DNA from: Thermoproteus uzoniensis 768-20
GTDB taxonomy: Archaea > Thermoproteota > Thermoprotei > Thermoproteales > Thermoproteaceae
DNA: 64,000 nt
Assembly: GCF_000193375.1 (NCBI RefSeq)
Contig: NC_015315.1
Location: forward strand, 566,622 to 630,621
Reading direction: 5' to 3'
Shown: piece by piece, positions 1 to 64,000 of the stretch
How the letters are laid out: each line of letters starts with the position of its first letter
How positions within the stretch are numbered: position 1 is the stretch's first letter
The notes under the pieces: model-generated
The model's database searches: none
What the model was told of the DNA's origin: nothing
The model's input: only the letters and a program-made list of their open reading frames with translations
Made by a program: the position numbers and the translations under genes

Positions 1-1
1 C

Positions 2-457
2 AAGGTGCTGGTGTTTACCCAGTTCTTGGAGCAGGCGAAGGCCGTATACGATAAGTTGCGCGAGGAGTCAATACGCTCCGAGCTGATAACGTCTGAGGAG
101 CGCGACAGGAGCTCTGCCTTCTCCCGCTTCCTCTCAGGAGCCGCAAAAGTCGTGGTGACCACCACGGTGCTTGACGAAGGCGTGGACGTGCCCGACGCGG
201 ACGTCGCCGTAATAGTCAGCGGTAGCGGCTCCAAGCGGCAGATGTTGCAACGGGTTGGGAGGGTTGTAAGAAGGGCTCCGGGCAAGTCCGTGGCGCGGGT
301 GTACGAGCTGATAGCTAGAGGCACCATAGAGGAGGCGTTGTCGGAGTCCCGGCATGTGGACGACGTGATAGAGGAATCGGTATGTAGGAAGTTCTCGGAG
401 CAGACTTTTAGGGAGTTCCTGCGCTCGACAAGGCTCACGGATTTCAGGAGCTTTTAA
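2..457 (+). CDS. SF2 helicase, C-terminal part (truncated by window start)
   Basis: This is the C-terminal RecA-like half of a superfamily 2 helicase, about 151 residues, entering the window already in frame (AAG GTG CTG). Visible motifs are the motif Ia/IV-like strand VLVFTQF, motif V in TTTVLDEGVDVPDAD and the arginine-finger motif VI QMLQRVGRVVRR, followed by a short helical tail ending in TAA. The LDEGVDVP and QRxGRxxR forms are typical of the XPB/ERCC3-like and RAD25-like archaeal helicases that unwind DNA in repair or transcription. The N-terminal half with Walker A/B lies outside the window, so the subfamily (XPB versus another DEAD/DEAH-like group) is inferred, not proven. Confidence 0.85.
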   Translation, partial: KVLVFTQFLEQAKAVYDKLREESIRSELITSEERDRSSAFSRFLSGAAKVVVTTTVLDEGVDVPDADVAVIVSGSGSKRQMLQRVGRVVRRAPGKSVARVYELIARGTIEEALSESRHVDDVIEESVCRKFSEQTFREFLRSTRLTDFRSF

Positions 458-471
458 AGGCGGGATAGGTC

Positions 472-651
472 GTGGAGATTGTCGAGGAGTACCTCTACCT
501 ATTGTTGGAGGCTATAGCGGCGGCGGTTTTTATGGCTGTAATAACTATGGTAGGCGAAGGGCTGATAAAAGACATTATATTAATATATAAACAGAGTTTA
601 CAAGATATAAAATATATGATAAATATAATAAGATATGAGAATATTATATAA
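472..651 (+). CDS. Small membrane peptide, first of three overlapping mini-genes
   Basis: A 59-codon frame opens with GTG 14 nt after the helicase stop and ends TAA at 651. The N-terminal third is acidic (EIVEEYLYLLLEA), followed by a hydrophobic stretch of about 15 residues (AAAVFMAVITMVGEG) and a charged, AT-encoded tail. It overlaps the next frame by 17 nt. Base composition shifts from GC-rich to strongly AT-rich within this gene. No family is recognised. The start is uncertain, and the peptide could be membrane-inserted; coding status rests on the chained overlaps with the two following frames. Confidence 0.4.
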   Translation: MEIVEEYLYLLLEAIAAAVFMAVITMVGEGLIKDIILIYKQSLQDIKYMINIIRYENII

Positions 652-745
652 TATATTAATAATAATACTAATATTGTTTTTGTTGTGGATTCTTATACAG
701 GTAGGAAATGTCGTAAGCACAATGACTATACTTTTTACTAAATGA
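635..745 (+). CDS. 36-residue hydrophobic peptide, second mini-gene
   Basis: ATG at 635 opens a 36-codon frame that is almost entirely one membrane helix (ILIIILILFLLWILIQV) followed by a short polar end, GNVVSTMTILFTK. Its TGA overlaps the next ATG (ATGA at 742-745), the usual sign of translational coupling in this genome. It starts inside the preceding 59-codon frame. No homologue is recognised. Isoleucine/leucine content is inflated by the AT-rich DNA, so the frame could be fortuitous, but the exact ATGA junction argues against that. Confidence 0.4.
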   Translation: MRILYNILIIILILFLLWILIQVGNVVSTMTILFTK

Positions 746-1011
746 TATCGCAAATTGAAGTTATATATATAATTATTATATTGATTTTATCTCTATTTAT
801 ATTTGTTTTATTTTTAAAAGTTGCCCAATTGCTGTCGTTTGACAGATATATATTTCTTCTCTCATTATATGCTAGATGTGGTAAATTATATAATTATACA
901 TATTATTCCAATATATATTTAAATAATACTGTACTTATTTGTATCAATATCACGTCAATTGATGGGAATCTTACATATTCGGTCAGATACCTGGTAGCCG
1001 CACGGCCATAG
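742..1011 (+). CDS. Hypothetical membrane-anchored protein, third mini-gene
   Basis: This 89-residue protein starts with a strongly hydrophobic helix at residues 6-30 (VIYIIIILILSLFIFVLFL), continues with FDRYIFLLSLYARC, and has a C-terminal half rich in beta-forming and Asn/Tyr residues with several N-x-T sites (NYT, NNT, NIT, NLT). That layout, an N-terminal anchor plus a small extracytoplasmic beta domain, resembles archaeal pilin-like or accessory surface subunits, but no class III signal-peptide site is clear. It is coupled to the upstream mini-gene by ATGA. Function unknown. The surrounding DNA is far more AT-rich than the rest of the window, suggesting recent acquisition. Confidence 0.5.
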   Translation: MISQIEVIYIIIILILSLFIFVLFLKVAQLLSFDRYIFLLSLYARCGKLYNYTYYSNIYLNNTVLICINITSIDGNLTYSVRYLVAARP

Positions 1012-1265
1012 CTTCGGTTCGTCTAGCCTCTTCACCGATCGTCCAGGCCAGACCTCCTCATCCGCTTTTCGTCTACGCCTCTGCATTAAATCTTGATGCG
1101 AGCCGACTCGCATAATATTCTATTATATTTGAAAACTTAATATAAAACAGCTAGAATATTTATTAAAAAATAAAATAAGTTCTTTTAGTTACTAAGATAT
1201 TATAAATAGAATATAAATAGTAAAGAGAGCAAGTAAGAATTAAAAAGGTATCCAAGGGAGGGGCC
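1012..1265. other. AT-rich intergenic region upstream of ferredoxin
   Basis: No gene is visible. The right half is an A/T-rich tract with several TATA-like boxes (for example atataaatag at 1211-1220), and a Shine-Dalgarno-like aagggagggg lies 3-12 nt before the ferredoxin ATG at 1266, so that gene probably has a leader rather than being leaderless. Confidence 0.5.
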
Positions 1266-1607
1266 ATGGCCGAGCAGAGGGATCTATCCCAATACCAGAG
1301 GGTGGTGATCGATCAAGATCTATGTATATCATGCGGCGCATGCGTGGCTGTATGTCCCTGGCAAGCTCTAGAGCTGGACGAGAACGCGAAGGCGCGCCTA
1401 ATTTGGGAGAAGTGCTACGACGACTTCAGCTGCGTGGCCGCGTGTCCCGTGAAGTGTATATACAAGACTAGCGAGGCGCCTGACGACGCCAAGAAGAAGC
1501 CCAACTGGTATAGATTGGGCAGACAGTTGAGCCCCGACGAGCAGAAGATATTGAACGACTGGAAGGCGAAGTTCGGCATACCGGTGGATCCACTGCCTCC
1601 GAGCTGA
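1266..1607 (+). CDS. Dicluster ferredoxin-like protein
   Basis: This 113-residue protein carries two cysteine sets for iron-sulfur clusters: CISCGACVAVCPW near residues 20-32 (classic CxxCxxCxxxCP) and CYDDFSCVAACPVKC near residues 49-63, where the second set has a longer first spacing. It would shuttle electrons in the cytoplasm. The C-terminal 45 residues form a charged extension ending in PLPPS. A strong purine-rich Shine-Dalgarno element precedes ATG. It lies 23 nt upstream of the Sir2 gene, but a link in function is not obvious. The electron partner cannot be told from sequence. Confidence 0.85.
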   Translation: MAEQRDLSQYQRVVIDQDLCISCGACVAVCPWQALELDENAKARLIWEKCYDDFSCVAACPVKCIYKTSEAPDDAKKKPNWYRLGRQLSPDEQKILNDWKAKFGIPVDPLPPS

Positions 1608-1630
1608 AATTTTTAGGCGTCTAGAAATTT

Positions 1631-2395
1631 ATGGAAAAAATTTTTCAAATCGCCGATCTGTTAAATAGATCCAGTTGCGCGGTAGCCCTTACAGGCGCCG
1701 GCGTGTCCACAGCCAGCGGCATACCGGACTTCAGAGGTCCCCAAGGCATTTGGAGAAGCGTAGATCCCTCCAAGTTCGAGATCTCGTACTTCTACCAAAA
1801 CCCCGACGAGGTCTGGAGGTTGTTCACCTCGATATTCGTGCCTAAGGGAGAAGTCGCTCCCAACGCCGCGCATAGGGCCTTGGCGCAGCTGGAATCCATG
1901 GGGAGGCTGTGCGCCGTCATTACTCAGAACGTCGACGGGCTACATCAGGCGGCCGGGTCCGTCAGAGTCGTAGAGCTACACGGCTCGGTCAAGTACGCGG
2001 TATGTACAAAATGCGGCATGAAGTATACGCTTAGCGAGGTGCTATCGAAATATAACGGCTCTGCGCCTAGGTGTAGGGTCTGCGGAGGTATCTTGAAGCC
2101 CGACGTGGTGTTCTTCGGAGAGCCTCTGCCCCAGGAGGCGTTCAACGAAGCCGTGTTGCTCTCCGAACTCGCCGACGTCTTCATGGTCATAGGCTCCTCG
2201 CTGGCCGTGGCGCCGGCTAACCGGTTGCCGTTGATAGCAAAAAGACATGGGGCGAAGATCGTGATTATAAACTCCGGGCCTACCGAGATGGACGAGATAG
2301 CCGACATCGTAGTCGAGGGGAGGGCCGAGGAGATACTTCCCAAGATAGTCGAGGCCCTAAGAGCAAGCTATAGCGAAGGGACTCCTAGACACTAG
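1631..2395 (+). CDS. sir2: Sir2-family NAD-dependent protein deacylase
   Basis: A 254-residue sirtuin. The NAD-binding signature GAGVSTASGIPDFRG is at about residues 22-36, TQNVDGLHQAAG gives the NAD/active-site loop, HGS carries the catalytic histidine, a four-cysteine zinc module is CTKCGMKY...CRVCGG, and GSSLAVAPAN closes the Rossmann fold. Members remove acyl groups from lysines, in Crenarchaeota notably from the chromatin protein Alba. The length is normal. Its last 39 nt overlap the 3' end of the opposite-strand DUF309 gene. The start ATG at 1631 follows an AT-rich stretch. An HDAC-type deacetylase is also encoded in this window (15463-16473). Confidence 0.95.
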   Translation: MEKIFQIADLLNRSSCAVALTGAGVSTASGIPDFRGPQGIWRSVDPSKFEISYFYQNPDEVWRLFTSIFVPKGEVAPNAAHRALAQLESMGRLCAVITQNVDGLHQAAGSVRVVELHGSVKYAVCTKCGMKYTLSEVLSKYNGSAPRCRVCGGILKPDVVFFGEPLPQEAFNEAVLLSELADVFMVIGSSLAVAPANRLPLIAKRHGAKIVIINSGPTEMDEIADIVVEGRAEEILPKIVEALRASYSEGTPRH

Positions 2396-2899
2396 GGATT
2401 TCGCGAGCTGTTCCCTTAACTTCAGCACGTCTATACAGCCGATCTTCTGAGGGGCGCCTTCGAGGAGCTCGAGCGCCTCCTGTGCCAGAAGGACGAACTT
2501 GTCGGGCGCCCCCTCCTGCAACTTGACGAAGGCGGCCGACATCAATATCAGGCCCTGTAGAGCCCTATCGCCGCTTCTACGCCAAGCCGGCTCTATCTCA
2601 GCGTGGGCTTCCCAGAACCGCTCGGAGTTAAATAGCTCAACGAATCTGCCTATATCGCCGCTACCCAGCGAGTCCTCATCGGTTACGTCAATTACGGCGT
2701 AGACGCGTCCTACGGCCCCCTCCACCTTACGTCTGGCATCCTCGGCATTGATGCCGCGCACGAGGATCTCAAGGTGGCGCGAGGCTACCCTCACGTTTAG
2801 TGCGGGGAGAATGCCCCTAAGCTCGCGCAGTAGTTGGGCCCTCTGAGAGGGCGCGAAGCCCGGGTTTTCAGCTATTATAAGATATCTTAGATCTCTCAT
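2357..2899 (-). CDS. DUF309-domain protein
   Basis: A 180-residue protein with two parts. Residues 1 to about 80 look like a small alpha/beta domain without a recognised family. Residues about 85-165 match the DUF309 helical bundle, with the signature FWEAHAEIEPAWR and the following helix LQGLILMSAAFVKLQEG. The biochemical role of DUF309 is unknown. It is the last gene of a minus-strand run of five small genes; its ATG abuts the stop of the 110-residue gene (TAAATG). Its 3' end overlaps the convergent sirtuin gene by 39 nt. Confidence 0.8.
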   Translation of the reverse strand: MRDLRYLIIAENPGFAPSQRAQLLRELRGILPALNVRVASRHLEILVRGINAEDARRKVEGAVGRVYAVIDVTDEDSLGSGDIGRFVELFNSERFWEAHAEIEPAWRRSGDRALQGLILMSAAFVKLQEGAPDKFVLLAQEALELLEGAPQKIGCIDVLKLREQLAKSLVSRSPFAIACS

Positions 2900-3232
2900 T
2901 TATATTTTAACAATAATTTTCTTCAAATCAAACTGAATATCCACGATAACTTTTAGATCACCATAACTCTGCTTAATGCGCCTCACCGCAGCAAGCGCTC
3001 TGTTTATCCGCTCTAACAGCTCGGCGTTATCTGGAAGCTCGCCGCCTGTATAGAGCTCAATCCCTTCTGTCAACTTCAGCTCAACGCCGAACGCCTTGGC
3101 CAGCTCGACGAATTTGAGATATCTCTCCTCCATTGCGGTTAAGCTCTCTTTCTTATTCCTGTAACGTTCGGCGTATTCCTTCAACGAAGCGAGGATGTTC
3201 TCGAGCTCGCTGAGGGTGAGGAAGAGCGACAT
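2900..3232 (-). CDS. Hypothetical helical protein
   Basis: A 110-residue charged protein with no recognised family. The N-terminal 55 residues are heptad-like and probably a coiled coil (ENILASLKEYAERYRNKKES), and the C-terminal 20 residues form a strand pair, KVIVDIQFDLKKIIVKI. Its start overlaps the stop of the upstream 143-residue gene by one base and its stop abuts the DUF309 gene, so the genes are almost certainly co-translated. No membrane segment or cysteine motif is present. Confidence 0.7.
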   Translation of the reverse strand: MSLFLTLSELENILASLKEYAERYRNKKESLTAMEERYLKFVELAKAFGVELKLTEGIELYTGGELPDNAELLERINRALAAVRRIKQSYGDLKVIVDIQFDLKKIIVKI

Positions 3233-3663
3233 TATCCCTGCCCTCCGTAGTAGTACGCTATCTCCACGTTTCCCACACAGAACTTTATGTAGCCCGGCGT
3301 TATGTCGCGGCAGCCTAGCATGTTGAGCTCCACCTCGGGCATTTTCAGGGGCTCAGCAGGCTTCGCCTTGGGGAACGGCGGGATCACTTCGGGCAGATCC
3401 TCAGGCGTTATATACGTGCCAGACGGCTCCACGACTATGGAATAATCCTTTAGCCCCAGTTTGTCGGCCATATTGCTAGCGGTCACTATGCGCTCCATCA
3501 GCTCGCCGACTGCTCCGTAGAGATGTCCGAGAGAGCCGAGCTGGATTAGGTACCGCCCCACTTGCCTACGCGCGAACACTATCGGCGTCGCCTCTATAGA
3601 AGATTGAACGTCTCTTAAGGTCCATAATATTTGATCTATATTTCTAGAATTTATAATGATCAT
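3232..3663 (-). CDS. Hypothetical protein in small-gene operon
   Basis: A 143-residue protein without a recognised family. The N-terminal 85 residues appear helical/mixed (QILWTLRDVQSSIEA, QVGRYLIQLGSLGHLYGA). A proline-rich linker (PEVIPPFPKAKPAEPL) follows, and then a short C-terminal domain with two cysteines (LGCRDITPGYIKFCVGNVE) and a tail of YYYGGQG. The linker suggests two modules joined flexibly. It overlaps the preceding 47-residue gene by ATGA and the following gene by one base. Confidence 0.7.
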   Translation of the reverse strand: MIIINSRNIDQILWTLRDVQSSIEATPIVFARRQVGRYLIQLGSLGHLYGAVGELMERIVTASNMADKLGLKDYSIVVEPSGTYITPEDLPEVIPPFPKAKPAEPLKMPEVELNMLGCRDITPGYIKFCVGNVEIAYYYGGQG

Positions 3664-3803
3664 AGTATTATCCTAATTTTTTCATTATAAGGATCAGGAT
3701 CTATATATACTACTTCGTTTTCGCCGAGTACCTCTATCAGCTTTTGCTTTATTGAGGGATCTATGTTGAGCGCGGAGACCCTTACCTTTTTCAAACTCTT
3801 CAT
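3660..3803 (-). CDS. 47-residue hypothetical protein
   Basis: A short frame that fills the gap between its neighbours exactly: its ATG (3801-3803) overlaps the TGA of the 69-residue gene as ATGA, and its own TGA (3660-3662) overlaps the ATG of the 143-residue gene the same way. The product begins MKSLKKVRVSALNIDPSI and contains ENEVVYIDPDPYNEK, a soluble, charged little protein with no recognised family. The double ATGA junction is strong evidence for coding even though the gene is short and would be missed by length cut-offs. Confidence 0.65.
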   Translation of the reverse strand: MKSLKKVRVSALNIDPSIKQKLIEVLGENEVVYIDPDPYNEKIRIIL

Positions 3804-4009
3804 GGCACGAGCGTGATGGTATTGCCCCGTAGTATCACGTAGGTGCCGGTCGGCATGATTTCCAGAAGGTCGATAGGCAAGTCGGGCGCTCTAGGAGGCC
3901 ACACGAAATCCACGCCTTCTCCCCTTATCACGAGCGGCTCAGCCCTCTTAGCGCCCAATATCTGGAGCACTTTCCGTAGCAAATCCAGCTGATCTGTATA
4001 AACTATCAT
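3800..4009 (-). CDS. 69-residue hypothetical protein, first of small-gene operon
   Basis: A 69-residue soluble protein with a helix at the N-terminus (DQLDLLRKVLQILGAKRAE) and a beta-rich C-terminus (GTYVILRGNTITLVP). No family is recognised. A TATA-like atatatatta at 4027-4036 lies about 18-27 nt before the ATG and overlaps the stop codon of the upstream PAPS-reductase-like gene, so this gene could start its own leaderless transcript as well as being read from upstream. Confidence 0.65.
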   Translation of the reverse strand: MIVYTDQLDLLRKVLQILGAKRAEPLVIRGEGVDFVWPPRAPDLPIDLLEIMPTGTYVILRGNTITLVP

Positions 4010-4026
4010 AGACCCGTCTAAGGGCG

Positions 4027-4036
4027 ATATATATTA
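4027..4036 (-). promoter_or_regulatory. TATA-like box of small-gene operon
   Basis: An A/T-only decamer 18-27 nt before the start of the 69-residue gene, the spacing expected for a leaderless archaeal transcript. It overlaps the stop codon of the upstream gene. Confidence 0.4.
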
Positions 4037-5845
4037 ATAGTTTGTCCCTCTATGCGTGGGGGCTCCCCCATCGGCGATCCTATATACCAGATATTGGGCA
4101 GAGGGACACGCCTTGGAACAGATAAGGCATCCTATACATCTACTCTCGTCGACCACGAAACGTCCCTCGGAGTTCCTTCTGAGAGCCTTGGTGGGACACC
4201 AGCTTATGCACAGATCGCAATGTCCGCAGATAGAGGCGCGCACCACAAGCGCTGCCGCGTCCAGGGCCGCGCGGCCCTCGATCTTGGAGAAGTCGCTGGA
4301 TAGCCTCACCTCGCCGTCCTTCTGCACTACTCGTATCGTGTCGCCCTCCCGGCGCACTTCGCCGAGCATCTTCAACAACTGTAGCGCGGTGGCGGCGTCG
4401 GGATGGACGCCCGCCAGCTCCAGCCCTCTGTCCGTGCGCCTAATCCTCACGGGGTATTCCGCTTTGACGGACAGCTTGATGAATCTCTTGAGATCGCCCG
4501 GGATGGCCTTCCTCCAGCGCCACAGCCCGTATCTGAGATAGGTCTCGTCTTTGTAGTGCTCCGAGATCTTCTCCTCAAGCCTCTCGTAGATGCCCGGGTA
4601 GCTTATACGCACCAGCTCTAGCTCGGCCATCTCGTTGGCAGGGCAGACAACGCAACCAAGCCTGTCGAATCCCCTCTCGTAGGCCTTGTTGTAGGGGAGG
4701 TCGTGGAGGAAGATATAGCCCCAGACCTCCAGCGCTATCCAGTCCTGGAGGGGGGCCACCACTATGGTCCTAGCCACCCAGCGGCTCGAGGAGATCTTGC
4801 CGAGCTTGGCCCTCTGGAAGGACTCCGCCGCCCTCTGGCCGACCACGGATATGATGCCCTGCGGGAAGCGCTCGGCCACCGCCTTGGTTATAGGCGCCAG
4901 TTTTATCACCTTGCAACACCATCGGTAGTCGCGGGCCGGCGGGCCGAACTCGTCCAGCGCCTTCCAGAACCTGTCGCCCGCCGAGGCCACTATCAGCTCC
5001 GCCTTATACCTCTCGACTACCTCCTTCACGTTGTCGTACGTCTCCGGGGCTTCCAAGCCCGTGTCGTTGAACAGTATGGCGTAGGGGTGGCCGGTTCTGG
5101 CCACTAGATCTAAGGCCACCAAGCTGTCCTTCCCGCCCGAGTAGGAGACCACCACGGGGAGCTTGTACTGCGAGAAGACCCTCGAGAGGAACTCGACCGC
5201 CTCCTTGGCCTTCCTCTCTATGTGGGCGCGGTTCAGCTCGGCGAACAGCCTCATATCGCTAGGCCTCCCCTCCGGCAACCTCGGCCTGGCCCTCCACGAC
5301 TTCACTACGTGGAGCCTCGCGCCTCTGAAAAGCTTCGCGACGCCGTGTATCTTCCCGTCCTTGGTCGAGATGGCGACGTGCGTGTAGCGGCGCTCGGGGA
5401 GAGAGCCCTCGATCACGCGGTCTCTATGTATGTCGTAGCCGACGGGGAGATCTTGGAGATCGACGATCGCCCACCACCCCCGTCTTCTGGCCAAGATCTC
5501 GCTGACGCCCTCATAGAGGGGGCGGAACCTCCACCGTCCCTCCACGACATCGTAGAACCTGTGGCCCACGATCCTCCCCCTGACTATGACCTCGTCGGCT
5601 TGGTCCGCGTAGCCCGGGATCTTGTTGAGAAGGACCACCTCGCCGCTGGGCACTAAATCTCTCAGAGAGGCGTCGCCGAGCTCGTACTCCACGGCCCCCC
5701 TCACGATCTCTAGATCGGCCTCGAACGCAGGCCTGACGTCGCCCGGCTCGGTGACGTAGACAGGGCGTATGTTGTTGCATCTGTCGGCTACATCGTGGGG
5801 ATCCAGCACGGGCACGTTCAGCTCCTCGCACCAATAGATGCGCAC
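4034..5845 (-). CDS. PAPS-reductase-like PP-loop protein fused to ferredoxin domain
   Basis: A 603-residue multidomain protein read from GTG. Residues about 1-200 are an N-terminal region including a WCEELNVPVLDP start with a cysteine. The middle (about 215-420) is a PAPS reductase/adenine-nucleotide alpha hydrolase domain with the PP-loop VVSYSGGKDSLVAL and the downstream DYRWCCKVIKLAPI and CVVCPANEM cysteines. The C-terminal 70 residues are a two-cluster ferredoxin, CGHCDLCISWCP and CIGCLICSKACP. The family is widespread in archaea; the presence of both a nucleotide-activating domain and clusters suggests thiolation or sulfonucleotide reduction, but the substrate is not known. It shares a bidirectional promoter region with the nucleotidyltransferase gene. 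Confidence 0.8.
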   Translation of the reverse strand: MRIYWCEELNVPVLDPHDVADRCNNIRPVYVTEPGDVRPAFEADLEIVRGAVEYELGDASLRDLVPSGEVVLLNKIPGYADQADEVIVRGRIVGHRFYDVVEGRWRFRPLYEGVSEILARRRGWWAIVDLQDLPVGYDIHRDRVIEGSLPERRYTHVAISTKDGKIHGVAKLFRGARLHVVKSWRARPRLPEGRPSDMRLFAELNRAHIERKAKEAVEFLSRVFSQYKLPVVVSYSGGKDSLVALDLVARTGHPYAILFNDTGLEAPETYDNVKEVVERYKAELIVASAGDRFWKALDEFGPPARDYRWCCKVIKLAPITKAVAERFPQGIISVVGQRAAESFQRAKLGKISSSRWVARTIVVAPLQDWIALEVWGYIFLHDLPYNKAYERGFDRLGCVVCPANEMAELELVRISYPGIYERLEEKISEHYKDETYLRYGLWRWRKAIPGDLKRFIKLSVKAEYPVRIRRTDRGLELAGVHPDAATALQLLKMLGEVRREGDTIRVVQKDGEVRLSSDFSKIEGRAALDAAALVVRASICGHCDLCISWCPTKALRRNSEGRFVVDESRCIGCLICSKACPSAQYLVYRIADGGAPTHRGTNY

Positions 5846-5860
5846 AGATGTTACGATTTC

Positions 5861-5870
5861 TATTTAAATA
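5861..5870. promoter_or_regulatory. Shared TATA box of divergent genes
   Basis: The palindromic tatttaaata sits 18-27 nt before the ATG at 5888 on the plus strand and 16-25 nt before the GTG at 5845 on the minus strand, so one box could serve both divergent, nearly leaderless genes. Confidence 0.5.
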
Positions 5871-5887
5871 GGGCCGTTAGCACCTCC

Positions 5888-6577
5888 ATGCGCGCCTTGA
5901 TTTTGGCTGGGGGTTTCGGCAAGAGGCTTTATCCGTTGACTAGCGAGGTGCCGAAGCCTCTTCTGTCTGTTGCGGGGAAGCCTATTCTTGTGAGGCAGAT
6001 CGAGTGGCTTAGGGGTCAGGGCTTCCGGGATTTCGTCCTCGCTGTGGGGTATCTGCGCCATAAGGTATTCGAGGCTTTAGGCGACGGGAGGAGGCTGGGC
6101 GTGAGGATATTCTACAGCGTGGAGGAGGAGCCTCTCGGCACAGCCGGCGCCATCAAGAACGCCGCGCCGTTTCTAGACGACGACGTCTTCGTGGCCACTA
6201 ACGGCGACGTAGTGACCGACATCTCAGTCAAGCCTCTCCTAGACGCCCTGTCCGACGCAGACGCCGCGATCGCCCTAGTCCCTCTGAGAAGCCCCTACGG
6301 CGTCGTCGAGGTCGACGGAGACGGGTACGTCTCGGCCTTTAGAGAAAAACCCGTCCTGGAGGGCTATCTCATAAACGCAGGCGTCTACGCCATGAGGAGG
6401 GAGGTTTTGGGGTTGTTGCCCGAGAAGGGCAATATCGAGGAGACCACGTTCCCGCAACTGGCCAAGAAGAGAAGGCTGAAGGCCGTGGTGTATAGAGACG
6501 CCTTCTGGAGATCTATAGACACCGTGAAAGATCTGGAAGAGGTCGAGAGGATATTAGGCGGCGATGGAAAGCCTTGA
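5888..6577 (+). CDS. Sugar-phosphate nucleotidyltransferase
   Basis: A 229-residue NTP-transferase of the GT-A-like pyrophosphorylase family. The signature [20 protein letters not shown] at residues 5-24 binds the nucleotide; [11 protein letters not shown] carries the metal-binding aspartate; [11 protein letters not shown] and FREKP are also family motifs. It makes an NDP-sugar from a sugar 1-phosphate (glucose-1-phosphate thymidylyl/uridylyl or mannose-1-phosphate guanylyl type). The protein lacks the C-terminal beta-helix of bifunctional members, and the base used is unknown. The start at 5888 was chosen because a longer frame upstream would run through the TATA box. It overlaps gltX by 14 nt. 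Confidence 0.85.
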
Positions 6578-8294
6578 GGACGTAGTCCTCAAATACGCCC
6601 TCCTAAACGCTGTCAAGTACGGAGGACGTGCCGAGCCTAAGGCTGTTATGTCCAAGATTATGGCCGAGCGGCCGGATTTGAGGTCAAAGGCGCGGGAGAT
6701 CAAGGCGCTGGTGGATTCCGTGGTCGAGAAGGTAAACTCCATGGGCCTCGAGGAGCAGAGGGCATTGCTGGCGTCCAGATGGCCGGAGGCCCTCGAGGAA
6801 AGGAAGGAGAGGGCGGAGAAGAGGCCGAGTGTCGAGGCTCTGCCGCCTCTGCCGGAGGCGGATCAATCCAAGGGGGTCGTCGTCAGGTTCGCCCCAAACC
6901 CCGACTTCGTGCTCCACCTAGGCAGCGCGCGGCCCGCCATACTGAACTACGCCTACAAGCTCAAGTACGGGGGAAGGTTCGTCCTCCGTTTCGAGGACAC
7001 GGATCCCAGGATAAAGAAGCCGTTAGTGACCGACGAGGTGAACGCCTACGAGGCCATAAGGGAGGATCTGAGGTGGCTTGGCGTCAAGTGGGACGAGGAG
7101 TACATCCAGTCGTCCAGGATGGAGATCTACTACGAACACGCCAGGAGGCTGATAGAGCTCGGCGGAGCCTACGTCGATCTGTGCAAGCCGGAGGAGTGGC
7201 GCAGACTCAGAAACGCGGGCAAGGCTTGCCCGCATAGAGACGCGTCGGTTGAGGACAATCTGGAGCTGTGGGATAGGATGCTCCGCGGCGACTTCGGAGA
7301 AGGCGAGGCGGTTCTGAGGGTAAAGACCGACCTAGCGCATCCGGACCCCAGCGTGAGGGACTGGGTGGCCTTCAGGATAATAGACACGGACAAGACCCCC
7401 CATCCTCTTGTGGGGTCCAAGTATAGGGTATGGCCCACCTACAACTTCGCCGTGTCTGTAGACGACCACTTGATGGGCATCACCCACGTGTTGAGGGCGC
7501 AGGAACACAGCGTGAACACAGTCAAACAGTCGTTCTTGTTCAAGCACTTCGGCTGGAGGCAACCTGTCACTATACACTTCGGGAGGCTTAAGATAGAGGG
7601 CGGCTCCTTGAGCAAATCAAAGCTCAAGACCTTGAGAGTGAGGTTCGACGACATAAGCATGCCGACGCTCTCGGGCTTGAGGAACCGGGGAATACTCCCG
7701 GAGGCCATATGGGAGCTGATACTGAGCGTCGGCATAAAGCCGTCCGACTCCACGGTCTCTATGGCGAATCTCCTCGCAATAAACAGGAAGATCCTCGACC
7801 CCATCGCGGATAGGTATATGTTTGTGCCGGATCCAGTGCGGCTGTCGTTGGACCTCCCCGCGAAATTCACCGTGAGGCTTCCGCAACATCCCAGCTTCCC
7901 CGAACGCGGCCACCGCGTCTACGAGCTGGGGCCCGGGCGCGTGGCCGTCTACATATCCAGAAGGGATGCAGAGCAGGGCGAGTTCAGGCTGATGGAGTTC
8001 GTCAACGTCTCCGCCCGAAAAGTCGGCGAGGACGAATACGTAGGCGAGGTGGTGGGCACCACTATCGATGAAGCGCGCAAGCGAAAGATGCCCATAATAC
8101 AGTGGGTGCCCGACGGATCGCCTGAGGCCGTCGTGGTCAAGCCGGTGGCGGTGGGGAAGAAAGTAGAGGAGCGCGGCCTCGTGGAGGCCAAGGCGCTAGA
8201 GCTCGGGGAGGGCTCGGCGGTGCAGTTCGTGCGCTACGGCTTCGTCAAGCTGGCGTCCAGAAAGGATAGGTTGTTCACCTACATACACGAATGA
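6564..8294 (+). CDS. gltX: Glutamyl-tRNA synthetase
   Basis: A 576-residue class I aminoacyl-tRNA synthetase of the archaeal/eukaryotic GlxRS type. After an N-terminal helical region of about 95 residues the catalytic core starts at [20 protein letters not shown] (HIGH-like HLGS), and the KMSKS-like loop is [14 protein letters not shown]. The C-terminal third is the beta-barrel anticodon-binding part. It charges tRNA-Glu and, in organisms lacking GlnRS, probably also tRNA-Gln for later amidation. A tRNA-Glu gene is present at 24116. The ATG lies inside the preceding gene and the stop overlaps the following gene, pointing to one operon. Confidence 0.95.
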
Positions 8295-9265
8295 GGCTTC
8301 TCTTCGACGCACTCACCCCTAAACAAGCCAGGATAGCGTCTCTGTTGAGGCTTGAGGGAGGGCTCGATCTGGCCATCACTTGTAGGGAGTACTACCACGT
8401 CAAGGATATGCTCGACCGATACGCCGTGGAGTATAGATGTATAGGCAAATACGGCGAGACTCCGTACGAGAAGCTGGTCGAGGGACTACGGCGCCAGCTA
8501 GAGCTCGCGGAGCTGGTGAAGGGGCTCGACGGCGTCTTGTCGTTCCCGAGCCCGGACGCCGTGAGGGTGGCCTTCGGCTTAGGCAAGAAGTCGGTGGTGC
8601 TCAACGACACTCCACACGCCTATCACGCCAACAGTTTGACGATACCTCTATCCGAGTACTTGATAGCCCCCGCCGCGATACCCGAGGACGCGTGGAGGCC
8701 CTACTGCCCCAAACGCGTGGCGACCTTCGACGGCCTTTTCGAGTATATGTGGGTCTCGCGCCATCGCCCCAACATAGAGACGGTCAGAGGGCTGGGGCTG
8801 GAGCCGGGGCGTTACGTGGTCTTCAGGCCGGAGGAGGCAAAGGCCGCCTATTACAGATGGAACAACGCAGAGTTGAGGCGCAAGCTCGTGGACCTAGTCA
8901 GAGAGTTGGGGTACACGGTGGTCAACGTGCCCAGATACGACGACCAGATAATCGAGGGTGCAATTAATTTAACCAAGGCCGTCGACCACCTGGATCTCGC
9001 CTACTACGCGGCGGCCGTGATCACCGGAGGCATGACCATGGCGACTGAGGCGGCCTTGCTGGGGACGCCAGCTCTGTCCTATTTTCCCGAAACCCTCTAC
9101 GTCGATACGTACCTCAAGGACAAAGGCGCTCCCCTGCACAGGTGCAGAGACGTCGACGGATGCGCGGCGGAGCTGAAGAGGGCCCTGGACGAGGGTAGAA
9201 AGCCGGCGGTGAGGCTCGAGGATCCCATAAAGCTAATAGTCGACATCGCGTATGCCGTGTTTTAA
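8291..9265 (+). CDS. DUF354 family protein (GT-B-like fold)
   Basis: A 324-residue protein of the DUF354 family, which is related in fold to UDP-GlcNAc 2-epimerases and glycosyltransferases. Seen are the N-terminal [15 protein letters not shown], the nucleotide-sugar-type loop [13 protein letters not shown] and the C-terminal donor-site-like motif [20 protein letters not shown]. The exact activity is unknown; a role in glycan or glycolipid synthesis fits both fold and its position two genes after the sugar nucleotidyltransferase. It starts by ATGA overlap with gltX and ends just before a new promoter at 9295. Confidence 0.8.
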
Positions 9266-9294
9266 AAGCTCCTTATGCCTATATTGAAGCTCAA

Positions 9295-9304
9295 GCTTTA
9301 TATG
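9295..9304 (+). promoter_or_regulatory. TATA box for 9325 gene
   Basis: gctttatatg 21-30 nt before ATG 9325, the spacing of a leaderless crenarchaeal transcript. Confidence 0.5.
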
Positions 9305-9324
9305 TCCCAAGCATCTAACAGTCG

Positions 9325-9705
9325 ATGGGCGTGCGGTCCGTGGCTCTTCTGAGAGTCGGCAAGGATTTCGGCGTTGTTATGTTGGAGATGAAGGTGGTGG
9401 GGCTGAGAGAGCTCGACGAGGAGCCCAGAGACGTCGTTGGGGATATGCTCGAGATAGAGAAGGAGGTGCTCCGCATTATGCCCGAGCTGTCGTCCATGTC
9501 GCATTCCGACGCCGTGGTGGAGGACGGAGGCAGGAGGTTCTACGTGGCCAGATTCTACCTCAACAACGCCAGAGTTGAGTACGTCCTCCTAATATCGCCT
9601 AAGAACAGCTTGAGGGGCTTGATCCGCAAGTTCGTGGAGCAGGGGTGGTCCGTTAAATTCCTCGTCGAGAAGAAGACCGCCGCGAAGAAGCCCTATTGGA
9701 GATAG
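9325..9705 (+). CDS. Hypothetical protein
   Basis: A 126-residue soluble protein with alternating strands and helices (VRSVALLRVGKDFGVVMLEM; REVARFYLNN-like strand FYVARFYLNNARVEYVLLI) and a basic end, KKTAAKKPYWR. No family is recognised. It is expressed from its own leaderless promoter. Its last 53 nt overlap the 3' end of the convergent AK6-like gene, so the basic tail of one protein and the Arg/Ser-rich tail of the other are encoded by the same DNA. Confidence 0.7.
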   Translation: MGVRSVALLRVGKDFGVVMLEMKVVGLRELDEEPRDVVGDMLEIEKEVLRIMPELSSMSHSDAVVEDGGRRFYVARFYLNNARVEYVLLISPKNSLRGLIRKFVEQGWSVKFLVEKKTAAKKPYWR

Positions 9706-10246
9706 ACTCCAGACGCTCCAGAAATCCGCTCTTCAGCGAATAGGCAAGCCAGTCGACCTCCTCGTCGATGCACGCGCCATTTCTGAGACAGCCGACGACC
9801 GCCTCGGCCGTCTGTAGGCTGGATCTGTTGGTCACGTCTATCTGGTATACATCTCCCCATCTGCTCCTCGCCTCGACGTATATGTAGTCGAGGAGTTCAG
9901 CCCAGACGTTGTCTAGGATCTTGTGGAGGGGCCACCTCCTGTCTGCAAGATCCTTGAAGAGCACGTCAGGCCTCTTCCTGAGGACGAAGACCCGGTCTAC
10001 ATCATCCACGATATCCAAGACGTGCGTATCCAGTATGTAGTTGCCCGTCAGCTCCTTCGCAAGCTCCTCGCGGGCGGCCTCCACATCAACTATATCATAG
10101 GTCAAGGAGTGCGGGTCCCAAGACGTAAACGGCTTGCCAGCGAGCACTGCGGCAACCTCGACGCATTTAATGCGCAGTTCCTGGGCTACAGCTCTGCAGA
10201 CTGTGGTCTTCCCGACCCCAGGAGTGCCGGTGATGAGGACTCTCAA
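9653..10246 (-). CDS. Adenylate kinase AK6/Fap7-like nucleotide kinase
   Basis: A 197-residue P-loop kinase. The Walker A GTPGVGKTT is at residues 7-15, followed by VCRAVAQEL and, further on, YILDTHVLDIVDDVDRVFVLRKRPDVL, the lid/core region typical of AK6 (human CINAP, yeast Fap7). Archaeal members phosphorylate AMP and bind ribosomal protein S11 during small-subunit maturation. The last 30 residues are Arg/Ser-rich, unlike the usual compact C-terminus, and lie in the convergent overlap with the 9325 gene. It is followed 2 nt away by asnS upstream on the same strand. Confidence 0.85.
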   Translation of the reverse strand: MRVLITGTPGVGKTTVCRAVAQELRIKCVEVAAVLAGKPFTSWDPHSLTYDIVDVEAAREELAKELTGNYILDTHVLDIVDDVDRVFVLRKRPDVLFKDLADRRWPLHKILDNVWAELLDYIYVEARSRWGDVYQIDVTNRSSLQTAEAVVGCLRNGACIDEEVDWLAYSLKSGFLERLESISNRASSRRSSSRRGI

Positions 10247-10248
10247 GC

Positions 10249-11544
10249 CTAAGGATACTTCCTCCTTATATCTCTCGGAAACGGCACGGCGTCCCTTATG
10301 TGGTCAAGCCCAGCTATCCACATGACGACCCTATCGACGCCCAGCCCGAAGCCCGAGTGGGGGACGGAGCCGTAGCGTCTGAGGTCGATATACCACTGGT
10401 AGTCCTTGGGGTTGAGCCCGAAACGCTCTATCTTGGACACGAGCTCCTTCTCGTCGTATATCCTCTCGCCGCCGCCTATAATCTCGCCGTACCCCTCGGG
10501 GGCCAGCACATCGACGCTTAAAGTGACCTCGGGCCTCTGGGGATCGTTTCTGTGGTAGAAGGCCTTGACCTTCTCCGGAAATCCGTAGAGCTGTATGGGC
10601 TTGTCGAATTGAAGAGTCAGTATACGCTCTTCGTCCGCGCCTAGGTCGTCCCCCCACTTTATGTCGACGCCCTTGGCCTTTAGTATATCCACGGCCTCGT
10701 CGTACGACACCCTATAGAACGGAGGCTTGACCGCCTCCAGAGGCTCCGTCTTCCTGCCCAACAACTTCAGCTCATCGAGCCTCTCCTCCAGCACCTTGGA
10801 GACTATATGGGATATCAGCTCCTCGTTGACCTTCATTAGGTCGTCTAGGTGGTACCAAGCCATCTCGGCCTCTGCATGCCAGAACTCGGTCAGATGTCTC
10901 CTGGTGCGCGACGGCTCGGCTCTGAAGCTCGGCGCGATGGTATAGACCTTCTCCAGGCTGAATATAAAGGCCTCTAGATAGAACTGCGAGCTCTGGGTCA
11001 GATACACCACGTCGTCGAAGTAGGGCACCTTGAAGAGGGTAGCGCCGCCCTCGACAGCGGCGGTTATGAACATGGGCCCCTGCACCTCGTAATAGCCCCG
11101 CGACCTGAAGTACTCGTGTATGGCTCCGAACACCGTGTGGCGGATTTTCAAGACGGCCTGCATTTTCCGGCTCCTCAGCCAGAGGTGTCTGACGTCTAGG
11201 AGGTACTCGCTGTCGGCTTGCGCCGCGTCCTCGTTTATGGGGTAGGGCGCGCCCTCGTAGTACCAGTCGACCGACTGGACGTGTAGCTCCTTGCCGCCAG
11301 GCGCCCTAGGCTCCTCCTTGATTAAGCCCGTGGCGACCAGCGACGACTCCAAGTTCAGCCTCTGCGCTACGTTGAAGGCCTCAGTGCCCCGCGCGAACAC
11401 TAGCTGGAGTATGCCGGTGGAATCTCTGAGCACTATGAAGATCTTATCTTTCAACTCCCTTTTCCTGTATACCCACCCTCTCACGGTCACCGTGCCGGAG
11501 GATTTAAAGGCCTCCGCTATACTCACAGCGCGTCTATAGGCCAT
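10249..11544 (-). CDS. asnS: Asparaginyl-tRNA synthetase
   Basis: A 431-residue class IIb aminoacyl-tRNA synthetase. Residues about 15-115 are the OB-fold anticodon domain (VRGWVYRKRELKDKIFIVLR); the catalytic domain has motif 2 (SFRAEPSRTRRHLTEFWHAE) and motif 3 (GFGLGVDRVVMWI). The stretch LTQSSQFYLEAFIFSLEKVY is characteristic of AsnRS rather than AspRS. I place the start at ATG 11544: it lies 1 nt after the stop of the upstream gene and has a Shine-Dalgarno element gaggtgat in that gene's end. A longer frame exists but would overlap the neighbour by 16 codons. Confidence 0.9.
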   Translation of the reverse strand: MAYRRAVSIAEAFKSSGTVTVRGWVYRKRELKDKIFIVLRDSTGILQLVFARGTEAFNVAQRLNLESSLVATGLIKEEPRAPGGKELHVQSVDWYYEGAPYPINEDAAQADSEYLLDVRHLWLRSRKMQAVLKIRHTVFGAIHEYFRSRGYYEVQGPMFITAAVEGGATLFKVPYFDDVVYLTQSSQFYLEAFIFSLEKVYTIAPSFRAEPSRTRRHLTEFWHAEAEMAWYHLDDLMKVNEELISHIVSKVLEERLDELKLLGRKTEPLEAVKPPFYRVSYDEAVDILKAKGVDIKWGDDLGADEERILTLQFDKPIQLYGFPEKVKAFYHRNDPQRPEVTLSVDVLAPEGYGEIIGGGERIYDEKELVSKIERFGLNPKDYQWYIDLRRYGSVPHSGFGLGVDRVVMWIAGLDHIRDAVPFPRDIRRKYP

Positions 11545-11545
11545 A

Positions 11546-11812
11546 TCACCTCTGTTGAGGAGCCTCCTTGTAGATGCCCACAATAACTCCATCAGGACAG
11601 TCGTCGGCCTTCAGACCGACGTAGTCGCCATCTCTATATTCCCTAGTCTTCTCGCTACCGTCGCCGCACTTCACCACAGTGACCATACGGCCCTCCCGCG
11701 GCCCGCTCCCCGCATCTATACGCTCGCTGGATCTCACGAATAGATACACCATCACGCCCAGTACCACGACAGCAGTTACGAACATGGCAATTAAGCCGTA
11801 GTCTATCGGCAT
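11546..11812 (-). CDS. Small single-pass membrane protein
   Basis: An 88-residue protein with one membrane helix at residues 6-27 (GLIAMFVTAVVVLGVMVYLF) and a soluble C-terminal domain of about 55 residues containing two cysteines (VVKCGDGSEKTREYRDGDYV and DDCPDGVIVGIYKE). The domain looks like a small beta fold facing either side of the membrane. No named family is recognised. It precedes asnS by 1 nt and so shares its transcript. A TATA-like cttaaata at about 11834-11841 would place the transcript start near the ATG. Confidence 0.75.
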   Translation of the reverse strand: MPIDYGLIAMFVTAVVVLGVMVYLFVRSSERIDAGSGPREGRMVTVVKCGDGSEKTREYRDGDYVGLKADDCPDGVIVGIYKEAPQQR

Positions 11813-11918
11813 AGAGTCCTAGAGATCCTAGTATTTAAGCTGAATTCTGCACGCAATACGTTATATGCGTAATTAAAATATTTTGATAATATATAAATTT
11901 AAATTATTTATAAATAAT

Positions 11919-12728
11919 CTATTTCCTAGACTCTAAAATACCAGCTTTTATATAATAAGCATCTCCGTACCCCAGCACCTCGAGCATCTCGTATAGAGAT
12001 CTCACCGCGGAGAGCACTATAGTGCTGGATCTGCCTGCGGCGGCCGCCGTAGCGTATCTCACGTCCTTGCCCGCATGTTTTAGAGCGAAGGTGCCGGGCT
12101 CGTCGGAGTACATCCTGTCTATATACACCGAGCCTATGTCCTTGAAAACGGTCTGTTGCAACAACTCCTTGAACTGGCTCGGCGGTATTCCGTGGGCGGC
12201 GGCCAGCGAGGCGGCCTCGCCTAGAACGGCAACTGTGCCTATTAGTAGAGAGTTGTAGGCCAGTTTAAGCACGACGGCCTTCTCGAACTCGCCGACGTAC
12301 ATGACCTTGCCTAACTCGGCGAACAGCTTCGAATACCTCCCGTATACCTCAGCGTCGCCTCCTATTATGTATATGGCGTCGCCCCGCTCCACGTTTCCGG
12401 GCCCTCCAACCACGGGGGCCGCCATGGCCTTAATCCCTCTGGCGGCAAGAGCTTTACGTGCCGCGTCGGCGCCCGCGAGAGAATATGTGCCCATCAACGC
12501 GACTGCATCGCCTCCGACCTCGTTCACCAACGATAGGAGGGCCTCGTCGTCTGCGACGAACACGGCGGCGAGTCCCCGAGCCTCCGACGGGCTCGATATA
12601 GGCGTGGCGGGGAGCCCCTCTAGCCTTCTACGCGTCCTGTTCCAGGCGTAGACCTTATGGCCTAATTGGGCCGCCCTTTTGACGAAGGCGGCCCCCATCC
12701 TTCCCGTGCCGATCACCGTCACCTCCAT
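11919..12728 (-). CDS. Beta-hydroxyacid dehydrogenase-like NAD(P) enzyme
   Basis: A 269-residue member of the 3-hydroxyisobutyrate/6-phosphogluconate dehydrogenase superfamily. The dinucleotide-binding motif VIGTGRMGAAF is at residues 4-14, and NRTRRR gives the basic loop suited to NADP. The active-site stretch APVVGGPGNVERGD and the lysine helix KLAYNSLLIG are both present. Substrate could be 3-hydroxyisobutyrate, tartronate semialdehyde or, as in glyoxylate/succinic semialdehyde reductases, an aldehyde. Length is slightly short for the family (about 290). It ends at an AT-rich gap of about 105 nt. Confidence 0.8.
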   Translation of the reverse strand: MEVTVIGTGRMGAAFVKRAAQLGHKVYAWNRTRRRLEGLPATPISSPSEARGLAAVFVADDEALLSLVNEVGGDAVALMGTYSLAGADAARKALAARGIKAMAAPVVGGPGNVERGDAIYIIGGDAEVYGRYSKLFAELGKVMYVGEFEKAVVLKLAYNSLLIGTVAVLGEAASLAAAHGIPPSQFKELLQQTVFKDIGSVYIDRMYSDEPGTFALKHAGKDVRYATAAAAGRSSTIVLSAVRSLYEMLEVLGYGDAYYIKAGILESRK

Positions 12729-12764
12729 GCAAGGCTTTTAACTAGGCGTAATATCTGTTTCGCC

Positions 12765-13805
12765 GTGGTGAAAATAGTGAGGGTGGATCCGCTGAATCCG
12801 CGGGACGAGGATATAGCCGAGGCCGCCGCCGTTATAAGATCGGGGGGCCTCGTGGCCTTCCCCACAGAGACCGTGTACGGCCTCGGCGCCGATGCGTTCA
12901 ACGCAGAAGCTTCGGCGAGGATATTTAAGGCCAAGGGAAGGCCGGCGGACAACCCCCTCATAGTCCACGTATCCTCGCTGGACATGGCCCTCGAGCTGGG
13001 CGATATGCCGGAGAAAGCCGTCGAGGTTGCCAAGAAGGCGTGGCCGGGCCCAATAACTTTCGTGGTCAAGAAAAAGGCCGATCTGCCGGCGGTAGTCACG
13101 GCAGGCCGCCCGACGGTGGCGTTGCGCTGTCCTGCCCATCCCGTCGCTCTAAAGCTGATAGAAGCGGCCGGCACGCCTATAGCCGCCCCAAGCGCCAACA
13201 AGGCCGGGAGGCCGAGCCCCACCGAGGCCTCCCATGTGGCCGAAGACCTCGGCGACTCCGTCGACCTTATCCTTGACGCCGGTAGGACGTTCTTCGGCGT
13301 GGAGTCCACAATAGTCGACGTGACGAGGGAGCCCCCGGTCCTTCTGAGACCGGGCCCGTTCACCGTGGAGGAGCTGAAATCCTTGTTGGGCGAGGTGGAG
13401 ATCCCGCCCTTCGCCAGAGGGCTGGGCGAGGCGGACGTGGCGCTCGCGCCCGGCATGAAGTATAGGCACTATGCGCCCGAGACCCCGCTGATCCTTGTCG
13501 ACTTCGATCTGGCCTCTGCCGTGAGGGCGGCCCGCGAGCTGGGCCTGAGAGTAGCCGTGTTGTGTCTCGCCGGGAGGTGTGCGGATGCCGACGCCGCGAT
13601 CAACGTGGGGTCTGATCTGTACGAGATAGCGAAAAACCTCTACGACGCTCTCAGACGCGTCGACAAGGTAAAGGTCGACGTGGCGCTCGCGCCCACGGTG
13701 CCGGAGAGGGGGATAGGGCTGGCCATAATGAACAGGCTGAGGAAGGCCTCCGGCTTCAAGTTCGCCGCGACTGAGGAAGAGTTGAGGAGGCTCTTGAGGG
13801 TATGA
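12765..13805 (+). CDS. sua5: Threonylcarbamoyl-AMP synthase, Sua5 type
   Basis: A 346-residue Sua5 protein. The YrdC domain (residues about 10-200) shows VAFPTETVYGLGADAF, GRPADNPLIVHV, KKAWPGPITFV and APSANKAGRPSPT. The C-terminal Sua5 domain starts after the linker MKYRHYAPETPL. It makes threonylcarbamoyl-AMP from threonine, bicarbonate and ATP, the first step of t6A37 in tRNAs that read ANN codons. GTG 12765 was chosen (12768 is also possible) because the TATA-like gcttttaact at 12734-12743 is 22-31 nt upstream and a longer frame would cross it. TrmO at 20932 acts on the same modified base. Confidence 0.93.
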   Translation: MVKIVRVDPLNPRDEDIAEAAAVIRSGGLVAFPTETVYGLGADAFNAEASARIFKAKGRPADNPLIVHVSSLDMALELGDMPEKAVEVAKKAWPGPITFVVKKKADLPAVVTAGRPTVALRCPAHPVALKLIEAAGTPIAAPSANKAGRPSPTEASHVAEDLGDSVDLILDAGRTFFGVESTIVDVTREPPVLLRPGPFTVEELKSLLGEVEIPPFARGLGEADVALAPGMKYRHYAPETPLILVDFDLASAVRAARELGLRVAVLCLAGRCADADAAINVGSDLYEIAKNLYDALRRVDKVKVDVALAPTVPERGIGLAIMNRLRKASGFKFAATEEELRRLLRV

Positions 13806-14572
13806 GTTGGGTCGACGAGTTCTTCGACGATATATATCGCGACTTCATGGAGCACTATAGGGGGCCTGAGATAAGCGCTAAGGAGGCGCGCTTCCTCGCC
13901 GAGGCTTTGGGCATAGAGCCGGGCAAGCGCTTCCTCGACGCCGCGTGCGGCCACGGGAGGCACATGCGGCATATGCCTCCGGACTCGGTGGTGGGCCTCG
14001 ATATAAATATACGGTACCTCTCGGAGGCTAAGAAATACGGCGACGTCGTGGCCGCCGATTTGAGAATGCCTCCCTTCAGACGCCGTGCGTTCGACGGAGC
14101 CTATATAATGCACAGCACGCTGGGGATGTTCGGGGACGAGGAGGACTTGGAGATATTGATGTGGCTATCTGGCTCCATAAAGCCCGGCGGATCTCTCGCC
14201 GTGGATCTGGCCAACAGAGCGAAAGTGGACAAGGCGTACGCCGCGCTTGGGGAGAGCTGGAATATGTGGATATCCGCCGGCCCGTACAAGGTCTTATCAG
14301 TGGCCGCTTACAATCCGCTGACTGGGAAGATAAGGGAGACCAGATACCTCTACAAAAACGGGGAGTATGTGGGGACGAGGACCCTGGAGCTTAGGCTGTA
14401 CTCGCCGAGCGAGCTGGGCCTCATGTTGCGCAGCGTCGGCATGATCGTCAAGGCGGTTTATGGGGATTTCGACGGGTCGCCGTACTCGGACAATTCTGAG
14501 AGGTATATAGCGATCGCCGTGAAGACCGGCGGCGCTCCGGAGAATTTAAAGGCGGCGATATCCTGGCCGTAG
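13802..14572 (+). CDS. Class I SAM-dependent methyltransferase
   Basis: A 256-residue Rossmann methyltransferase. Motif I FLDAACGHGRH binds SAM, VVGLDINIRYL is motif II with the acidic residue, and DVVAADLRMPPF is motif III. The N-terminal 35 residues start MSWVDEFFDDIYRDFMEHY, as in many archaeal small-molecule methyltransferases. The substrate is not predictable. It begins by an overlap (ATGA) with sua5, so the genes are co-translated, which makes a tRNA or translation-linked target possible but unproven. Confidence 0.8.
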   Translation: MSWVDEFFDDIYRDFMEHYRGPEISAKEARFLAEALGIEPGKRFLDAACGHGRHMRHMPPDSVVGLDINIRYLSEAKKYGDVVAADLRMPPFRRRAFDGAYIMHSTLGMFGDEEDLEILMWLSGSIKPGGSLAVDLANRAKVDKAYAALGESWNMWISAGPYKVLSVAAYNPLTGKIRETRYLYKNGEYVGTRTLELRLYSPSELGLMLRSVGMIVKAVYGDFDGSPYSDNSERYIAIAVKTGGAPENLKAAISWP

Positions 14573-14573
14573 C

Positions 14574-14583
14574 GTTATATTTA
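14574..14583 (+). promoter_or_regulatory. TATA box for prs
   Basis: gttatattta ends 19 nt before ATG 14602, consistent with a leaderless prs transcript. Confidence 0.5.
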
Positions 14584-14601
14584 CCCTCTGCAATTCTCCC
14601 T

Positions 14602-15468
14602 ATGCGGCTCTACTACTTCAAAAACGCCGAGGATTTAGCCAGACAGATCGCTGGGGCGTTGGGCCTAGACGCCAAGCTCGTCGAGGAGAGAGATTTCCCC
14701 GACGGCGAGGTGCTGGTGAGGGTGGAGCCGGCTAGAGAGGCGATTCTGTTGGCCCGGCTCTATCCCGACGTCAACAAGAACTTGGTCAAGCTATTTCTGG
14801 CGCTCGACGCCCTAAGCGACTACGGAGCCGACAGGGTGGTGCTCGTGGCGCCGTATCTCCCATATGCGAGACAAGACAGACGGTTCCGCGACGGGGAGCC
14901 CATAAGCGTTAAGTTCCTTCTAAGCCATTTGAGGCAGTACCCCGTGTCGCACCTCATAGCCGTCGACCTCCACAAGCCCTACATCGGCGACTACGTGGCG
15001 GGCCTACGCGTCGTCAATGTATATCCAGCGGAGAAATACGCGGCGGCCGTTAGGAGGTGGAGCGTGGACGTCGTCCTAAGTCCCGACGCGGGATCCCTCC
15101 ATAGGGCCGCGGCGTTGGCCGAGCTGTTGGGCGTGCCTTACAACTACTTCGAGAAGTTCAGGGATAGAGAGACGGGGGAGATCTACATGAAGCCCAGAGG
15201 AGACGTGAGCCTCCAAGGGAAGTCTGTGGTTCTGGTCGACGATATACTGGCCACAGGCGGCACGTTGGTCGACGCGTGTAAAAACGCTAAGTTGTTGGGA
15301 GCGTCCGCGGTATACGCAGTGGTCTCACACTGCCAGTTGTTGGGCAACGCAAGGGAGAAGATCAAGGGTTGCGTAAACGCGCTCTACTGCACCAACACCA
15401 TACCCTGCGAGTACTCCAGCTTAGACGTCTCGGAGGATCTCGCCAAGAGCATATCGGCGATCCTATAG
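14602..15468 (+). CDS. prs: Ribose-phosphate pyrophosphokinase (PRPP synthase)
   Basis: A 288-residue PRPP synthetase of the compact archaeal type. It shows the flexible-loop/ATP region VAPYLPYARQDRRFRDGEPI, the conserved VDLHKPYIGD, and the PRPP-binding loop VVLVDDILATGGTL. The enzyme makes PRPP from ribose 5-phosphate and ATP for nucleotide, histidine and NAD synthesis. Its 3' end overlaps the convergent deacetylase gene by 6 nt. Confidence 0.95.
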   Translation: MRLYYFKNAEDLARQIAGALGLDAKLVEERDFPDGEVLVRVEPAREAILLARLYPDVNKNLVKLFLALDALSDYGADRVVLVAPYLPYARQDRRFRDGEPISVKFLLSHLRQYPVSHLIAVDLHKPYIGDYVAGLRVVNVYPAEKYAAAVRRWSVDVVLSPDAGSLHRAAALAELLGVPYNYFEKFRDRETGEIYMKPRGDVSLQGKSVVLVDDILATGGTLVDACKNAKLLGASAVYAVVSHCQLLGNAREKIKGCVNALYCTNTIPCEYSSLDVSEDLAKSISAIL

Positions 15469-16473
15469 CCTCCAGTACCTGGACTGGATAGACCTCACCT
15501 CGGCCAAGATCTTCGTCAACCTCCCCCACGCCGAGTGGTCGCTTGCGCTGGGCTCCTCGGGCGGGGCGCGGCCTAGGCCGGCCAGCTCCATCGCCAACAT
15601 TTTAGACCCCTCCTTAAGCACGGCGTAGTTGTAGCCGCCCTCTAAGAGGAACACCGCAGGCACGTTTAGGGAGAGCAAGGACCTAATGGCGTACCTATAC
15701 CCGTTGAGGGTGAAGCCCATATCGGCGAGCGGATCCTCCTTATGCGCATCCCAGCCCAACGACACTATCAAGACGCGGGGGCCGTACTGCCTCAATATAG
15801 GCATGACGACCTCGTCGAAGATCTTCTTGAAGCCGTCGTCTCCCAGGCCAGGGGGCATGGGCACGTTTACGTTGAAGCCCTCGCCCCTTCCCCTCCCGAC
15901 CTCGTCGGGAAAGCCGGTGCCCGGGTACAGGGTCAACGGATCCTGGTGGGTCGAGATGTAGAGCACGTCCCTATCGTAGAGGATCTCCTGGGTGCCGTTG
16001 CCGTGGTGGACGTCTATGTCAACAACCGCAGCGCCCTCTCCGTAAAGGGCACCGACAGCCGCCGTGTTGAATATACAGAAACCCTGGGTAGGAGCCGTTA
16101 AGGCCCTCCCTGACCTGCCGGCGTGATGGCCGGGAGGCCTCGCCAATATGTAGGCGTGCTCCCTCGAATCCAACGCGTCGAGTATTGCCGACACGGCCGT
16201 AAAGGCGGCGTTGCACGTGCCGGGGGACACCCAAGTGTCGCCGTCTAGCTCCGTGAGGTTGCCCAAGCTACATAGATCCTCGATATACCTTATGTAGTCT
16301 CTACCGTGGGCCGCCTCTAGATGTTGGAGGACGTCATCTCTGGCGCGCGGGGCGACGAGAGGCGCGCCGGCATCCCTAATCCCTTCCAAGGCGTAGTCGA
16401 GGCGGCGGGGGTTCTCGGGATGTCCGGGCCCAGTCTCGTGCCCCTTGAAGACGTCGTCGTAGTACACCCTCAC
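15463..16473 (-). CDS. HDAC-like deacetylase (acetoin utilization AcuC family)
   Basis: A 336-residue class II HDAC/AcuC/AphA superfamily enzyme. Zinc and charge-relay motifs are visible: RPPGHHAGR (active-site histidine pair), VDIDVHHGNGTQEI (zinc Asp and His), SLGWDAHKEDPLADM (zinc Asp) and EGGYNYAVL. The enzyme hydrolyses acetyl groups from lysines or polyamine-like substrates; in archaea the targets are not established. It is read from GTG 16473, with the TATA ctatataaag 18-27 nt upstream, shared with the divergent 67-residue gene. Confidence 0.9.
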   Translation of the reverse strand: MRVYYDDVFKGHETGPGHPENPRRLDYALEGIRDAGAPLVAPRARDDVLQHLEAAHGRDYIRYIEDLCSLGNLTELDGDTWVSPGTCNAAFTAVSAILDALDSREHAYILARPPGHHAGRSGRALTAPTQGFCIFNTAAVGALYGEGAAVVDIDVHHGNGTQEILYDRDVLYISTHQDPLTLYPGTGFPDEVGRGRGEGFNVNVPMPPGLGDDGFKKIFDEVVMPILRQYGPRVLIVSLGWDAHKEDPLADMGFTLNGYRYAIRSLLSLNVPAVFLLEGGYNYAVLKEGSKMLAMELAGLGRAPPEEPSASDHSAWGRLTKILAEVRSIQSRYWRL

Positions 16474-16490
16474 GGGATAGACCTAGCCAT

Positions 16491-16500
16491 CTATATAAAG
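16491..16500. promoter_or_regulatory. TATA box between divergent genes
   Basis: ctatataaag is 18-27 nt before the minus-strand GTG at 16473 and 31-40 nt before the plus-strand ATG at 16531, so it can serve the deacetylase as a leaderless gene and the small gene with a short leader. Confidence 0.45.
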
Positions 16501-16530
16501 AACAGCTGGTTTTATTCCAGTCGAGAGTAC

Positions 16531-16734
16531 ATGATGTTGAAGAGGAAAAAGAAGGAACTAGACGAGGACGAGGAGATCGAGAAGTTGCTCCGCGACGACG
16601 CGACCGCCGACGACGCGGCAGAGGGAAACGACGAGGACAGATACCTTAAGATTAAGATAGAGGTGGAAGGCCTCAGAGAATTGACGCAGGCGTTGGAGGA
16701 GCTTGTAGAGGCCATAAAGTCGCGGGAGAAGTAG
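16531..16734 (+). CDS. Small acidic/basic hypothetical protein
   Basis: A 67-residue, highly charged protein: a basic start (MMLKRKKKELDEDEE), a central acidic region, and a C-terminal amphipathic helix (LRELTQALEELVEAIK). No family is recognised. A longer frame runs upstream but would cover the TATA box, so ATG 16531 is taken. The amphipathic helix suggests oligomerisation or partner binding. Confidence 0.6.
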   Translation: MMLKRKKKELDEDEEIEKLLRDDATADDAAEGNDEDRYLKIKIEVEGLRELTQALEELVEAIKSREK

Positions 16735-16843
16735 CGCACTGAGGCCCACATCGGCCGTTTGCGATATAGGGCAGGGCCGGGCGCCGGTTTTCTACGAAGG
16801 CTTGTCGGCGGAAATAACATAAAACGCGCTTTAAGCCTTACGC

Positions 16844-17560
16844 ATGGCCGTAGAGCCTTCCGACAAACGGACCGAAACCGCCGGATCCCGAGGAGGGCCG
16901 GCCGACGCCGGGCAGACCGGCTGTGTGTTGCCTGTCGGATCCTACGAACAACACGGGCCGTTCCTCCCGCCGACGGTCGACACGGAGATAGCCATCTACG
17001 TGGCCCGGAGACTCGCAGAGAGGCTAGGCGCCCGGGTGTTGGAGCCTATCTGGTATACGTGTAGCAAAGAGCACCAAGACTTCCCTCCCACCATATACGT
17101 CGAGTGCGACGTCTTTCTATCCTACATAACCGGCGTCTTGAGAACTGCGGCTAGATGGTGCGGCTACGTAGTAGTGGTGGCGGGACACGGCGGCGTCGCC
17201 GACGTGGGGAACCTGGCGGCTTCGCAACTAGACTACGAGTTGGGGCCGAAAATACTCTGGCTGAACGTGTGGAGCTTGGCGGCCGTGAGGGATCACGCCG
17301 GCTCCGACGAGGCGAGCGTGTACCTAGCCATAGGCGGCAGGCTTATCGACACGCCTAGGGAGAGAGTGTGCGAGGGCGACGTGCATATGATGAGGTACTT
17401 ACGAACGGCGTGGATGTCCCGGAGCGGCGTCGTCGGATGTATAGATCCGGCCGAGATCTCCGCGGAGAGGGGATCGGCGTTGCTGGAAACAATAGTTGAC
17501 AAGGCCTACCAACGGGCTAATGCTTTTTTATCCACAATTCGGGCCGTCTATCGTGCATAG
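16844..17560 (+). CDS. arfB: Creatininase-family amidohydrolase, probable FAPy deformylase ArfB
   Basis: A 238-residue creatininase-fold metal hydrolase. The motif LPVGSYEQHGPFLPPTVDTE holds the metal-binding Glu, His and Asp, and VVVVAGHGG the next His. In archaea ArfB hydrolyses the formamide of the FAPy nucleotide, step two of riboflavin and F420 synthesis. The assignment rests on the order of genes: ArfA, ArfC and RibB follow immediately. The first 27 residues (polar, before the core strand CVLPVGS) are an unusual extension; the true start might be downstream, but no better start codon is near. Its end overlaps or abuts arfA. Confidence 0.8.
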   Translation: MAVEPSDKRTETAGSRGGPADAGQTGCVLPVGSYEQHGPFLPPTVDTEIAIYVARRLAERLGARVLEPIWYTCSKEHQDFPPTIYVECDVFLSYITGVLRTAARWCGYVVVVAGHGGVADVGNLAASQLDYELGPKILWLNVWSLAAVRDHAGSDEASVYLAIGGRLIDTPRERVCEGDVHMMRYLRTAWMSRSGVVGCIDPAEISAERGSALLETIVDKAYQRANAFLSTIRAVYRA

Positions 17561-17564
17561 CGTG

Positions 17565-18215
17565 ATGCAACTAAAGTTGATAGGGTATAGGGAGTGGACG
17601 GAGACGTTGGGCTTCAGGCGGGAGCACGTGATACAGCAGATACAGGCGGAGCTCCACAAAAGGGCTTGGGCCGAATACACGTCCATAGACGCCCTCCCGC
17701 ACCACATGCGGTACGACTACCTGCTGATATACTCAAACAACGTGCCCGTAAAGGCGTTGGTGGATAAGGTGAAGTCGTTGCAGGAGGTGTCGCCGGTGCC
17801 TGTCGAGTACTGTATAGGGCGCGGCGGCACTCCGCTGGAGGCCTACGAGGCTTGTGGAGAGGGGGACACGGCGGGGGGCTCGGCCGTCGTGGGCCATATG
17901 GACATAGTCAACAGCACGCGGCAGACCGAGAGGATGGGGTCCTACGACGTATATGTAGTGGTGGGCGACCTAATAAACAAGGCCAACACCATCTGTAGGG
18001 GGCTGGGCTGTCTGGCCTTCTATCTAGGAGGCGACAACATAATGATATTCCTCCCCGACGTGAAGACGGGCTATCTCCTCTACGACCAGATATATATAGA
18101 CGTGCGGCTGGGCATCGGCATCGCCGAAAGGCCCTATACGGCCTTCGCCAAGGCCACCGAGGCTCTCGACTCTATGAGGAGAGACGGCGTGGTGGGCGTC
18201 AGAGTGCTGAGATGA
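17565..18215 (+). CDS. arfA: GTP cyclohydrolase III
   Basis: A 216-residue ArfA protein, structurally related to nucleotide cyclase/GGDEF folds. Starting from ATG 17565 (4 nt after the arfB stop) the product begins MQLKLIGYREWTETLGFRRE, like characterised members. VVGHMDIVNSTR matches the metal-binding HxD segment and FYLGGDNIMIFLP the GGDNxM active-site motif. It converts GTP to the formylamino FAPy ribonucleotide, the first committed step of riboflavin and deazaflavin synthesis in archaea. GTG 17553 is a possible longer start overlapping arfB. Its stop overlaps arfC as ATGA. Confidence 0.9.
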   Translation: MQLKLIGYREWTETLGFRREHVIQQIQAELHKRAWAEYTSIDALPHHMRYDYLLIYSNNVPVKALVDKVKSLQEVSPVPVEYCIGRGGTPLEAYEACGEGDTAGGSAVVGHMDIVNSTRQTERMGSYDVYVVVGDLINKANTICRGLGCLAFYLGGDNIMIFLPDVKTGYLLYDQIYIDVRLGIGIAERPYTAFAKATEALDSMRRDGVVGVRVLR

Positions 18216-18865
18216 GGCCTTACGTCTACCTCGCCGCGGCCGTCACCGTAGACGGCAGAATAGCCAGCAAGACGGGCTACTCCCGCCTTTCCTGCCCCGT
18301 AGATTTGAAGAGGCTACACGCGCTCCGCGCCAAGGTAGACGCCGTGCTGGTGGGGGCGGGGACTGTCAAGATCGACAACCCGAGGCTGACCGTGAGGTAC
18401 GTCGAAGGCCGAAACCCGGTACGGGTAATAGTCGACGGGTCGTTGAGCGTCCCGCAGTCTGCCCGAGTCTTCGACAGCTCGGCGCCCACGATAGTCTTGA
18501 CTACGGAGAAGGCCCCGCGCGAGAAGGTGGCGGCCTTGAGAGAACGCGGCGTCGAGGTGATCCAGTTTCCGGGAGATGCCGTGCCGCTCCGAGAGGCATT
18601 GGAGAGGCTCTACGCCTCCGGCATAAGGAGCGTCTTGGTGGAGGGCGGCGGCCGCATCAACTGGCAGATGTTGAGCCAATGCCTGGTCGACGAGCTGGTG
18701 ATAACGGTGACCCCATATGCATTTGGGGCCGGCACGTCGCTTCTGGAGGGGCCAGGGTACGACGACGTGGAGTCCGCGCCGTTTAGGCTGAGGCTACTAT
18801 CGGCCGAGATATGCGAGTGCGGGCAGGAGGTTGTGTTGAGGTATAGAGTTGAGTGTAAACAATAG
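18212..18865 (+). CDS. arfC: 2,5-diamino-6-ribosylamino-pyrimidinone 5'-phosphate reductase
   Basis: A 217-residue reductase of the RibD C-terminal/dihydrofolate-reductase fold. The start PYVYLAAAVTVDGRIASKTG, the loop VDAVLVGAGTVKIDNPRLTVR and the NADPH-binding SVLVEGGGRINWQ are diagnostic. It reduces the ribosyl side chain of the riboflavin intermediate to ribityl with NAD(P)H. In archaea reduction precedes deamination, and no deaminase domain is fused here. It overlaps arfA by 4 nt. Its stop codon lies within a perfect inverted repeat that precedes ribB. Confidence 0.92.
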   Translation: MRPYVYLAAAVTVDGRIASKTGYSRLSCPVDLKRLHALRAKVDAVLVGAGTVKIDNPRLTVRYVEGRNPVRVIVDGSLSVPQSARVFDSSAPTIVLTTEKAPREKVAALRERGVEVIQFPGDAVPLREALERLYASGIRSVLVEGGGRINWQMLSQCLVDELVITVTPYAFGAGTSLLEGPGYDDVESAPFRLRLLSAEICECGQEVVLRYRVECKQ

Positions 18866-18872
18866 TTTACAC
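18853..18872. promoter_or_regulatory. Perfect palindrome upstream of ribB, candidate operator
   Basis: Arms GTGTAAAC and GTTTACAC (8 bp each) flank a 4-nt centre, aata. The element covers the end of arfC, including its stop codon, and lies 12 nt before ribB ATG. A TATA-like catatata follows at 18877-18884. A palindrome here could bind a repressor of ribB, for example the archaeal riboflavin regulator RbkR; that link is inference. Confidence 0.5.
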
Positions 18873-18883
18873 AAGGCATATAT

Positions 18884-19546
18884 ATGGATGAACTTCGGTT
18901 GACGATGATGTTGGAGAAGGCGATAGAGGCCTTGAGGACTGGCAGGCCCGTGCTCATATACGACGGCGATTATAGAGAAGCCGAGGCCGACTTCGTGGTG
19001 AGGGCCGACGCGGTGACTCCCGGCCTCGTCAGGTGGCTGAGGCAGAACGCAGGCGGGCTCCTATGTTTCGTGACGACTGAGGAGATAGGGAGGGCGCTCG
19101 GCCTCGAGTTCCTCTCCGAGTACTACCGCAGACTGGGGCTCTCCGTGTTGCCCAAATACGGCGACGAGCCGGCGTTCATGGGCTACGTCAACCACAAGAA
19201 GACCAAGACAGGCGTCAGGGACTCGGACAAGGCTTTGACCATAAGAGAGCTGGCGAGGGTGGTCGAGATGGCGTTGAGCGACCCCGACAGAGCCAAGAAG
19301 ACGTTCGTGGACGAGTTCTACGGGCCGGGCCACGTGCCGGTGCTCGGGGCCAGGTTAGGGAGGAGGTGGGGCCACACGGAGCTGTCGGCCATACTCGCCA
19401 AGGCCGCCGGCCTGCCTCCAGCCCTCGCCATAATTGAGGTTCTAGGCCCCAGCGTAGACGCTATGCCGTACGAGGAAGTAGAGGAGCTGGCGAAATCCTT
19501 AGGCGTGCCGTTGCTAAGGGGCGAGGAGCTAAAGGCCCTTGCGTAG
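18884..19546 (+). CDS. ribB: 3,4-dihydroxy-2-butanone 4-phosphate synthase
   Basis: A 220-residue monofunctional DHBP synthase. Seen are [20 protein letters not shown] (acidic metal site), [14 protein letters not shown], and the C-terminal [18 protein letters not shown] with the conserved histidine, followed by [16 protein letters not shown]. The enzyme makes the four-carbon unit of riboflavin from ribulose 5-phosphate. It is last in the arfB-arfA-arfC-ribB cluster, separated by only 18 nt, and is probably also transcribed separately given the palindrome and TATA-like box. Its 3' end overlaps the convergent gene by 18 nt. Lumazine and riboflavin synthase genes are not in the window. Confidence 0.92.
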
Positions 19547-19954
19547 CCTGATTACTATCCTGGTCCGCCTCGAGTCCTCGACGAACTTAGCCACGTAGGG
19601 GGCGAGCCTCTCGACCTCTCTGCGCGATACCGTGTGCCAAGTCGGGCACGTCTTGTCCACGTAGACCTCGCGCCCGTCGTATACCAGCGGGTAGAGCCTA
19701 CAGCCGATGGGCCTATGCTCGTAGATGGTGCAGCTTGCCGTCGTGGGGTCGTAGAACACGCAGTGCCCGTCCACGTTCTTTAGCCTCAACGTGTCGCCGT
19801 CGGCGACGGCGAAGTCCTCAAGCCGATATCCCAAGGCCTCGATACGCTCTACGTCCTCCGGCAACAGCTCCATCTCGGTCCCCACGCAACATATCCCGCA
19901 TTTTATGCACTTGAACCTCACCTCAAAGAACGAGGGGTTGGACCAGACGCTCAC
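19529..19954 (-). CDS. YkgJ-family cysteine cluster protein
   Basis: A 141-residue protein of the zinc/iron-chelating CxxCxxCC family. The N-terminal cluster [19 protein letters not shown] and later cysteines ([30 protein letters not shown]) could hold one Fe-S cluster or zinc. The function of archaeal members is not established. It overlaps the next gene upstream (2-hydroxyacid dehydrogenase) by 4 nt as a coupled pair, and its 3' end overlaps convergent ribB by 18 nt. Confidence 0.8.
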
Positions 19955-20925
19955 TCCACCACGTAGAGGGGCCTTTCTCCTCTGAAGAACCGCACGACGT
20001 TCTCCGCGGCCACTTCGGCCATCTTGATCCTAGTCTCCAAAGCGGCGCTCCCTATATGGGGGGTGAGGACTACGTTGGGCATCCCCACGAGCTCGTGGGT
20101 GTGGGGGAGCGGCTCCACTTCATATACGTCCAGCGCCGCGCCGGCCAGAATGCCCTCCCGTAGAGCCCTCAGAAGAGCCTCAGTGTCCACCACGGGGCCT
20201 CTGGCGACGTTGACGAAATAGGCGCCGCGCTTCATCTTAGAGAACCTCTCCCAGTTCATCAAGTGCCGGGTCTCAGGCGTCAACGCCACCGAGACGATCA
20301 CGAAATCGCTGGTCGACAGCAACTCGTCGAGCGGCAGATACCTTATGCCCAACGCGAACTCCACCTGGGGCTTCCTTGTACGGGACCAGTAGACGACCTC
20401 GGCGCCGAACGCCAGAAGGCGCCTAGCTATGGCCGTGCCCAAGTTGCCGAGCCCCACGATGCCCGCCCTCTTGCCCCGTATATCAGAACCTATAAGGGCG
20501 CCCCAAATATCGTACGCCTTGCCCTCTCTAATCAGCCTATCGCCCTCGACTATCCTCCTGACTAGGGCCAGCAAGAGGCCCACTGCCAGGTCGGCCGTGG
20601 CGTCGACCAGCACCTCTGGCGTGTTGGTCACCACGATGCCCCTCCGCCTGGCCTCGGCGACGTCTATGTGGTCGTACCCCACCGAGACGGTGGAGATTAT
20701 CTTGAGGTTCCTGGCGCTGGACAGCACCTCCCTATCCACGACATCCCCCACGAAGACCACCATGGCGTCGCACTCGGCGGCGGCCCTCTTGAGGGCGTCC
20801 TTCGGGATGCCCGCCGTCAGCCAGGCCGGCTTGCCGTAGGGGTACGCTCTGACCTCCCCCACCTCGGCCAGTTTCTTGTAGAGTATCTCGGGGAACGTAT
20901 CCCTGCTGACGAATATGCAGACCAC
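19951..20925 (-). CDS. D-2-hydroxyacid dehydrogenase, glyoxylate-reductase type
   Basis: A 324-residue enzyme of the D-isomer-specific 2-hydroxyacid dehydrogenase family. The catalytic domain has [11 protein letters not shown]; the Rossmann loop is [16 protein letters not shown] with WSRTRK following, suiting NADP; the catalytic Arg is in [10 protein letters not shown], Glu in DVYEVEPLP and His in LTPHIGSA. Glyoxylate, hydroxypyruvate or phosphoglycerate-like substrates are all possible; the loop pattern is closest to glyoxylate reductase. It is separated by 6 nt from trmO. Confidence 0.85.
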
Positions 20926-20931
20926 GGAAAA

Positions 20932-21375
20932 TTACCGGTCTATATTAAGAAGACGCCGCAGCCACTCCGGCATCTTTGGGCTCGTGATCGCGTCGAGGAC
21001 GTCGTACGGCTTTATGTCGAGCACGGGGCTCCCAGTCCAGGCGTCCAGATTGCGCAGGCGGAGCCGGGGCGGCTCCACGGCCACTATCTCCGCCACGGTC
21101 AGACCTATGGGGTTCGGCCTCGGCGGAAACCTCGTGGCGAATATGCCGACCTCAGGCGCGTCTGGGAGACGCCTAGGCCTCACCCTCAGCTCGACGCGTT
21201 CTACTCTGTCCATATACCATATGACGAAGACGTGGCTGTACTCCTCGAGGCCCAGCAAGCCGTCGGCGTACTCGTCGAATACCCTAACCGTGGATATGAA
21301 GTCCCTTCTGCTGGCCCCCTCTTGGGGGAGCCCCTCCTCGACGTAGCCTATAGGCTTAAGCCTTATCTCCCTCAA
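20932..21375 (-). CDS. trmO: tRNA m6t6A37 methyltransferase TrmO (TsaA/UPF0066 family)
   Basis: A 147-residue SAM-binding beta-barrel protein of the TsaA family. Seen are the start LKPIGYVEEG, EYSHVFVIWYMDRV, GIFATRFPPRPNPIGLTVAE (the family signature) and LDIKPYDVLDAI. Members N6-methylate threonylcarbamoyladenosine at tRNA position 37. The same window encodes Sua5, which makes the precursor. The gene overlaps the following membrane protein gene upstream by 4 nt. Confidence 0.88.
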   Translation of the reverse strand: MREIRLKPIGYVEEGLPQEGASRRDFISTVRVFDEYADGLLGLEEYSHVFVIWYMDRVERVELRVRPRRLPDAPEVGIFATRFPPRPNPIGLTVAEIVAVEPPRLRLRNLDAWTGSPVLDIKPYDVLDAITSPKMPEWLRRLLNIDR

Positions 21376-21860
21376 GAGATCACCTGCGCCGTGATGGACG
21401 GGCTGATTATTATCTGTCCGTTGGCGTACGCCACGTGGGGGAACGATATGAGCAACTTCTCCGCGGAGCCCCCGCTGAGCCTCATCCCGCCCGTTATGTG
21501 CACCTTGAATACTCCGCTGGGGATGCGGGCGGTGATGTTGACGCCCCCTATCTCGATCGTGGCGCTGGATACCGTGAAGAACACCTCGTTGTACTCGCCG
21601 GCTGGCGCCGAGGCGGAGACGAGCAACTGCGGCGTGTGCGTCAGCGCTATGGTCTTGCTACCGTTGAAGATCACGACCCAGCCCGAGTTGTTGCCGACCC
21701 TATGGAGCGCCACGGACGTGAAGGTGAGGTATATGGCGAGGTTGGGCGCCGGCGGATCGGACACGTAGACGTCTACGCGGCCCTGGGACAGGTAAAAATA
21801 GAGGAAGGCCACGGCGGCTAGGACCACTACTACGGCCGCTACAGCTGGCCAGGCCCGCAT
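21372..21860 (-). CDS. DUF4382-like extracytoplasmic protein
   Basis: A 162-residue protein with an uncleaved signal/anchor at residues 4-23 (WPAVAAVVVVLAAVAFLYFY) and an outer beta-sandwich domain starting GRVDVYVSDPPAPN, as in the DUF4382 family (VSDxPxxN followed by VxLTxTSVxLH). The function is unknown; the domain probably faces the pseudoperiplasm. It has Asn-x-Ser/Thr sites (NNS, NGS, NIT) suitable for glycosylation. It is coupled to trmO. Confidence 0.75.
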   Translation of the reverse strand: MRAWPAVAAVVVVLAAVAFLYFYLSQGRVDVYVSDPPAPNLAIYLTFTSVALHRVGNNSGWVVIFNGSKTIALTHTPQLLVSASAPAGEYNEVFFTVSSATIEIGGVNITARIPSGVFKVHITGGMRLSGGSAEKLLISFPHVAYANGQIIISPSITAQVIS

Positions 21861-21898
21861 GGAGGAATGGATCCGGCCGGCTTATAAGCTGTAGCGCC

Positions 21899-22546
21899 TC
21901 AGAAATTGAGCAAGTCGACTCCCGCGAACGCCTTGAGGAATATATTCACCCCGAAAAGCGCCAGTAAAGCCGATAGGGCTATGAGCAGATAGCCGTACCT
22001 CCTGTTGTTCAACAACCTGGACGCGCCTCCGCCGAGCGAGGCCATTAGGGAAAGCCAGAAGTAGTCCATCCAGACGTGGGCGCCGTACATCGCGGCTACG
22101 CCGAGAGGTCCCAGCGCGAAGGCCTCGCCGACTAGAGGAAGGCCGACAGTGGCCCACCACATCAGGAAATACGGGTTGGCTCCCGTGAAGACTAGGCCCG
22201 TCAAGAAGGGCGGCAGGGAAAGCCGCCCGCCGGACATCTGCCTCGTGTTGCCTCTTATGGAGGCAAGCCCGTCGCTAGCCGTCAAGTAGGCGAAGAGGAG
22301 CGAGAACGCCAGCGAGATTGCGGCGAGCGGCTTCTGGAAAGAGCCGAGCGCGCCGGCGACCAGCCCGAGCGCCAGCACGTAGGGGAACTCGAACGCCATA
22401 TGGCCCGCGGCCACCGCAAGCCCCGACCTCGCCGCCGCTCTAGGACGCAGGGCGCCCGAGACGACAGCCGCCGTCGTTAGAGGACCCGGCGAGAAGGCGC
22501 CCGACGGCGTCACCATCAATGTCTGGAGGATCAAGTCGGCCAGCAT
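21899..22546 (-). CDS. LysE/RhtB-type exporter
   Basis: A 215-residue polytopic membrane protein with about six helices. The first segment LMVTPSGAFSPGPLTTAAVV carries the PGP pattern of LysE transporters, and FLTGLVFTGANPYFLMWWATVG has the NPYxxxWW motif typical of the family. It would export amino acids or related small molecules. Start ATG 22546 is chosen: it lies 1 nt after the Nudix stop (TGATATG, as at asnS), and the longer frame upstream is inside the Nudix gene. Confidence 0.85.
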   Translation of the reverse strand: MLADLILQTLMVTPSGAFSPGPLTTAAVVSGALRPRAAARSGLAVAAGHMAFEFPYVLALGLVAGALGSFQKPLAAISLAFSLLFAYLTASDGLASIRGNTRQMSGGRLSLPPFLTGLVFTGANPYFLMWWATVGLPLVGEAFALGPLGVAAMYGAHVWMDYFWLSLMASLGGGASRLLNNRRYGYLLIALSALLALFGVNIFLKAFAGVDLLNF

Positions 22547-22547
22547 A

Positions 22548-22970
22548 TCACCGCAGAGCCGAGAGGGCCCGTCTGAGGACCTGCCTGACGTTGGGGTACG
22601 TCCGTAGCCCGTCCAGCTCAGCCTCGGATACCCACACGCCGTTGTCCAGCCTCCCCCCAACGCGCCTCACCAGGAAAACCAAGTCGTAGTGTATGTGGGT
22701 CTCGTCCGGATAGCGGACCGTCTCCCTCAATATTGCGAAGGGCAGAGGCTCCTCGACCACGTCGCCGCCGGAGATCCCGCGGACAGGGCCCACAGGCTCC
22801 ACCACGAGCCCCGTCTCCTCCTGGAACTCCCGAACCACGGCCTCAGACGGCGTCTCGTCGGGCTCGACGTGGCCGCCCGGGTAGAGCCAGACGCCCAGCC
22901 TCTCGTGATACACAACAAGCGCCTTTCCGTCCTCTATAAGTATGCCGGAGGCGACGACGCACTTCCTCAC
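22548..22970 (-). CDS. Nudix hydrolase
   Basis: A 140-residue Nudix protein with the full box GGHVEPDETPSEAVVREF followed by QEETGLV (GX5EX7REUXEEXGU) at about residues 33-57. It hydrolyses nucleoside diphosphates linked to another group; the substrate (ADP-ribose, NAD or 8-oxo-dGTP-like) is not predictable. It is read from GTG 22970. The gene starts an operon with the LysE exporter and borders the decayed region to its right. Confidence 0.88.
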   Translation of the reverse strand: MRKCVVASGILIEDGKALVVYHERLGVWLYPGGHVEPDETPSEAVVREFQEETGLVVEPVGPVRGISGGDVVEEPLPFAILRETVRYPDETHIHYDLVFLVRRVGGRLDNGVWVSEAELDGLRTYPNVRQVLRRALSALR

Positions 22971-23019
22971 TGTCGATATGCAAATAGCTTGCTAAAAAAG
23001 TTGCCGCGGACGCGGCCGC

Positions 23020-23425
23020 GTAGGCGACGGTAGGCGTGGCTGTCGGGATCTTGATAGGGGTAACCGGCTCTAGCGGCGTCGCGCTGACGACGCCTTCCTG
23101 CATGGGCGGCCGTCGGAGTCAATGTCGGGCCTTGTGGCCAGCAGAGGCGCCGTGTTCGCCGTGGCGATGGGCTCGATGGGCGAGACGCCGATAAAGAAGG
23201 TAGTGGGGATCGCCATGGCGGCTACGGCGCTGTCGGCGCCCAGCGGCGCGTTGGCCTAATATCATGGACATAGTAGCCGCGATAGTCGTAGGGGCCTCGA
23301 CCCCTCTCGGCGGCTGTCCGGCGGCCAGACTCGCCCACAGAGTACCGCAGAGACGCATACACACAGCGCTCGCCGTGCTTTTCGCGGCGGTGGCCATGCT
23401 TGAGTTGGCTAAAGCAGTATCGTGA
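23020..23425 (+). pseudogene. Decayed TauE/SafE-family (DUF81) permease
   Basis: Translated pieces in different frames match successive parts of a TauE/SafE sulfite/organic-anion permease. The first helix piece AVGILIGVTGSSGVALTTP is near 23038-23094, a middle piece GETPIKKVVGIAMA near 23178-23225, and the C-terminal piece VVGASTPLGGCPAARLAH with RIHTALAVLFAAVAML near 23285-23410, ending at TGA 23425. Frame changes and early stops, and loss of several helices, show it is not functional. The family exports or imports sulfite-like anions; the match is by eye. Confidence 0.6.
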
Positions 23426-23587
23426 GGGCGCTCTGGCGATACATCGTAGATGGTAAGGAAGGACGGCCGCATCTGTGGCGGTTTAGCCTGCGATATAGTT
23501 TATGTATGTCTATTGATGATGCCTTTAAAGGTACACAGTCTGCCGCGCGTGGATCAAAAACAATTTACGCAATAATGGGAGCCAGCG

Positions 23588-24022
23588 AGGGCCATCTTAG
23601 CTTTGATGGGGCCGTCGGGATCCGGAAAGTCGACCCTTCTGAGGGTGTTCAATAATCTAGCCAAGGTGTCGGCCGCGTGTACCTCGACGGCAGGGACATA
23701 TTCAATAAGATGGACGTGGTGGAGCTCAGGACGAGGGTCCAGATGGTGTTCCAGATACCTAACCCATCCCCCAACCTCTCGATATTCGAGAACGTGGCCT
23801 TGGGGGTGAAGCTCAACGGGCTGGCGAGATCCAAGCGGAATCTGCGGTGTGCTAGGCTTTAGAGCGGGCGTAGCTCTGGGAGGAGGTCAAGGACAGGCTC
23901 GGCTCGCCGGCGGCCCTCTCGGCCAGGCACCAACAGAGGCTCTGTCTAGCCAGGGCGTTGGCGTTCCAGCCGGAGGTCCTCCTGATGGACAAGCCCACCG
24001 CCAACCCTCACCACAACAACTT
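23588..24022 (+). pseudogene. Decayed phosphate ABC transporter ATPase (PstB-like)
   Basis: The Walker A region [19 protein letters not shown] (about 23603-23660) is in one frame. The continuation [13 protein letters not shown] and [20 protein letters not shown] (about 23677-23810) is in another, and [20 protein letters not shown] with [20 protein letters not shown] (about 23874-23995) in a third. The Q-loop FQIPNPSP and the signature region are those of PstB, but the signature SGGQ is degraded to SARHQ and the Walker B glutamate is Lys (MDK). No PstS/A/C genes are adjacent. Clearly a pseudogene. Confidence 0.7.
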
Positions 24023-24086
24023 AGGTAGCGCAAATTCGGATGCCGGACTGCCGATTCCCACCGTGCGCGGCCATTGACGGCAAAAA

Positions 24087-24097
24087 GTTTAAAAATA
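24087..24097 (+). promoter_or_regulatory. TATA box for tRNA-Glu
   Basis: gtttaaaaata lies 19-29 nt before the 5' end of the tRNA-Glu gene at 24116. Confidence 0.5.
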
Positions 24098-24115
24098 GCG
24101 AAGTGTATGGGGGAC

Positions 24116-24253
24116 GCCCCGGACGTCGGGGAGCCGTGGCAAGCCGGCCACTCCAACCGGTCGTCTAGTCCGGTCAAGGATATGGGCCTCTCGGGGCGCC
24201 GAAGGCCGCGCCGGAGGGAGCCCAAGACCCGGGTTCAAATCCCGGCCGGGGCA
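24116..24253 (+). tRNA. tRNA-Glu (CUC) with two introns
   Basis: Acceptor halves GCCCCGG (24116-24122) and CCGGGGC (24246-24252) pair fully; A73 is at 24253. The T arm is CCGGG-TTCAAAT-CCCGG (24229-24245). D-stem GTCT/GGAT lies at 24163-24181. The anticodon stem TGGGC/GCCCA holds loop CTCTCG+A, giving anticodon CUC. Two insertions must be removed: about 38 nt between the acceptor 5' strand and U8 (24123-24160, boundaries ambiguous by up to 4 nt because CCGG repeats), and 25 nt after G37 at 24194-24218, the canonical position. Removing both leaves 74 nt plus A73, normal for a tRNA. CCA is not encoded. Confidence 0.85.
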
Positions 24254-24327
24254 TCCAGTTCCTATACGTTCGGTATTGTGGCGGACAAGCCCCTATACGG
24301 TGGCCGTCGGTGCGGGGCGGCCGTAAA

Positions 24328-24337
24328 GCTTATAAAC
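24328..24337 (+). promoter_or_regulatory. TATA box for tRNA-Asp
   Basis: gcttataaac lies 23-32 nt before the 5' end of the tRNA-Asp gene at 24360. Confidence 0.5.
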
Positions 24338-24359
24338 ATCGCCCAGTTCTCCGAACGAT

Positions 24360-24485
24360 GCCCCGGACGTCGGGGAGCCGTGGATCCGCCGGCGACGGCG
24401 GCCACTCCAACCGGTCGTATAGTCCGGACTAGTATGCGGGCCTGTCGAGCCCGTGACCCGGGTTCAAATCCCGGCCGGGGCGCCA
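24360..24485 (+). tRNA. tRNA-Asp (GUC) with non-canonical intron
   Basis: Acceptor GCCCCGG (24360-24366) pairs with CCGGGGC (24475-24481); G73 and an encoded CCA follow (24482-24485). D-stem is GTAT/GTAT with A14; the anticodon stem CGGGC/GCCCG holds loop CTGTCGA, anticodon GUC; the T arm equals that of the tRNA-Glu gene. One intron of about 48 nt (24367-24414) sits between the acceptor 5' strand and U8; its ends are identical to those of the first tRNA-Glu intron while its middle is longer. Removing it leaves 74 nt plus G73. No intron at the canonical 37/38 site. Confidence 0.88.
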
Positions 24486-24543
24486 TTTCTCGGCGTTTTT
24501 AATCTCCTTGATTTACCTGATCGGCGGGGGTGTGTTATACGCG

Positions 24544-24557
24544 GGCCGGGGCGCCAT
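24544..24557 (+). repeat. Copy of tRNA-Asp 3' end, possible attachment-site remnant
   Basis: GGCCGGGGCGCCAT repeats exactly the 3' end of the tRNA-Asp gene plus CCA and one base (24473-24486), 71 nt downstream. Such direct repeats of a tRNA 3' end are left by elements that integrate at tRNA genes; the DNA between is only about 57 nt with no gene. Confidence 0.45.
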
Positions 24558-24746
24558 AAATCGTCTTTCTCCTCCCTCGTCACGTCGAATTTTCGTCGAC
24601 GCAGTTAACATCCGGCGCGCTTTACTTAAAAGTACTTAGGCGGACTCATCGGCTCTCTGTTGTACATGTGGGCGGACGCGGGCCTCGCTCGCGAACCTAA
24701 CGCGCTCTCCCACTAGGCGTTTGCCGTTGAGTATGTAGTCGCCGGC

Positions 24747-25157
24747 TTAGAGCGGCTTGACGGGAGTGACGGCGCCGCAGGCGGTGCACCTCAGCATGTA
24801 GATGCGCTCTTCCCTCTGGAGGACGGTGTCTATGGAGCCGCAGACGGGGCATATCACGTAGAACTTGAGGTACCTCTCGTAGACTGCCTCCACGACCTTC
24901 GGGGTCCTCTCGCCGCTGAGGATCAGCGAGTCTCCGTCTATCATGCCGGGCGTGGCCAGCTCCTTCTGGAAGAACTTGGCTATGTGGGCGGGGTCTCGGT
25001 TGAGCCTCTTGGCTATCTGGCCCAAGTTAGCTATCACGGTCCTGCGGGGGAGGTTCTGTATCTCGAGTTTGGGTATCTCGGCCCTTCTCTGGGCCTTGGG
25101 CGTGACGATCTTGTAGGCCCGCTCCAGGAGATCCATGTACTCCTTTTCCGAGGACAC
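24747..25157 (-). CDS. Translation initiation factor 2 subunit beta
   Basis: A 136-residue aIF2-beta. The N-terminal helix [11 protein letters not shown], the middle alpha/beta domain ([30 protein letters not shown]) and the C-terminal zinc ribbon CPVCGS...CTACGA are all present. With aIF2-alpha and -gamma it forms the factor that brings Met-tRNAi to the small subunit. The length is normal, ending ...GAVTPVKPL. After the TAA stop the same frame stays open for 36 more codons (24639-24746). The tRNA cluster lies downstream. Confidence 0.95.
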
Positions 25158-25184
25158 AAAGGCGGCTTGAGCCCTCCTTAAAAA

Positions 25185-26372
25185 TTATACCCTCTCTATC
25201 ACCACGGCGGCTCCCTGGCCTCCGCCGACGCAGAGGGTGGCGACGCCTCTGTCTTTGCCCTCTAGCTGTAGCTGTCTGGCGAGCGTGCCTATTAGCCTGG
25301 CGCCCGTAGCGCCCAGCGGATGGCCTATCGCTATAGCGCCCCCTCTCTTGTTCACCCTGTCCTCCTCTATGCCCAGCTCCTTAATGGCGTACAGCGTCAC
25401 CACGGCGAAGGCCTCGTTTATCTCCCAGAGGTCTATGTCCCTCACGGTCAGCCCCGCCTTCTCGAGCGCCTTCCTCGACGCGGGGACGGGGCCTTTGCCC
25501 ATAACGGCTGGCGGCACGCCGGCGAAGCCGTAGCTGACTATCCTCGCCATGGGCTGGAGGCCGTACTTCTTGACGGCCCTCTCCGACATGAGGAGGACGT
25601 AGGACGCGCCGGTGTTGAGCGGCGACGAGTTGCCGGCCGTTATCACTCCGTCTGCCCTAAACGCGGGGGGCAGTTGGGCCAGCTTCTCGAGGCTGGTGTC
25701 GGGCCTCACCGACATGTCCCTATCCACCACGACCTTCCTCCCCTCCTGCTCCACCTCCACCGGTATTATCTCGCCCTTGAAGTACCCGTCTTGCTGGGCC
25801 TTGTAGGCCAGCTGGTGGCTCCTCAAGCTCCATCTGTCCATCTCCTCTCTGGTTATCTTGGCCTCCTCGGCCAGCCTCTCGGCGGTTAGCCCCATGACGT
25901 AGCCTATGTTGAGCTCGTAGAAGGCGTACTCCTCCGTGAAGAACTTGGGGTTGAGGACTATGTGGGGGTTGTCGTACATGGGCACTCTGGACATATGCTC
26001 GACGCCTCCAGCGATCACTATATCGGCCATCCCCGTCGCTATCTCGTTGGCGCCCATGACGACCGAAGTTATCGACGAGGCGCACTGTCTATCCACGGCG
26101 GCCGCCGGCACGGTCACGGGCAGCTTGGCCGCGAACACGACGTGCCTGCCGCCGTAGAGGAACCCCTCGCCCGTCTGTAGCGCCATGCCGGTTATTAGGT
26201 CGTCCACCTCCTCGGGCCTTATGCCGTTCCTCTCTATTATGTCCCTCACCACTATCGCGGCGACCTCTTCAGGCCTCATGTTGTAGTAGATGTCTTTCTG
26301 CGGCTCCTTCCTCGTCAATCTGCTGAAGGGTACCCTCCTGAAGTCTACTATGTATACGTTCCGGAGGCTCAT
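25185..26372 (-). CDS. Acetyl-CoA C-acetyltransferase (thiolase)
   Basis: A 395-residue classical thiolase with all catalytic motifs: nucleophile Cys in DRQCASSITSVVMGANEI, NEAFAVVTL, His in GGAIAIGHPLGATGARL and the second Cys in CVGGGQGAAVV. It cleaves or makes acetoacetyl-CoA and longer 3-ketoacyl-CoA. It overlaps the fused dehydrogenase/hydratase gene upstream by 4 nt, forming a two-gene unit. In Thermoproteales the same pair of activities converts crotonyl-CoA to two acetyl-CoA at the end of the dicarboxylate/4-hydroxybutyrate cycle; it may equally serve beta-oxidation. Confidence 0.92.
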   Translation of the reverse strand: MSLRNVYIVDFRRVPFSRLTRKEPQKDIYYNMRPEEVAAIVVRDIIERNGIRPEEVDDLITGMALQTGEGFLYGGRHVVFAAKLPVTVPAAAVDRQCASSITSVVMGANEIATGMADIVIAGGVEHMSRVPMYDNPHIVLNPKFFTEEYAFYELNIGYVMGLTAERLAEEAKITREEMDRWSLRSHQLAYKAQQDGYFKGEIIPVEVEQEGRKVVVDRDMSVRPDTSLEKLAQLPPAFRADGVITAGNSSPLNTGASYVLLMSERAVKKYGLQPMARIVSYGFAGVPPAVMGKGPVPASRKALEKAGLTVRDIDLWEINEAFAVVTLYAIKELGIEEDRVNKRGGAIAIGHPLGATGARLIGTLARQLQLEGKDRGVATLCVGGGQGAAVVIERV

Positions 26373-28360
26373 TTGCCCTTATACTGCGGCTTCCTCTTCT
26401 GGAGGAACGCGCTCACCCCCTCGTACAGATCCTCGGTGGAGAACACTACGCCGAAGTGCGCGGCTTCGAGATCCAGCGCGGCCCATAGCGGCGCCTCGTA
26501 GCCGTAGTTTATGGCGTATTTGGCCATGGCCAGCGCTATCGGCGGCTTCTCGGCGAGCTTAAGCGCGAGGGCTCTCGCCTCTTGCTCGAGCCTCTCGGGA
26601 GGCACTACCTTGTTGACGAGCCCTATCCTCTCCGCGTCCCTCGCCGATATGTTATCGCCAGTGAATATGATCTCCTTGGCCTTGGCCAGCCCCACCAGCC
26701 TGGTCAACCTCTGCGTCCCGCCTCCGCCCGGGAAGAGGCCCAGGTTGACCTCGGGCTGTCCCAACACGGCTGTCTCAGACGCTATCCTCAAGTCGCAAGC
26801 AAGCGCCAGCTCTAGGCCGCCGCCGAGAGTGTAGCCGTTCAAGGCGCATATGACCGGCCTATCCAGCCTCTCTATCTTCTCAGTCAGCTCGTGTAGCCCT
26901 CTGGACAGCTTGTACGCGAGGAGCGGAGTGGTCCCCACAAAGCCGGTGATATCGGCGCCGGCCGAGAAGGCTCTGCCCACGCCGGTTATCACCACCGCGC
27001 GGACCTTCTCGAAGTCCGTTCTCGAAATCTCGTCGAGGGCCGCGGACAGCTCCTCCACCATCTTGGCATTAATTGCGTTGAGGCGCTCGGGCCTGTTCAG
27101 TATTATCCAGGCTATGGGCGGCTCGTAGCGGACTATTATGGTCTCCATCCTCCTCTCCTCGGCCTTTACATACGTATAGAAGCCTTCCCCCGACTTCCTC
27201 CCGAGCTTCCCCGACTGGGCCATCTGGACGAGGAGCGGATCTGGGGCGAACTCCTCGAAGCCCGTCTTGCTCCTCCAAGCCTCGAGCGCCTTGACCACAG
27301 CGTCTATGCCGAACTCGTCGGCTAGCTCCAACGGGCCCTTGGGCCAGTTGAGGCCGAGCCTCACGGCCTTGTCCACGTCCTCCTTGGTCGCTATCCCTTC
27401 TCTGACCAAGTAGGCCGCCTCGTTTATGGCCGGCGCGAGTAGAGCCACGACGTCGAGCCTCTCGCCGGGCTCTTTAGGTATGTCGGGCCACTGGAACTTG
27501 CCAGGCGCCGGGTACTTGTAGAAGCCCTCCCCCGTCTTCACGCCGTATTTCTTCTGTTGGCACTTCTCCGTGATCAAGTGGCATGGGTGCATCTTGAAGC
27601 CGCGCTTCGCCATGGCGTCTCCGATGAAGCATATGACGTCTATCCCCGTGTAGTCCATGAGCAGGAACGCGCCCATGGGGAGTCCGACGCGGTATCTTAG
27701 GGCCGAGTCCACCGCTATTATGTCCGCCTCGCCTCTGGCCACGATCCAGCAAGCGGCGTCGTTGACTCTGGCCAGAATCCTGTTAACGATAAAGCCCGGC
27801 ACGTCTCTGTTCACCACGACCGTCTGTTTGCCCAACTGGGCCGCATATTCGGCGACCTTCTTGACGGCCTCGTCGCTGGTGTACTTGCCCTTGATTATCT
27901 CGACCAGCGGCATCAGAGGAGGCGGGTTGAAGAAGTGCATGCCGACTACGAGAGGCCTCCTCTCGGGCTTGACCGCCTCGGAGATCTCGGTTATGGGGAG
28001 GCTGGAGGTGTTGGTCGCCAATATGGCGTTCGGCGGGGCGCATCGGTCGGCCTCCGCGAACACCTTCTTCTTGGTCTCGATCTCCTCTATCACCGCCTCG
28101 ACCATTATCTCGGCGCCTTCGACCGCCTTACACACGTCGTTCACGATAGGCCTAATCCTGCCCAATATGGTCTGGACGTCCTCCTTTATCTGGCCCTTCT
28201 CGGCGAACTTCTTGAGGGACCACTCGATGTTCTGTAAAGCCCTCTTGAGGAAGTCCTCGGCGACGTCGACTAGGGCGACCTCGTAGCCGGCTATGGCGAA
28301 GAGCTCGGCGATTCCGTGGCCCATGGTGCCGGCCCCTATGACTGCCACCTTTTTAGCCAT
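26369..28360 (-). CDS. Fused 3-hydroxyacyl-CoA dehydrogenase / enoyl-CoA hydratase
   Basis: A 663-residue fusion. Residues 1 to about 395 are a 3-hydroxyacyl-CoA dehydrogenase: NAD loop VAVIGAGTMGHGIAELF, catalytic MHFFNPPPLMPLVEI and two C-terminal helical domains (VGLPMGAFLLMDYTGIDV; LGRKSGEGFYTY). Residues about 405-663 are a crotonase domain with both catalytic glutamates, in GYTLGGGLELALACD and LGQPEVNLGLFPGGGGTQRL. The dehydrogenase-first order matches archaeal crotonyl-CoA hydratase/3-hydroxybutyryl-CoA dehydrogenases of autotrophic Crenarchaeota. The domain order is opposite to bacterial FadB. Confidence 0.93.
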   Translation of the reverse strand: MAKKVAVIGAGTMGHGIAELFAIAGYEVALVDVAEDFLKRALQNIEWSLKKFAEKGQIKEDVQTILGRIRPIVNDVCKAVEGAEIMVEAVIEEIETKKKVFAEADRCAPPNAILATNTSSLPITEISEAVKPERRPLVVGMHFFNPPPLMPLVEIIKGKYTSDEAVKKVAEYAAQLGKQTVVVNRDVPGFIVNRILARVNDAACWIVARGEADIIAVDSALRYRVGLPMGAFLLMDYTGIDVICFIGDAMAKRGFKMHPCHLITEKCQQKKYGVKTGEGFYKYPAPGKFQWPDIPKEPGERLDVVALLAPAINEAAYLVREGIATKEDVDKAVRLGLNWPKGPLELADEFGIDAVVKALEAWRSKTGFEEFAPDPLLVQMAQSGKLGRKSGEGFYTYVKAEERRMETIIVRYEPPIAWIILNRPERLNAINAKMVEELSAALDEISRTDFEKVRAVVITGVGRAFSAGADITGFVGTTPLLAYKLSRGLHELTEKIERLDRPVICALNGYTLGGGLELALACDLRIASETAVLGQPEVNLGLFPGGGGTQRLTRLVGLAKAKEIIFTGDNISARDAERIGLVNKVVPPERLEQEARALALKLAEKPPIALAMAKYAINYGYEAPLWAALDLEAAHFGVVFSTEDLYEGVSAFLQKRKPQYKGK

Positions 28361-28426
28361 AGCTAGGGCGAGAGACGCGTTTTTAAAGAAGAGCTACGTC
28401 TATTGGCTAAATAGAAATATATAGCA

Positions 28427-29515
28427 CTATTTAATTCTCCTCTCCATCAACGACTCGACGAACTGTGGGGAGGCGTTTTCCAGAACCGCTACGAGGAGCC
28501 TCGCGGCGTTCACCGCGTCGTCGACCCTAAGGACCTCGACGGGGGAGTGCACGTAGCGCGCAGGTATGCTTATGGCGACCGCGGGCACGCCCTCCCGCCG
28601 GAAGGCTATGGCCATGGCGTCGGTGGTGCCGCCGTAGAGGACCTCCATCTGGTGCGGTATCCCCTCCTTCCTCGCCACCTCGGCCACGAAGTCTCTGAGC
28701 CTCGGATGCGCTATGAATAGGCCGCCTCTCCCCCCGTCCATGACCTTTATGGCGGGGCCGCCGCCGAGCCTCACGACGTACTCCCTCTCCGATGTGCCCG
28801 GCACGTCGGCGGCTATGGTGGTGTCGAGCGCGACTGCGTAATGCGGGGCGACCCTCTCGGCAGCCACGGCGGCGCCTCTAAGCCCTACCTCCTCCTGCAC
28901 TGTGGCGACGGCGTAGAGGGTCACAGGGAGCTCTCGAAGCCGCCTCAACGCCCACAACATTACGGCGAGCCCTACCCTATCGTCGAAGGCCTTGCCAGTG
29001 ACGGCGCCGTTTGCGAGCTCGGCGAACTCTCTGTCGAGGACGGCCACCGAGCCGACGCCAACGCCGAGCTTCTCCACCTCCTCCGCGCTGGAGGCGCCTA
29101 TATCGACGAATATGTCCTTCATCTCGGGCGCCTCCCTCTCCTTGCCCGGCTGCGTGATGTGGGGAGGCCTCGTCCCCACGACTCCCGGGATCTTCCTGCC
29201 GTCCCGCGTCCTCACGACGACTCTCTGCCCCACCAACGTCACCTCGTTCCAGCCCCCGATCGGCTTGACTCTCAGGAAGCCGTTCTTCTCCACGTGGTCC
29301 ACCATAAGCCCTATCTCGTCCATATGGGCGGCGACCATTGCCCTATAGTCGGACTTGCCGTGCTTGACGCCGTAGACGTTGCCCCACCTATCCACGAAGA
29401 GCTCGTCGACGTAGGGCTCCATCTCGGCGATCACGATCTCCCTAACCTCGTCCTCAAAGCCGGAGGGGCCGAAGGCCTCGGACAGACGCTTCAGCAGAGG
29501 CTTGAAGTCGTCCAT
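28427..29515 (-). CDS. M42-family aminopeptidase
   Basis: A 362-residue M42 metallopeptidase (TET/deblocking aminopeptidase/endoglucanase M family). Metal and catalytic motifs: AAHMDEIGLMVD, KAFDDRVGLAVM, ATVQEEVGLRGA with the EE pair, YAVALDTTIA and RYVHSPVEVLRV. These enzymes form dodecameric tetrahedral complexes that trim peptides coming from the proteasome. The protein is of normal length, with no signal peptide. It stands alone between operons; a 66-nt AT-rich gap separates it from the next gene downstream. Confidence 0.92.
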   Translation of the reverse strand: MDDFKPLLKRLSEAFGPSGFEDEVREIVIAEMEPYVDELFVDRWGNVYGVKHGKSDYRAMVAAHMDEIGLMVDHVEKNGFLRVKPIGGWNEVTLVGQRVVVRTRDGRKIPGVVGTRPPHITQPGKEREAPEMKDIFVDIGASSAEEVEKLGVGVGSVAVLDREFAELANGAVTGKAFDDRVGLAVMLWALRRLRELPVTLYAVATVQEEVGLRGAAVAAERVAPHYAVALDTTIAADVPGTSEREYVVRLGGGPAIKVMDGGRGGLFIAHPRLRDFVAEVARKEGIPHQMEVLYGGTTDAMAIAFRREGVPAVAISIPARYVHSPVEVLRVDDAVNAARLLVAVLENASPQFVESLMERRIK

Positions 29516-29571
29516 GTAGGCCCGTAAGGCCGCCCCTATTAAATATTGGGGCCGGCCGGCGATAAAATAGG

Positions 29572-31227
29572 CTATTGCTTGAGGAGGTCCCTATATTTGT
29601 CCCGCAACACCTTTTTGTCTATCTTGCCGGTGCCCGTCATTGGGAGGTCGGACACGACCATCACCTTGTCCGGCAACCACCACTTCGGTATCTTGCCGGC
29701 GTCCACGAACTTCTGGAGATGCGCGATTATCTCGTCGGGATTTACGGAGGCGCCGGGCTTGGGCACGACGAAGGCCACGGGCCTCTCGCCCCACTTCTCG
29801 TGGGGTAGCCCGACCACCGCGGCTATCCCCACCGCGGGGTGTGTCATTATGAGGTCTTCGAGCTGGAGCGACGAGATCCACTCGCCGCCCGACTTTATGA
29901 CGTCCTTGAGCCTGTCCACTATCTTTATCCTGCCGTCGGGGCACCAGACCGCCGCATCGCCCGTGTGGAACCAGCCGTTGCGCCAGGCGGTCTTGGTCTT
30001 CTCGGGATCTCCTATATATTCGGGGGTTATCCAGGGGGCCCTCAAGGCGAGCTCGCCCGCCGTCTTGCAGTCCCGCGGCACCGGCTTGTCGTTCTCGTCG
30101 ACGACGGCGAACTCCGAGAGGGGGTTGGGGAGGCCAGTCATCACTATCAAGTCGTACGCCTTGTCTAGATCCTCCGGCAACTTCTCGGTGGGCTTGAAGA
30201 ACCCCAGCGACACTACAGGCGCCGTCTCCGTCATGCCGTAGCCCACCCTCGGCACGAAGCCGGCGTCGGCTGCCTTCCTCGCGAGCTCCTTGGGCAACGC
30301 GGCGCCGCCGACTATGTATATCGGCGCAAGCCGCCTGATCCCCTCGACGTACTTGGGCAGATCGGGGTGGGTCACAAGCATGTAGAGTATTGTGGGGACG
30401 CCCGCCATGGCCTTGACCTCCTCCTCGACTATCAGCCTCAGTATGTGGCCGTAGTCGAACCTCCCCGGCATGACTTGCCTCCAGCCCATGAGCGCGTAGA
30501 CCCACGGAAGGCCCCAAGCGTGTACGTGGAACATGGGGACCAAGTAGAGGGCGGTGCACGGCTTCCCGTCTATGTTGGCGCAGTCGTTTCTGGCGAGGCC
30601 TCTGTAGCCGACGGCGGCGAGCGCCACGCTGAGGGTGTGGAGCACGAGCTGTCTGTGGGTGAAGTAGGCGCCCTTCGGCCTGCCCGTGGTGCCCGACGTG
30701 TAGAGCACCGTCGCGACGGTGTTCTCGTCCAGATCGGGAAGCTCCTTCTCCTCGCCCGACTTTATGACGTCCTCGATCTCGGGGTCCTTCCCCACGACCC
30801 CCATTCCGTCGGATATCTGGATGTAGAGCTTGACAGACTTGAGGTGGGGCCTCAGCTTGTCGACCAGCTGGGCGAAGTCTCTATGGTATATCAAGGCCTT
30901 GTCGCCGGCCTGGTTTATGGTGTAGGCTATGTCCTCAGGCGCCAGGCGCACGTTGACCGTGTGAAGTGCCGCGCCTATGCCGGGCACAGCCCAGTAGAGG
31001 TCCCAGTGCCATATGGTGTTCCAGTCCAGCGTGGCGACCCGGTCGCCGGGCCCTATACCTAGCTTCCTCAAGCCGTCGGCCAGCCTCAGAATACGTCGAT
31101 ACTCCTCCCCGTACGTCGACCTCCTATCGGCGCCGTGCGGCGGCCTATGGACTATCTGCACGTCGCCAAAGACATAGTTTATATATCTCAGCAGATTATT
31201 CAATGTTAGTTGATATTTGTAGGCCAT
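29572..31227 (-). CDS. AMP-forming acyl-CoA synthetase
   Basis: A 551-residue ANL-family enzyme. Adenylation motifs VLYTSGTTGRPKGAYFTH, VGYGMTETAPVVSLG, WFHTGDAAVW and the hinge/C-terminal DRLKDVIKSGGEWIS are intact, and the C-terminal catalytic lysine lies in MTGTGKIDKKVLR. The pattern is that of medium/long-chain fatty acyl-CoA ligases. With the neighbouring thiolase, dehydrogenase and second ligase genes it fits a fatty-acid or dicarboxylate activation role. The start codon at 31227 begins a protein opening MAYKYQLTLNNLLRYINYVF. Confidence 0.9.
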   Translation of the reverse strand: MAYKYQLTLNNLLRYINYVFGDVQIVHRPPHGADRRSTYGEEYRRILRLADGLRKLGIGPGDRVATLDWNTIWHWDLYWAVPGIGAALHTVNVRLAPEDIAYTINQAGDKALIYHRDFAQLVDKLRPHLKSVKLYIQISDGMGVVGKDPEIEDVIKSGEEKELPDLDENTVATVLYTSGTTGRPKGAYFTHRQLVLHTLSVALAAVGYRGLARNDCANIDGKPCTALYLVPMFHVHAWGLPWVYALMGWRQVMPGRFDYGHILRLIVEEEVKAMAGVPTILYMLVTHPDLPKYVEGIRRLAPIYIVGGAALPKELARKAADAGFVPRVGYGMTETAPVVSLGFFKPTEKLPEDLDKAYDLIVMTGLPNPLSEFAVVDENDKPVPRDCKTAGELALRAPWITPEYIGDPEKTKTAWRNGWFHTGDAAVWCPDGRIKIVDRLKDVIKSGGEWISSLQLEDLIMTHPAVGIAAVVGLPHEKWGERPVAFVVPKPGASVNPDEIIAHLQKFVDAGKIPKWWLPDKVMVVSDLPMTGTGKIDKKVLRDKYRDLLKQ

Positions 31228-31254
31228 ATAATAGGGATTGTTCGCCCTTTTAAG

Positions 31255-32199
31255 CTATACGGGATAGAGCTTGAGCGCGAGCTTCTGGAGGAAGCCTGGG
31301 ACGTACCTTATCCCGCCCATGCCGACGCGCCCCGCGACGAACGGCGCGGTGGCCTCGTCCAAGAGGCGGAGGTCGTCCTCGGGCAACTGTAGCCGCAACG
31401 CGCCTGCGACGTCCTCTGCCTGTACGGCGTTCTTCACGCCGGGTATTGGGAGGACCCCTCTGTGTCTGAGCCAGGCGAGGACCACGGCGGCGGGCGATAC
31501 GCCCCTCCTCTGGGCAACCGCCTTGACGGCCTCTACGACCCTCCTCCCTGCCTCTGTAGAGGCTTTCTTGAACGCGGGATCCATGGACCTGGCCCTGTCG
31601 GGTCCCCACTTGCCCAACGCGGCGCCTTTGGCCAGAGGCGACCACGCGATGATCTTGACCTCCAGCTCCTCCGCCGTCTTCCTGAACTCCTCGGCGTCGG
31701 CCGCCCTGTTGAGGGGGTTGTACTCTATTTGGTCCGACACTATCTCGTGGCGCTTCAGACACTCGGAGGCCCGGCGGAGTAGCCGCGCGTCGAAGTTGCT
31801 CACGCCGATCTCCGACGTCAGCCCCGCCTCCTTCAGCCGCTCCAGCTCTCTCACGACCCTACATAGAGGCACATATACGGGCGGGGGCCAGTGGAGCTGG
31901 AGGAGGTCTATACGGCCGAGCCGCGCCAGGCTGGCCTTTGCCGACTTCTCGACGCGCCCCCAGTGGAAGCCCGCAACCTTGGTGGCCACCACTACGTCGT
32001 AGCCCCGTACGGCCTCGCCCACGAACCTCTCAGACTCGCCCCATCCATATATCTCGGCCGTGTCGACGAAGTTTATGCCTAGCTCGAAGGCCCTCCTATA
32101 GGCCTTGAGGAGCTCCGACTTGTCTACCGTCCAGGCCCTGCCCCCGGCCTGCCAGGCGCCTAGGCCTATATCGCTGACCTTGAGGCTCCCGAGCTCCAT
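31255..32199 (-). CDS. Aldo/keto reductase
   Basis: A 314-residue TIM-barrel oxidoreductase. The catalytic tetrad is visible as Asp/Tyr in FVDTAEIYGWGESE, Lys in VVATKVAGFHWG and His in LLQLHWPP; the NADP-binding IPGVKNAVQAEDVAGAL is near the C-terminus. Substrate unknown. Its ATG at 32199 overlaps the last base of the upstream acyl-CoA ligase stop, so the true protein is the 314-residue one starting MELGSLKVSDIGLGAWQAGG; a much longer same-frame reading through the ligase gene is not real. Confidence 0.88.
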   Translation of the reverse strand: MELGSLKVSDIGLGAWQAGGRAWTVDKSELLKAYRRAFELGINFVDTAEIYGWGESERFVGEAVRGYDVVVATKVAGFHWGRVEKSAKASLARLGRIDLLQLHWPPPVYVPLCRVVRELERLKEAGLTSEIGVSNFDARLLRRASECLKRHEIVSDQIEYNPLNRAADAEEFRKTAEELEVKIIAWSPLAKGAALGKWGPDRARSMDPAFKKASTEAGRRVVEAVKAVAQRRGVSPAAVVLAWLRHRGVLPIPGVKNAVQAEDVAGALRLQLPEDDLRLLDEATAPFVAGRVGMGGIRYVPGFLQKLALKLYPV

Positions 32200-33923
32200 C
32201 AGCTCCTCCTCGCGGCTTCTTCCCTCAGCGCCCTCTTCAATATTTTGCCCACGGCCGTCTTGGGCAGATCGTCTCTGAACTCGACGAGTCTCGGACGCTT
32301 GTAGGGGGCGAGCCTCTCGGAGGCCCAGCCGATTATGTCTCCGGCCGACACCTTGCCCTTGCACTCGTCCTTCAACACTATGTAGGCCTTGGGTATCTCC
32401 CCGGCGTCGGGATCCGGCACGCCTATGACCGCCGCCTCCTTGACGCATGGATGTTGGTACAGCACCTCCTCGATCTCGCGGCTGAAGACGCTGTAGCCCT
32501 TGTACTTTATCATGTCCTTCTTCCTGTCCACTATGTAGAAGTAGCCCTCCTCGTCCATATAGGCTATGTCGCCGGTCCTGAACCATCTGAGGCCGCAACA
32601 CTCGAAGAAGGCCTCGGCGTTTTCCTCGGGCTTGTTGTGGTAGCCCTTCATGACCTGGGGACCCGATATGACCAACTCGCCGGTCTGTCCCGGCGGCAGG
32701 AGCTCCGGCTTGTCCAAGTCGGCCACGGCGGCGTACGTGCTCGGTATGGGCAAGCCTATGGAGCCGGGCTTGTGCTTCCCGTTGAGCAACGGGTTTAGGT
32801 GAGTCACCACTGCGGTCTCTGTCATGCCGTAGCCCTCTCTCAGGGGAGCGCCGGTCAGCTCCTCGAACTTCTTGGCGACCTCGACTGGGAGCGGCGCCGA
32901 GCCGGATATACAGAAGGCGAGGCTCCGCAAGTCGTAGCGCCGCGCGTCTGGGCTGTGGATCATGACGTTGTATATCGTGGGGACTCCGTGGAAGACCGAG
33001 GCCCTGTACTTGGCTATGTCCGAGAGCACGCGCCTCATATCGAACCGCGGGTAGACCAACACCGTATGGCCTTCGAAGATGGCGTAGTGCATGACGGTCA
33101 CTTGGCCGTATATGTGGTACCACGGAAGTACCCCCACCAACACCATGGGCTTGTCGGGCGGCATGCCCTTGGCCCTTCTGACCACGTCGTAGAAGGGCTT
33201 CAGCTGTTGTAAGTTGGCCGATATGTTTGCGTGAGTTATCTCGGCTCCTTTGGGGACGCCGGTGGTCCCGCCTGTGTACATCAGCGCCGCCAGATCCTCC
33301 TCGGGCCTTATCGGCGCCCTGCCGGTCTCCCTCTCATACTTCAACAGATCCACGTACCTCTGGAAGACGCCGCCGTACCTCACCTTGGGCGGCCTTATCT
33401 GTCTCCTGGCCAGCGGCTTGAGCCATTTAGGCATGTACTCCGTCATCTCGGCCACGTAGACCTTCTCGAACTTGTACTCCTCGAAGGCCTTGACGGCCTT
33501 ATCGTAGAGCACGTCGGCGGTGAAGAGGACCTTCGCCGAGGAGTCCCTAGCCTGTCTGACGACCTCGCCGGGCGTGTAGAGCGGGTTCATGGGCGTCACG
33601 ACGGCCCCGATCTTGAGCGCCGCGTAGAACGCCACGGCGTAGGCTGGGTGGTTCGGCATGTATATCGCCACGACGTCGCCCTTGGAGACGCCGGCCTCCC
33701 TAAGCGCTTTGGCGACCCTATCGCTGTGGTCCGCCAAGACTCCGTACTTCACCTTCCCCCCAAAATAGATATAGGCGGGCCTATCGCCGTAGGCGGCCGA
33801 TCGATCTAGGTAGACATATAGAGGCTCCGGCTTTATCTCGACGTCAGGAGGGACGCCCTCGTCGTAATTCTTAACCCAAGGCCGCGTCTTTATATATTTT
33901 TCGAAGACCTCCTTGGAACTCAC
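32199..33923 (-). CDS. Long-chain fatty-acid--CoA ligase
   Basis: A 574-residue ANL-family acyl-CoA ligase. Motifs: ALMYTGGTTGVPKGAEITH, YGMTETAVVTHL, WFRTGDIAYMDEEGYFYIVD, DRKKDMIKYKGYSVFSREIE and the C-terminal lysine in PKTAVGKILKRALR. It differs strongly from the ligase at 29572, so the two are not recent copies. A substrate of long or branched acids is inferred from family and context. It precedes the aldo/keto reductase with 1-nt overlap and faces the divergent acyl-CoA dehydrogenase operon. Confidence 0.92.
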   Translation of the reverse strand: MSSKEVFEKYIKTRPWVKNYDEGVPPDVEIKPEPLYVYLDRSAAYGDRPAYIYFGGKVKYGVLADHSDRVAKALREAGVSKGDVVAIYMPNHPAYAVAFYAALKIGAVVTPMNPLYTPGEVVRQARDSSAKVLFTADVLYDKAVKAFEEYKFEKVYVAEMTEYMPKWLKPLARRQIRPPKVRYGGVFQRYVDLLKYERETGRAPIRPEEDLAALMYTGGTTGVPKGAEITHANISANLQQLKPFYDVVRRAKGMPPDKPMVLVGVLPWYHIYGQVTVMHYAIFEGHTVLVYPRFDMRRVLSDIAKYRASVFHGVPTIYNVMIHSPDARRYDLRSLAFCISGSAPLPVEVAKKFEELTGAPLREGYGMTETAVVTHLNPLLNGKHKPGSIGLPIPSTYAAVADLDKPELLPPGQTGELVISGPQVMKGYHNKPEENAEAFFECCGLRWFRTGDIAYMDEEGYFYIVDRKKDMIKYKGYSVFSREIEEVLYQHPCVKEAAVIGVPDPDAGEIPKAYIVLKDECKGKVSAGDIIGWASERLAPYKRPRLVEFRDDLPKTAVGKILKRALREEAARRS

Positions 33924-33976
33924 TCATCTATATACGTAAAATGTTTTAAAAATTGAGTTAGCCCCACGACGAAATC

Positions 33977-33987
33977 AATATTTAAAA
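33977..33987 (+). promoter_or_regulatory. TATA box for acyl-CoA dehydrogenase operon
   Basis: aatatttaaaa is 22-32 nt before ATG 34009; a G-run just before the ATG is too close to act as a normal Shine-Dalgarno site, so the gene is probably leaderless. Confidence 0.5.
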
Positions 33988-34008
33988 CAGCCCTCGACGG
34001 GGGGCGTA

Positions 34009-35241
34009 ATGGTATTCCCGCTGGACTCCATAACCGACTACTCGGTAGTGCTGACGCCGGAACACGAGATGTTCAGAAAAGCTGTTAGGGAGTTCGTCGA
34101 GAGGGAAATAGCCCCGCGCGCCATGGAGATAGAGGAGAGGAATGAGCCGCCGCTGGACATAATTAAAAAAATAGCTGAGCAAGGCTTCTACGGTATAGGG
34201 ATACCCGAGAAGTACGGCGGACAGGGCGGAGACCACAGAATGGCCGCGATAATGAGCGAGGAGTTCTGCAGAGTCTTGCCGGGCCTCAGCGTGTACTTCG
34301 GCACTAACGAGCTGTTCGTAACCCCCATACTGCTCTTCGGGACTGAGGAGCAGAAGCAGAAGTATATCCCGCCGATAGCGAGGGGCGAGAAGCTGGGCGC
34401 CTTCGCCGTCACCGAGCCTTGTTGCGGCTCCGACGTCGCCGGCATCCAGACCAGGGCGGAGAAGAAAGGCGATAGGTGGATCATAAACGGAAGGAAGGCC
34501 TTCATCAGCAGCTCTGACGTGGCCGACTACTTCGTGGTGCTCGCCAGGACCTACCCGCCGCCCGATAAGAGGACGCGGTACCTAGGCCTGACCTTCTTCA
34601 TAGTGGAGAAGGGGACGCCCGGATTCAAGGTGGAGCAGTGCTACCACAAGATGGGCCTACACGGCGACAACGCGTGCGAGCTCGTCTTCGAGAACGTGGA
34701 GGTCCCCGACGAGAATAGGGTGGGCGAGGAGGGGATGGGCTTCATATACGCCATGGAGACCTTCGACAGGACGAGGATAGGCGTGGCGGCCCAGGCGGTG
34801 GGCATGGCCCAAGGGGCCTTCGAGAAGGCGTTCCAGTACGTCCACCAGAGGCAGGCCTTCGGGGTTCCCGTGGCGTACTTCCAAGCCATTCAATTCAGCC
34901 TAATGGACATGGCGGCCAAGCTGATGTCGGCGAGGCTGTTGACCTATCTGGCGGCCAAGCTGGCAGACGAGGGCAGGAAGGAGTTCACCTTCGTCGCGTC
35001 GCTGGCCAAGTTCTACGCCACAGAGGCGGCGGAGGAGATAATATCGGAGGCCATAAACCTACACGGCGGCGTGGGCGTAATCGTGGAGACCGGCATAGAG
35101 AGGTTCCTCCGCGACGTCAAGATAACCCAGATCTACGAAGGCGCCAACAACATACAGCGCTTGACCGCGTACCGCCAGCTGATCCGCCTACTGAGGGAGA
35201 AGGGCCAGATCCCCGAGGATGTGGCGAAGCTCGTCACATGA
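34009..35241 (+). CDS. Acyl-CoA dehydrogenase
   Basis: A 410-residue FAD acyl-CoA dehydrogenase. It shows AFAVTEPCCGSDVAGIQT (FAD/substrate loop), the middle beta domain INGRKAFISS, and the C-terminal helical bundle with NLHGGVGVIVETGIERFLRD and ITQIYEGANNIQRL, where the glutamate of IYEG is the usual catalytic base. It oxidises acyl-CoA to trans-2-enoyl-CoA, feeding the fused hydratase/dehydrogenase. Electrons would pass to ETF, which is not encoded in this window. It is coupled by ATGA to the SCPx-type thiolase. Confidence 0.93.
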   Translation: MVFPLDSITDYSVVLTPEHEMFRKAVREFVEREIAPRAMEIEERNEPPLDIIKKIAEQGFYGIGIPEKYGGQGGDHRMAAIMSEEFCRVLPGLSVYFGTNELFVTPILLFGTEEQKQKYIPPIARGEKLGAFAVTEPCCGSDVAGIQTRAEKKGDRWIINGRKAFISSSDVADYFVVLARTYPPPDKRTRYLGLTFFIVEKGTPGFKVEQCYHKMGLHGDNACELVFENVEVPDENRVGEEGMGFIYAMETFDRTRIGVAAQAVGMAQGAFEKAFQYVHQRQAFGVPVAYFQAIQFSLMDMAAKLMSARLLTYLAAKLADEGRKEFTFVASLAKFYATEAAEEIISEAINLHGGVGVIVETGIERFLRDVKITQIYEGANNIQRLTAYRQLIRLLREKGQIPEDVAKLVT

Positions 35242-36410
35242 GGAGGGTCGCCGTAGTGGGGGTAGGGATTTCGAAGTTCGGCTATAGGCCCGACGTATCT
35301 CTCCCCGAGCTGGCCTGGGAGGCCGTCAAGGAGGCGCTGGACGACGCGAGGCTTGACGCCAAGGACATAGAGGCCTACGTCGTCGGGAACGTCGGCGGCT
35401 GGTCCAGCGAGCCCCTCCCCGCCGTCGTGGTCGGCGAGTACTGCGGGCTCGCTCCAAGTAGCGGGATAAGGGTGGAGGCGGCCTGCGCCAGCGGGTCCTC
35501 CGCTGTCAGGACCGCCTACCACATGGTGGCCAGCGGCGAGGCCGATATCGTCATGGCGATGGGCGTCGAGAAGATGAACGAGTCGCCCACGCCCACAGTC
35601 GTCGAGTTCATAGGGAGGGCCGGCAACTACTTCTGGGAGTTCGAGAACTTCGGCTTGACGTTCCCCGGCTACTATGCCCTACATGCCACAGCCTACATGA
35701 ACAAGTACGGCGCTACCGAGGCCGACCTCTGCGAGGTGGCCGTCAAGAACCACTACTACGGCAGTCTCAACCCCAAGGCGCAGTTCCAGAAGCCCATAAC
35801 GCTGGAGGAATGCCTCAAGTCGAGATATGTGGCCTGGCCTCTGAAGCTCTACGACTCGTCTCCTATAACCGACGGCTCGGCCGCCGTCATACTGGCGAGC
35901 GAGGAGGTCGCCAAGAAGATAACGGACACCCCAGTCTGGATAAAGGCCATAGGCGCCGCGAACGGCACGAGCAACCTCAGCAAGAGGGAAGACTTCACGG
36001 GCCTGGAGGCGGCGCGGCTCGCGGCGCAGAGGGCCTACAGGAAGGCCGGCATAGACCCCAACGAGCCCGTCAAGTACCTCGACGTGGCCGAGGTCCACGA
36101 CTGCTTCACTATAGCGGAGATTATGGCCTACGAAGATCTGGGCTTCGCGAAGAGGGGCGAGGGGTACAAGCTGGCGAGGGAGAAACAGACCTATATAGGC
36201 GGCGTGATCCCGGTGAACTTGAGCGGCGGCCTTAAGGCCAAGGGGCATCCCATAGGCGCAACCGGAGTTGCCATGATAGCCGAGCTCACGAGGCAGTTGA
36301 GGCAGGAGGTGGAGAGGGGCAGACAAGCGCCGATAAAGAAGGGCATGGCTCTGGCCCACAACGTCGGCGGGACCGGGCACTACGCGTTCGTGACCATACT
36401 GTCGCTATGA
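35238..36410 (+). CDS. SCPx-type thiolase-like acyltransferase
   Basis: A 390-residue non-classical thiolase. The nucleophile Cys is in VEAACASGSSAVRTAYHMVA; the NEAF motif is replaced by HDCFT, and the histidine loop is GGLKAKGHPIGATGV. The usual C-terminal CxGGG motif is absent, replaced by HNVGGTGHYAF. This is the archaeal/SCPx form that works with DUF35 partner proteins, one of which follows at once by ATGA overlap. Archaeal homologues take part in acetoacetyl-CoA formation for HMG-CoA synthesis, but no HMG-CoA synthase lies next to it here, so acyl-CoA degradation is equally likely. Confidence 0.9.
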   Translation: MRRVAVVGVGISKFGYRPDVSLPELAWEAVKEALDDARLDAKDIEAYVVGNVGGWSSEPLPAVVVGEYCGLAPSSGIRVEAACASGSSAVRTAYHMVASGEADIVMAMGVEKMNESPTPTVVEFIGRAGNYFWEFENFGLTFPGYYALHATAYMNKYGATEADLCEVAVKNHYYGSLNPKAQFQKPITLEECLKSRYVAWPLKLYDSSPITDGSAAVILASEEVAKKITDTPVWIKAIGAANGTSNLSKREDFTGLEAARLAAQRAYRKAGIDPNEPVKYLDVAEVHDCFTIAEIMAYEDLGFAKRGEGYKLAREKQTYIGGVIPVNLSGGLKAKGHPIGATGVAMIAELTRQLRQEVERGRQAPIKKGMALAHNVGGTGHYAFVTILSL

Positions 36411-36955
36411 GCACCGTCATAGAGAAGCTCAGGGAATACCTCGACAAGGCAGAGGCCGAGCAGATAAGGCAGCTGGACCAGCTAGTCGCCGCGACTGGGC
36501 TCCCCGTGTATAAGGATCCCAAGACCGGCGCGCTGGTCTGGGTAGACGTAAGGGAGCTCAGGCTGAGGTTCCAGCTCTCCGTCAACAAAATAGCTAAATT
36601 TGTCGAGGGGCTTTCCCAGGAGCGGCTGTACTACACAGTATGCAAGAGGTGCGGGGCCAAGTACTTCCCGCCGCAAGCCGACTGCCCGAGGTGCAAGGCG
36701 TCTGACATGGAGTGGAGGGAGGTCTCGCGGGAGGGGGAGCTGATAACGTGGACTGTGATAAACGTGAAGCCCGCCAGCTTCGCCCACAACAAGGACTACG
36801 TGGTCGGTATAGTGAGGATGCCCGAGGGCTTCAACATAACCGCTTGGGTCGATGCAGACCCCTCGGCGCTTAGGCCCGGCATGAGGCTGAGGCTGGTTGT
36901 CGGGAGGAGGCCCGGCGAGAACTACATAACATATTGGTTCAGGCCCGCCCAATAA
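36407..36955 (+). CDS. DUF35 zinc-ribbon/OB-fold partner of thiolase
   Basis: A 182-residue DUF35 protein. An N-terminal helical extension of about 70 residues precedes a rubredoxin-like zinc ribbon, CKRCGAKYFPPQADCPRC, and an OB fold (LITWTVINVKPASF, GFNITAWVDADPSALRPG). In archaea DUF35 proteins hold thiolase and HMG-CoA synthase together and bind CoA. The 4-nt overlap with the thiolase gene supports a physical complex. The extended N-terminus is longer than in the usual 130-residue form. Confidence 0.9.
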   Translation: MSTVIEKLREYLDKAEAEQIRQLDQLVAATGLPVYKDPKTGALVWVDVRELRLRFQLSVNKIAKFVEGLSQERLYYTVCKRCGAKYFPPQADCPRCKASDMEWREVSREGELITWTVINVKPASFAHNKDYVVGIVRMPEGFNITAWVDADPSALRPGMRLRLVVGRRPGENYITYWFRPAQ

Positions 36956-37010
36956 CGGCCTTTTCGGCGTCCTTGCCTATAGCGAGGCGCCGTTGCGCTA
37001 AATAGGGACA

Positions 37011-37020
37011 ATATTTTTAA
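37011..37020 (+). promoter_or_regulatory. TATA box for MetE-like gene
   Basis: atatttttaa lies 21-30 nt before ATG 37041, fitting a leaderless transcript. Confidence 0.45.
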
Positions 37021-37040
37021 CTGGGGCCTCACAAGGGCCA

Positions 37041-38192
37041 ATGTTGCCGAGGGCGTTCATAACAAGCGTAGTTGGGTCGTGGCCGAGGCCGAAATGGCTC
37101 CTCGAGGCTTTCGAGAGGAGGGAGGCCGGCCTCATCGACGACGAGACGCTCAAGATCTATATGGACGACGCGGCGAGGCTCGCCATAAAGGACCAGGAGG
37201 AGGCGGGGATAGACGTGGTGACCGACGGCGAGCAGAGGAGGACCAGCTTCGTGGCGTTCGTCGGGCAGAAGCTCAAGGGCTTCAAGATAGTCAAGGCCGA
37301 GGAGCTCCACCCCGAGGCGCGGGAGATAATGAAGCGCCACAAGGCGCCCCTCACCATCTGGAGGCCCGTCATATCGGGCTATATAGAGGACAGCGTTATC
37401 GCCGCCGACGAGGCCCAGTTCGCCAAGGCCGTCGCGTCTAAGCCCATCAAGGTCACCCTGCCGTCGCCCTACCTCATCATGTGGGAGAGCTGGCACTCCA
37501 AGATATCGGCGCCTTACTACCCCAGGCCCGAGGACGCCGCCGAGGCCTACGCGAAGGTCCTCAGGAGGGAGATCTCCAGGCTCATAGACGCCGGCGTCGC
37601 CTTCATACAGCTCGACGAGCCCATGCTCGGCGACCTCCTTGAGGCCACGGAGAACGAGCCAGACCGCTACAAGAAGGTGGCCTCCGAGATATACGGCCAG
37701 AAGTACAGAGGACTGAAAGACGAGATAAGGCTCGCCGTCGACCTCGTCAACGAGGTGGTCCAGGGATACGAGACGTCGGTCCGCATAGGCATGCACCTCG
37801 ACAGATGGCCCACAGAGGACTCTCCCGTCGTGGGCTACGAAAAGCTGGCGCCGACGATCTTCGACGTAAAGGTCAGACAGTACGTGGTGGAGTATAAGGC
37901 CCCCAGGATGGGCGACCCCGTCGAGTTCGCCAAGATACTTCCCAGCGACAAGGAGATAGGGCTTGGCTCAGTCGACGTGAGGGACCACAAGCGGGTCGAG
38001 ACGCCCGAGGAGATAGTGGCCCACGTGGAGCGGATAGTGAAGTACGTGGATCCCACGCGCATATGGCTGAACCCCGACTGCGGCTTCGCGCCCGGCCAGT
38101 TCAGGGCGTTCCCGAGAGACGTCGCCAGGGCGAAGCTGAAGGCGATGGTAGAGGCCGCCAGGAGGCTCAGGGAAAAGTACTGGTGGGCCTAA
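37041..38192 (+). CDS. metE: Methionine synthase, core MetE type
   Basis: A 383-residue cobalamin-independent methionine synthase-like protein corresponding to the C-terminal catalytic half of bacterial MetE. Motifs: ITSVVGSWPRPKWLLEA, VVTDGEQRRTSFVAF, FIQLDEPMLGD, IGMHLDRWP with the zinc His, and LNPDCGFAPGQFRAFPR with the zinc Cys. Archaeal core-MetE enzymes transfer a methyl group from a corrinoid protein rather than from folate; whether that applies here is inference. Monocistronic with its own TATA box. Confidence 0.85.
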   Translation: MLPRAFITSVVGSWPRPKWLLEAFERREAGLIDDETLKIYMDDAARLAIKDQEEAGIDVVTDGEQRRTSFVAFVGQKLKGFKIVKAEELHPEAREIMKRHKAPLTIWRPVISGYIEDSVIAADEAQFAKAVASKPIKVTLPSPYLIMWESWHSKISAPYYPRPEDAAEAYAKVLRREISRLIDAGVAFIQLDEPMLGDLLEATENEPDRYKKVASEIYGQKYRGLKDEIRLAVDLVNEVVQGYETSVRIGMHLDRWPTEDSPVVGYEKLAPTIFDVKVRQYVVEYKAPRMGDPVEFAKILPSDKEIGLGSVDVRDHKRVETPEEIVAHVERIVKYVDPTRIWLNPDCGFAPGQFRAFPRDVARAKLKAMVEAARRLREKYWWA

Positions 38193-38295
38193 TTTTTCCT
38201 TACCCACTCTAAAGCCTACGGACGGAGCCGACGTTGCTCTGGAGACGGTCCGCCGCGTAGCTTTAAGCTTTTAAGGCCGATCCGGGGCACGACTC

Positions 38296-38775
38296 GTGGA
38301 GGCGTTGCCGAAGCCTTGGCTAGACCCGGCGAGGTACAAGGAGGTCCTGCTTAGGGAGGCCCTCTACGAGGCGGAGATAGCTGAGCATTTTCTGGAGACG
38401 GGCCTTGTCCGCAACGCGGCCGGGAAGGCGTTTCAAGCATGGAAGGCGCTCGTGGCGGCCTTCGCATCGGACAAGCTTGAGGATTTGAAGAAGGCGTTCC
38501 CTGGGTATAAGCGGCTGAGGGGACAACGAAGGAGGGTAGAAAGGGCTCTGTGGATCGTGGCGGTCATGCTCACGTCCAAGCTAAAGGCCGTGGCCCAACT
38601 GGTCGGGGGCGACGTAGACCTGTATACTAATCTAGCCCTCCTGCTCCACGAGTATCAGTACAATGGGCCGGACGCCGAGGGGGTCTTGAGCGTCTACCAG
38701 AGCGACGAGTCGGCGGCCCGCGACGTGGCTAAGCTTTTGGCCAAGATCAGGGAGCTCGCGCAACTGCGTCCGTAG
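38296..38775 (+). CDS. PaREP1 family protein
   Basis: A 159-residue helical protein of the PaREP1 family, a large repeat-gene family first noted in Pyrobaculum and common in Thermoproteales. Seen are WLDPARYKEVLLREALYEAE, LVRNAAGKAFQAWKALVAAF and the central RRRVERALWI. The fold is HEPN-like, with the family motif ARKxxxAxxA-type helix 2; function is unknown though a role linked to toxin-antitoxin or RNA is often suspected. Start is GTG 38296 with gcttttaagg at 38267-38276 as TATA. Such genes often vary between strains. Confidence 0.85.
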   Translation: MEALPKPWLDPARYKEVLLREALYEAEIAEHFLETGLVRNAAGKAFQAWKALVAAFASDKLEDLKKAFPGYKRLRGQRRRVERALWIVAVMLTSKLKAVAQLVGGDVDLYTNLALLLHEYQYNGPDAEGVLSVYQSDESAARDVAKLLAKIRELAQLRP

Positions 38776-38799
38776 TACGGCCGGCCTAGCGCGGGCGAG

Positions 38800-38984
38800 G
38801 GGCTACGCGCCCGCGGGACGGTTGGCTGATCCTTGAGCCCGAAGCTGTTTGGGCTAGATTTTTAAAAAGCTTCCGCGTCAACACAAGGATAGACGCCGCG
38901 GTCCAAGAGCTGGGGCTGAGGACGGACGAGACAACAAGACGGGCTCTACGCGCCCTCCTGGCATATAGAGGTTCTTTGCTGTAG
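38800..38984 (+). pseudogene. Coding-like remnant, about 60 codons, no start
   Basis: One frame reads GWLILEPEAVWARFL, then VNTRIDAAVQELGLRTDE and TTRRALRALLAYRGSLL before TAG at 38984. Its composition (regular helix-like Arg/Leu/Ala pattern) looks like real protein, but no ATG, GTG or TTG start is in a sensible place. A TATA-like atttttaaaa lies inside it. It could be the tail of a lost gene next to PaREP1. No family is recognised. Confidence 0.3.
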
Positions 38985-39010
38985 GAAAATTCGACTGTTA
39001 GGCGGGCGCC

Positions 39011-40282
39011 TCACGCGTCGAGGAGGCCTCTGCTCCTCCTCAGGACGACGGCCTCGAGGAACGTGTCTCTGACAGGCTCGTAAACTCGTTTGTAGAAGCG
39101 CGACTGGCTCTCCAGAACCTCTCTGGGGAACGACGAGACGTACTGGACAGCCGCCTCCCAAGCCCTCTGGTACGGCACGACTAGGTCTATCTTCCACGCA
39201 ACTTCCCTATCGTAGTCCTGCGGCCTCTGGGGCTTCCCGCCTATCATGAAGAGGCCCGTCTCCTCGTCCACTTGCACCTCCTCGCCGGCGATCTCCACGA
39301 ACCTCCTCTCACCCCTTCCGCCGGCCGCCGCGCTCCCCCCGGCGCCGCGGGCGGTCCCCCTCGCCGCCGGGCCGTAGTGTTTCGCCCACGCGTAGAATAT
39401 GGCCCTGTTCAAGCCAAAGGACTTAGCCTTGTCCAAATCGCCGTAGAGGACGAAGTAGCGAGCCGCCTGGAGGAGCGCCATTACCTGGAACCGCCCTATC
39501 TTCGCCGGGGCCTCCCTCCCGCGGGCCGACACGGGCTCGTGGACCGGCTCGTACTCGGCCAGAGCCGCCTCGACCAGCCGAGCCGCCTCGCCCGGCTCCA
39601 CGCGGGCGTAGCACCCCTCCTCGTGTCTAGGGCTCTCGGGGTTGGCCCAGTCGGGGGAGAAACTGGAGAGCTTGTCGAGGGGGATGCAGACCGCGGCGTA
39701 GTTGAGCTCCCTATGTAGCGAGAGGGGGGCCGTGAAGACCCTCTTGGGATCCACCAGATCCTCCACCTTCAAGACCCCGCCGGAGCGCTCGGAGAGCTCC
39801 CTAAGCGCCGGGGCGGCCCTCTTGAGGACGTACCTCACCAAGGCGTGGGCCTCCTCGACCGGCCTCGCGCCCGGGAGAGCCCCCTCGTTGACCCTCACGT
39901 GTATTCCCTCCCCCGACCACAAGACGTACACCGACCTCGACACGCCCAGCTTGTCCAGCTCCGATATTATAGCCTCGGCCGCCCTCACTGCGAGCTCCCA
40001 CTTGTCTATCTTGGTGTCTATATCGAAGAAGGGGGTGTAGGCCTTGATCTTGGAGTCGGCCACGTCCTCTTGGGCCTCCACTCTGCTGTAGACGGCGGCG
40101 GTGGCGTAGAACGTCCTGACGCCGAGCGCCTTGGCCAGCCTAGGCACGTCGTCAGGAGACCTAAGCGACAGGGGCCTGCCCGACCTGTCGTAGCGGGTAA
40201 ACGCCTTGCCGTAGACGGCCACCCAGCGGCCTCTGGAGAAGTTGAAGATCTCCCTCTTAACCGCCTCCCTCTCGTAATACAC
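39011..40282 (-). CDS. Archaeo-eukaryotic primase-fold (AEP) protein
   Basis: A 423-residue protein with the three AEP active-site motifs: DxD in TPFFDIDTKID (residues 87-89), the SGxGxH motif in VLWSGEGIHVRV (123-128), and APLSLHRELNYA (about 185-196) like the SLHxKTG segment of archaeal primase small subunits. After residue 310 comes a Gly/Ala/Arg-rich linker (RGTARGAGGSAAAGGRGERR) and a C-terminal domain of about 90 residues without a recognised family. It may make or extend RNA/DNA primers. It stands alone, with no replication genes nearby, and is longer than ordinary PriS. Could be a second primase or PrimPol. Confidence 0.7.
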   Translation of the reverse strand: MYYEREAVKREIFNFSRGRWVAVYGKAFTRYDRSGRPLSLRSPDDVPRLAKALGVRTFYATAAVYSRVEAQEDVADSKIKAYTPFFDIDTKIDKWELAVRAAEAIISELDKLGVSRSVYVLWSGEGIHVRVNEGALPGARPVEEAHALVRYVLKRAAPALRELSERSGGVLKVEDLVDPKRVFTAPLSLHRELNYAAVCIPLDKLSSFSPDWANPESPRHEEGCYARVEPGEAARLVEAALAEYEPVHEPVSARGREAPAKIGRFQVMALLQAARYFVLYGDLDKAKSFGLNRAIFYAWAKHYGPAARGTARGAGGSAAAGGRGERRFVEIAGEEVQVDEETGLFMIGGKPQRPQDYDREVAWKIDLVVPYQRAWEAAVQYVSSFPREVLESQSRFYKRVYEPVRDTFLEAVVLRRSRGLLDA

Positions 40283-40294
40283 GTAGCGAGTATC

Positions 40295-40885
40295 TCAGGA
40301 CTTTATTAAGCCGAGGAAGCCGTCCGCGATGAGCTGTACAGCCCAGGCGGCCACTATGAGGCTGAAGAACCTCGAGAATATCTTGAGAGTATTGCTCCCG
40401 ACGAGCTTGATTAGCAGAAGGGAGTACCTCATCGTGGCGTAGGTCAGCGCCGAGGCGACGGCTATGGCGAGCACCAGCGAGAGCGGGTTGTAGTACGTGG
40501 CCATGACCATGACCGAGGTTATGGCGCCGGGCCCCACCAACATGGGCGTGATTATGGGCACGATCACGTAGTCCTCGGGGTTTATGCCCATGGTGCGGGG
40601 CGCCCCCTCCCTCAATATATCGACCGCTATGACGAGGAGCAGTATGCCGCCGGCTGCCCTAAAGCCGTTGATGTTTATGTTGAAGATGTAGAATATATAG
40701 GGGCCGCCCAGGGCGAACAGCAGGAGGAGGGACGGCACCGTCACCGCCACGAGCTTGAGGAAACGGGGATACATCCTCTCGTAGTTGGGCAAGACCGCCA
40801 GCAGAGGTATCGCGCCCAGAGGATCGATTATGGCGTAGAGCTGGGCCGCGCCCACTAAGGCGTCCACCAACGAAAACGGTTGCAT
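40295..40885 (-). CDS. MarC-family membrane protein
   Basis: A 196-residue polytopic protein with about six membrane helices. The N-terminal YAIIDPLGAIPLLAVLP and the mid-protein VIVPIITPMLVGPGAITSVM with paired proline/glycine-rich re-entrant-like motifs are the MarC signatures. MarC proteins are found in many prokaryotes and despite the name are not clearly tied to multiple antibiotic resistance; the transported substrate is unknown. It lies 12 nt upstream of the AEP gene on the same strand, so they may share a transcript. Confidence 0.88.
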   Translation of the reverse strand: MQPFSLVDALVGAAQLYAIIDPLGAIPLLAVLPNYERMYPRFLKLVAVTVPSLLLLFALGGPYIFYIFNININGFRAAGGILLLVIAVDILREGAPRTMGINPEDYVIVPIITPMLVGPGAITSVMVMATYYNPLSLVLAIAVASALTYATMRYSLLLIKLVGSNTLKIFSRFFSLIVAAWAVQLIADGFLGLIKS

Positions 40886-41217
40886 GGCGGCGCCAAGTCG
40901 CCTCTATAAAAATTCGGCCGCCCCGTCTCGCGCTGATCAGCCCCATCCCTTCAGTCCTCCACGAACCTCTCTCCTTTAGGTACGAGGTACTGCTGGAAGC
41001 GGCTGTAGTTGACGCCCGAAATGGCAACGGGCCTCCTTCAGATGAAGCCTTGGGCTAAGGCCGCGAGGATTCTGGCCACTATGTATAGATCGGGCAAGAA
41101 CTCTCTACGGGGAGTCGCGGGGTTTCTCGGTGCGGTGTTCTGTCCGCGTAGCTATGCGGGGGCTCTATAACGGCGTCTTGGCTGGGCCGTGGGGATTCGC
41201 CGCTAGCTGTGTCTGGC
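40886..41217. other. Non-coding or decayed stretch
   Basis: No convincing gene. A plus-strand frame of 49 codons (41021-41170) starts MATGLLQMKPWAKAARILA and contains TMYRSGKNSLRGVAGFLGA, which resembles a helix-turn-helix and could be a transposase or regulator remnant. A minus-strand fragment ISGVNYSRFQQYLVPKGE ending at about 40954 looks like a broken C-terminus. Neither has a supported start or family. Confidence 0.3.
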
Positions 41218-41394
41218 CTATGGAGGTAGTCTGGCCACGACTTTCCTCACTTTCTTCCCGTCGGGGGTCTTGAAAAGCGCAATTACGACGCCGGGCTTCC
41301 CCGGAGGCTGGAGCACCCAGATCTTCTCCGGCTTGAGGCGATACTTCTCGCCGCCCACCTCCACCACGAACTCCCTATCCAGCAAATCCGACAC
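41218..41394 (-). CDS. cren7: Cren7-like chromatin protein
   Basis: A 58-residue protein starting at GTG 41394. The body, [20 protein letters not shown] followed by [18 protein letters not shown] and [12 protein letters not shown], follows the Cren7 pattern (xxGKxxxLxPEKxWxLxPKGxxGVxIxLFKxPxxGK) almost position by position. Cren7 is a crenarchaeal SH3-like, minor-groove binding protein that bends and compacts DNA. The TATA-like cttaaaaa at 41414-41421 is 20-27 nt upstream of this GTG, so a much longer frame opening at 41619 is not the gene. The length equals known Cren7 (about 60). Confidence 0.8.
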
Positions 41395-41413
41395 AGCAAA
41401 ATACGAAAAACGA

Positions 41414-41421
41414 CTTAAAAA
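41414..41421 (-). promoter_or_regulatory. TATA box of Cren7-like gene
   Basis: cttaaaaa on the plus strand (ttttttaag on the coding strand side) 20-27 nt before GTG 41394; decides the short start. Confidence 0.5.
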
Positions 41422-41610
41422 CCCACCGCGCGATGGCCGTAGAGAGTTACTGAGGCGCCTCTCCCTGGAGGAGTATCTTTGCGAGGGGCCGAGATCTGGC
41501 CAGGTTGGCTGGCGCCGTCCAGAGGTCGCGCCGTGGAGCCGCGCCGAATTGCGGAATGTCTCATCGGCAGAGGGGCTGTCGTCCGGTTTTCCAAACGCGC
41601 CGGCTTGCTC

Positions 41611-41637
41611 AGTAAACATAAAGGTAAACTTTATATG
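41611..41637 (+). promoter_or_regulatory. vapBC promoter with GTAAAC direct repeats
   Basis: GTAAAC occurs at 41612-41617 and 41624-41629, 12 nt apart, directly in front of the TATA ctttatatg (41629-41637), which is 20-28 nt before GTG 41657. The repeats are placed for autoregulation by the antitoxin; that role is inference. Confidence 0.4.
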
Positions 41638-41656
41638 TATACGCGCGCGTGAGAGC

Positions 41657-41893
41657 GTGAGCGAGGTTATCTCGATAAGGGTTAGAAGAGAGTTGAAAAG
41701 GGCGTTGGAGGAGCTGGGTATAGACTACGCCGAGGAGGTCAGGAGGTTTCTGGAGCAACTTGTGGCTAGAGAGCGGAGGCGGAGGGCTCTGGAGAGGGCG
41801 CGGTCGCTGAGGGAAGCTGTCGAGAGGGAGGCGGGCGCGTTGCCGCATGTCGCGGAGCTGATAAGGGAGGATAGAGATGGAGATAGCCGCTGA
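41657..41893 (+). CDS. vapB: VapB-type antitoxin
   Basis: A 78-residue protein: [19 protein letters not shown] is a ribbon-helix-helix-like DNA-binding start as in archaeal VapB/CopG antitoxins. The second half ([20 protein letters not shown]) is the helical toxin-binding tail. It overlaps the PIN toxin gene by 17 nt. GTG 41657 was chosen from the TATA spacing. It should bind and neutralise the adjacent VapC. Confidence 0.82.
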
Positions 41894-42275
41894 TGCCTCG
41901 GCTATCGCCGCCCTCTTCTTGCCGGAGGACAAAAGCGCCGTCATTGAGAAGCTGTTCGGGCAGGCTGAGGCTATACATACGCTGGATCTAGCCGCCTACG
42001 AGGTGCTGAACGCAGTGTGGAAATACGCCAGGAGAGGCGTTATAGGCAGGAGGCTAGCCGAGGAGATTGAGACGGAGCTTCTGGATCTGCTCAGGACCTT
42101 GTACATCCACCGCTACGAGGAGGTGCTTCCCGACGCCCTCAAGTTAGCCTTAGAAAAAGACGTCACTGTATACGACGCCGCATATGTGGCTCTTGCCCAG
42201 AAGCTGGGCGCGCCTCTGTTGACGTTAGACAGGAGACTGGCCGAGGAGTTCCCCCGCCTGGCCTACATGCCCTAG
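41877..42275 (+). CDS. vapC: VapC PIN-domain toxin ribonuclease
   Basis: A 132-residue PIN domain. Acidic metal-binding residues: Asp in [14 protein letters not shown], Glu in LAAYEVLNAVWKYAR, Asp in KDVTVYDAAYVALAQ, and Asp in PLLTLDRRLAEEF. The pattern is complete, so the nuclease is probably active on RNA (tRNA or mRNA). Translated together with vapB through a 17-nt overlap. Confidence 0.92.
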   Translation: MEIAADASAIAALFLPEDKSAVIEKLFGQAEAIHTLDLAAYEVLNAVWKYARRGVIGRRLAEEIETELLDLLRTLYIHRYEEVLPDALKLALEKDVTVYDAAYVALAQKLGAPLLTLDRRLAEEFPRLAYMP

Positions 42276-42522
42276 CGTGAGCTGTCTAAACAGAAACAGA
42301 CGGTGGGCGGCTCTTGTCGGAGGCCCGAGCACTTGATCGAGAAGTTGTTGGAGATCGTGGGGGCATGCCGGCGGTTAATTTAGGCGAGACGAAGACGGAG
42401 GAGACGGGCTACGGGCTCAGTCGGTGGCGAAGAACCGGCTTGACGTCCCTTTCTGCCTCTTCCGGCCGAACCTTTTGAGCTCTCATCTATATCTTCCAGC
42501 GCGTTGAGCCCCCTCGGCGGCT

Positions 42523-43635
42523 CTAGTCCTCGGGCAGTAGTCTCTTCACCACCGCGTAGTAGAAGGCTATGCTGAATAGGGCTGTGAAGAACAGCGTGGA
42601 GCCCAGGGCGACGTAGATGGCGGCCGGCGGCATCTGGATCAGCTGGTTGACCAACTGCGCGGCGGGTATGCCGCCGTTTCCCGTGACGAACATGTAGGGG
42701 TACCTCGCCCCGTCGTTGACGTACTCCATGAGGATCATGACGGCCTCGGCCAACACGCCTGCGGCCACGGCGGTTGCCCTGGGCGCCTTGCCTTTAGTTG
42801 CTTGGTAGAACGCGTAGGTGGCTATCAGCCCCAGCGCGACGGCCAGCGCCACGGCGGCGTAGAACGCGGGGTAGAACAAGCCGCTGGGCGAGTCGTAGCC
42901 GAGGAGGGGCCCGGCGACGTTGGCGGCTATATACGGGTCGTATTTGGCCAGCGCCGCGAAGTAGTAGCCGCCGGCCACGGCTTGGGGCGCCAGGAGGGCT
43001 AGGCCGACGCCGAGCGATAGCCTCACGCCGTATAGGTCCGGGTTTTTCCTGGCGGCGAGCACCGCGGCGAGGACGAACGCGCCGATGTCCACTGCGCCTA
43101 TTATGGTGTGGGCTATGAGGGGCGGGTATATGGGGTTTGCGAAGGCGTCTATGGGGCTGAAGCCCGGCTTAATGAACTGGGGGTAGTCGAGCTCGGCGAA
43201 TAGGTACCTGAAGCCTATGGGCACCAACAGGACCGATGCGGCGAGGGGTATGCCCAACGCGCTGTGGGTCCTCGGCCCTATTCTGCCCCAGAGGTGCCAG
43301 TAGGCGGCTATCAACGGTATGCTCGCCACTATGCCCACTAGGGCTATGGCGATGGGGTAGAAGTCGGCCTTCATGAATATGGCCGTCATGGAGGGGAAGG
43401 CAGACGCCATGTATACCGTCAGTATGGTGGCCCAGACCCCGGCGAATAGGTCGGTGGCGACCATGAGCCTGAACATGTCGCGGGCGAGGGCGTCCAGCCT
43501 CGCGTCGTTGCGCCTGTAGGCTAGGTATCTGACGAGGACTGTCAAGATCGCGGCGCCTATTATCACGTTGACAAAAACAAGATGCATCTCTAGGAAGAAT
43601 CCGAGGAGGACGAAGGAGAGGAAGGCGCTATTCAT
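42523..43635 (-). CDS. Second CydA-like subunit (CydA' type) of cytochrome bd oxidase
   Basis: A 370-residue membrane protein with about nine helices. The N-terminus FFLEMHLVFVNVIIGAAILT parallels the first CydA helix, including a histidine, and LIAHTIIGAVDIGAFVLAAV parallels the second haem-binding helix. It lacks the Q-loop GWxxxExGRQPW and is shorter than CydA. In this position the usual CydB is absent, so the pair corresponds to the archaeal CydAA' arrangement in which the second subunit is a diverged CydA copy. Its start overlaps the CydA stop by 8 nt. Confidence 0.75.
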   Translation of the reverse strand: MNSAFLSFVLLGFFLEMHLVFVNVIIGAAILTVLVRYLAYRRNDARLDALARDMFRLMVATDLFAGVWATILTVYMASAFPSMTAIFMKADFYPIAIALVGIVASIPLIAAYWHLWGRIGPRTHSALGIPLAASVLLVPIGFRYLFAELDYPQFIKPGFSPIDAFANPIYPPLIAHTIIGAVDIGAFVLAAVLAARKNPDLYGVRLSLGVGLALLAPQAVAGGYYFAALAKYDPYIAANVAGPLLGYDSPSGLFYPAFYAAVALAVALGLIATYAFYQATKGKAPRATAVAAGVLAEAVMILMEYVNDGARYPYMFVTGNGGIPAAQLVNQLIQMPPAAIYVALGSTLFFTALFSIAFYYAVVKRLLPED

Positions 43636-45271
43636 GGCTCCCCCTCAACTTGTCTATAAGCCCGGGCCTCGTCGCCGTGTAGTACATGGCCGCGGCGCCT
43701 AGGGCCGCTATTGCGGCCAGCACGAGGACGACGAAGGCGGCGAAGCCCGGCGTCACGTCGACGCTGGTCACGACCTCGTTAGTGGTGAAGAGGCCGTATA
43801 CGGTCCAGGGCTGTCTGCCCACCTCCCTCGCCGCCCAGCCGGCGCTCGCCGCGACAGCCGACAGCACCGCCATGGCCGAGGCCAGGAAGGGGAGCACGTT
43901 GTCCTTGCCCAAGAGCCTGCCGAGCAACTTGAAGTTTATGAAGTCGGCTATGGCCGAGAGGACAGGCGCCCTGACCAGATAGGTGAGGAGGACGAGGAGG
44001 GCGGCGATAGCCAGCAGTATGCCGGATCCGACCATCGTGTAGTACATCGCGCTGACTAGAGGGGCCAAGGGCTCGAGCGAGAGGACGGCGGCCTCGCAGT
44101 TCTGGGCCAGCGTGGCGTTAGCCAGCGGCCCGAGGTACCCCAGCGCCTGCGGATCCAGTTGCCGGTAGAGCTGGCCGAACGTGGCGTTGCCCAACGCGCC
44201 GCATTGCTGGAGGTAGTACTGGAAGCCGTATATCGGGTGGTTGGGGTTGCCGTAGGCAAAGAGCGCCTCTATGGGGTCGTTGAAGGAGTAGCCGTACACC
44301 GCCTGCCCCCCGGTGAGGGCCACCGAGGCGGTGAACTTGAGGGGCTGGTACGCCACCACGTCCTCGCCCATGAAGTGGCCAGATATGGGCTGAGCCAAGA
44401 CCACTACGGCCATTATCCAGAGGAGTGGCTTGAGGAGCTTAAGGTACTTCTCGTCCCTCGTCCTAAGATACCTAGCCGATAGGGCCAGCGCCACGGCCCC
44501 GACGCCCACCGCGTAGGCCGCGAGCAGTGTATGGACGGTGGTGCTGATAGCGTCGGGGTTTGCGAGCGGTAGCCAGGGGTCGGCGAAGAAGGGCCCCACA
44601 GCCTGGGTGAAGTTCACGTTGGCCAACGCGGCGGAGCCCGCCCCGGCGAGCGTGTGGTTCATGACGAGCGCGGCCAGGGTCAACGCCGACGTGAGGTTGG
44701 CCGCGTCTGGGCCGTAGGTCGGCAGGAAGGGATAGAGGGCTCTCGGTATCCCGCCTACGCCCCAGGGGACATTCATCCAGGCGTTGACGGTCAGGATGAA
44801 GTAGCCGGAGAGCGATCCTAGGGCCCAGGCGGCCAGAAGTATGGACAATGTGTATCTGGCCCGCCACCTCCCCACGGCCATGACGAAGAGCCCGACGAGG
44901 ACGGCCTCGCCTATGAACGCTATCGTGGCCTCGTAGAACAGCGGCACGAAGCCCGAGGACGAGAAGAGCAGAATGCTGGTCGGCCATATGTCGAGGAGGC
45001 CGAACTCGACTACGGTGCCCGTCACTACGCCGAGGGCGAAGTTGACGGCCCACACCGCCGTGAGGGTCTTGGCGTATTTGAGGTAGAGCCCGTCCCCCGT
45101 CCTGTACCACTCGATCAGCCACGCGAGTATGGCGAGAGGGAAGCCCAAGGTGAGGGACACGAAGGCCGCGTGTAGGTATATGCCGAACGTCGAGACGACG
45201 AGGGCGTTGTCGGCGCTCGCCGTGTGTAGATATAGGGCGTCGACGGCCCCGTCTCCGGTCGAGATTGCCAT
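43628..45271 (-). CDS. cydA: Cytochrome bd-type oxidase subunit I
   Basis: A 547-residue CydA. Motifs: FGIYLHAAFVSLTLGFPLAI (haem ligand His), LFYEATIAFIGEAVLVGLF (proton-pathway glutamates), LVMNHTLAGAGSAALANVNF, SAMYYTMVGSGILLAI (Met ligand region) and the quinol site ASAGWAAREVGRQPWTVYG. It accepts electrons from a quinol and reduces oxygen in the cytoplasmic membrane. A TATA-like taatttttagg precedes it at about 45288-45298. Downstream is CydA' rather than CydB. An HTH regulator is divergently encoded at 45434. Confidence 0.9.
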   Translation of the reverse strand: MAISTGDGAVDALYLHTASADNALVVSTFGIYLHAAFVSLTLGFPLAILAWLIEWYRTGDGLYLKYAKTLTAVWAVNFALGVVTGTVVEFGLLDIWPTSILLFSSSGFVPLFYEATIAFIGEAVLVGLFVMAVGRWRARYTLSILLAAWALGSLSGYFILTVNAWMNVPWGVGGIPRALYPFLPTYGPDAANLTSALTLAALVMNHTLAGAGSAALANVNFTQAVGPFFADPWLPLANPDAISTTVHTLLAAYAVGVGAVALALSARYLRTRDEKYLKLLKPLLWIMAVVVLAQPISGHFMGEDVVAYQPLKFTASVALTGGQAVYGYSFNDPIEALFAYGNPNHPIYGFQYYLQQCGALGNATFGQLYRQLDPQALGYLGPLANATLAQNCEAAVLSLEPLAPLVSAMYYTMVGSGILLAIAALLVLLTYLVRAPVLSAIADFINFKLLGRLLGKDNVLPFLASAMAVLSAVAASAGWAAREVGRQPWTVYGLFTTNEVVTSVDVTPGFAAFVVLVLAAIAALGAAAMYYTATRPGLIDKLRGSHE

Positions 45272-45433
45272 ATACGGTCCTCGTTATGTCCCTAAAAATT
45301 AGGTCGTATATAGACCTGAAATAGAACTAAATAGATCTTCCATAAGCTAATTGGGCTATGTACATTCTTAGAGATATCGTAGGTGGGATAGGTGTAAAAT
45401 ACAAAAATTATAAAACTAGTTCATTGAGGTTTA

Positions 45434-45934
45434 GTGGTCCTCAAGATCATCGAGAGGTGCGGCTTGGGGTCCGACCGGCTCATGAGGGATATATTGGGCT
45501 ATATAGTTGTGAACGGGCCCGCGACGGCGTACAGAATCGCCCGCGACATGAACATACATTTCGCCCAGGCCTATAGGAAGGTCAAGAGGCTTGAGAGGTT
45601 TAGGCTGGTGAGGAGGGTCGACGGCGGGCGCGGCGACGTCTTCGAGGCCACTGTGAGGGGCCTCGTGGCGTGTTACTACTACTCGTGCGCCGACAGGCGG
45701 GTCGTCGCGGCGCGGCTGGCCCGCGGCGTAGATAGGGAGGCCGTGAGCCGGTTCTTGGACGCGTATTTCCAGTATGCCGGCGAGTGCGCGCCTGTCGACG
45801 ACCTGCCTCTCATGGTTTTCTACGCGGTGTCGGTAGGCGTGCCGATGGGGTATGTGGCCGACCTCCTGCCGCTCTTGAGGCCTATCTGCTCCATCGTCTC
45901 GGCGGCTGTTCCCGAGATCGAAACCGCGAAATAG
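45434..45934 (+). CDS. Winged-helix transcriptional regulator
   Basis: A 166-residue protein with an N-terminal winged helix: ILGYIVVNGPATAYRIARDM is helix-turn, NIHFAQAYRKVKRLERF the recognition helix, and GGRGDVFEATVRG the wing. The C-terminal 80 residues are helical with cysteines (GLVACYYYSCADRR, AGECAPVDD) that might bind metal or sense redox state. It is divergent from cydAA', so it may control those genes; this is inference from position. Start GTG 45434. Confidence 0.75.
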   Translation: MVLKIIERCGLGSDRLMRDILGYIVVNGPATAYRIARDMNIHFAQAYRKVKRLERFRLVRRVDGGRGDVFEATVRGLVACYYYSCADRRVVAARLARGVDREAVSRFLDAYFQYAGECAPVDDLPLMVFYAVSVGVPMGYVADLLPLLRPICSIVSAAVPEIETAK

Positions 45935-45963
45935 TTTTTTATTCCGGCCTACTGCCGTCCCCC

Positions 45964-46467
45964 GTGTTGCTGGGCGTTGTGTCGGACACCCACGACGATT
46001 GGGCCGCCATAAGGAGCATCGGGAAGCTGTTCAGGGAGGCCGGCGTGTCGGCCGTGGTGCACGCCGGCGACTGGACATCGCCGTTTAGCATGTTGAAGAT
46101 GCGCCGGGCGCTCGGCGCGGACGTCCCTATATATACCGTCTTGGGCAACAACGAGGGGGATCTCTTTGCCATGGCCGTGAAGGCCGCCGAGATGGACGTG
46201 AAGGTCCTGGGCGAGGCGGGTTTGATCGAGATGGGCGGCAGGAGGGTAGGGGTATACCACGGCACGTCTAGGCTTCTCGTCGAGGCCATGGCCAGGTCCG
46301 GCATGTTCGACGTGGTTATCTACGGCCATACCCACAGAGTCGACGTGGGCAGGTTGAACGGGACCTTGGTCCTCAACCCAGGCGAGGCGTGCGGCTGCGC
46401 TACTGAGAGGAGGACCGTGGCGTTGCTCGATCTGGAGGCCTTGAAGGTTGATATCTTGGACATATGA
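45964..46467 (+). CDS. YfcE/MJ0936-type metallophosphodiesterase
   Basis: A 167-residue calcineurin-like phosphoesterase. Motifs: GVVSDTHDDWAAIR (DxH), VVHAGDWTSP (GD), VLGNNEGD (GNxE), VIYGHTHRVDVG (GHTH) and VLNPGEACG. All metal ligands are present. Members hydrolyse phosphodiesters; the natural substrate is not established. The start GTG 45964 is taken because the TATA-like agttttttat is about 25 nt upstream; a longer frame runs back into the preceding gene. Confidence 0.88.
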   Translation: MLLGVVSDTHDDWAAIRSIGKLFREAGVSAVVHAGDWTSPFSMLKMRRALGADVPIYTVLGNNEGDLFAMAVKAAEMDVKVLGEAGLIEMGGRRVGVYHGTSRLLVEAMARSGMFDVVIYGHTHRVDVGRLNGTLVLNPGEACGCATERRTVALLDLEALKVDILDI

Positions 46468-46952
46468 GGTGGCTGGGCCTCTGCAAGACGGGGACGGTGA
46501 TGGACTATCGCCCGGTCCTCTTCCTAGAGGAGGGCGGGGGCTACGCCGTGGTTAGGTCCAGGTCGGGCAGATCGGCGGTGGTCAGAGTGGAGCGGGGGAA
46601 GCAGTGCGTCGGGGTCTCTCGGGAGGTGGCCTTGCTCCTCTATCCGGAGCTGGGATGGGAGCACATGCCGGTCGAGGCGCCTTTCCAGATAGAGAGGGCC
46701 GACCCAGTTAAGGCGACTAGAGTGGTCATGAGGGTGCCCTTCGGCATAGGCGAAGTCGTCGTCAGAAGACAGCTGTTGGGGTACCCCATATATGAGGGGG
46801 CCATCGCGTTGGAGTTCATGGACCATATAGAGTTCGGCGAGGTGGTCCACGTGGAGCCCCGCGACTTCTCCGTTGTGGCAGAGGACACGGCGCTCCGCCT
46901 CGTGGAGGTGCCCGTGGAGGAAAACGAGATAGTGTACGCCAGGCGTAGGTAG
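46464..46952 (+). CDS. Stand-alone protein resembling CDC48 N-domain
   Basis: A 162-residue protein of strands throughout. Residues about 25-65 (GGYAVVRSRSGRSAVVRVER) read like the first double-psi barrel half. Residues about 75-150 follow the second part of the CDC48/VCP N-domain, with ATRVVMRVPFG, VRRQLLGYPIYEGAIALEF and VHVEPRDFSVVAEDTALRLV mirroring the pattern 'F..LlgrpvxeGDxv...v..t.P.g.vvVtedT.i'. No ATPase domain follows. It could bind substrates or adaptors for the CDC48 at the right end of the window. The similarity is seen by eye and is moderate. It is coupled by ATGA to the phosphodiesterase gene. Confidence 0.5.
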   Translation: MRWLGLCKTGTVMDYRPVLFLEEGGGYAVVRSRSGRSAVVRVERGKQCVGVSREVALLLYPELGWEHMPVEAPFQIERADPVKATRVVMRVPFGIGEVVVRRQLLGYPIYEGAIALEFMDHIEFGEVVHVEPRDFSVVAEDTALRLVEVPVEENEIVYARRR

Positions 46953-47300
46953 CTACGCGGGAGGCGGCACGTACTCTTTCTCCTTGGCGGCCGCCGCCTT
47001 GATCTCGTCCATCCTCTGGAGGACTTTCTCCAAGGCCTCCCTCCCGGCGTTCTTGGTGGCGGCCACGGCCTCGAAGAGGGCTCTCCGGAACGCGACCGGG
47101 AGGTCCTCTATGAAGCCTCTGGAGTCGACCCTGGCGGCGGGGAACTCCTGGAGGATCCTCTTGGCCAGATCGTCGTCCACCTCGACCTCTAATATCCTTA
47201 TCTCGCCGCCGAACATGGACCGCAGGTTGGAGGCCAGCGGCGTGCCCTTTATCGCCTCGTACCTCTTCTCGTCTATCAGCAAGCCTATCTTGTACGTCAT
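46953..47300 (-). CDS. Hypothetical protein downstream of sat
   Basis: A 115-residue soluble protein without a recognised family. It starts with alternating strands (YKIGLLIDEKRYEAIKG, GGEIRILEVEVDDDLAKRIL) and ends with a long helix plus PPPA tail. The gene overlaps sat by 4 nt, so it is translated with it and probably belongs to the sulfate-activation unit. No cysteine or cofactor motif is visible. It may be an accessory of Sat or APS metabolism, by position only. Confidence 0.7.
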   Translation of the reverse strand: MTYKIGLLIDEKRYEAIKGTPLASNLRSMFGGEIRILEVEVDDDLAKRILQEFPAARVDSRGFIEDLPVAFRRALFEAVAATKNAGREALEKVLQRMDEIKAAAAKEKEYVPPPA

Positions 47301-48664
47301 AGCTCCACCTCCAGCTCGCCTTCTTTTATCTTTAGATACCTATCCGTGACGAAGGGATAGCCGTAGACCTTCCACCACTTGACTATCACGTCGTAGACCT
47401 CGGGCCTCATGACGACCTTCGGCGGCCTCAGACCCTCTATGATCAGCCCTCTGAGGAAGGAGCCCGATATTTTCTCCGGCTCGTGGCCGCATAGGGGAGC
47501 CTCCTTGACGTCGCCGTAGGATATGCCCAGATAGGTGTACTCGCCGCACTTGGGGCAGTAGGCGAACTCGCCCATGTTGACAGGGCGGATCTTCAGCCCC
47601 TTGTCGATCTCGTGGGGCGGGCCGTTTATGCCGTAGCTGGGGAGGCCTCTCGTCCACAATATCTGGGTTGCGTAGGGGTCGTAGTACTCGCCCGTCGCGG
47701 CGTGGTCCCGGCCGAACATGTGGTGGGTGGCCCCCATGTTCTGCCTAATGATGCCGTGTAGTATAGACTCCAAGGGGTTGCCGTACCTCATGTCCCACAG
47801 CGTCATGGTGACTAGGTGTCTGTCCTTGTGGAAGTAGCCGAACTTGTTCAGAGCCTCGTGGCCCTCCAGTATGGCCTCGTCGACGTAGTCGCCGGGCCTC
47901 TTAGCGCCTATTATGGCGTTTACGAGGACGGCGTCGCCGGGCCTTTCGCCCCCAGCCACGAACATGGCCCTCTTCATGAGCATCTCGTGGCCCATATGGG
48001 GGACGTTGCGGGTCTGGTGCGCTACCACGACGCGCCAGCCCCTCCTGGCGACGTACTCCCGCGACTCCCGCGGAGGCATCCAGAACCTCGCGTAGGGCTC
48101 CTTAAATCTGGGCGGGTTCACCACCGTGATCCGCCCGGCGAGGGCCACGGGCTTGAGGGAGCGGTATATGAGCCAGCCGGGGTGCTTCTCGTCGAATCTA
48201 CGCTTCACGACCTCCTTGTTCTTCTCGGGGGTCCCGAACACGGCGTCGGCGAACTCCTTGCGGTCGGGGAGCTTCCAGATCTCCTCTATGTCGAGGACGG
48301 CGAACGGCTTGCCCTTGAGAGTCAAGAGGGCCTTGTCGCCCTCCTTAAGCCCGAGCGCCTTCAGCTTGTCCTCGTCTATGTCGAAAACGAGCGGGAAGGG
48401 GAACAGCCAGCCGCTGAGGAGGCGCCTCTCCTTCAAAATGCTCTCGACCTCGTTCCTCGTCATGAAGCCCTCCACAGGGCTGAAGAAGCCGTACGCTATC
48501 GACATTATCTCGCGGTAGGGGTTCCTTATGGGCGCCCCGTCGGGACCCACCGTGGGCTCTATCTCGAGCTTCGTCAAGCCTGCCGTCATTGCGGCGGCCC
48601 TATCCCTATCCTCGACGACGTTGTAGACTAGCCTCCCTCCGTGGGGCTCCAACGGCGCCGGCAT
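47297..48664 (-). CDS. sat: Sulfate adenylyltransferase (ATP sulfurylase)
   Basis: A 455-residue single-chain ATP sulfurylase of the dissimilatory/archaeal type. The nucleotide motifs VAHQTRNVPHMGHE and HMFGRDHAATGEYYDP are intact, and the C-terminal part holds the zinc-binding CPKCGEYTYLGIS...LCGHEPEKISG. It couples ATP and sulfate to APS and pyrophosphate, and runs in reverse in sulfur oxidation. The start ATG 48664 gives MPAPLEPHGGRLV, which matches family N-termini; a TTG 7 codons upstream is possible. It lies beside the APS reductase genes. Confidence 0.93.
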   Translation of the reverse strand: MPAPLEPHGGRLVYNVVEDRDRAAAMTAGLTKLEIEPTVGPDGAPIRNPYREIMSIAYGFFSPVEGFMTRNEVESILKERRLLSGWLFPFPLVFDIDEDKLKALGLKEGDKALLTLKGKPFAVLDIEEIWKLPDRKEFADAVFGTPEKNKEVVKRRFDEKHPGWLIYRSLKPVALAGRITVVNPPRFKEPYARFWMPPRESREYVARRGWRVVVAHQTRNVPHMGHEMLMKRAMFVAGGERPGDAVLVNAIIGAKRPGDYVDEAILEGHEALNKFGYFHKDRHLVTMTLWDMRYGNPLESILHGIIRQNMGATHHMFGRDHAATGEYYDPYATQILWTRGLPSYGINGPPHEIDKGLKIRPVNMGEFAYCPKCGEYTYLGISYGDVKEAPLCGHEPEKISGSFLRGLIIEGLRPPKVVMRPEVYDVIVKWWKVYGYPFVTDRYLKIKEGELEVEL

Positions 48665-48715
48665 TGAGAAGGAGGATATCAACAATTTTAAGAATTATTA
48701 TATACCCACTGTTAA

Positions 48716-49624
48716 TTAATAGCCGGGCTGGATTTCTTTACCTGTCCTGTTTACAGGCTTTAGATCCGTGGGTGGCAGTCTCGTGTTCCTCCCGGCGTTT
48801 TCCCTATCGACGTACTCGTAGGCGCGCCAGAATATCCTGTAGACTATGTGCTCGCCGTTGGTCCAGAAAAGGGCCCAGAAGAACAAGGCCACGACGATTG
48901 CGTGGAGATGTATCGCGGTCCAGAGAAACGCCGTGGCGGCCACCGAGAGCTGGTTGTAGGCCCACACATATATAGCGGCCTGTAGCAGAAATCCGCTTAC
49001 GCCCAAGAGGAGCACCATGATGGGCAGGAAATCGGCGCCTAAGATATCCCAGATGCCTCTGTACTGGGCCTCCCTATACCTCACGGCCAGCCATATGGAC
49101 GCCCCGGCCACCATCAAGACGCCGCCTATCATGCCGAACAGCCTCGGCGGCGAGTCCAGGTTGAGCGCTATCATGTTGTGGGGGAACATTAGGAAGGCGA
49201 GCGTAGTCGAGATTGCGGCAAATATAAAGCCCCATATTATCATGAGCTTCGCGGCCCTCTTGGCGATCCTGGTCTTGACCACCTCGGCGGGCGCCCTCCC
49301 GTACTCGCACTTCAAGATCTCCATGGCCAAGGCGTCCACGAAGATGGTCCTTATAAGCGCCGCCAAAGTCCTGCCGGCCCCCAGTGGGGGCTTCTGGGAG
49401 ACGAGGCGCCTCTCCCATTCGGCGTATGGTATGACCATCTGGATCTGCGGAAATCTTAGGGCCCGCCGCTGGTTTACGCCTTTGTAGAGGAAGGCGAAGA
49501 TCAGAAAGGCGACGGTTATGTAGGCGAGCACGTCTATCAAGGTCCAGTCCACAGGGGATTTGACATATATATAACCCGTCGATGTATCCTCGAATAGATT
49601 GGGGCCTAAAGCCACGAGAGCCAT
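48716..49624 (-). CDS. AprM/NarI-like membrane cytochrome b, probable APS-reductase electron link
   Basis: A 302-residue protein with about five membrane helices: WTLIDVLAYITVAFLIFAFL, MIIWGFIFAAISTTLAFLMF, FGMIGGVLMVAGASIWLAV, PIMVLLLGVSGFLLQAAIYV and TAIHLHAIVVALFFWALFW. Histidines in FPHNM, AIHLHA and nearby could bind haem b, as in NarI/DsrM/HdrE-type quinone-linked subunits. The position between sat and divergent aprBA suggests it passes electrons between the quinone pool and APS reductase, the job of QmoABC or AprM elsewhere. No Qmo genes are visible. The AprM assignment is inference. Confidence 0.6.
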   Translation of the reverse strand: MALVALGPNLFEDTSTGYIYVKSPVDWTLIDVLAYITVAFLIFAFLYKGVNQRRALRFPQIQMVIPYAEWERRLVSQKPPLGAGRTLAALIRTIFVDALAMEILKCEYGRAPAEVVKTRIAKRAAKLMIIWGFIFAAISTTLAFLMFPHNMIALNLDSPPRLFGMIGGVLMVAGASIWLAVRYREAQYRGIWDILGADFLPIMVLLLGVSGFLLQAAIYVWAYNQLSVAATAFLWTAIHLHAIVVALFFWALFWTNGEHIVYRIFWRAYEYVDRENAGRNTRLPPTDLKPVNRTGKEIQPGY

Positions 49625-49681
49625 GGCCCTCCTCCTGCGGCGGCCTAAAAAACGTTGTTATCAGAACTGTGTGAACAATAT

Positions 49682-49692
49682 TTTTTATATTA
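49682..49692 (+). promoter_or_regulatory. TATA box of aprBA
   Basis: tttttatatta lies 17-27 nt before ATG 49709, giving a leaderless aprB transcript. Confidence 0.5.
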
Positions 49693-49708
49693 TCTAACGA
49701 GGGCCATT

Positions 49709-50170
49709 ATGCCAACATTTGTGTACGCCTCTCTTTGCAAGGGATGCGGCAAATGCGTCGATATATGTCCAGCGGACAACATGCAGTACAACCCGAAGAC
49801 TAGGAGGGCCTATAACGCCGATCCGGCAAGTTGCGCCGAATGCCTCAACTGCGTGAAGTACTGCCCAGAGCACGCAGTCGACGTGAGGTCGTACGCCGAT
49901 TTTGTGCCGCTGGGCGCCAGAGTCGGCGTGATAAGGGACACTAAGAAGAATATCATATACTGGCGCCTCGTGTTTAGAGACGGCACGGTGCTGGACTACG
50001 CAATACCGATAAGGACCACGCCTTGGGGCAGCGCCAAGGGGGCCGCGGACTTCCCGGAGAGGCAGGATCTAGACTCGGAACTGCTCTGTTGCGAGGACAA
50101 CCCGGAGTGGCTGGGCTTCAAGGAGCTCCCGAGGCCTAAGGAGCTCAAATACATCAAGGGCCCGCCGTGA
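49709..50170 (+). CDS. aprB: Adenylylsulfate reductase, beta subunit
   Basis: A 153-residue AprB. Two 4Fe-4S clusters are bound by CKGCGKCVDICP (residues 10-21) and CAECLNCVKYCP (about 37-50), followed by the characteristic AprB core (YWRLVFRDGTVLDYAIPIRT, GAADFP) and a C-terminal arm that wraps the alpha subunit. The clusters carry electrons to the FAD in AprA for APS reduction to sulfite and AMP, or the reverse. The start 49709 is fixed by TATA spacing; its TGA overlaps the aprA region. Confidence 0.93.
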   Translation: MPTFVYASLCKGCGKCVDICPADNMQYNPKTRRAYNADPASCAECLNCVKYCPEHAVDVRSYADFVPLGARVGVIRDTKKNIIYWRLVFRDGTVLDYAIPIRTTPWGSAKGAADFPERQDLDSELLCCEDNPEWLGFKELPRPKELKYIKGPP

Positions 50171-50172
50171 CC

Positions 50173-52062
50173 ATGTCGGCGCTCCACTTCCCCACCAAGA
50201 TAGTCGACACCGACATCTTAGTCATAGGCGGCGGCATGGCCGGTTGCGGCGCCGTGTTCGAGGCGAAGTACTGGTGCAGGGGCAGATGCAAGGTGACGCT
50301 TGTCGAGAAGGCCAAGACCGAGAAGTCGGGGGCCGTGGGCATGGGCCTCTCCGCGGCAAACCTAGGCGTCTTCTCGGAGGATCCGGACGACCCCAAGCCA
50401 GAGGACTTCGTCCGCTACGTTAGGAACGAGTTCTTCGGCATAGTGCGCGAGGACTTGGTGTACGACATAGCGCGCCACATGACGTCGACCATAAAACTGT
50501 TCGACTCCTGGGGCCTGCCGCTGTGGAGGGACCCCAAGACAGGCAAGTTCTTGAGGACGGGGAGGTGGCAACACCCGGTCCACGGCGAGTCGTACAAGGC
50601 CATTGTGGCCGAGGCTTGCCTAAAATCGGCCGACGAGGTCTACGAGAGGGTCCTAATAACCCATCCTTTGCTGGACGAGAGAGTCCCCAACAGAATCGCA
50701 GGCGCCGTTGGCTTCCACGTTAGGGACGGCACCTTCTACGTCTTTAGAGCCAAAGCGGTTATAGTAGCGGCGGGAGGCGCCTCACTGGTCTACCGCCCGA
50801 GATCCACCGCCGAGGGTCTGGGCAGGACTTGGTACCCCACCTGGGCGTCGGGTTCGGCGTATGCCATACCCATCCTCGCGGGGGCCGAGACCACGTCCAT
50901 GGAGGCGCGCCTGGTCGTGGTCAGGTTCAAGGACGCCTACGGCCCCGTCGGGTTCCCCTATCTGCTCCTCAAGATGAGGTCCACCGACGTCCACGGCAAG
51001 CAGTGGGAGCCTCTGCCCGACGAGGCCAGAGAGGAGTTCAAGAAGCTCTACGGGAAATACGCCGAGGCTAGGCCGACCCCGACGCTTCTGCGCGTGCTCG
51101 TGACGGAGCGCAACTTGATGATGGGCAGAGGGCCCGACCTAATGCAGACGCAGGAGAGGCTGAAGACCGACGAGGACCTAGAGACGCTCTACGAGGACTA
51201 CCTCGACATGACGCCCACGCAGGCGTTCTTGTGGGCAGGCCAGAACATACACCCTGAGAAGAGGCCCTCGGAGCTGGTCCCCACAGAGCCTTACGTCCAG
51301 GGTAGCCACGCGTCGCCCAGCGGCATGTGGGCGTCCGGCCCGGCCGACCTCGCGCCGCCTGAGTACAGGTGGGGCCCCAACAGGATGTTGACTGTCGAGG
51401 GGCTGTTCGGCGCTGGAGACACCGTGGGGGCGTCGGGTCACAAGTTCAGTAGCGGGTCGTTCACCGAGGGGAGGATAGCCGGCAAGTCGGCGGCCCGATA
51501 TGTGTTGACGCAAGCAAAGGACTACAAGCCCACCGTAAGCGACGACACGATCGAGCGGTATAAGGAAATAGTCTACAGGCCCATGGAGTGGTACCACGCG
51601 AATAGGCCGTTGACGACGACGCCGGAGATGCCGCCCCAGCTCACCAACTGGTTCGAGATACACCCGAACTACCTCAACTGGTTCCAGCTGTTGAACCGCC
51701 TCATGAAGATAATGGACGAGTACGCGGCGGGCTGGGGCATGCACTACATAACCAACGACTACATGCTGGGCCGCGCCTGGGAGTTGTTGACCATGTTGGA
51801 GGAGGACTTCCGCTTCGCCGCAGCCGCAAGCCTCCACGAGCTGCTCCGCGTCTGGGAGTTCTACCACCGCCTACTGGTGGCCCAGGCGGTGGTCCAGTCC
51901 ATGATGGCGCGTAAGGAGACGAGGTTCCCCGGCTACTACGTAAACGCGGACCACCCCAACCTCGACGAGGAGAACTGGCACGTGTTCGTGAACGCGAGGA
52001 GAGATCCCAAGACCGGCCAGTGGAGCGTGAGGACGGTCCCCGTCATCCACATAATACCTTGA
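50173..52062 (+). CDS. aprA: Adenylylsulfate reductase, alpha subunit
   Basis: A 629-residue flavoprotein of the fumarate-reductase family. The FAD loop DILVIGGGMAGCGAVFEAKY, ADLAPPEYRWGPNRM and the active-site region EGLFGAGDTVGASGHKFSSG are those of AprA. It reduces APS to sulfite and AMP in the cytoplasm or works in reverse in sulfur oxidation. ATG 50173 is 3 nt after the aprB stop; GTG 50167 is an alternative. The gene pair order aprB-aprA is the standard one. No dsrAB is in this window. Confidence 0.95.
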   Translation: MSALHFPTKIVDTDILVIGGGMAGCGAVFEAKYWCRGRCKVTLVEKAKTEKSGAVGMGLSAANLGVFSEDPDDPKPEDFVRYVRNEFFGIVREDLVYDIARHMTSTIKLFDSWGLPLWRDPKTGKFLRTGRWQHPVHGESYKAIVAEACLKSADEVYERVLITHPLLDERVPNRIAGAVGFHVRDGTFYVFRAKAVIVAAGGASLVYRPRSTAEGLGRTWYPTWASGSAYAIPILAGAETTSMEARLVVVRFKDAYGPVGFPYLLLKMRSTDVHGKQWEPLPDEAREEFKKLYGKYAEARPTPTLLRVLVTERNLMMGRGPDLMQTQERLKTDEDLETLYEDYLDMTPTQAFLWAGQNIHPEKRPSELVPTEPYVQGSHASPSGMWASGPADLAPPEYRWGPNRMLTVEGLFGAGDTVGASGHKFSSGSFTEGRIAGKSAARYVLTQAKDYKPTVSDDTIERYKEIVYRPMEWYHANRPLTTTPEMPPQLTNWFEIHPNYLNWFQLLNRLMKIMDEYAAGWGMHYITNDYMLGRAWELLTMLEEDFRFAAAASLHELLRVWEFYHRLLVAQAVVQSMMARKETRFPGYYVNADHPNLDEENWHVFVNARRDPKTGQWSVRTVPVIHIIP

Positions 52063-52180
52063 TTTTTTGCGCCGTCCTCTGCCGCCGAGTCGTTGCCTTC
52101 CCGAGTCCGCCTGCACGTAGGCGCCACGCCGGAGGCCGCGAGACTAACCCCGCACTGCGGCGAGTCTCGAGCTTTCGGAC

Positions 52181-52190
52181 GTTTTAAATA
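52181..52190 (+). promoter_or_regulatory. TATA box for candidate sRNA
   Basis: gttttaaata lies 19-28 nt before the first C box at 52209. Confidence 0.4.
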
Positions 52191-52204
52191 CCGAGTATTC
52201 TTTC

Positions 52205-52262
52205 TCGGGTGATGTGCCGATGGCTGGCCGATCGGTGAGGTGCTCGTAGCGGGTTCTGATCT
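52205..52262 (+). ncRNA. Candidate C/D box sRNA
   Basis: In order: C box GTGATGT (52209-52215), a 12-nt guide, D' box CCGA (52228-52231, one change from CTGA), a 3-nt spacer, C' box GTGAGGT (52235-52241), a 14-nt guide and D box CTGA (52256-52259). Box spacing is that of archaeal 2'-O-methylation guides, and a TATA box is correctly placed upstream. Predicted targets are bases 5 nt upstream of D' and D in rRNA or tRNA; not checked. Confidence 0.5.
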
Positions 52263-52399
52263 GTACCGTCACGTGGCGATTTTCGTCCCGTGGAGCGAGT
52301 GGCGTCTCTCGACGTCGTGGCCTAGCGATCCGTGCGTATAGGCTCCTTGCCGTCGTGTGTTAGGGCGTTCAACGTATTTTTATCTGCGCCTAACTGGAC

Positions 52400-53452
52400 G
52401 TGTTCTCGCTGGAGTTGCCCTCTGACACGGCGGCGTTGGTCAGAGGCCCGGCGCGCGTGGACTGCGTAGGTGGCTGTAGGGTCTTCGGCGGATTTTTCGA
52501 GAGCTTCTACGTGCCGCCGTACAAGCAGTATCCCGTCGAGGGGCCCGCCTCCCTCAAGATAGACGGCGGATCTGTCGTGTTCCTGAGGGGCTCGCCGATT
52601 CCGGAGGACTGGAGGCTCTCGCTCGAAGGCGTCGTCATGTTGGTAGGCCCCACGGACTCCGGGAAGAGCGGGCTCTCGACATATCTAGTGAACACGCACG
52701 TGGATAGGGGCGGCGTCTGCGTGGTGGACGCCGACGTCGGGCAGTCCGACATAGGCCCGCCGGGCTTCGTGACCTGCGCCTGCACCTCGGAGCCCGCGCC
52801 GCACATATCTGAGCTGAAGCCGCTGGACGGATACTACGTGGGCTCCGTCAACCTCCAGGGGATGGAGGAGCTCCTCGTCGCAGGCGTCGTGCGTTGTCTG
52901 AGGCGCGTCTCGGCGCCGCTCGTCCTGATCAACACGCCAGGGTGGACGACGGGGAGGGGGATCCAGCTTCTGAGAGCGCTGGCCGACGCCGCCGAGGCCC
53001 GCGTGGTCAACGTGGGGGAGAGGATCCTCCCGGGGCCGACCGCCTCGAGGCCGGGCCACATCTACCCGCGGAGCCCCCAGGAGAGGAGGGAGCTGAGGAA
53101 TCTAGCCTACAAGAAACACATATCCCTCAAGGGGGAGGCGACGGCGCCGGCGGAGGCCTTGTCGCCCTGCCGTTGGGAAGGCGGCTTGGTCTGTCCGTGG
53201 GGGAGGTACGTGCCGGGCGACGTGGAGAGGCCTGAGGGGAAGGGCCGGGACTACGTCGTGCCGCGCCCCTATCTGAGGCACATCCTCGCCGGGCTTTATA
53301 AGGCGGGCAGGCTGGCGGGCTACGGCGTGGTGGAGAGGATCTCCGATGAGGGGATCTCGCTCTACACAACCGCCGAGGACTTCGACGAGGTGAGGATAGG
53401 CAAGATACGGCTGGATCCCCAGAGGCTCGAGGAGCTGGATCCCCTCCCCTAA
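52400..53452 (+). CDS. Clp1/Grc3-family polynucleotide 5'-hydroxyl kinase
   Basis: A 350-residue P-loop kinase of the Clp1/Grc3/Nol9 family. The N-terminal beta domain (about 75 residues) precedes Walker A VMLVGPTDSGKSGLSTYL and Walker B CVVDADVGQSDIGPPG; LVLINTPGWTTGRG follows, and a C-terminal domain of about 120 residues completes the fold. Archaeal homologues phosphorylate 5'-OH ends of RNA or DNA. Its job could be tRNA exon or RNA-end processing. Read from GTG 52400 after a TATA-like site. Confidence 0.88.
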   Translation: MFSLELPSDTAALVRGPARVDCVGGCRVFGGFFESFYVPPYKQYPVEGPASLKIDGGSVVFLRGSPIPEDWRLSLEGVVMLVGPTDSGKSGLSTYLVNTHVDRGGVCVVDADVGQSDIGPPGFVTCACTSEPAPHISELKPLDGYYVGSVNLQGMEELLVAGVVRCLRRVSAPLVLINTPGWTTGRGIQLLRALADAAEARVVNVGERILPGPTASRPGHIYPRSPQERRELRNLAYKKHISLKGEATAPAEALSPCRWEGGLVCPWGRYVPGDVERPEGKGRDYVVPRPYLRHILAGLYKAGRLAGYGVVERISDEGISLYTTAEDFDEVRIGKIRLDPQRLEELDPLP

Positions 53453-53482
53453 ACCTTTTTAACCTCAGTCGGGGCAGATCCC

Positions 53483-53704
53483 GTGAGGCGGTACGAGGTC
53501 AAGGGGCCCTGCCCCGAGCTGGGCGTGGTCCTCGCGCGGCTGGCCTTGGAGGTGCCTGCTGGCGAGACCGCAGTGTTGGTCAGCAAGTGGCGCTACGTCG
53601 TCGAGGACGTGAGGAACTCGGCCCAGCTACTCGGCATAGAGGTCCTGTCCGTATCGGAGGGGCCCGACGGCGTGGAGGTCGTGGTGAGGAGGGCTAAAAC
53701 GTGA
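53483..53704 (+). CDS. TusA-like sulfurtransferase protein
   Basis: A 73-residue protein of the SirA/TusA fold. The active cysteine lies in KGPCPELGVVLARLAL at residue 9-10 in place of the usual CPxP, and the rest (ETAVLVSKWRYVVEDV, VLSVSEGPDGVEVVV) fits the two-layer alpha/beta sandwich. TusA proteins carry sulfane sulfur for thiolation, molybdenum cofactor or dissimilatory sulfur metabolism. It lies about 30 nt after the kinase gene and faces a DsrE-like gene with an 11-nt tail overlap. Confidence 0.8.
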   Translation: MRRYEVKGPCPELGVVLARLALEVPAGETAVLVSKWRYVVEDVRNSAQLLGIEVLSVSEGPDGVEVVVRRAKT

Positions 53705-54083
53705 GGACTAAGTCTGCCTCTCTGCTCAACGCGAGGAAGCTGAGAGTCCCCCCGTACTTGACCCCCTCCACCGGCTCGATCCCCAACATCCTCGCGACCG
53801 GCTCGTCCACGTAGACCACGATGCCGAGCCTCAAGGCCTCGCGCGCCAGCTCCTCAAGCGGCTTAGCCCCCAGCTTCTTGAGCTTCCACGAGACGTACCA
53901 CCTGGCGAGGGCCGGCACGCCGATGAGCCTGGTCTTGGGCCTCCGCGAGAATAGGTATATGCCGAGCCCCGTGGCGAAGAGATATACGTCGTACCCCGCG
54001 GCCTTCGCCGTTATGGCCACCGCCAGCGCGTGGTAGGCCCTCGCGAGGTCGTTGTCGGACAGGAGGAGGACCGCCTTGGGCAC
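53694..54083 (-). CDS. DsrE-family protein
   Basis: A 129-residue DsrE/DsrF-like protein: KAVLLLSDNDLARAYHALAV and AKAAGYDVYLFATGLGIYLF are the first strand-helix-strand units, with the later LGIVVYVDEPVARMLGI and GTLSFLALSREADLVLTF. No cysteine is present, so it cannot carry persulfide by itself, unlike DsrE in sulfur oxidisers; it may be a partner of the convergent TusA. It is translated 1 nt after rtcB (ending 54085). Confidence 0.75.
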   Translation of the reverse strand: MPKAVLLLSDNDLARAYHALAVAITAKAAGYDVYLFATGLGIYLFSRRPKTRLIGVPALARWYVSWKLKKLGAKPLEELAREALRLGIVVYVDEPVARMLGIEPVEGVKYGGTLSFLALSREADLVLTF

Positions 54084-54084
54084 G

Positions 54085-55536
54085 TCAGCCCTTGACGACG
54101 CCTATGGGCCTCTGCCTGACGACCTTCTTCGCGAAGCCGACCTGGTGGGCAGTCTCGACGACGAGGTCGACGTTCTTGTAGGCCTCCGGGGCCTCCTCGC
54201 TTATGACCTCGGTCTCGGCGCTCCTGACTATTATGCCTCTCTTCTCAAGCTCGGCCCTGACCCTCTGCGGCGGGAACGACCTTATGGCGGCCTCTCTGCT
54301 GAGCATGCGGCCGGCGCCGTGGGGGGCCGTCCCGAAGGTTATCTTCATGGCGTCGTGGGTGCCCACGAGTATCCAGGAGGCGCTGCCCATGGAGCCCGGT
54401 ATCAACACGGGCTGTCCTATCTCCCTATACTTGGCCGGTATTTCGGGATGGCCCGGCGGGAAGGCGCGGGTGGCGCCCTTGCGGTGCACCCAGACCTTCC
54501 TGAGAGTGCCCTTGTCGTCCACCTCGTGGGTCTCCAGCTTCGCTATGTTGTGGGCCACGTCGTACACTATCTCGAGGCCGACCTTCTCTATGGAACCGAA
54601 GACCCTCCTGAAGGCCTCCCTGACCCAGTGCATGATTATCTGCCTGTTTGTCCAGGCGAAGTTCGCGGCGGCCGCCATGGCCTTCAGATAGTCCTCGGCG
54701 ACTTTATCCCTCAGCGGCGCTGCGGCCAGCTCGCGGTCCGGCAGTCTCAGCCCCCACTCCCTCATCTTCCTCTCCATGACCATCAAGTAGTCGGTGGCCA
54801 CCTGGTGGCCGAACCCCCTGCTCCCCGTGTGTATCATGACGAGTATCTGGCCCTCCTGCTCTATGCCCATGGTCTTAGCGGCCTTCTCGTCGAATATCTT
54901 ATCGACGACCTGTATCTCGAGGAAGTGGTTGCCGGAGCCGAGAGTGCCCAGCTGGTCCTTCCCCCTGTTCTTGGCCCTCTCCGACACCTTGCTCGGGTCT
55001 GCGAGGTCCCAAGACCCCTTCTGCTCGATGAACTCCTTGTCCTCGGGCCAGCCGAAGCCCTTGGATATGGCCCACTCGACGCCCTCGGCGATCGCCTTGT
55101 CGAACTCCGAGACGGAGAGCTTCAGATGGCCTGTCTCGCCGACGCCGGGAGGCACCAGCTTGAATATCTCGTCCACGAGCTCCTTCAGCTTAGGCCTCAC
55201 ATCCTTCTCCGTCAAGTTTGTCCGTAGGACCCTCACGCCGCAGTTGATGTCGTACCCTATCCCGCCCGGCGATATGACGCCCTCCTCCGCGTCCACCGCG
55301 GCGACGCCGCCTATGGGGAATCCGTAGCCTTGATGGCCGTCGGGCAGGACTATGCTGTACTTATATATGCCGGGGAGGCACGCCACGTTCGCGCCCTGCT
55401 CCAGAGTCATGTCGGTCTTCATCTTCTCCAGCAAGGCGCTGTCGGCGAAGACCCTGACGGGCACCCTCATGCACTGCTTATACGTCTTGGGTATCTCCCA
55501 GATATAGTCCGTGATCTTATTTAAAGGCGGGGCCAT
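54085..55536 (-). CDS. rtcB: tRNA-splicing ligase RtcB
   Basis: A 483-residue RtcB. The metal-binding Cys is in GGIGYDINCGVRVL, and GHQGYGFPIGGVAA, LGTLGSGNHFLEIQ and GSRGFGHQVATDY are the conserved active-site segments. It joins tRNA halves after intron excision using GTP. Archaeal RtcB genes often hold inteins; here none is present. Start ATG 55536 gives MAPPLNKITDYIWEIPKTYK, and an extended frame upstream was rejected because a Shine-Dalgarno-like gaggggggaca lies directly before this ATG. Two intron-bearing tRNA genes are in the same window. Confidence 0.95.
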   Translation of the reverse strand: MAPPLNKITDYIWEIPKTYKQCMRVPVRVFADSALLEKMKTDMTLEQGANVACLPGIYKYSIVLPDGHQGYGFPIGGVAAVDAEEGVISPGGIGYDINCGVRVLRTNLTEKDVRPKLKELVDEIFKLVPPGVGETGHLKLSVSEFDKAIAEGVEWAISKGFGWPEDKEFIEQKGSWDLADPSKVSERAKNRGKDQLGTLGSGNHFLEIQVVDKIFDEKAAKTMGIEQEGQILVMIHTGSRGFGHQVATDYLMVMERKMREWGLRLPDRELAAAPLRDKVAEDYLKAMAAAANFAWTNRQIIMHWVREAFRRVFGSIEKVGLEIVYDVAHNIAKLETHEVDDKGTLRKVWVHRKGATRAFPPGHPEIPAKYREIGQPVLIPGSMGSASWILVGTHDAMKITFGTAPHGAGRMLSREAAIRSFPPQRVRAELEKRGIIVRSAETEVISEEAPEAYKNVDLVVETAHQVGFAKKVVRQRPIGVVKG

Positions 55537-55676
55537 GTCCCCCCTCACTCTCCACTTAATAAAGCTTATTGGATGAAGGGCGATGGCGTGCGTAGATACG
55601 ACTGGATCGAGCAACGTAGCAGAGCCCGGCGCCCGGATCTGACAGTTCCGACTTAAATAGCTATCCAGTTAGAGAC

Positions 55677-56321
55677 GTGTACGCCGTCTCGGAGGAAGGC
55701 GGGATTTACTTGGTGGAGTTCTCCATAGTGTCTCTGAAGGAAGGCGACGTGTCGGAGGAGCGTGTGGCGGTGAGGGTGGACAGATCCGGCCGCCCCGTCG
55801 AGCCCTCCAGGTTTCAGTCCTTGGATCAAGCCATATCGGCGGCCGCTCTGGCGTTGCTGGAGGCGGCCGACGCTGTCGAGGCCGAGCTGGACCGCATAGA
55901 GTACGGCCTGGAGTCCGACGGAAAGGTGGACCCCCTGTCGGTCTACAACGCCGCCTACCTGATCCACACGCTGTACGGCCACTCCCGCTCTCTGCGCTCC
56001 CTCGCCGCCCGCCTCCGCCGCATGGGGCTCGTCAGACAGCGCACGTACGAGACGGCCCGCGCGGCGTCGCGCCGGATAGACGCGTTGAGGAGGGCCCTGT
56101 TCGACCTACGGCTCCTCCACCTAGCCCAGATACAGAACTCCATAAACGTGTCCATGAAGAGGATGACCTTGGTGAGCACGGTGGCGCTCCCCGCCATATT
56201 GATATCGAGCATATACGGGATGAATCTGTCCCACCTCCCCCTGGCCGACAGCCCGGAGGCGGTATTCGCCTTGATATTCGCGGTCACTGCGGCCTTCGCC
56301 GCCTTGGTGTACAAGATGTGA
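55677..56321 (+). CDS. CorA-like metal ion transporter
   Basis: A 214-residue CorA-family protein. The soluble N-terminal part has the long helix DAVEAELDRIEYGLES; the C-terminus has two membrane helices, TLVSTVALPAILISSIYGMN and EAVFALIFAVTAAFAALVY, joined by the family motif YGMN. It would form a pentameric magnesium or cobalt/nickel channel. It is shorter than usual CorA (about 300) in the N-terminal domain, as in other archaeal short members. Start GTG 55677, with a TATA-like cttaaata about 23 nt upstream. Confidence 0.85.
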   Translation: MYAVSEEGGIYLVEFSIVSLKEGDVSEERVAVRVDRSGRPVEPSRFQSLDQAISAAALALLEAADAVEAELDRIEYGLESDGKVDPLSVYNAAYLIHTLYGHSRSLRSLAARLRRMGLVRQRTYETARAASRRIDALRRALFDLRLLHLAQIQNSINVSMKRMTLVSTVALPAILISSIYGMNLSHLPLADSPEAVFALIFAVTAAFAALVYKM

Positions 56322-57443
56322 TCACTGGGCCACCCCGACTGTGTTGCCGACCCCCACCAACAGGACGGACTCGCCCGGCTGCACCTTCTCCTTTATGAAA
56401 TCGACGACGCGCTTGCTGACTATCTGTACGGCGTCGTAGATCTCCTTGGTCATGGCTGTTAGGGCCTCGGCCTCCCTCATCTTTATCAAGAAGGCGTAGA
56501 GCGGCACCCCGTACTTCGTCGCCATGCTCTCTATGTTGAACTTCTCGGCGCCTATTCCGCCCATGGCCACGCCGACGCCCTCCGCCACCTCGCCGGTCTT
56601 CTCGCCCTCTAGCTTCAAGGCGGCGTCCACAGTGATGACGTACTTAGGCCTAGCCCCCAGCTTCTCGAAGACGTACTCCACGCCCTCGTCGGGCCTCCCC
56701 ACCGTGCTGCCGGGGCCCTTGGCCTTAACGATATACAGCCTCCGCCCCTCTAGGTCGCACTCGACCACCGAAGTGTCCTTGATCCCGTCGTGGACCACAG
56801 GCTGAGAGCACATGCGCATGACGTTGTATGCGACGAGCGGGCCTGCGCTGTCGCCGACGGGGACGCCCTTCATGAAGGCGGTCACGGCGCCGTTGAGCGC
56901 GTCGGAGACCTCCTTGAGGAGGGGCAGAAGCATGGACAGCTGCATGGCGTAGACGTACAGCTTGTACTTCTTGGCGATTCTGTAGTAGTGGTCCACCACC
57001 TTGTATAGGTAGTTTATCTCCCTCAAGGCCTCGAGCGCCGTCGAGGCGTTCTTGACAGCGGTGGTGTTGTCCCCGATCAGCTTGGCCACCTCAGACTCTG
57101 AGGCCGTCTCGTAGGCGTTGAGTATGTTCTTGTACTTAGGGACTATGCCGAAGGGGTCGAGACCGGTCGGAGGTATGACCGTGAAGTCCAGCATACGCTT
57201 TATCACGTCGTCGACATCCTTACGGCCTACTCCTTGTTTCTTGAGACGCTCTAGGTAGTTCCCTATATCGTTCGACGCCGTCCTTATCATCTGGCCCAGA
57301 TACGACAGAAATCCGCCTATCTGCCAGAGCGGCCTCTGTATGTAGTAGAACTCTTGGTATATGTAGATAGCCATGAACCACACTATAGTGGTTATGATCC
57401 AGTACCACAAGCTACTGCCTGTAGTCGCCGTTTGGAGTATCAT
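56322..57443 (-). CDS. DUF1512 membrane protein
   Basis: A 373-residue archaeal protein of the DUF1512 family. One membrane helix is at residues 11-32 (SLWYWIITTIVWFMAIYIYQ); the rest is a soluble helical/alpha-beta domain including VAYNVMRMCSQPVVHDGIK, KAKGPGSTVGRPDEGVEYVF and the regularly spaced glycine loop VGVAMGGIGAEKFNIE. The function is unknown. It lies back-to-back with corA (3' ends 1 nt apart). Confidence 0.85.
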   Translation of the reverse strand: MILQTATTGSSLWYWIITTIVWFMAIYIYQEFYYIQRPLWQIGGFLSYLGQMIRTASNDIGNYLERLKKQGVGRKDVDDVIKRMLDFTVIPPTGLDPFGIVPKYKNILNAYETASESEVAKLIGDNTTAVKNASTALEALREINYLYKVVDHYYRIAKKYKLYVYAMQLSMLLPLLKEVSDALNGAVTAFMKGVPVGDSAGPLVAYNVMRMCSQPVVHDGIKDTSVVECDLEGRRLYIVKAKGPGSTVGRPDEGVEYVFEKLGARPKYVITVDAALKLEGEKTGEVAEGVGVAMGGIGAEKFNIESMATKYGVPLYAFLIKMREAEALTAMTKEIYDAVQIVSKRVVDFIKEKVQPGESVLLVGVGNTVGVAQ

Positions 57444-57519
57444 CGGCTTCCAGCTGTTATGTCAATAAAAAGATTTCAGCGATCGAAGACCCGCTCACTG
57501 GTCGCGGCGCACGCGCTCA

Positions 57520-59025
57520 TCACACGTCTACAGTCTCCTCCACCTCCTCTCTTTTATCGCTTCTCCTCACCCAAGTCGCAAGCGCGGTCGACACGCCGGC
57601 GGCTAGCGACGCCGCCATTATTTTCACTAAGCTGTCGGCGGTCATGACGGGGAGCCTCACCGTGGCGCCTAGCTGGACGGTGTACTCGACGCCGCGGTAT
57701 CTAATAACTGCGTAGCTAGACAACGGTATCACCACGGCGGCTCCTTGGGCCCCTCTGAAGGTCAAATTGCCCATGATCACCTCGAAGCTGTCTAGGGGGC
57801 TCCCCAAGATATCGACGACGTGGACGACCTCGGCGAGGTTCGTGTCGTTTATCGATATTACGGGTTGGGCCTTGACCGCGTACCTCGCTATCGCCGTCCC
57901 GTTGAGATATACGGTGACCGTGACGTTGGAGCCGGCTCTCGCCAGCCTAGGCGAGACCTCGCCCGTCCCCCACCCGTAGATCACGACCTTGGGCTTCACC
58001 AGATCTGTGCGGGCTACCAGATATCCGTCGACAAGCGCCGCCGGGTAGTAGAACGTGGCGTTGTGCCAAGCCACAGCCACGTAGTAGGGCACGCCGTATA
58101 CCAGACACCTCCCGACAGGCGCCCCGTCGGCTGTGGTCGGATAGACCGTGATGTTGTAGTCTGAGAGAGGCGTCCCGGCGAGGTCCGTGGCGTTTATCCC
58201 CAAGAGCAACGTCGTGTTCACGGCCTTCGGAAACTCCGGGCTCTGCAACGTGTACGTCTCGCCGTCGTTCAACTGCACTATCACCGAGACGGGCCTCGCC
58301 AGCGGGTCGGAGACGTAGGCAGTCCCGCCGCACTGGCCCACCACCGGTATCTGGACCTGGCTCACTACAACCGTCGGCTTCCCCAAGACGTAGATCTGAG
58401 ACGGCGCGAACCTAAGGCCCGAGATAGGCGCCGGGAAGCCCCCTGACAGGTTCACGCCCGGCTCCGGCACGTACACGTAGTAGTCCGGCGCCTTCGAGGA
58501 GAGAGATATCGGGGTTACGTTGACCAGCCCGTAGCCCGATATGGCTATCTGGGAGCCGTAGGCCAGATACTTGACCAGATATACCCCCATGGCGCTTCGG
58601 TCCTCCACCTTGTATATGAAGGACCCCGTGACGTTGGGCTTGTAGAGGGACTTGACCTCTACGAGGGCTCCGTCGGTTAGGTTGAGCTGGATCGTGCCTA
58701 TGAGCGCGTACGTGCTCGTCGTGCCGTAGGAGACGGGTATTAGCGGCCCCACGGCCCTCCACTTGTCGACGACAATGGACAGGAACGACCCGCAGATGCG
58801 GCCCGTCACGTACGTCGGGGTGCTGTAGGGCGCGAGGAGGGCCCGCTGGATGTTCCCGTACTGGTCTATGACGTATACGGAGCTTATCCCGTAGCCGGAC
58901 AGCGGATCCAGATAGGCCGTGACGTTGGCGCAGCCGCCTAGATACGTGCTGAACGTGTACGGGACGTAGGGCACTTGTATCAACGAAAGCGTTGAGTTCA
59001 GCAACAGATAGAGCGCGACCAACAT
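57520..59025 (-). CDS. Large secreted or membrane-anchored beta-rich protein
   Basis: A 501-residue protein with a signal-like N-terminus (MLVALYLLLNSTLSLIQV), about 440 residues of beta-strand repeats rich in Tyr, Thr, Val and Gly with Asn-glycosylation sites, and a C-terminal membrane helix (MAASLAAGVSTALATWV) followed by a charged cytoplasmic tail (RRSDKREEVEETVDV). This is the layout of archaeal surface or S-layer-associated proteins. No family is recognised. Start ATG 59025 is preferred over 59061 because gcaggtg stands just before it. It shares a promoter region with the 59088 gene. Confidence 0.75.
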   Translation of the reverse strand: MLVALYLLLNSTLSLIQVPYVPYTFSTYLGGCANVTAYLDPLSGYGISSVYVIDQYGNIQRALLAPYSTPTYVTGRICGSFLSIVVDKWRAVGPLIPVSYGTTSTYALIGTIQLNLTDGALVEVKSLYKPNVTGSFIYKVEDRSAMGVYLVKYLAYGSQIAISGYGLVNVTPISLSSKAPDYYVYVPEPGVNLSGGFPAPISGLRFAPSQIYVLGKPTVVVSQVQIPVVGQCGGTAYVSDPLARPVSVIVQLNDGETYTLQSPEFPKAVNTTLLLGINATDLAGTPLSDYNITVYPTTADGAPVGRCLVYGVPYYVAVAWHNATFYYPAALVDGYLVARTDLVKPKVVIYGWGTGEVSPRLARAGSNVTVTVYLNGTAIARYAVKAQPVISINDTNLAEVVHVVDILGSPLDSFEVIMGNLTFRGAQGAAVVIPLSSYAVIRYRGVEYTVQLGATVRLPVMTADSLVKIMAASLAAGVSTALATWVRRSDKREEVEETVDV

Positions 59026-59058
59026 CGCACCTGCCGGGTCGCGGGAAAATAAGGGCAA

Positions 59059-59066
59059 CATTTAAG
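59059..59066. promoter_or_regulatory. Shared TATA box of divergent 57520/59088 genes
   Basis: catttaag is 22-29 nt before GTG 59088 and 34-41 nt before ATG 59025 on the other strand, so it may serve both, leaderless on the plus side and with a 10-nt leader on the minus side. Confidence 0.4.
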
Positions 59067-59087
59067 TATGGCGGAACACGGGGCTTT

Positions 59088-59390
59088 GTGAAGTTCGCCG
59101 TAGCTTCGGCCATCTTCTCGCTGGCGGCTCTGGCGTTGGCCCTAGCTGTCAAGGGCCTGGCGGCGCCTCTAGCCCTCCCAGTCTACGTCTCGCTCGCCGC
59201 AATAGACGTAGCCCTCTTCGTGCTGGGCCTACGGGACGCCGCGGCGGCGCTGGACATAGCGGCTGGCGAGTGGGAGGCGGCCGAGCTGAAGTCTGTTAGG
59301 GCTCTTTTGGTGGTCCTGTTCTTCATGTCGATAGTGGTCCTGGGCTATCTGATATTGGCTCACGTAGCGCCGTCGGTCTTTGCGGCGTAG
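59088..59390 (+). CDS. Small three-helix membrane protein
   Basis: A 100-residue protein with three hydrophobic segments: VASAIFSLAALALALAVKGL, ALPVYVSLAAIDVALFVLGL and RALLVVLFFMSIVVLGYLIL. A charged turn (GEWEAAELKS) separates the second and third. No family is recognised. Start is GTG 59088 from TATA spacing; an upstream frame would run through the divergent gene. Confidence 0.6.
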   Translation: MKFAVASAIFSLAALALALAVKGLAAPLALPVYVSLAAIDVALFVLGLRDAAAALDIAAGEWEAAELKSVRALLVVLFFMSIVVLGYLILAHVAPSVFAA

Positions 59391-59450
59391 CTCATGTCGG
59401 CTTATTGCCTAGACCCGCGCCGTGCTCAACAGAATCGCGTGTATTTTTAG

Positions 59451-60119
59451 CTAGCCGTTGGTCGATTGCGTAGCCAAGCTCTTTATCCACTGTATAAGCT
59501 CCCGATACCTCATAGTCTTTATTAATCCGCCGCATACGCAATCGTTACACGATAATTCCTCTTCCACAAAGGCGGCGAGTTTTTTGTCTTCTGTTAGAAA
59601 CAGTAGGACCCCCTTGGTTATACCGGTTGCCGTCCTCCTAGGCACAGTGGCGAGTAGGTCGTATGAGTACAGCAGAGAGGCCAGCACCTCTAGGTCGTCT
59701 CTAGGATATCCTCCGAGGGACAGTAGTGTATTCATCACTTTTTCGCTCCAACACACCCTACGTGTCTCTCTACTCTCCAGAGCGCGCCTCTGCCTAGCGA
59801 GGGCTCCGTCATCCTCCACGATCCTAATGTGGCGCGATTGGGCGAGGTCGGAATAGGCCGTCAGGGCTATGTTGAACATGGACTCCACATCGAGATGCAG
59901 CCAGCCGTGCCTCGCCCGGTCCACCGATCTCAATATATTCATTAACGCACCTGGGAGCTCCCTGTCTACGGCCTTGTCGATATAGATAACCAAGCCTTGC
60001 TCCATCGCTATCTCCACCAGCGGCTTAGGCCTATTCGAGACACGCGTCGTTGCAACTACGTAGATTATCCGCGCCAAGACGCTCGTATCGGCGAAGAGGT
60101 GTACGTTCTTAGACACCAC
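59451..60119 (-). CDS. PIN-like nuclease-fold protein
   Basis: A 222-residue protein with PIN-type acidic motifs: LFADTSVLARIIYVV near residue 10, a possible second acidic residue in DKAVDRELPGAL, DDLEVLASLLYSYDLL, and LLFLTEDKKLAAFVEEEL at the C-terminal third. It is about 90 residues longer than VapC, with an inserted helical middle (RHIRIVEDDGALARQRRALE) and a cysteine cluster CNDCVC at about residue 192. Its start lies inside the end of the preceding 187-residue gene (11-nt overlap), so the two are co-translated. The partner is unlike known antitoxins. Confidence 0.65.
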   Translation of the reverse strand: MVSKNVHLFADTSVLARIIYVVATTRVSNRPKPLVEIAMEQGLVIYIDKAVDRELPGALMNILRSVDRARHGWLHLDVESMFNIALTAYSDLAQSRHIRIVEDDGALARQRRALESRETRRVCWSEKVMNTLLSLGGYPRDDLEVLASLLYSYDLLATVPRRTATGITKGVLLFLTEDKKLAAFVEEELSCNDCVCGGLIKTMRYRELIQWIKSLATQSTNG

Positions 60120-60672
60120 TAAAGAGATCGGGGAATTCCTCGACCTCGTCCGTATATTTTGTTCTTCTCACGGCCTCCTTCAACTTACGCCGGAAGTCTA
60201 GATACGCGTCTAGATCTACGTTGAACGCCAAGGCCTTCGCGTCGCCCTCCAGGCCGAGCATTTTAAGGGCCAGCTCCGCGAGCTCCTCCTCGGACTTACG
60301 GCCGTAGGCCTCCACCACCTTCACGGCCCTCTCCGCGAGCTCGCCGAGCCCCATGCGTCTAAGCGCCGCCGCGCTCTCCGCCGCGGCATCTCCCGGTCTT
60401 TTGACGTAATACGAATCGCCTATCCTAACCACGTCTATCCCGCACCTCTCCGCCAGTCTGTCTATAGGTATAAACGGCCCCTTTAGATATATGGTGAAGC
60501 GCTCCGGCAGTCTTACTGTGGGCTCGCCCGCTCCGTAAAGTGTGAGGAACAACAACTTAGACACCGCCTCGGCCGAGAGACCTCTGCGGTAGAGCTCTAG
60601 GTACCTCCCGACGATTAACCTGAGCAGATGCCTAGACACCTCACAGCCTACTTGTACAACTAACATAGGCAA
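60109..60672 (-). CDS. Unknown partner of PIN-like protein
   Basis: A 187-residue protein with no recognised family. The N-terminal part is VVQVGCEVSRHLLRLIVGRY then LELYRRGLSAEAVSKLLFLT, apparently helical. A central strand pair follows (FTIYLKGPFIPIDRLAERC, DVVRIGDSYYVKRPGDAA), then two helices ending in DEVEEFPDLFSGV. It reads first in a two-gene unit with the PIN-like gene, as an antitoxin would. A TATA-like ttttaaac lies about 20 nt before its ATG. Confidence 0.6.
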   Translation of the reverse strand: MPMLVVQVGCEVSRHLLRLIVGRYLELYRRGLSAEAVSKLLFLTLYGAGEPTVRLPERFTIYLKGPFIPIDRLAERCGIDVVRIGDSYYVKRPGDAAAESAAALRRMGLGELAERAVKVVEAYGRKSEEELAELALKMLGLEGDAKALAFNVDLDAYLDFRRKLKEAVRRTKYTDEVEEFPDLFSGV

Positions 60673-60780
60673 ATATACACGACAGGTTTAAAACTTCTTT
60701 CTTTGACTTTTAGATAAGGATTTCTGGCTCTTCGAACTAGGCGGATGCGCTACCGCCTTATGCCTCTGCGACGCGGCCGC
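60673..60780. other. Intergenic hairpin region
   Basis: Contains the inverted repeat AGGCGG-ATGCGCTA-CCGCCT at about 60740-60759 (6-bp arms), between two minus-strand genes. It may be an RNA hairpin at the end of the coiled-coil operon. No tRNA fits it. Confidence 0.35.
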
Positions 60781-62052
60781 TTAAACCTTCTTGCCCTCCA
60801 GCTCCTCCAACCGCCTTCTGCACTCGTCCAGCTTGTTCTTTATCTCGGCCACGGCCGCCTCCCTCAACAGAAGCGATCTGTAGAAGGACAAGATCTCCCT
60901 CTCCTGCTCCAACAGCCTCTTCTGCCACTGCGCCAGACGCGACTCCTCCTCTATGAGCCTTCTGGCGAAAGGCGCCAGCCCGTCCATCAGCTCCATCTCC
61001 TTCCTCCTGACGTAGTCCTCTATCTTGGAGTACTCGGCCTCCTTGTTCTTGAGCGCCTCCTCTATGTTCTTGTACTTGGCCACCAGCTCCTCCAGCTCCT
61101 TCTTCTTGGCCTCTATGTCCTGCTCGATCCTCTCGAGCTCGGCCCTCCTCCTCTCAAGCTCCTGGAGCTTGGCCTCAGCCTCCTTGCCCTTGACCTCCAG
61201 CTCCCTCACTCTCGCCTCCCTCTGCTCCAGCTCAAGCCTCTTGGCCTCCAGCTCTTGTTGCATCTTCTTGAGGTCCAGGTCGCGCCTCATGATCTCCTCC
61301 TCGCGGGCCTTCAGCGCCTTCTCGCGCTCCTCCAGCTCCTGCAACATAGAGGCGTATCTGCCCAACATATTCCTGAGGTCGTCGAAGAGCGGTTGGGCAG
61401 ACGTGGAGAGCGCCGCCAGCTTCCTCAAGTCCTGCGCGAGGGCCTCCAGCTCGCCCTCCCTCTTCTTGAGCGCCTCCTCCCTAGTCCTTATCTCGGCCTC
61501 CTTATAGGCCAACTGCTTCAGCTTGTTCTCGTAGTCCTGCAACCTCGCCGTGAGGTCCTTGGAGAGCTCCAGCATAGACGACGCTATGGCTCTGATCTGG
61601 CCCGTCGCGTTGTTTATAGCCTCTAAGGTCGAGGCGGCCTCGCCCAGCTTGGCTAGGACCTCGTCTATGGAGCCCAGCGACTTTGTGAGGGAGTCGGCGG
61701 CGGACGTCACTTGGGCCGCCGCTACCTTTAACTGGTTCATGGTGTCCAGCAACTCCTTCTGGCGCGACGTTAGGTCGTTCATGCCCCTCACTATCTCGTT
61801 GAGCCTAGCGACGCTGTCGACGAGATCCTTCACGCTTCTCGAAATAACGTTGGAAAGGCCGTCGACGGATTTCTTGATGTCCAGAAGGCTCCCCCTTAAA
61901 TCGGGCGGTATAGAGCCTCTGAGCTCGTTCACGCTGGCGTTGAGGGAGCTCAACGCGGCGTCTATCCTCGCTATTGCGTCCTCCAATCGCTTCGCGTCCT
62001 CCCTCCTAAACACGAAGGGCCCCCTCGACGGCTTTATATTGTTTACGGCCAC
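60781..62052 (-). CDS. Long coiled-coil protein
   Basis: A 423-residue protein made almost wholly of heptad repeats. Residues about 50-180 have a softer repeat pattern (SVNELRGSIPPDLRGSLLD) and residues about 185-410 are continuous Glu/Lys/Leu/Arg coiled coil (EEREKALKAREEEIMRRDLD). The C-terminus ends LDECRRRLEELEGKKV. No globular domain, P-loop or membrane helix is visible, so it is not SMC or Rad50. It follows a smaller coiled-coil gene at 28 nt spacing. A structural or scaffold role is likely. Start GTG 62052. Confidence 0.75.
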   Translation of the reverse strand: MAVNNIKPSRGPFVFRREDAKRLEDAIARIDAALSSLNASVNELRGSIPPDLRGSLLDIKKSVDGLSNVISRSVKDLVDSVARLNEIVRGMNDLTSRQKELLDTMNQLKVAAAQVTSAADSLTKSLGSIDEVLAKLGEAASTLEAINNATGQIRAIASSMLELSKDLTARLQDYENKLKQLAYKEAEIRTREEALKKREGELEALAQDLRKLAALSTSAQPLFDDLRNMLGRYASMLQELEEREKALKAREEEIMRRDLDLKKMQQELEAKRLELEQREARVRELEVKGKEAEAKLQELERRRAELERIEQDIEAKKKELEELVAKYKNIEEALKNKEAEYSKIEDYVRRKEMELMDGLAPFARRLIEEESRLAQWQKRLLEQEREILSFYRSLLLREAAVAEIKNKLDECRRRLEELEGKKV

Positions 62053-62080
62053 TTACGGCCGGCCGCCGCGGTTGGCGAGC

Positions 62081-62434
62081 CTATCGGCCCGACTGGATCT
62101 TCTCGAGATATCCCTGCAACAACGCTATGCGCTCGAGCAAGGCCTCGCAGAGCGCGTCCCTCTTCCTGAGCTCCTCCAACAAGATCTCCCTCTGATACGC
62201 AAGCTCCTCCACCGCCTTCTGAAGCACGGCGTCGACGCGCTCCGCGGCTTCCTGTATCTTGGATACTGCGATCTCCACGTTGGGGGGCGCCGGAGGCGGC
62301 TGGGGAGGTTGCCTCGCCTCTATTCTGGCGGCGGTCTCCGCCAGCTGTTTGGAGAGCGACGCCATCCCTCTCCTTATCTCTATGAGCTCCCTCAAGACGT
62401 CTTGTAGTATGTCCTCGGGGGCTAGGTCGGCCAC
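62081..62434 (-). CDS. Short coiled-coil protein
   Basis: A 117-residue helical protein starting VADLAPEDILQDVLRELIEI, with a proline-rich break (RQPPQPPPAPPNVEIAV) in the middle and a second long helix ending EKIQSGR. GTG 62434 is taken because the TATA-like ccttaaatag at 62453-62462 is 19-28 nt upstream. A longer frame would run past that box. It is the first gene of the coiled-coil operon, and the two products probably interact. Confidence 0.7.
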   Translation of the reverse strand: MADLAPEDILQDVLRELIEIRRGMASLSKQLAETAARIEARQPPQPPPAPPNVEIAVSKIQEAAERVDAVLQKAVEELAYQREILLEELRKRDALCEALLERIALLQGYLEKIQSGR

Positions 62435-62452
62435 TCCAGCTCGTGTTGTTAT

Positions 62453-62462
62453 CCTTAAATAG
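62453..62462. promoter_or_regulatory. TATA box between divergent coiled-coil and hexapeptide genes
   Basis: ccttaaatag is 19-28 nt before GTG 62434 (minus strand) and 14-23 nt before ATG 62476 (plus strand). The plus-strand distance is short, so the plus gene may start slightly downstream (GTG 62500 or 62503). Confidence 0.4.
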
Positions 62463-62475
62463 TTGACGTATAGCC

Positions 62476-63159
62476 ATGGGGTTCCGATCGGCAAAGGCGG
62501 TGGTGAGGGCAAAATACGTCGACGCCAACGCCGTGATATTGGGGCCGTCGACAATCGGAGAGGGGGCCTTCGTCGACGCGGTTGTTGTGGGGTACCCCGT
62601 CAGGGCCAAGATACTCGGCGACTTCAAGTCGCTCGACGAGATAAGCGAGGGCTCGAGGATAGGCGCCGGGTCTATCTTGAGGAGCGGCTCGGTCATCTAC
62701 GAGAGGGCCGTGTTGGGCTCCGGGGTCGAGCTGGGCCACAACGTCTTGATTAGGGAGGAGACCGTCGTAGGCGACGGCGTGAGGATAGGGACGGGGTCCA
62801 TAGTGGAGAAGGGCGTCAGGATAGGGAAGAACGCCTGGATACAGTCCATGGTCTACATACCCAACGGCACCGTGATCGAGGAGGACGTCTTCATAGGGCC
62901 GAACGCGGTGATAACCAACGACAAGTATCCGCCGAGCAAGAGGCTGGATCCGGTCGTGATAAGGAGGGGCGCGGTAATAGGGGCCAACGCGACTCTGGTG
63001 GCGGGCGTGGAGGTCGGCGAGGGCGCCGTGGTGGCCGCAGGCGCGGTCGTGACGAGGGACGTCCCGCCGGGCGCAGTCGTGGCGGGAGTGCCGGCGAGGG
63101 AGATTTCGCGCGTCGACGAGTACCTCAAGAAGAGGGAGGTGTACGAACGCGGCGTCTAG
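62476..63159 (+). CDS. Hexapeptide-repeat acyl/acetyltransferase
   Basis: A 227-residue left-handed beta-helix protein built of repeated hexads (for example [58 protein letters not shown]). The loop [15 protein letters not shown] and the C-terminal [18 protein letters not shown] are like WlbB/WbpD-type N-acetyltransferases that acetylate amino groups of UDP-sugars. A role in surface-sugar synthesis is likely. Its stop overlaps the convergent CDC48 gene by 4 nt. Confidence 0.85.
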
Positions 63160-64000
63160 ATGCCGACGGCGACAGCCCTCTTTATCCTCTTCGACATCTC
63201 CTCGTAGAGCCGCACGTCTTCCTTCGTCAACGACGGCGGAATCCGCTTAAGCGCCTCCTCGAAGTGCTGTCTCGAGACCGGCTTGGCCGACCCGGCCCTC
63301 TCCCTTATGGTCTCCCTCAACGCGAGCATGGCGGCCTCCCTCACCAAAGCGGCTATGTCGGCGCCGGTGTAGCCCTCGGTCCTCTTGGCCAGCTCGGCCA
63401 AATTCACCACGTCCTCCTTCTTGCATCTGCCGTCCTTCGCCGCAGCCTCGTCGCACAGCTTGACGCGCCTCGTGTGCACCTTGAGTATCTCCAACCTGGC
63501 CTTCTCGTCGGGCGGAGGCACGTAGATTATGCGGTCGAACCTCCCCGGCCTGAGAAGCGCGGGGTCCAATATATCGGGCCTATTCGTGGCGGCCATCACC
63601 ACGACGTTCCTCAAAGTCCCGATGCCGTCCATCTCCGCCAGTAGCTGGTTGACTATCCTGTCGGTGACGCCGGAATCGCCTAGGCGAGAGCCCCTCGCGG
63701 GCGCTATGGAGTCTATCTCGTCGAAGAAGACGACGCATGGGGCGGCCATCCTAGCCCTCTTGAATATCTCCCTTACTGCCTTCTCGGACTCGCCGACCCA
63801 CTTGCTCAACACCTCGGGCCCCCTCACCGCTATGAAGTTGGCCCCCGACTCCGTCGCGACGGCCTTGGCGAACATGGTCTTGCCGACGCCCGGAGGGCCG
63901 TACAGCAGAATGCCCCTAGGAGGCTCCACGCCGAGCTCGTCGAAGTACGCCCTATACTTCATCGGCCACTCCACGATCTCCCTCAGCTCTTGTTTAATGT
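63156..64000 (-). CDS. CDC48/VCP-type AAA+ ATPase, C-terminal part (cut by window end)
   Basis: The visible 281 residues are the last AAA module (D2-like) plus C-terminal tail of an archaeal CDC48. Walker A is [20 protein letters not shown], Walker [16 protein letters not shown], sensor-1 [11 protein letters not shown], arginine fingers [10 protein letters not shown], and [22 protein letters not shown] the C-domain. The start is beyond position 64000; codons I-K-Q-E-L-R-E enter the window in frame. CDC48 unfolds proteins using ATP, feeding the proteasome. The tail ending RRAVAVGI-like (KRAVAVGI) lacks a HbYX tail. Confidence 0.92.

What the first reader, a model, noticed from the sequence alone, without database searches (positions are those of the whole stretch)
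24116..24485. Same non-canonical intron in neighbouring tRNA-Glu and tRNA-Asp genes
Seen: both genes carry an insertion between the acceptor 5' strand and U8 whose first 17 nt and last 13 nt are identical, with different middles (about 38 versus 48 nt). Both spliced products come to exactly 74 nt plus base 73. Knowledge: Thermoproteales tRNAs hold many BHB introns at odd sites. Inference: one intron spread between the two genes, or the pair arose by duplication. C9 after splicing is unusual.
Basis: partly seen in the sequence, partly recalled or inferred. Interest (0 to 1): 0.6.

Follow-up and report, generated by a model that had tools for sequence, protein, structure and literature searches.

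The report
tRNA introns with acceptor-copying leaders
Two neighbouring archaeal tRNA genes share a small intron near their 5' end, but it sits in a different place than first read: what looked like the tRNA's first seven bases is a conserved copy of them in a removable leader, probably there to hold the precursor in shape until the intron is cut out.

Summary
The genome is Thermoproteus uzoniensis 768-20. In both genes only one pair of cuts gives the mature 5' sequence and also forms a strict bulge-helix-bulge (BHB): GGA-GCC|G...CTCCAA|CCGG. The intron is therefore 21 nt (Glu) or 31 nt (Asp) at position 3/4, a site already known in Thermoproteales. The first GCCCCGG is the start of a 17-nt 5' leader. 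All 29 homologous Asp/Glu genes found in Thermoproteus and Pyrobaculum have this BHB, with covariation. All 29 also carry a leader copy of the acceptor strand, 27 of them fully complementary to the acceptor 3' strand, mostly 25-30 nt below a TATA box. No sister gene lacking the intron has a fully complementary copy between TATA box and tRNA. My model: the leader copy occupies the acceptor 3' strand so the BHB can fold; after splicing the real 5' strand replaces it and RNase P removes the leader. Intron and site are known. The acceptor-copy leader is not described in the papers I could read, but the two key ones were not held. C9 is genuine. Nothing was tested on RNA.

The parts
24088..24097 (+). 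TATA box of the tRNA-Glu gene (TTTAAAAATA), 28 nt above the leader
   Evidence: TATA-to-start distance of 26 nt reported for Thermoproteus in PMC4731332
24116..24132 (+). tRNA-Glu 5' leader GCCCCGGACGTCGGGGA; its first 7 nt (24116-24122) copy the acceptor 5' strand; CCCCG/CGGGG can form a hairpin
   Evidence: conserved in 29 homologues
24133..24135 (+). tRNA-Glu exon 1, positions 1-3 (GCC)
   Evidence: only strict BHB solution
24136..24156 (+). tRNA-Glu 3/4 intron, 21 nt; BHB GGAG/CTCC, bulges CC|G and AA|C
24157..24193 (+). tRNA-Glu exon 2, positions 4-37 (anticodon CTC 24190-24192)
24194..24218 (+). tRNA-Glu canonical 37/38 intron, 25 nt; BHB CTCT/GGAG, inner helix 5 bp
24219..24253 (+). tRNA-Glu exon 3, positions 38-73 (no encoded CCA)
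24330..24335 (+). TATA box of the tRNA-Asp gene (TTATAA), 30 nt above the leader
24360..24376 (+). tRNA-Asp 5' leader GCCCCGGACGTCGGGGA, identical to that of tRNA-Glu; acceptor copy 24360-24366
24377..24379 (+). tRNA-Asp exon 1, positions 1-3 (GCC)
24380..24410 (+). tRNA-Asp 3/4 intron, 31 nt; BHB GGAG/CTCC
24411..24482 (+). tRNA-Asp exon 2, positions 4-73 (anticodon GTC); CCA encoded at 24483-24485

Best explanation
Each gene is transcribed from about the first GCCCCGG. Its transcript has a 17-nt 5' leader, then tRNA positions 1-3 (GCC), a 21- or 31-nt BHB intron at 3/4, and the rest of the tRNA. Three leader nucleotides plus G1 (GGA-G) pair with CUCC near the intron's 3' end to form the central 4-bp helix. 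The splicing endonuclease cuts CC|G and AA|C, the exons are joined by RtcB, and RNase P (type T here) removes the leader after the A. The intron and its limits are strongly supported by sequence and covariation; the enzymes follow from established knowledge of archaeal tRNA splicing. Inferred: the first 7 nt of the leader are a functional copy of the acceptor 5' strand. In the precursor the true strand is split 3+4 by the intron; the copy pairs with the acceptor 3' strand CCGGGGC, keeps the tRNA body folded and leaves GGAG free for the BHB. After splicing the reunited GCCCCGG replaces it, and the leader can fold into its own CCCCG/CGGGG hairpin beside the RNase P site. Estimated likelihood: 3/4 intron with the mature end at the second GCC, 0.93; acceptor-copy function of the leader, 0.45.
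For: Exhaustive search of cut pairs gives one strict BHB per gene and one in each of 29 homologues; cuts in the first copy never reach 4/4 pairs. Covariation of the BHB: 97.9% of cells paired, score 0.385 against 0.203 in shuffles (0/500) and at most 0.148 when slid; central helix AU<->GC compensatory, inner helix compensatory at three pairs. The machinery is in the genome: T-type RNase P RNA, splicing endonuclease, RtcB (inside this window). Leader: copy of the acceptor strand in 29/29, 27 with 7/7 complementarity to CCGGGGC against 1.2 expected from shuffled leaders (maximum 6 in 2000 rounds). The copy is nearly invariant (4 variants) while the rest of the leader has 20 variants. Copy base 7 is G in 13 of the 14 genes where it is not in the leader hairpin; copy base 1 is always G without a hairpin partner. 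Copy bases 3 and 5 change only C->U, which keeps G-U pairing. TATA boxes, where one was recognised (25 of 29 genes), lie 25-34 nt above the copy, mostly 25-30. Predicted energy of copy:acceptor + BHB is below the two competing states tested in 29/29 genes, median 6.4 and 10.8 kcal/mol at 37 C; copy:acceptor probability in the unspliced ensemble 0.93.
Against: No RNA data of any kind. Asp and Glu share one acceptor sequence, so copy:acceptor pairing cannot be tested by covariation; copy bases 2-5 also pair in the leader hairpin. The unconstrained fold rarely forms the BHB (mean 0.13), and even with the T arm enforced the overall minimum lies a little below the copy+BHB state in most genes. After splicing, the copy-bound and mature states are about equal in predicted energy (median 1 kcal/mol in favour of the copy), so the exchange is not shown to be downhill. 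The homologues come from two genera and are not independent. Two close relatives have a mismatch at copy base 7 (GCCCCGC).
Confidence: 0.85

Rival explanations
1. The first GCCCCGG is the true acceptor 5' strand and the whole 38/48 nt is an intron at 7/8 (or equivalently 3/4 to 6/7).
For: Gives the same mature sequence; the first copy pairs with the acceptor 3' strand in the unspliced fold.
Against: No cut in the first copy makes a 4-bp BHB helix in any of 29 genes. In two relatives the copy reads GCCCCGC (L036, L037), so a 7/8 cut would break the acceptor. The 3/4 BHB inside the insertion covaries.
Confidence: 0.05
2. The leader copy is conserved only because it forms the leader hairpin with CGGGG next to the RNase P site (a processing or stability element), not because it imitates the acceptor strand.
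For: The hairpin is predicted in 29/29 leaders and can coexist with the mature acceptor after splicing.
Against: The hairpin competes with the BHB helix for the same G residues. Copy bases 1, 6 and 7 stay G where the hairpin does not use them, with one exception at base 7. In the unspliced ensemble the hairpin has near-zero probability.
Confidence: 0.25
3. The copy is an evolutionary relic of how the intron arose (duplication of the tRNA 5' end at the original start site), kept by gene conversion and by the sequence needs of transcription initiation, with no processing role.
For: Leader-intron blocks look homogenised between genes. Sister genes without the intron have the TATA box about the same distance above G1 itself, so the copy lies at the ancestral start site.
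Against: Seven bases stay nearly fixed across two genera while the rest of the leader is scrambled. Two intron-less relatives that keep a related upstream stretch (L115, L122) have only 6/7 matches.
Confidence: 0.25

Closest known systems
Thermoproteales tRNA introns at position 3/4 (Sugahara et al. 2008, as cited in PMC4090602)
   Same: Same order, same position, BHB splicing; almost certainly the same introns or close homologues.
   Different: The reviews I could read do not mention a conserved leader copying the acceptor strand. The 2008 paper itself was not held, so it may describe this.
Transposed tRNA introns of Thermoproteales (Fujishima et al. 2010, cited in PMC4090602 and PMC4033280)
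   Same: Similar introns in different tRNAs of one genome; Asp and Glu blocks here can be closer within a genome than to orthologues.
   Different: Here the sharing is between two tRNAs with the same acceptor sequence, at the same position and with the same leader, so gene conversion or old common descent suffices. The paper was not held.
Permuted SRP RNA of Thermoproteus tenax and T. uzoniensis (PMC4731332)
   Same: A 5' leader takes part in the BHB that the tRNA splicing endonuclease cuts; TATA box 26 nt above the start.
   Different: There the leader pairs with the trailer and the RNA is circularised; here leader plus G1 pairs with intron sequence and the product is an ordinary tRNA.
Split tRNA leaders of Nanoarchaeum and Caldivirga (reviewed in PMC4033280, PMC4390854)
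   Same: Leader sequence supplies part of a BHB-containing duplex.
   Different: Those work in trans between two transcripts; this is one transcript in cis.

Membership tests
Archaeal BHB tRNA intron, position 3/4 | Central 4-bp helix flanked by two 3-nt bulges at the splice sites | tested here: met
   GGAG/CTCC with CC|G and AA|C, unique solution in 29/29 genes
Archaeal BHB tRNA intron, position 3/4 | Removal restores a full-length tRNA with a 7-bp acceptor stem | tested here: met
   both products 75 nt including base 73; 5' sequence identical to the uninterrupted start of tRNA-Glu(UUC) in the same genome
Archaeal BHB tRNA intron, position 3/4 | Helices supported by compensatory change among relatives | tested here: met
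Archaeal BHB tRNA intron, position 3/4 | Splicing endonuclease and ligase encoded in the genome | tested here: met
Archaeal BHB tRNA intron, position 3/4 | Excision observed in RNA | not testable with these tools
   no RNA reads available
Transposed intron (Fujishima 2010 type) | Near-identical intron in unrelated tRNA genes of one genome | tested here: inconclusive
   Found only in Asp and Glu genes, which share their acceptor sequence; no 3/4 intron among the other tRNA loci read from 4 genomes; closest matches are mixed
Recent duplication of the tRNA pair | Flanking similarity beyond the mature gene | tested here: not met
   60 nt upstream 54% and downstream 51% identical, about 49% in shuffles of the upstream stretch

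The most novel reading that the evidence does not exclude
The leader is a placeholder acceptor strand: a built-in copy of the tRNA 5' end that occupies the acceptor 3' strand while the true 5' strand is interrupted, lets the splicing motif form, and is then displaced by the spliced strand and cut off by RNase P. It would be a conserved strand-exchange step that orders splicing before 5'-end processing.
Probability: 0.4. Interest if true: 0.68.

Novelty: new variant of a known kind. Interest (0 to 1): 0.48.

Why it matters
Introns this close to the 5' end interrupt the precursor's own acceptor strand, and how such precursors fold and in what order they are processed is, as far as I could find, not established. 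A conserved leader that copies the acceptor strand would answer that and give a simple case of RNA strand exchange in tRNA maturation at high temperature. It also shows how gene finders or readers can misplace a tRNA 5' end: a plausible but probably wrong intron gives exactly the right product.

Tried and rejected
C9 as a splicing artefact: rejected, C9 occurs in uninterrupted genes. Recent duplication of the gene pair: flanks not alike. 3/4 introns in other isotypes with other acceptors, which would have tested the copy by covariation: none in the tRNA loci read of T. uzoniensis, T. tenax, P. calidifontis and P. aerophilum; this sample was not complete. Exact search for the shared 18-mer in public genomes: 11 of 12 hits are unrelated bacteria, one is Thermoproteus sp. 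CP80. Unconstrained folding: does not recover native arms, so constrained comparisons were used as well. Key papers (Sugahara 2008, Fujishima 2010, Lai 2010) are not held. The whole genome is not available as a file; I worked from stretches.

Full report
WHERE IT IS. The window is part of a single 1,936,063-base chromosome. The type-T RNase P RNA found here at 1,810,769-1,810,975 minus has exactly the coordinates that PMC7191817 lists for Thermoproteus uzoniensis 768-20, NC_015315.1, which identifies the organism.

OBSERVATION. tRNA-Glu(CUC) and tRNA-Asp(GUC) stand in tandem. Between GCCCCGG and T8 both have extra sequence, 38 and 48 nt, with identical ends. Removing it gives 75-nt tRNAs including base 73.

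BOUNDARIES. I tested every pair of cuts that yields GCCCCGGTCGT for a strict BHB (4-bp central helix, 3-nt bulges, inner helix). Each gene has exactly one: GGAGCC|GTGG...CCACTCCAA|CCGG. The intron is 21 nt (24136-24156) or 31 nt (24380-24410) at 3/4, and the mature 5' end is 24133 or 24377. The same search in 29 homologous Asp/Glu genes of Thermoproteus and Pyrobaculum (these two included) gives one solution in each, always this one; cuts in the first copy never reach four pairs. The motif covaries: GGAG/CUCC alternates with GGGG/CCCC and the inner helix changes on both sides at three pairs. The 3/4 position is already reported for Thermoproteales (PMC4090602). tRNA-Glu also has a normal 37/38 intron of 25 nt.

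LEADER. Upstream of the mature end is a 17-nt leader starting with a full copy of the acceptor 5' strand. All 29 intron-bearing genes have one, 17-32 nt above G1. In 27 it pairs 7/7 with the acceptor 3' strand and in two 6/7. Shuffled leaders reach 7/7 in 1.2 genes on average, at most 6. Only four versions of the copy occur, against 20 of the rest of the leader. TATA boxes sit mostly 25-30 nt above the copy, and 26 nt is the measured distance for Thermoproteus SRP RNA (PMC4731332), so transcription probably starts at the copy. Genes without the 3/4 intron have no 7/7 copy between TATA box and G1 (one 7/7 match, L127, lies above its TATA box); two carry 6/7 matches there (L115, L122).

WHAT IT MAY DO. 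With an intron at 3/4 the precursor's own 5' strand is split. In the unspliced ensemble the copy pairs with the acceptor 3' strand with mean probability 0.93. With the T arm enforced, copy:acceptor plus BHB beats hairpin-plus-exon 2 and BHB-plus-exon 2 in 29/29 genes at 37 and 80 C. The leader's own hairpin would use G residues that the BHB needs, so holding the copy on the acceptor should free them. After splicing, mature acceptor plus leader hairpin is possible, but its predicted energy is about equal to the copy-bound state. That step is inference. Copy base 7 remains G in 13 of 14 genes where the hairpin leaves it free, which argues for the acceptor match rather than the hairpin alone.

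ORIGIN. A recent duplication of the pair is not supported, since flanks are unlike. The intron is present in both isotypes across two genera and absent from the Asp/Glu genes read from the other families of the order. In three genomes the Asp block is closest to Glu blocks, consistent with gene conversion or transposition between them.

STATUS. Shown by sequence: 3/4 BHB, conserved acceptor-copy leader, machinery present. Inferred: start site, order of steps, function of the copy. Not shown: anything at RNA level. The original 3/4-intron papers could not be read, so the leader may have been noted before.

Noticed in passing
window 24473-24486 and 24544-24557: The last bases of tRNA-Asp with its CCA (GGCCGGGGCGCCAT) are repeated exactly 71 nt downstream (0 expected in shuffles). 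The tRNA 3' end matches the integrase region of Sulfolobus spindle-shaped viruses at 95% over 43-44 nt. It looks like a leftover attachment site of an integrated element.
   Followed up: partly
L138 (genome 439,500-440,100): tRNA-Glu(UUC) of the same genome lacks the 3/4 intron but has apparent insertions in the D region, at the anticodon loop and in the T loop, i.e. probably three introns.
   Followed up: no
L038 and L121: The tRNA-Glu leader of T. tenax (GCCCCGGCTAGACGGGG) is identical to that of Pyrobaculum genomes G030 and G031 and unlike T. uzoniensis, suggesting exchange of tRNA genes or of leader-intron blocks between genera.
   Followed up: no
window 24747-25157 (minus): The adjacent gene looks like translation initiation factor 2 beta. 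In Thermoproteus sp. CP80 (L125) the same gene lies directly upstream of tRNA-Glu in the same orientation, so this spot has been rearranged.
   Followed up: no
window about 54088-55398 (minus): The genome's RtcB ligase match, the likely tRNA exon ligase, lies in this window.
   Followed up: no
L132, L134: In two related genomes (G043, G044) tRNA-Asp has a roughly 100-nt insertion at the anticodon position whose second half contains a TATA-like box and a GC-rich stretch complementary to its first half; it could be a split (trans-spliced) tRNA.
   Followed up: no

Follow-up and report, generated by a model that had tools for sequence, protein, structure and literature searches.

A predicted mobile toxin-antitoxin pair of Thermoproteales combines a divergent Panacea-like antitoxin with an enlarged PIN-domain protein

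Two overlapping genes and their surroundings

Do two overlapping genes in the genome of Thermoproteus uzoniensis 768-20 (one contig, 1,936,063 bp) form a toxin-antitoxin (TA) pair, and if so, of which kind? The genes lie in a stretch of 64,000 nucleotides, referred to here as the window, and the original prediction described them as ORFs of 187 and 222 residues that overlap by 11 nt, an arrangement that we confirmed exactly. The locus has the following features, with the basis for each in brackets:

59451..60119, minus strand: oversized PIN-fold protein, predicted RNase toxin, 222 aa (ORF, conserved residues, AF2 model, Foldseek)
60109..60666, minus strand: putative divergent Panacea/SocA-type antitoxin, 185 aa (ORF, alignment, hhalign, bridging homologue)
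60109..60119, minus strand: overlap of the antitoxin 3' end and the toxin 5' end, 11 nt (ORFs)
60687..60693, minus strand: TATA-box-like TTTTAAA, 20 nt upstream of the antitoxin ATG (sequence)
60781..62052, minus strand: coiled-coil core gene next to the pair, found in nearly all genomes of the order (genome comparison)
59088..59390, plus strand: flanking gene on the other side, convergent, for a conserved small membrane protein (genome comparison)
59409..60790, no strand assigned: inserted block, approximate extent, missing from the syntenic site of four congeners (synteny)

The antitoxin gene can start at TTG 60672, which yields the 187 residues first described (60109-60672), or at ATG 60666, which yields 185; comparison with relatives supports the ATG as the likelier start. 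The toxin starts with a GTG at 60119, with another GTG at 60116, and the 11-nt overlap probably couples translation of the two proteins. As the TTTTAAA element is only 20 nt ahead of the antitoxin ATG, its spacing suggests a leaderless archaeal transcript. A scan for bacterial sigma-70 promoters and terminators found nothing, as expected for an archaeal host.

We regard both ORFs as real genes because they have homologues in other genera, low dN/dS and many invariant residues. Among intact copies, dN/dS is 0.18 for the toxin and 0.18-0.20 for the antitoxin, and these copies evolve under purifying selection. That the two genes are degraded, non-functional remnants kept by chance would fit the several relatives that are pseudogenes, but the window copies are intact, and neither a dN/dS near 0.2 among intact copies nor invariant catalytic residues agrees with it; we give this reading practically no weight.

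An enlarged PIN-type protein with four conserved cysteines

To characterize the larger protein, we aligned it with six full-length relatives that share 39-46% identity with it. D11, E54, D142 and D178 are invariant in these relatives and form an acidic quartet in PIN order, in agreement with the four PIN-type motifs of the original prediction, which had named loss of the aspartates as an observation that would tell against it. Also invariant are D48 and D154 and four cysteines, C123, C191, C194 and C196. The key residues map as follows:

60087..60089, minus strand: D11, PIN motif 1 (invariant in the alignment)
59958..59960, minus strand: E54, PIN motif 2 (invariant in six close relatives)
59751..59753, minus strand: C123 (RRVCW), the invariant fourth cysteine (alignment)
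59694..59696, minus strand: D142, PIN motif 3 (invariant)
59586..59588, minus strand: D178, PIN motif 4, TxD (invariant)
59532..59549, minus strand: C191-x2-C194-x-C196 cluster (CNDCVC), between D178 and the last strand (invariant in the close family)

E54 is not kept in a remote relative from G354, and the CNDCVC-type cluster is missing from that protein too.

The toxin matched no curated family over its cut-off in libraries including Pfam, NCBIfam, PADLOC and PHROGs, and a search of PDB sequences with toxin and antitoxin gave no usable match. Four of the six toxin-family members resemble PIN_3 (PF13470) in a weak N-terminal match, but the match stays under the cut-off and the window protein itself has none. 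Since an hhalign comparison of the toxin family with the host's own canonical VapC proteins was not significant beyond motif 1, the PIN assignment rests on the motifs, the sub-threshold PIN_3 matches and the structural model described next.

We built an AF2 model of the toxin on a six-row alignment. The model (pLDDT 77) follows the element order of PIN folds and has additional helices at ~78-134, ahead of the motif-3 helix. The model and the alignment thus bear out the helical insertion and the CNDCVC cluster that had been noted earlier; C123 and the CxxCxC cluster both fall in low-confidence regions of the model. The best PDB matches in Foldseek are archaeal PIN/VapC proteins (1y82, 5h4h VapC4, 2fe1 PAE0151 and 1v8p PAE2754). 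For 1y82 and 5h4h, the probability is 1.00, but E-values are 0.016-0.02 (TM ~0.57 on target), and no match of the model reaches E<0.001. Together, motifs, PIN_3 matches and model identify the larger protein as a predicted PIN nuclease. With its four-cysteine site it would stand out among PIN enzymes, and what the cysteines do is directly testable.

The original prediction had also allowed for an RNA-processing nuclease with a co-factor, that is, a PIN enzyme of the NOB1, FAP1 or RNase P-like kind with a dedicated partner and a housekeeping role. Structures of proteinaceous RNase P (PRORP) occur among the lower Foldseek matches, and NOB1-like PIN proteins are known to carry cysteine clusters, both of which speak for such an enzyme; the distribution of the pair, described below, speaks against it.

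A divergent Panacea domain in the partner protein

Direct searches of Pfam, NCBIfam, PADLOC and PHROGs with the antitoxin gave no useful match, and PF13274 matched neither the window antitoxin nor its close family. Because the motif KLLFLxLY...FxIYLKGPF is reminiscent of Panacea/DUF4065, we tested this relation with hhalign, comparing a profile of eight antitoxin-family members with a profile of fourteen PF13274-selected archaeal proteins. The two profiles aligned with a score of 62.4 (prob 96), while 60 column shuffles gave a maximum of 20.1 and a reversed profile gave 16.1. The antitoxin-family profile also found a bridging homologue in G369 (E=4.6e-4), which itself matches PF13274 at E=1.4e-4 with 23.1 bits, under the cut-off of 25.7. 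When extended with remote members, the antitoxin profile recovers PF13274 proteins over most of the length, for example at E=2e-15 in G079 and 2e-13 in G012.

A Panacea fold consists of compact helices alpha1-7 and a beta1-beta2 hairpin. The AF2 model of the antitoxin is of poor quality (pLDDT 68). Its helices surround a small beta hairpin and follow a compatible order, but a Foldseek search with the model gave no fold match; this fold search was uninformative, so the Panacea assignment is drawn solely from sequence profiles. The family also has a conserved acidic tail at the C terminus, with (E/V)E(L/E)(Y/F)PDLF as its last residues (...DEVEEFPDLF in the window copy); this tail is of low confidence in the model. 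By profile-profile comparison with controls, we assign the antitoxin to a divergent Panacea/SocA domain and conclude that, judged by its sequence, it is not a VapB-type antitoxin. The original prediction had called this partner a protein of unknown family and proposed profile searches of both proteins: at curated cut-offs neither finds a match and the description stands, whereas profile-profile comparison links the antitoxin to Panacea.

In PanAT systems (Panacea/DUF4065/SocA; Kurata 2022, PMC8832971; Ernits 2023, PMC10440598), the Panacea partners given in the main texts are MqsR, Fic/Doc, toxSAS, PemK/MazF-like, ParE, membrane and other toxins. The 2022 main text (PMC8832971) does not name a PIN-domain partner, and in passages of the main text of PMC10440598, where PIN toxins are displayed beside a named antitoxin, that antitoxin is an RHH protein. 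Relative to these main texts a Panacea-PIN partnership is new and not described, and the supplementary datasets possibly hold a PIN-PanA cluster. The pair studied here is like PanAT in placing a Panacea-type antitoxin beside a variable toxin, in its standalone Panacea architecture and in its patchy distribution. It differs in that the antitoxin is far under the PF13274 cut-off, that the toxin is of the PIN type, absent from the PanA partners named in those main texts, and that the acidic C-terminal tail is specific to this antitoxin family. The type VI system SocAB is similar in that SocA has a Panacea domain. In that system SocB acts by blocking replication and is cleared through proteolysis; in the pair studied here, by contrast, the partner is a predicted PIN nuclease, and nothing indicates a protease-adaptor role.

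In VapBC modules, the PIN toxin has ~130 aa and its antitoxin is a short VapB protein. The pair shares with them the PIN fold, the acidic motifs and the antitoxin-first order, all of which could suit a canonical VapBC with an unusual VapB. However, the toxin has 222 aa, a helical insertion and four cysteines, whereas the canonical VapCs of the host genome are 113-145 aa long and mostly follow short VapB-type ORFs; the antitoxin is Panacea-like and has no AbrB, RHH or Phd DNA-binding Pfam match; and the toxin has no significant profile match to the host VapCs past the first motif. We therefore rejected a canonical VapBC, on toxin size and the Panacea-like partner, as extremely improbable, and the earlier statement that neither size nor partner fits VapBC holds. 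The window itself also contains a canonical VapC-type PIN gene, at 41889-42245 on the plus strand (PF01850, 48.9 bits; ORF of 132 aa; G000:C1:608510-608866).

With a probability of about 0.8, we interpret the pair as a mobile type II TA module made up of a divergent Panacea antitoxin and an enlarged PIN endoribonuclease toxin, for which toxicity and rescue are predicted. The claim of a TA-like pair with an oversized PIN protein is thus well supported, by conserved acidic residues and by the patchy distribution of the pair. The suggestion of a new TA class is too strong because the antitoxin falls in the known Panacea/SocA superfamily, and the best reading is a new toxin-antitoxin combination within a known kind. 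In the mechanism that we propose, the first gene would encode a standalone divergent Panacea (SocA-like) antitoxin. The second gene, whose translation is probably coupled to that of the first, would encode a metal-dependent endoribonuclease of the enlarged PIN type. The antitoxin would bind this nuclease and keep it inactive. Contact would probably be made by both the Panacea core and the acidic C-terminal tail, the latter because terminal extensions of Panacea antitoxins neutralise toxins in examples given in PMC10440598. Loss or inactivation of the antitoxin would then free the PIN enzyme, which, by analogy with VapC, may cleave cellular RNA, tRNA or rRNA, so that growth stops.

PIN is the commonest archaeal toxin fold, and the pair would add PIN nucleases to the partners of the 'hyperpromiscuous' Panacea antitoxin. 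Here the Panacea domain has diverged beyond the reach of standard family searches, and further archaeal TA modules may have been overlooked for this reason.

Spread and decay of the pair, and related pairs

We found the pair in nine to ten of the 41 genomes of the order (11 loci in nine genomes, with two copies each in G007 and G016). In every locus the two genes are adjacent with the antitoxin first, the conserved pairing of Panacea gene and toxin gene that is expected of PanAT systems. The pair is missing from four of five congeners. At the syntenic site of G001, G002, G003 and G005, the distance between the two flanking core genes is 0-100 bp, compared with ~1.4 kb in the window, and G005 has its own pair at another site, 41-45% identical to that of the window. 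GC3 is 65% in the toxin and 69% in the antitoxin, versus 85% in three neighbour genes.

Window positions 59452/59473-60842/60947 match a block in G016 and G007, which belong to another genus, at 86% nucleotide identity. Part of this block is a 3' fragment, with a broken frame, of the coiled-coil gene that neighbours the pair in the window, while both genomes keep their own coiled-coil orthologue at another site (43% amino acid identity); another neighbour in the window is 69% identical between the two genera. Most simply, the pair first inserted next to the coiled-coil gene and was then passed on from a Thermoproteus-like donor. The original prediction had proposed a survey of whether the pair moves between genomes and had named universality and essentiality in Thermoproteales as evidence against a TA pair; empty sites, aberrant GC3 and 86%-identical blocks across genera identify a horizontally acquired mobile module, which is neither universal nor essential.

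Intact pairs occur in G000 (the window genome), G005, G021, G023 and one G016 copy. At four loci (both G007 copies, G028 and G038) the toxin is broken and the antitoxin open. In G038 (L035 2681-5276, Vulcanisaeta sp. JCM 14467), an insertion of the IS200/605 type bearing a TnpB-like gene splits the toxin and leaves the antitoxin intact. Both genes are broken in the second G016 copy, and the opposite pattern, an antitoxin frameshift with an open toxin, is seen only in G039, a draft assembly, where the frameshift coincides with seven consecutive G. Decay appears biased towards toxin loss with the antitoxin kept, a pattern that is suggestive only because the numbers are small. With its empty sites, a hitch-hiking piece of a neighbour gene and toxin decay, the pair is a clear example of how TA modules spread from one archaeal genus to another.

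These observations fit poorly with the RNA-processing alternative. Rather than being near-universal in the order, as a housekeeping role demands, the pair is missing from most congeners and relatives, the insertion site is empty in congeners, and the genes have moved between genera and decayed in several copies. We rejected a housekeeping nuclease on its patchiness and regard it as very improbable.

Patchy and mobile gene content is also compatible with a defence module, in which the PIN nuclease would be antiviral, Panacea would serve as the sensor and abortive infection would be the main job. Panacea has been proposed as a sensor and some TAs guard against phage, as stated in the main text of PMC10440598, and some copies of the pair adjoin MNT/HEPN-like genes. 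Against this, neither protein has a PADLOC match, viral contigs contained no relative of either, and no viral trigger is known. We consider a dedicated defence role unlikely; mechanistically it would still be a TA, and it overlaps the type II TA reading rather than excluding it.

An MNT-type nucleotidyltransferase gene lies just upstream of the pair at L010 and L016 (G016, G007) and at L006 (G039), and at L010 and L016 there are HEPN-like genes as well, which suggests clustering with other TA genes.

Beyond this family, remote Panacea-like genes precede other PIN-like proteins in G354 (224 aa, without the cysteine cluster) and G020 (185 aa). Two further candidate Panacea-PIN pairs are at L180 5-1512 (G030) and L185 1518-2829 (G020), where a Panacea-like gene overlaps a gene for a PIN-like protein (274 and 220 aa, respectively) with an inserted CxxC...CxxC zinc-ribbon-like stretch. 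From motif inspection and sub-threshold matches, the remote proteins appear PIN-like, less firmly than the window family. On G020:C3 (L067, L079 and L080), one Panacea-like and PIN-like pair is found near both contig ends with equal scores, as a result of duplication or of a repeat in the assembly.

Pairs of Panacea-like and enlarged cysteine-bearing PIN proteins could represent an unrecognised TA branch in Thermoproteota. Its cysteine site, made up of C123 and CxxCxC in the window protein and of the zinc-ribbon-like insertions in the G020 and G030 pairs, might bind a metal or an Fe-S cluster and so make the activity of the toxin, or its choice of substrate, depend on redox or metal state, an idea that we hold to be doubtful.

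Other Thermoproteota Panacea genes precede unrelated partners, as expected for a promiscuous antitoxin. At L093, L096, L099, L100, L101, L111 and L186, all in related genomes, Panacea proteins are followed by a conserved protein of ~160-200 aa that carries an (I/L)LE(V/I)K(L/V)H motif and may be a nuclease of the PD-(D/E)XK type. At L091, L110 and L176, Panacea proteins of ~250 aa are followed by a cysteine-containing protein of ~280 aa, without family assignment, that starts LxxLYLDxxYxYAPxxRV.
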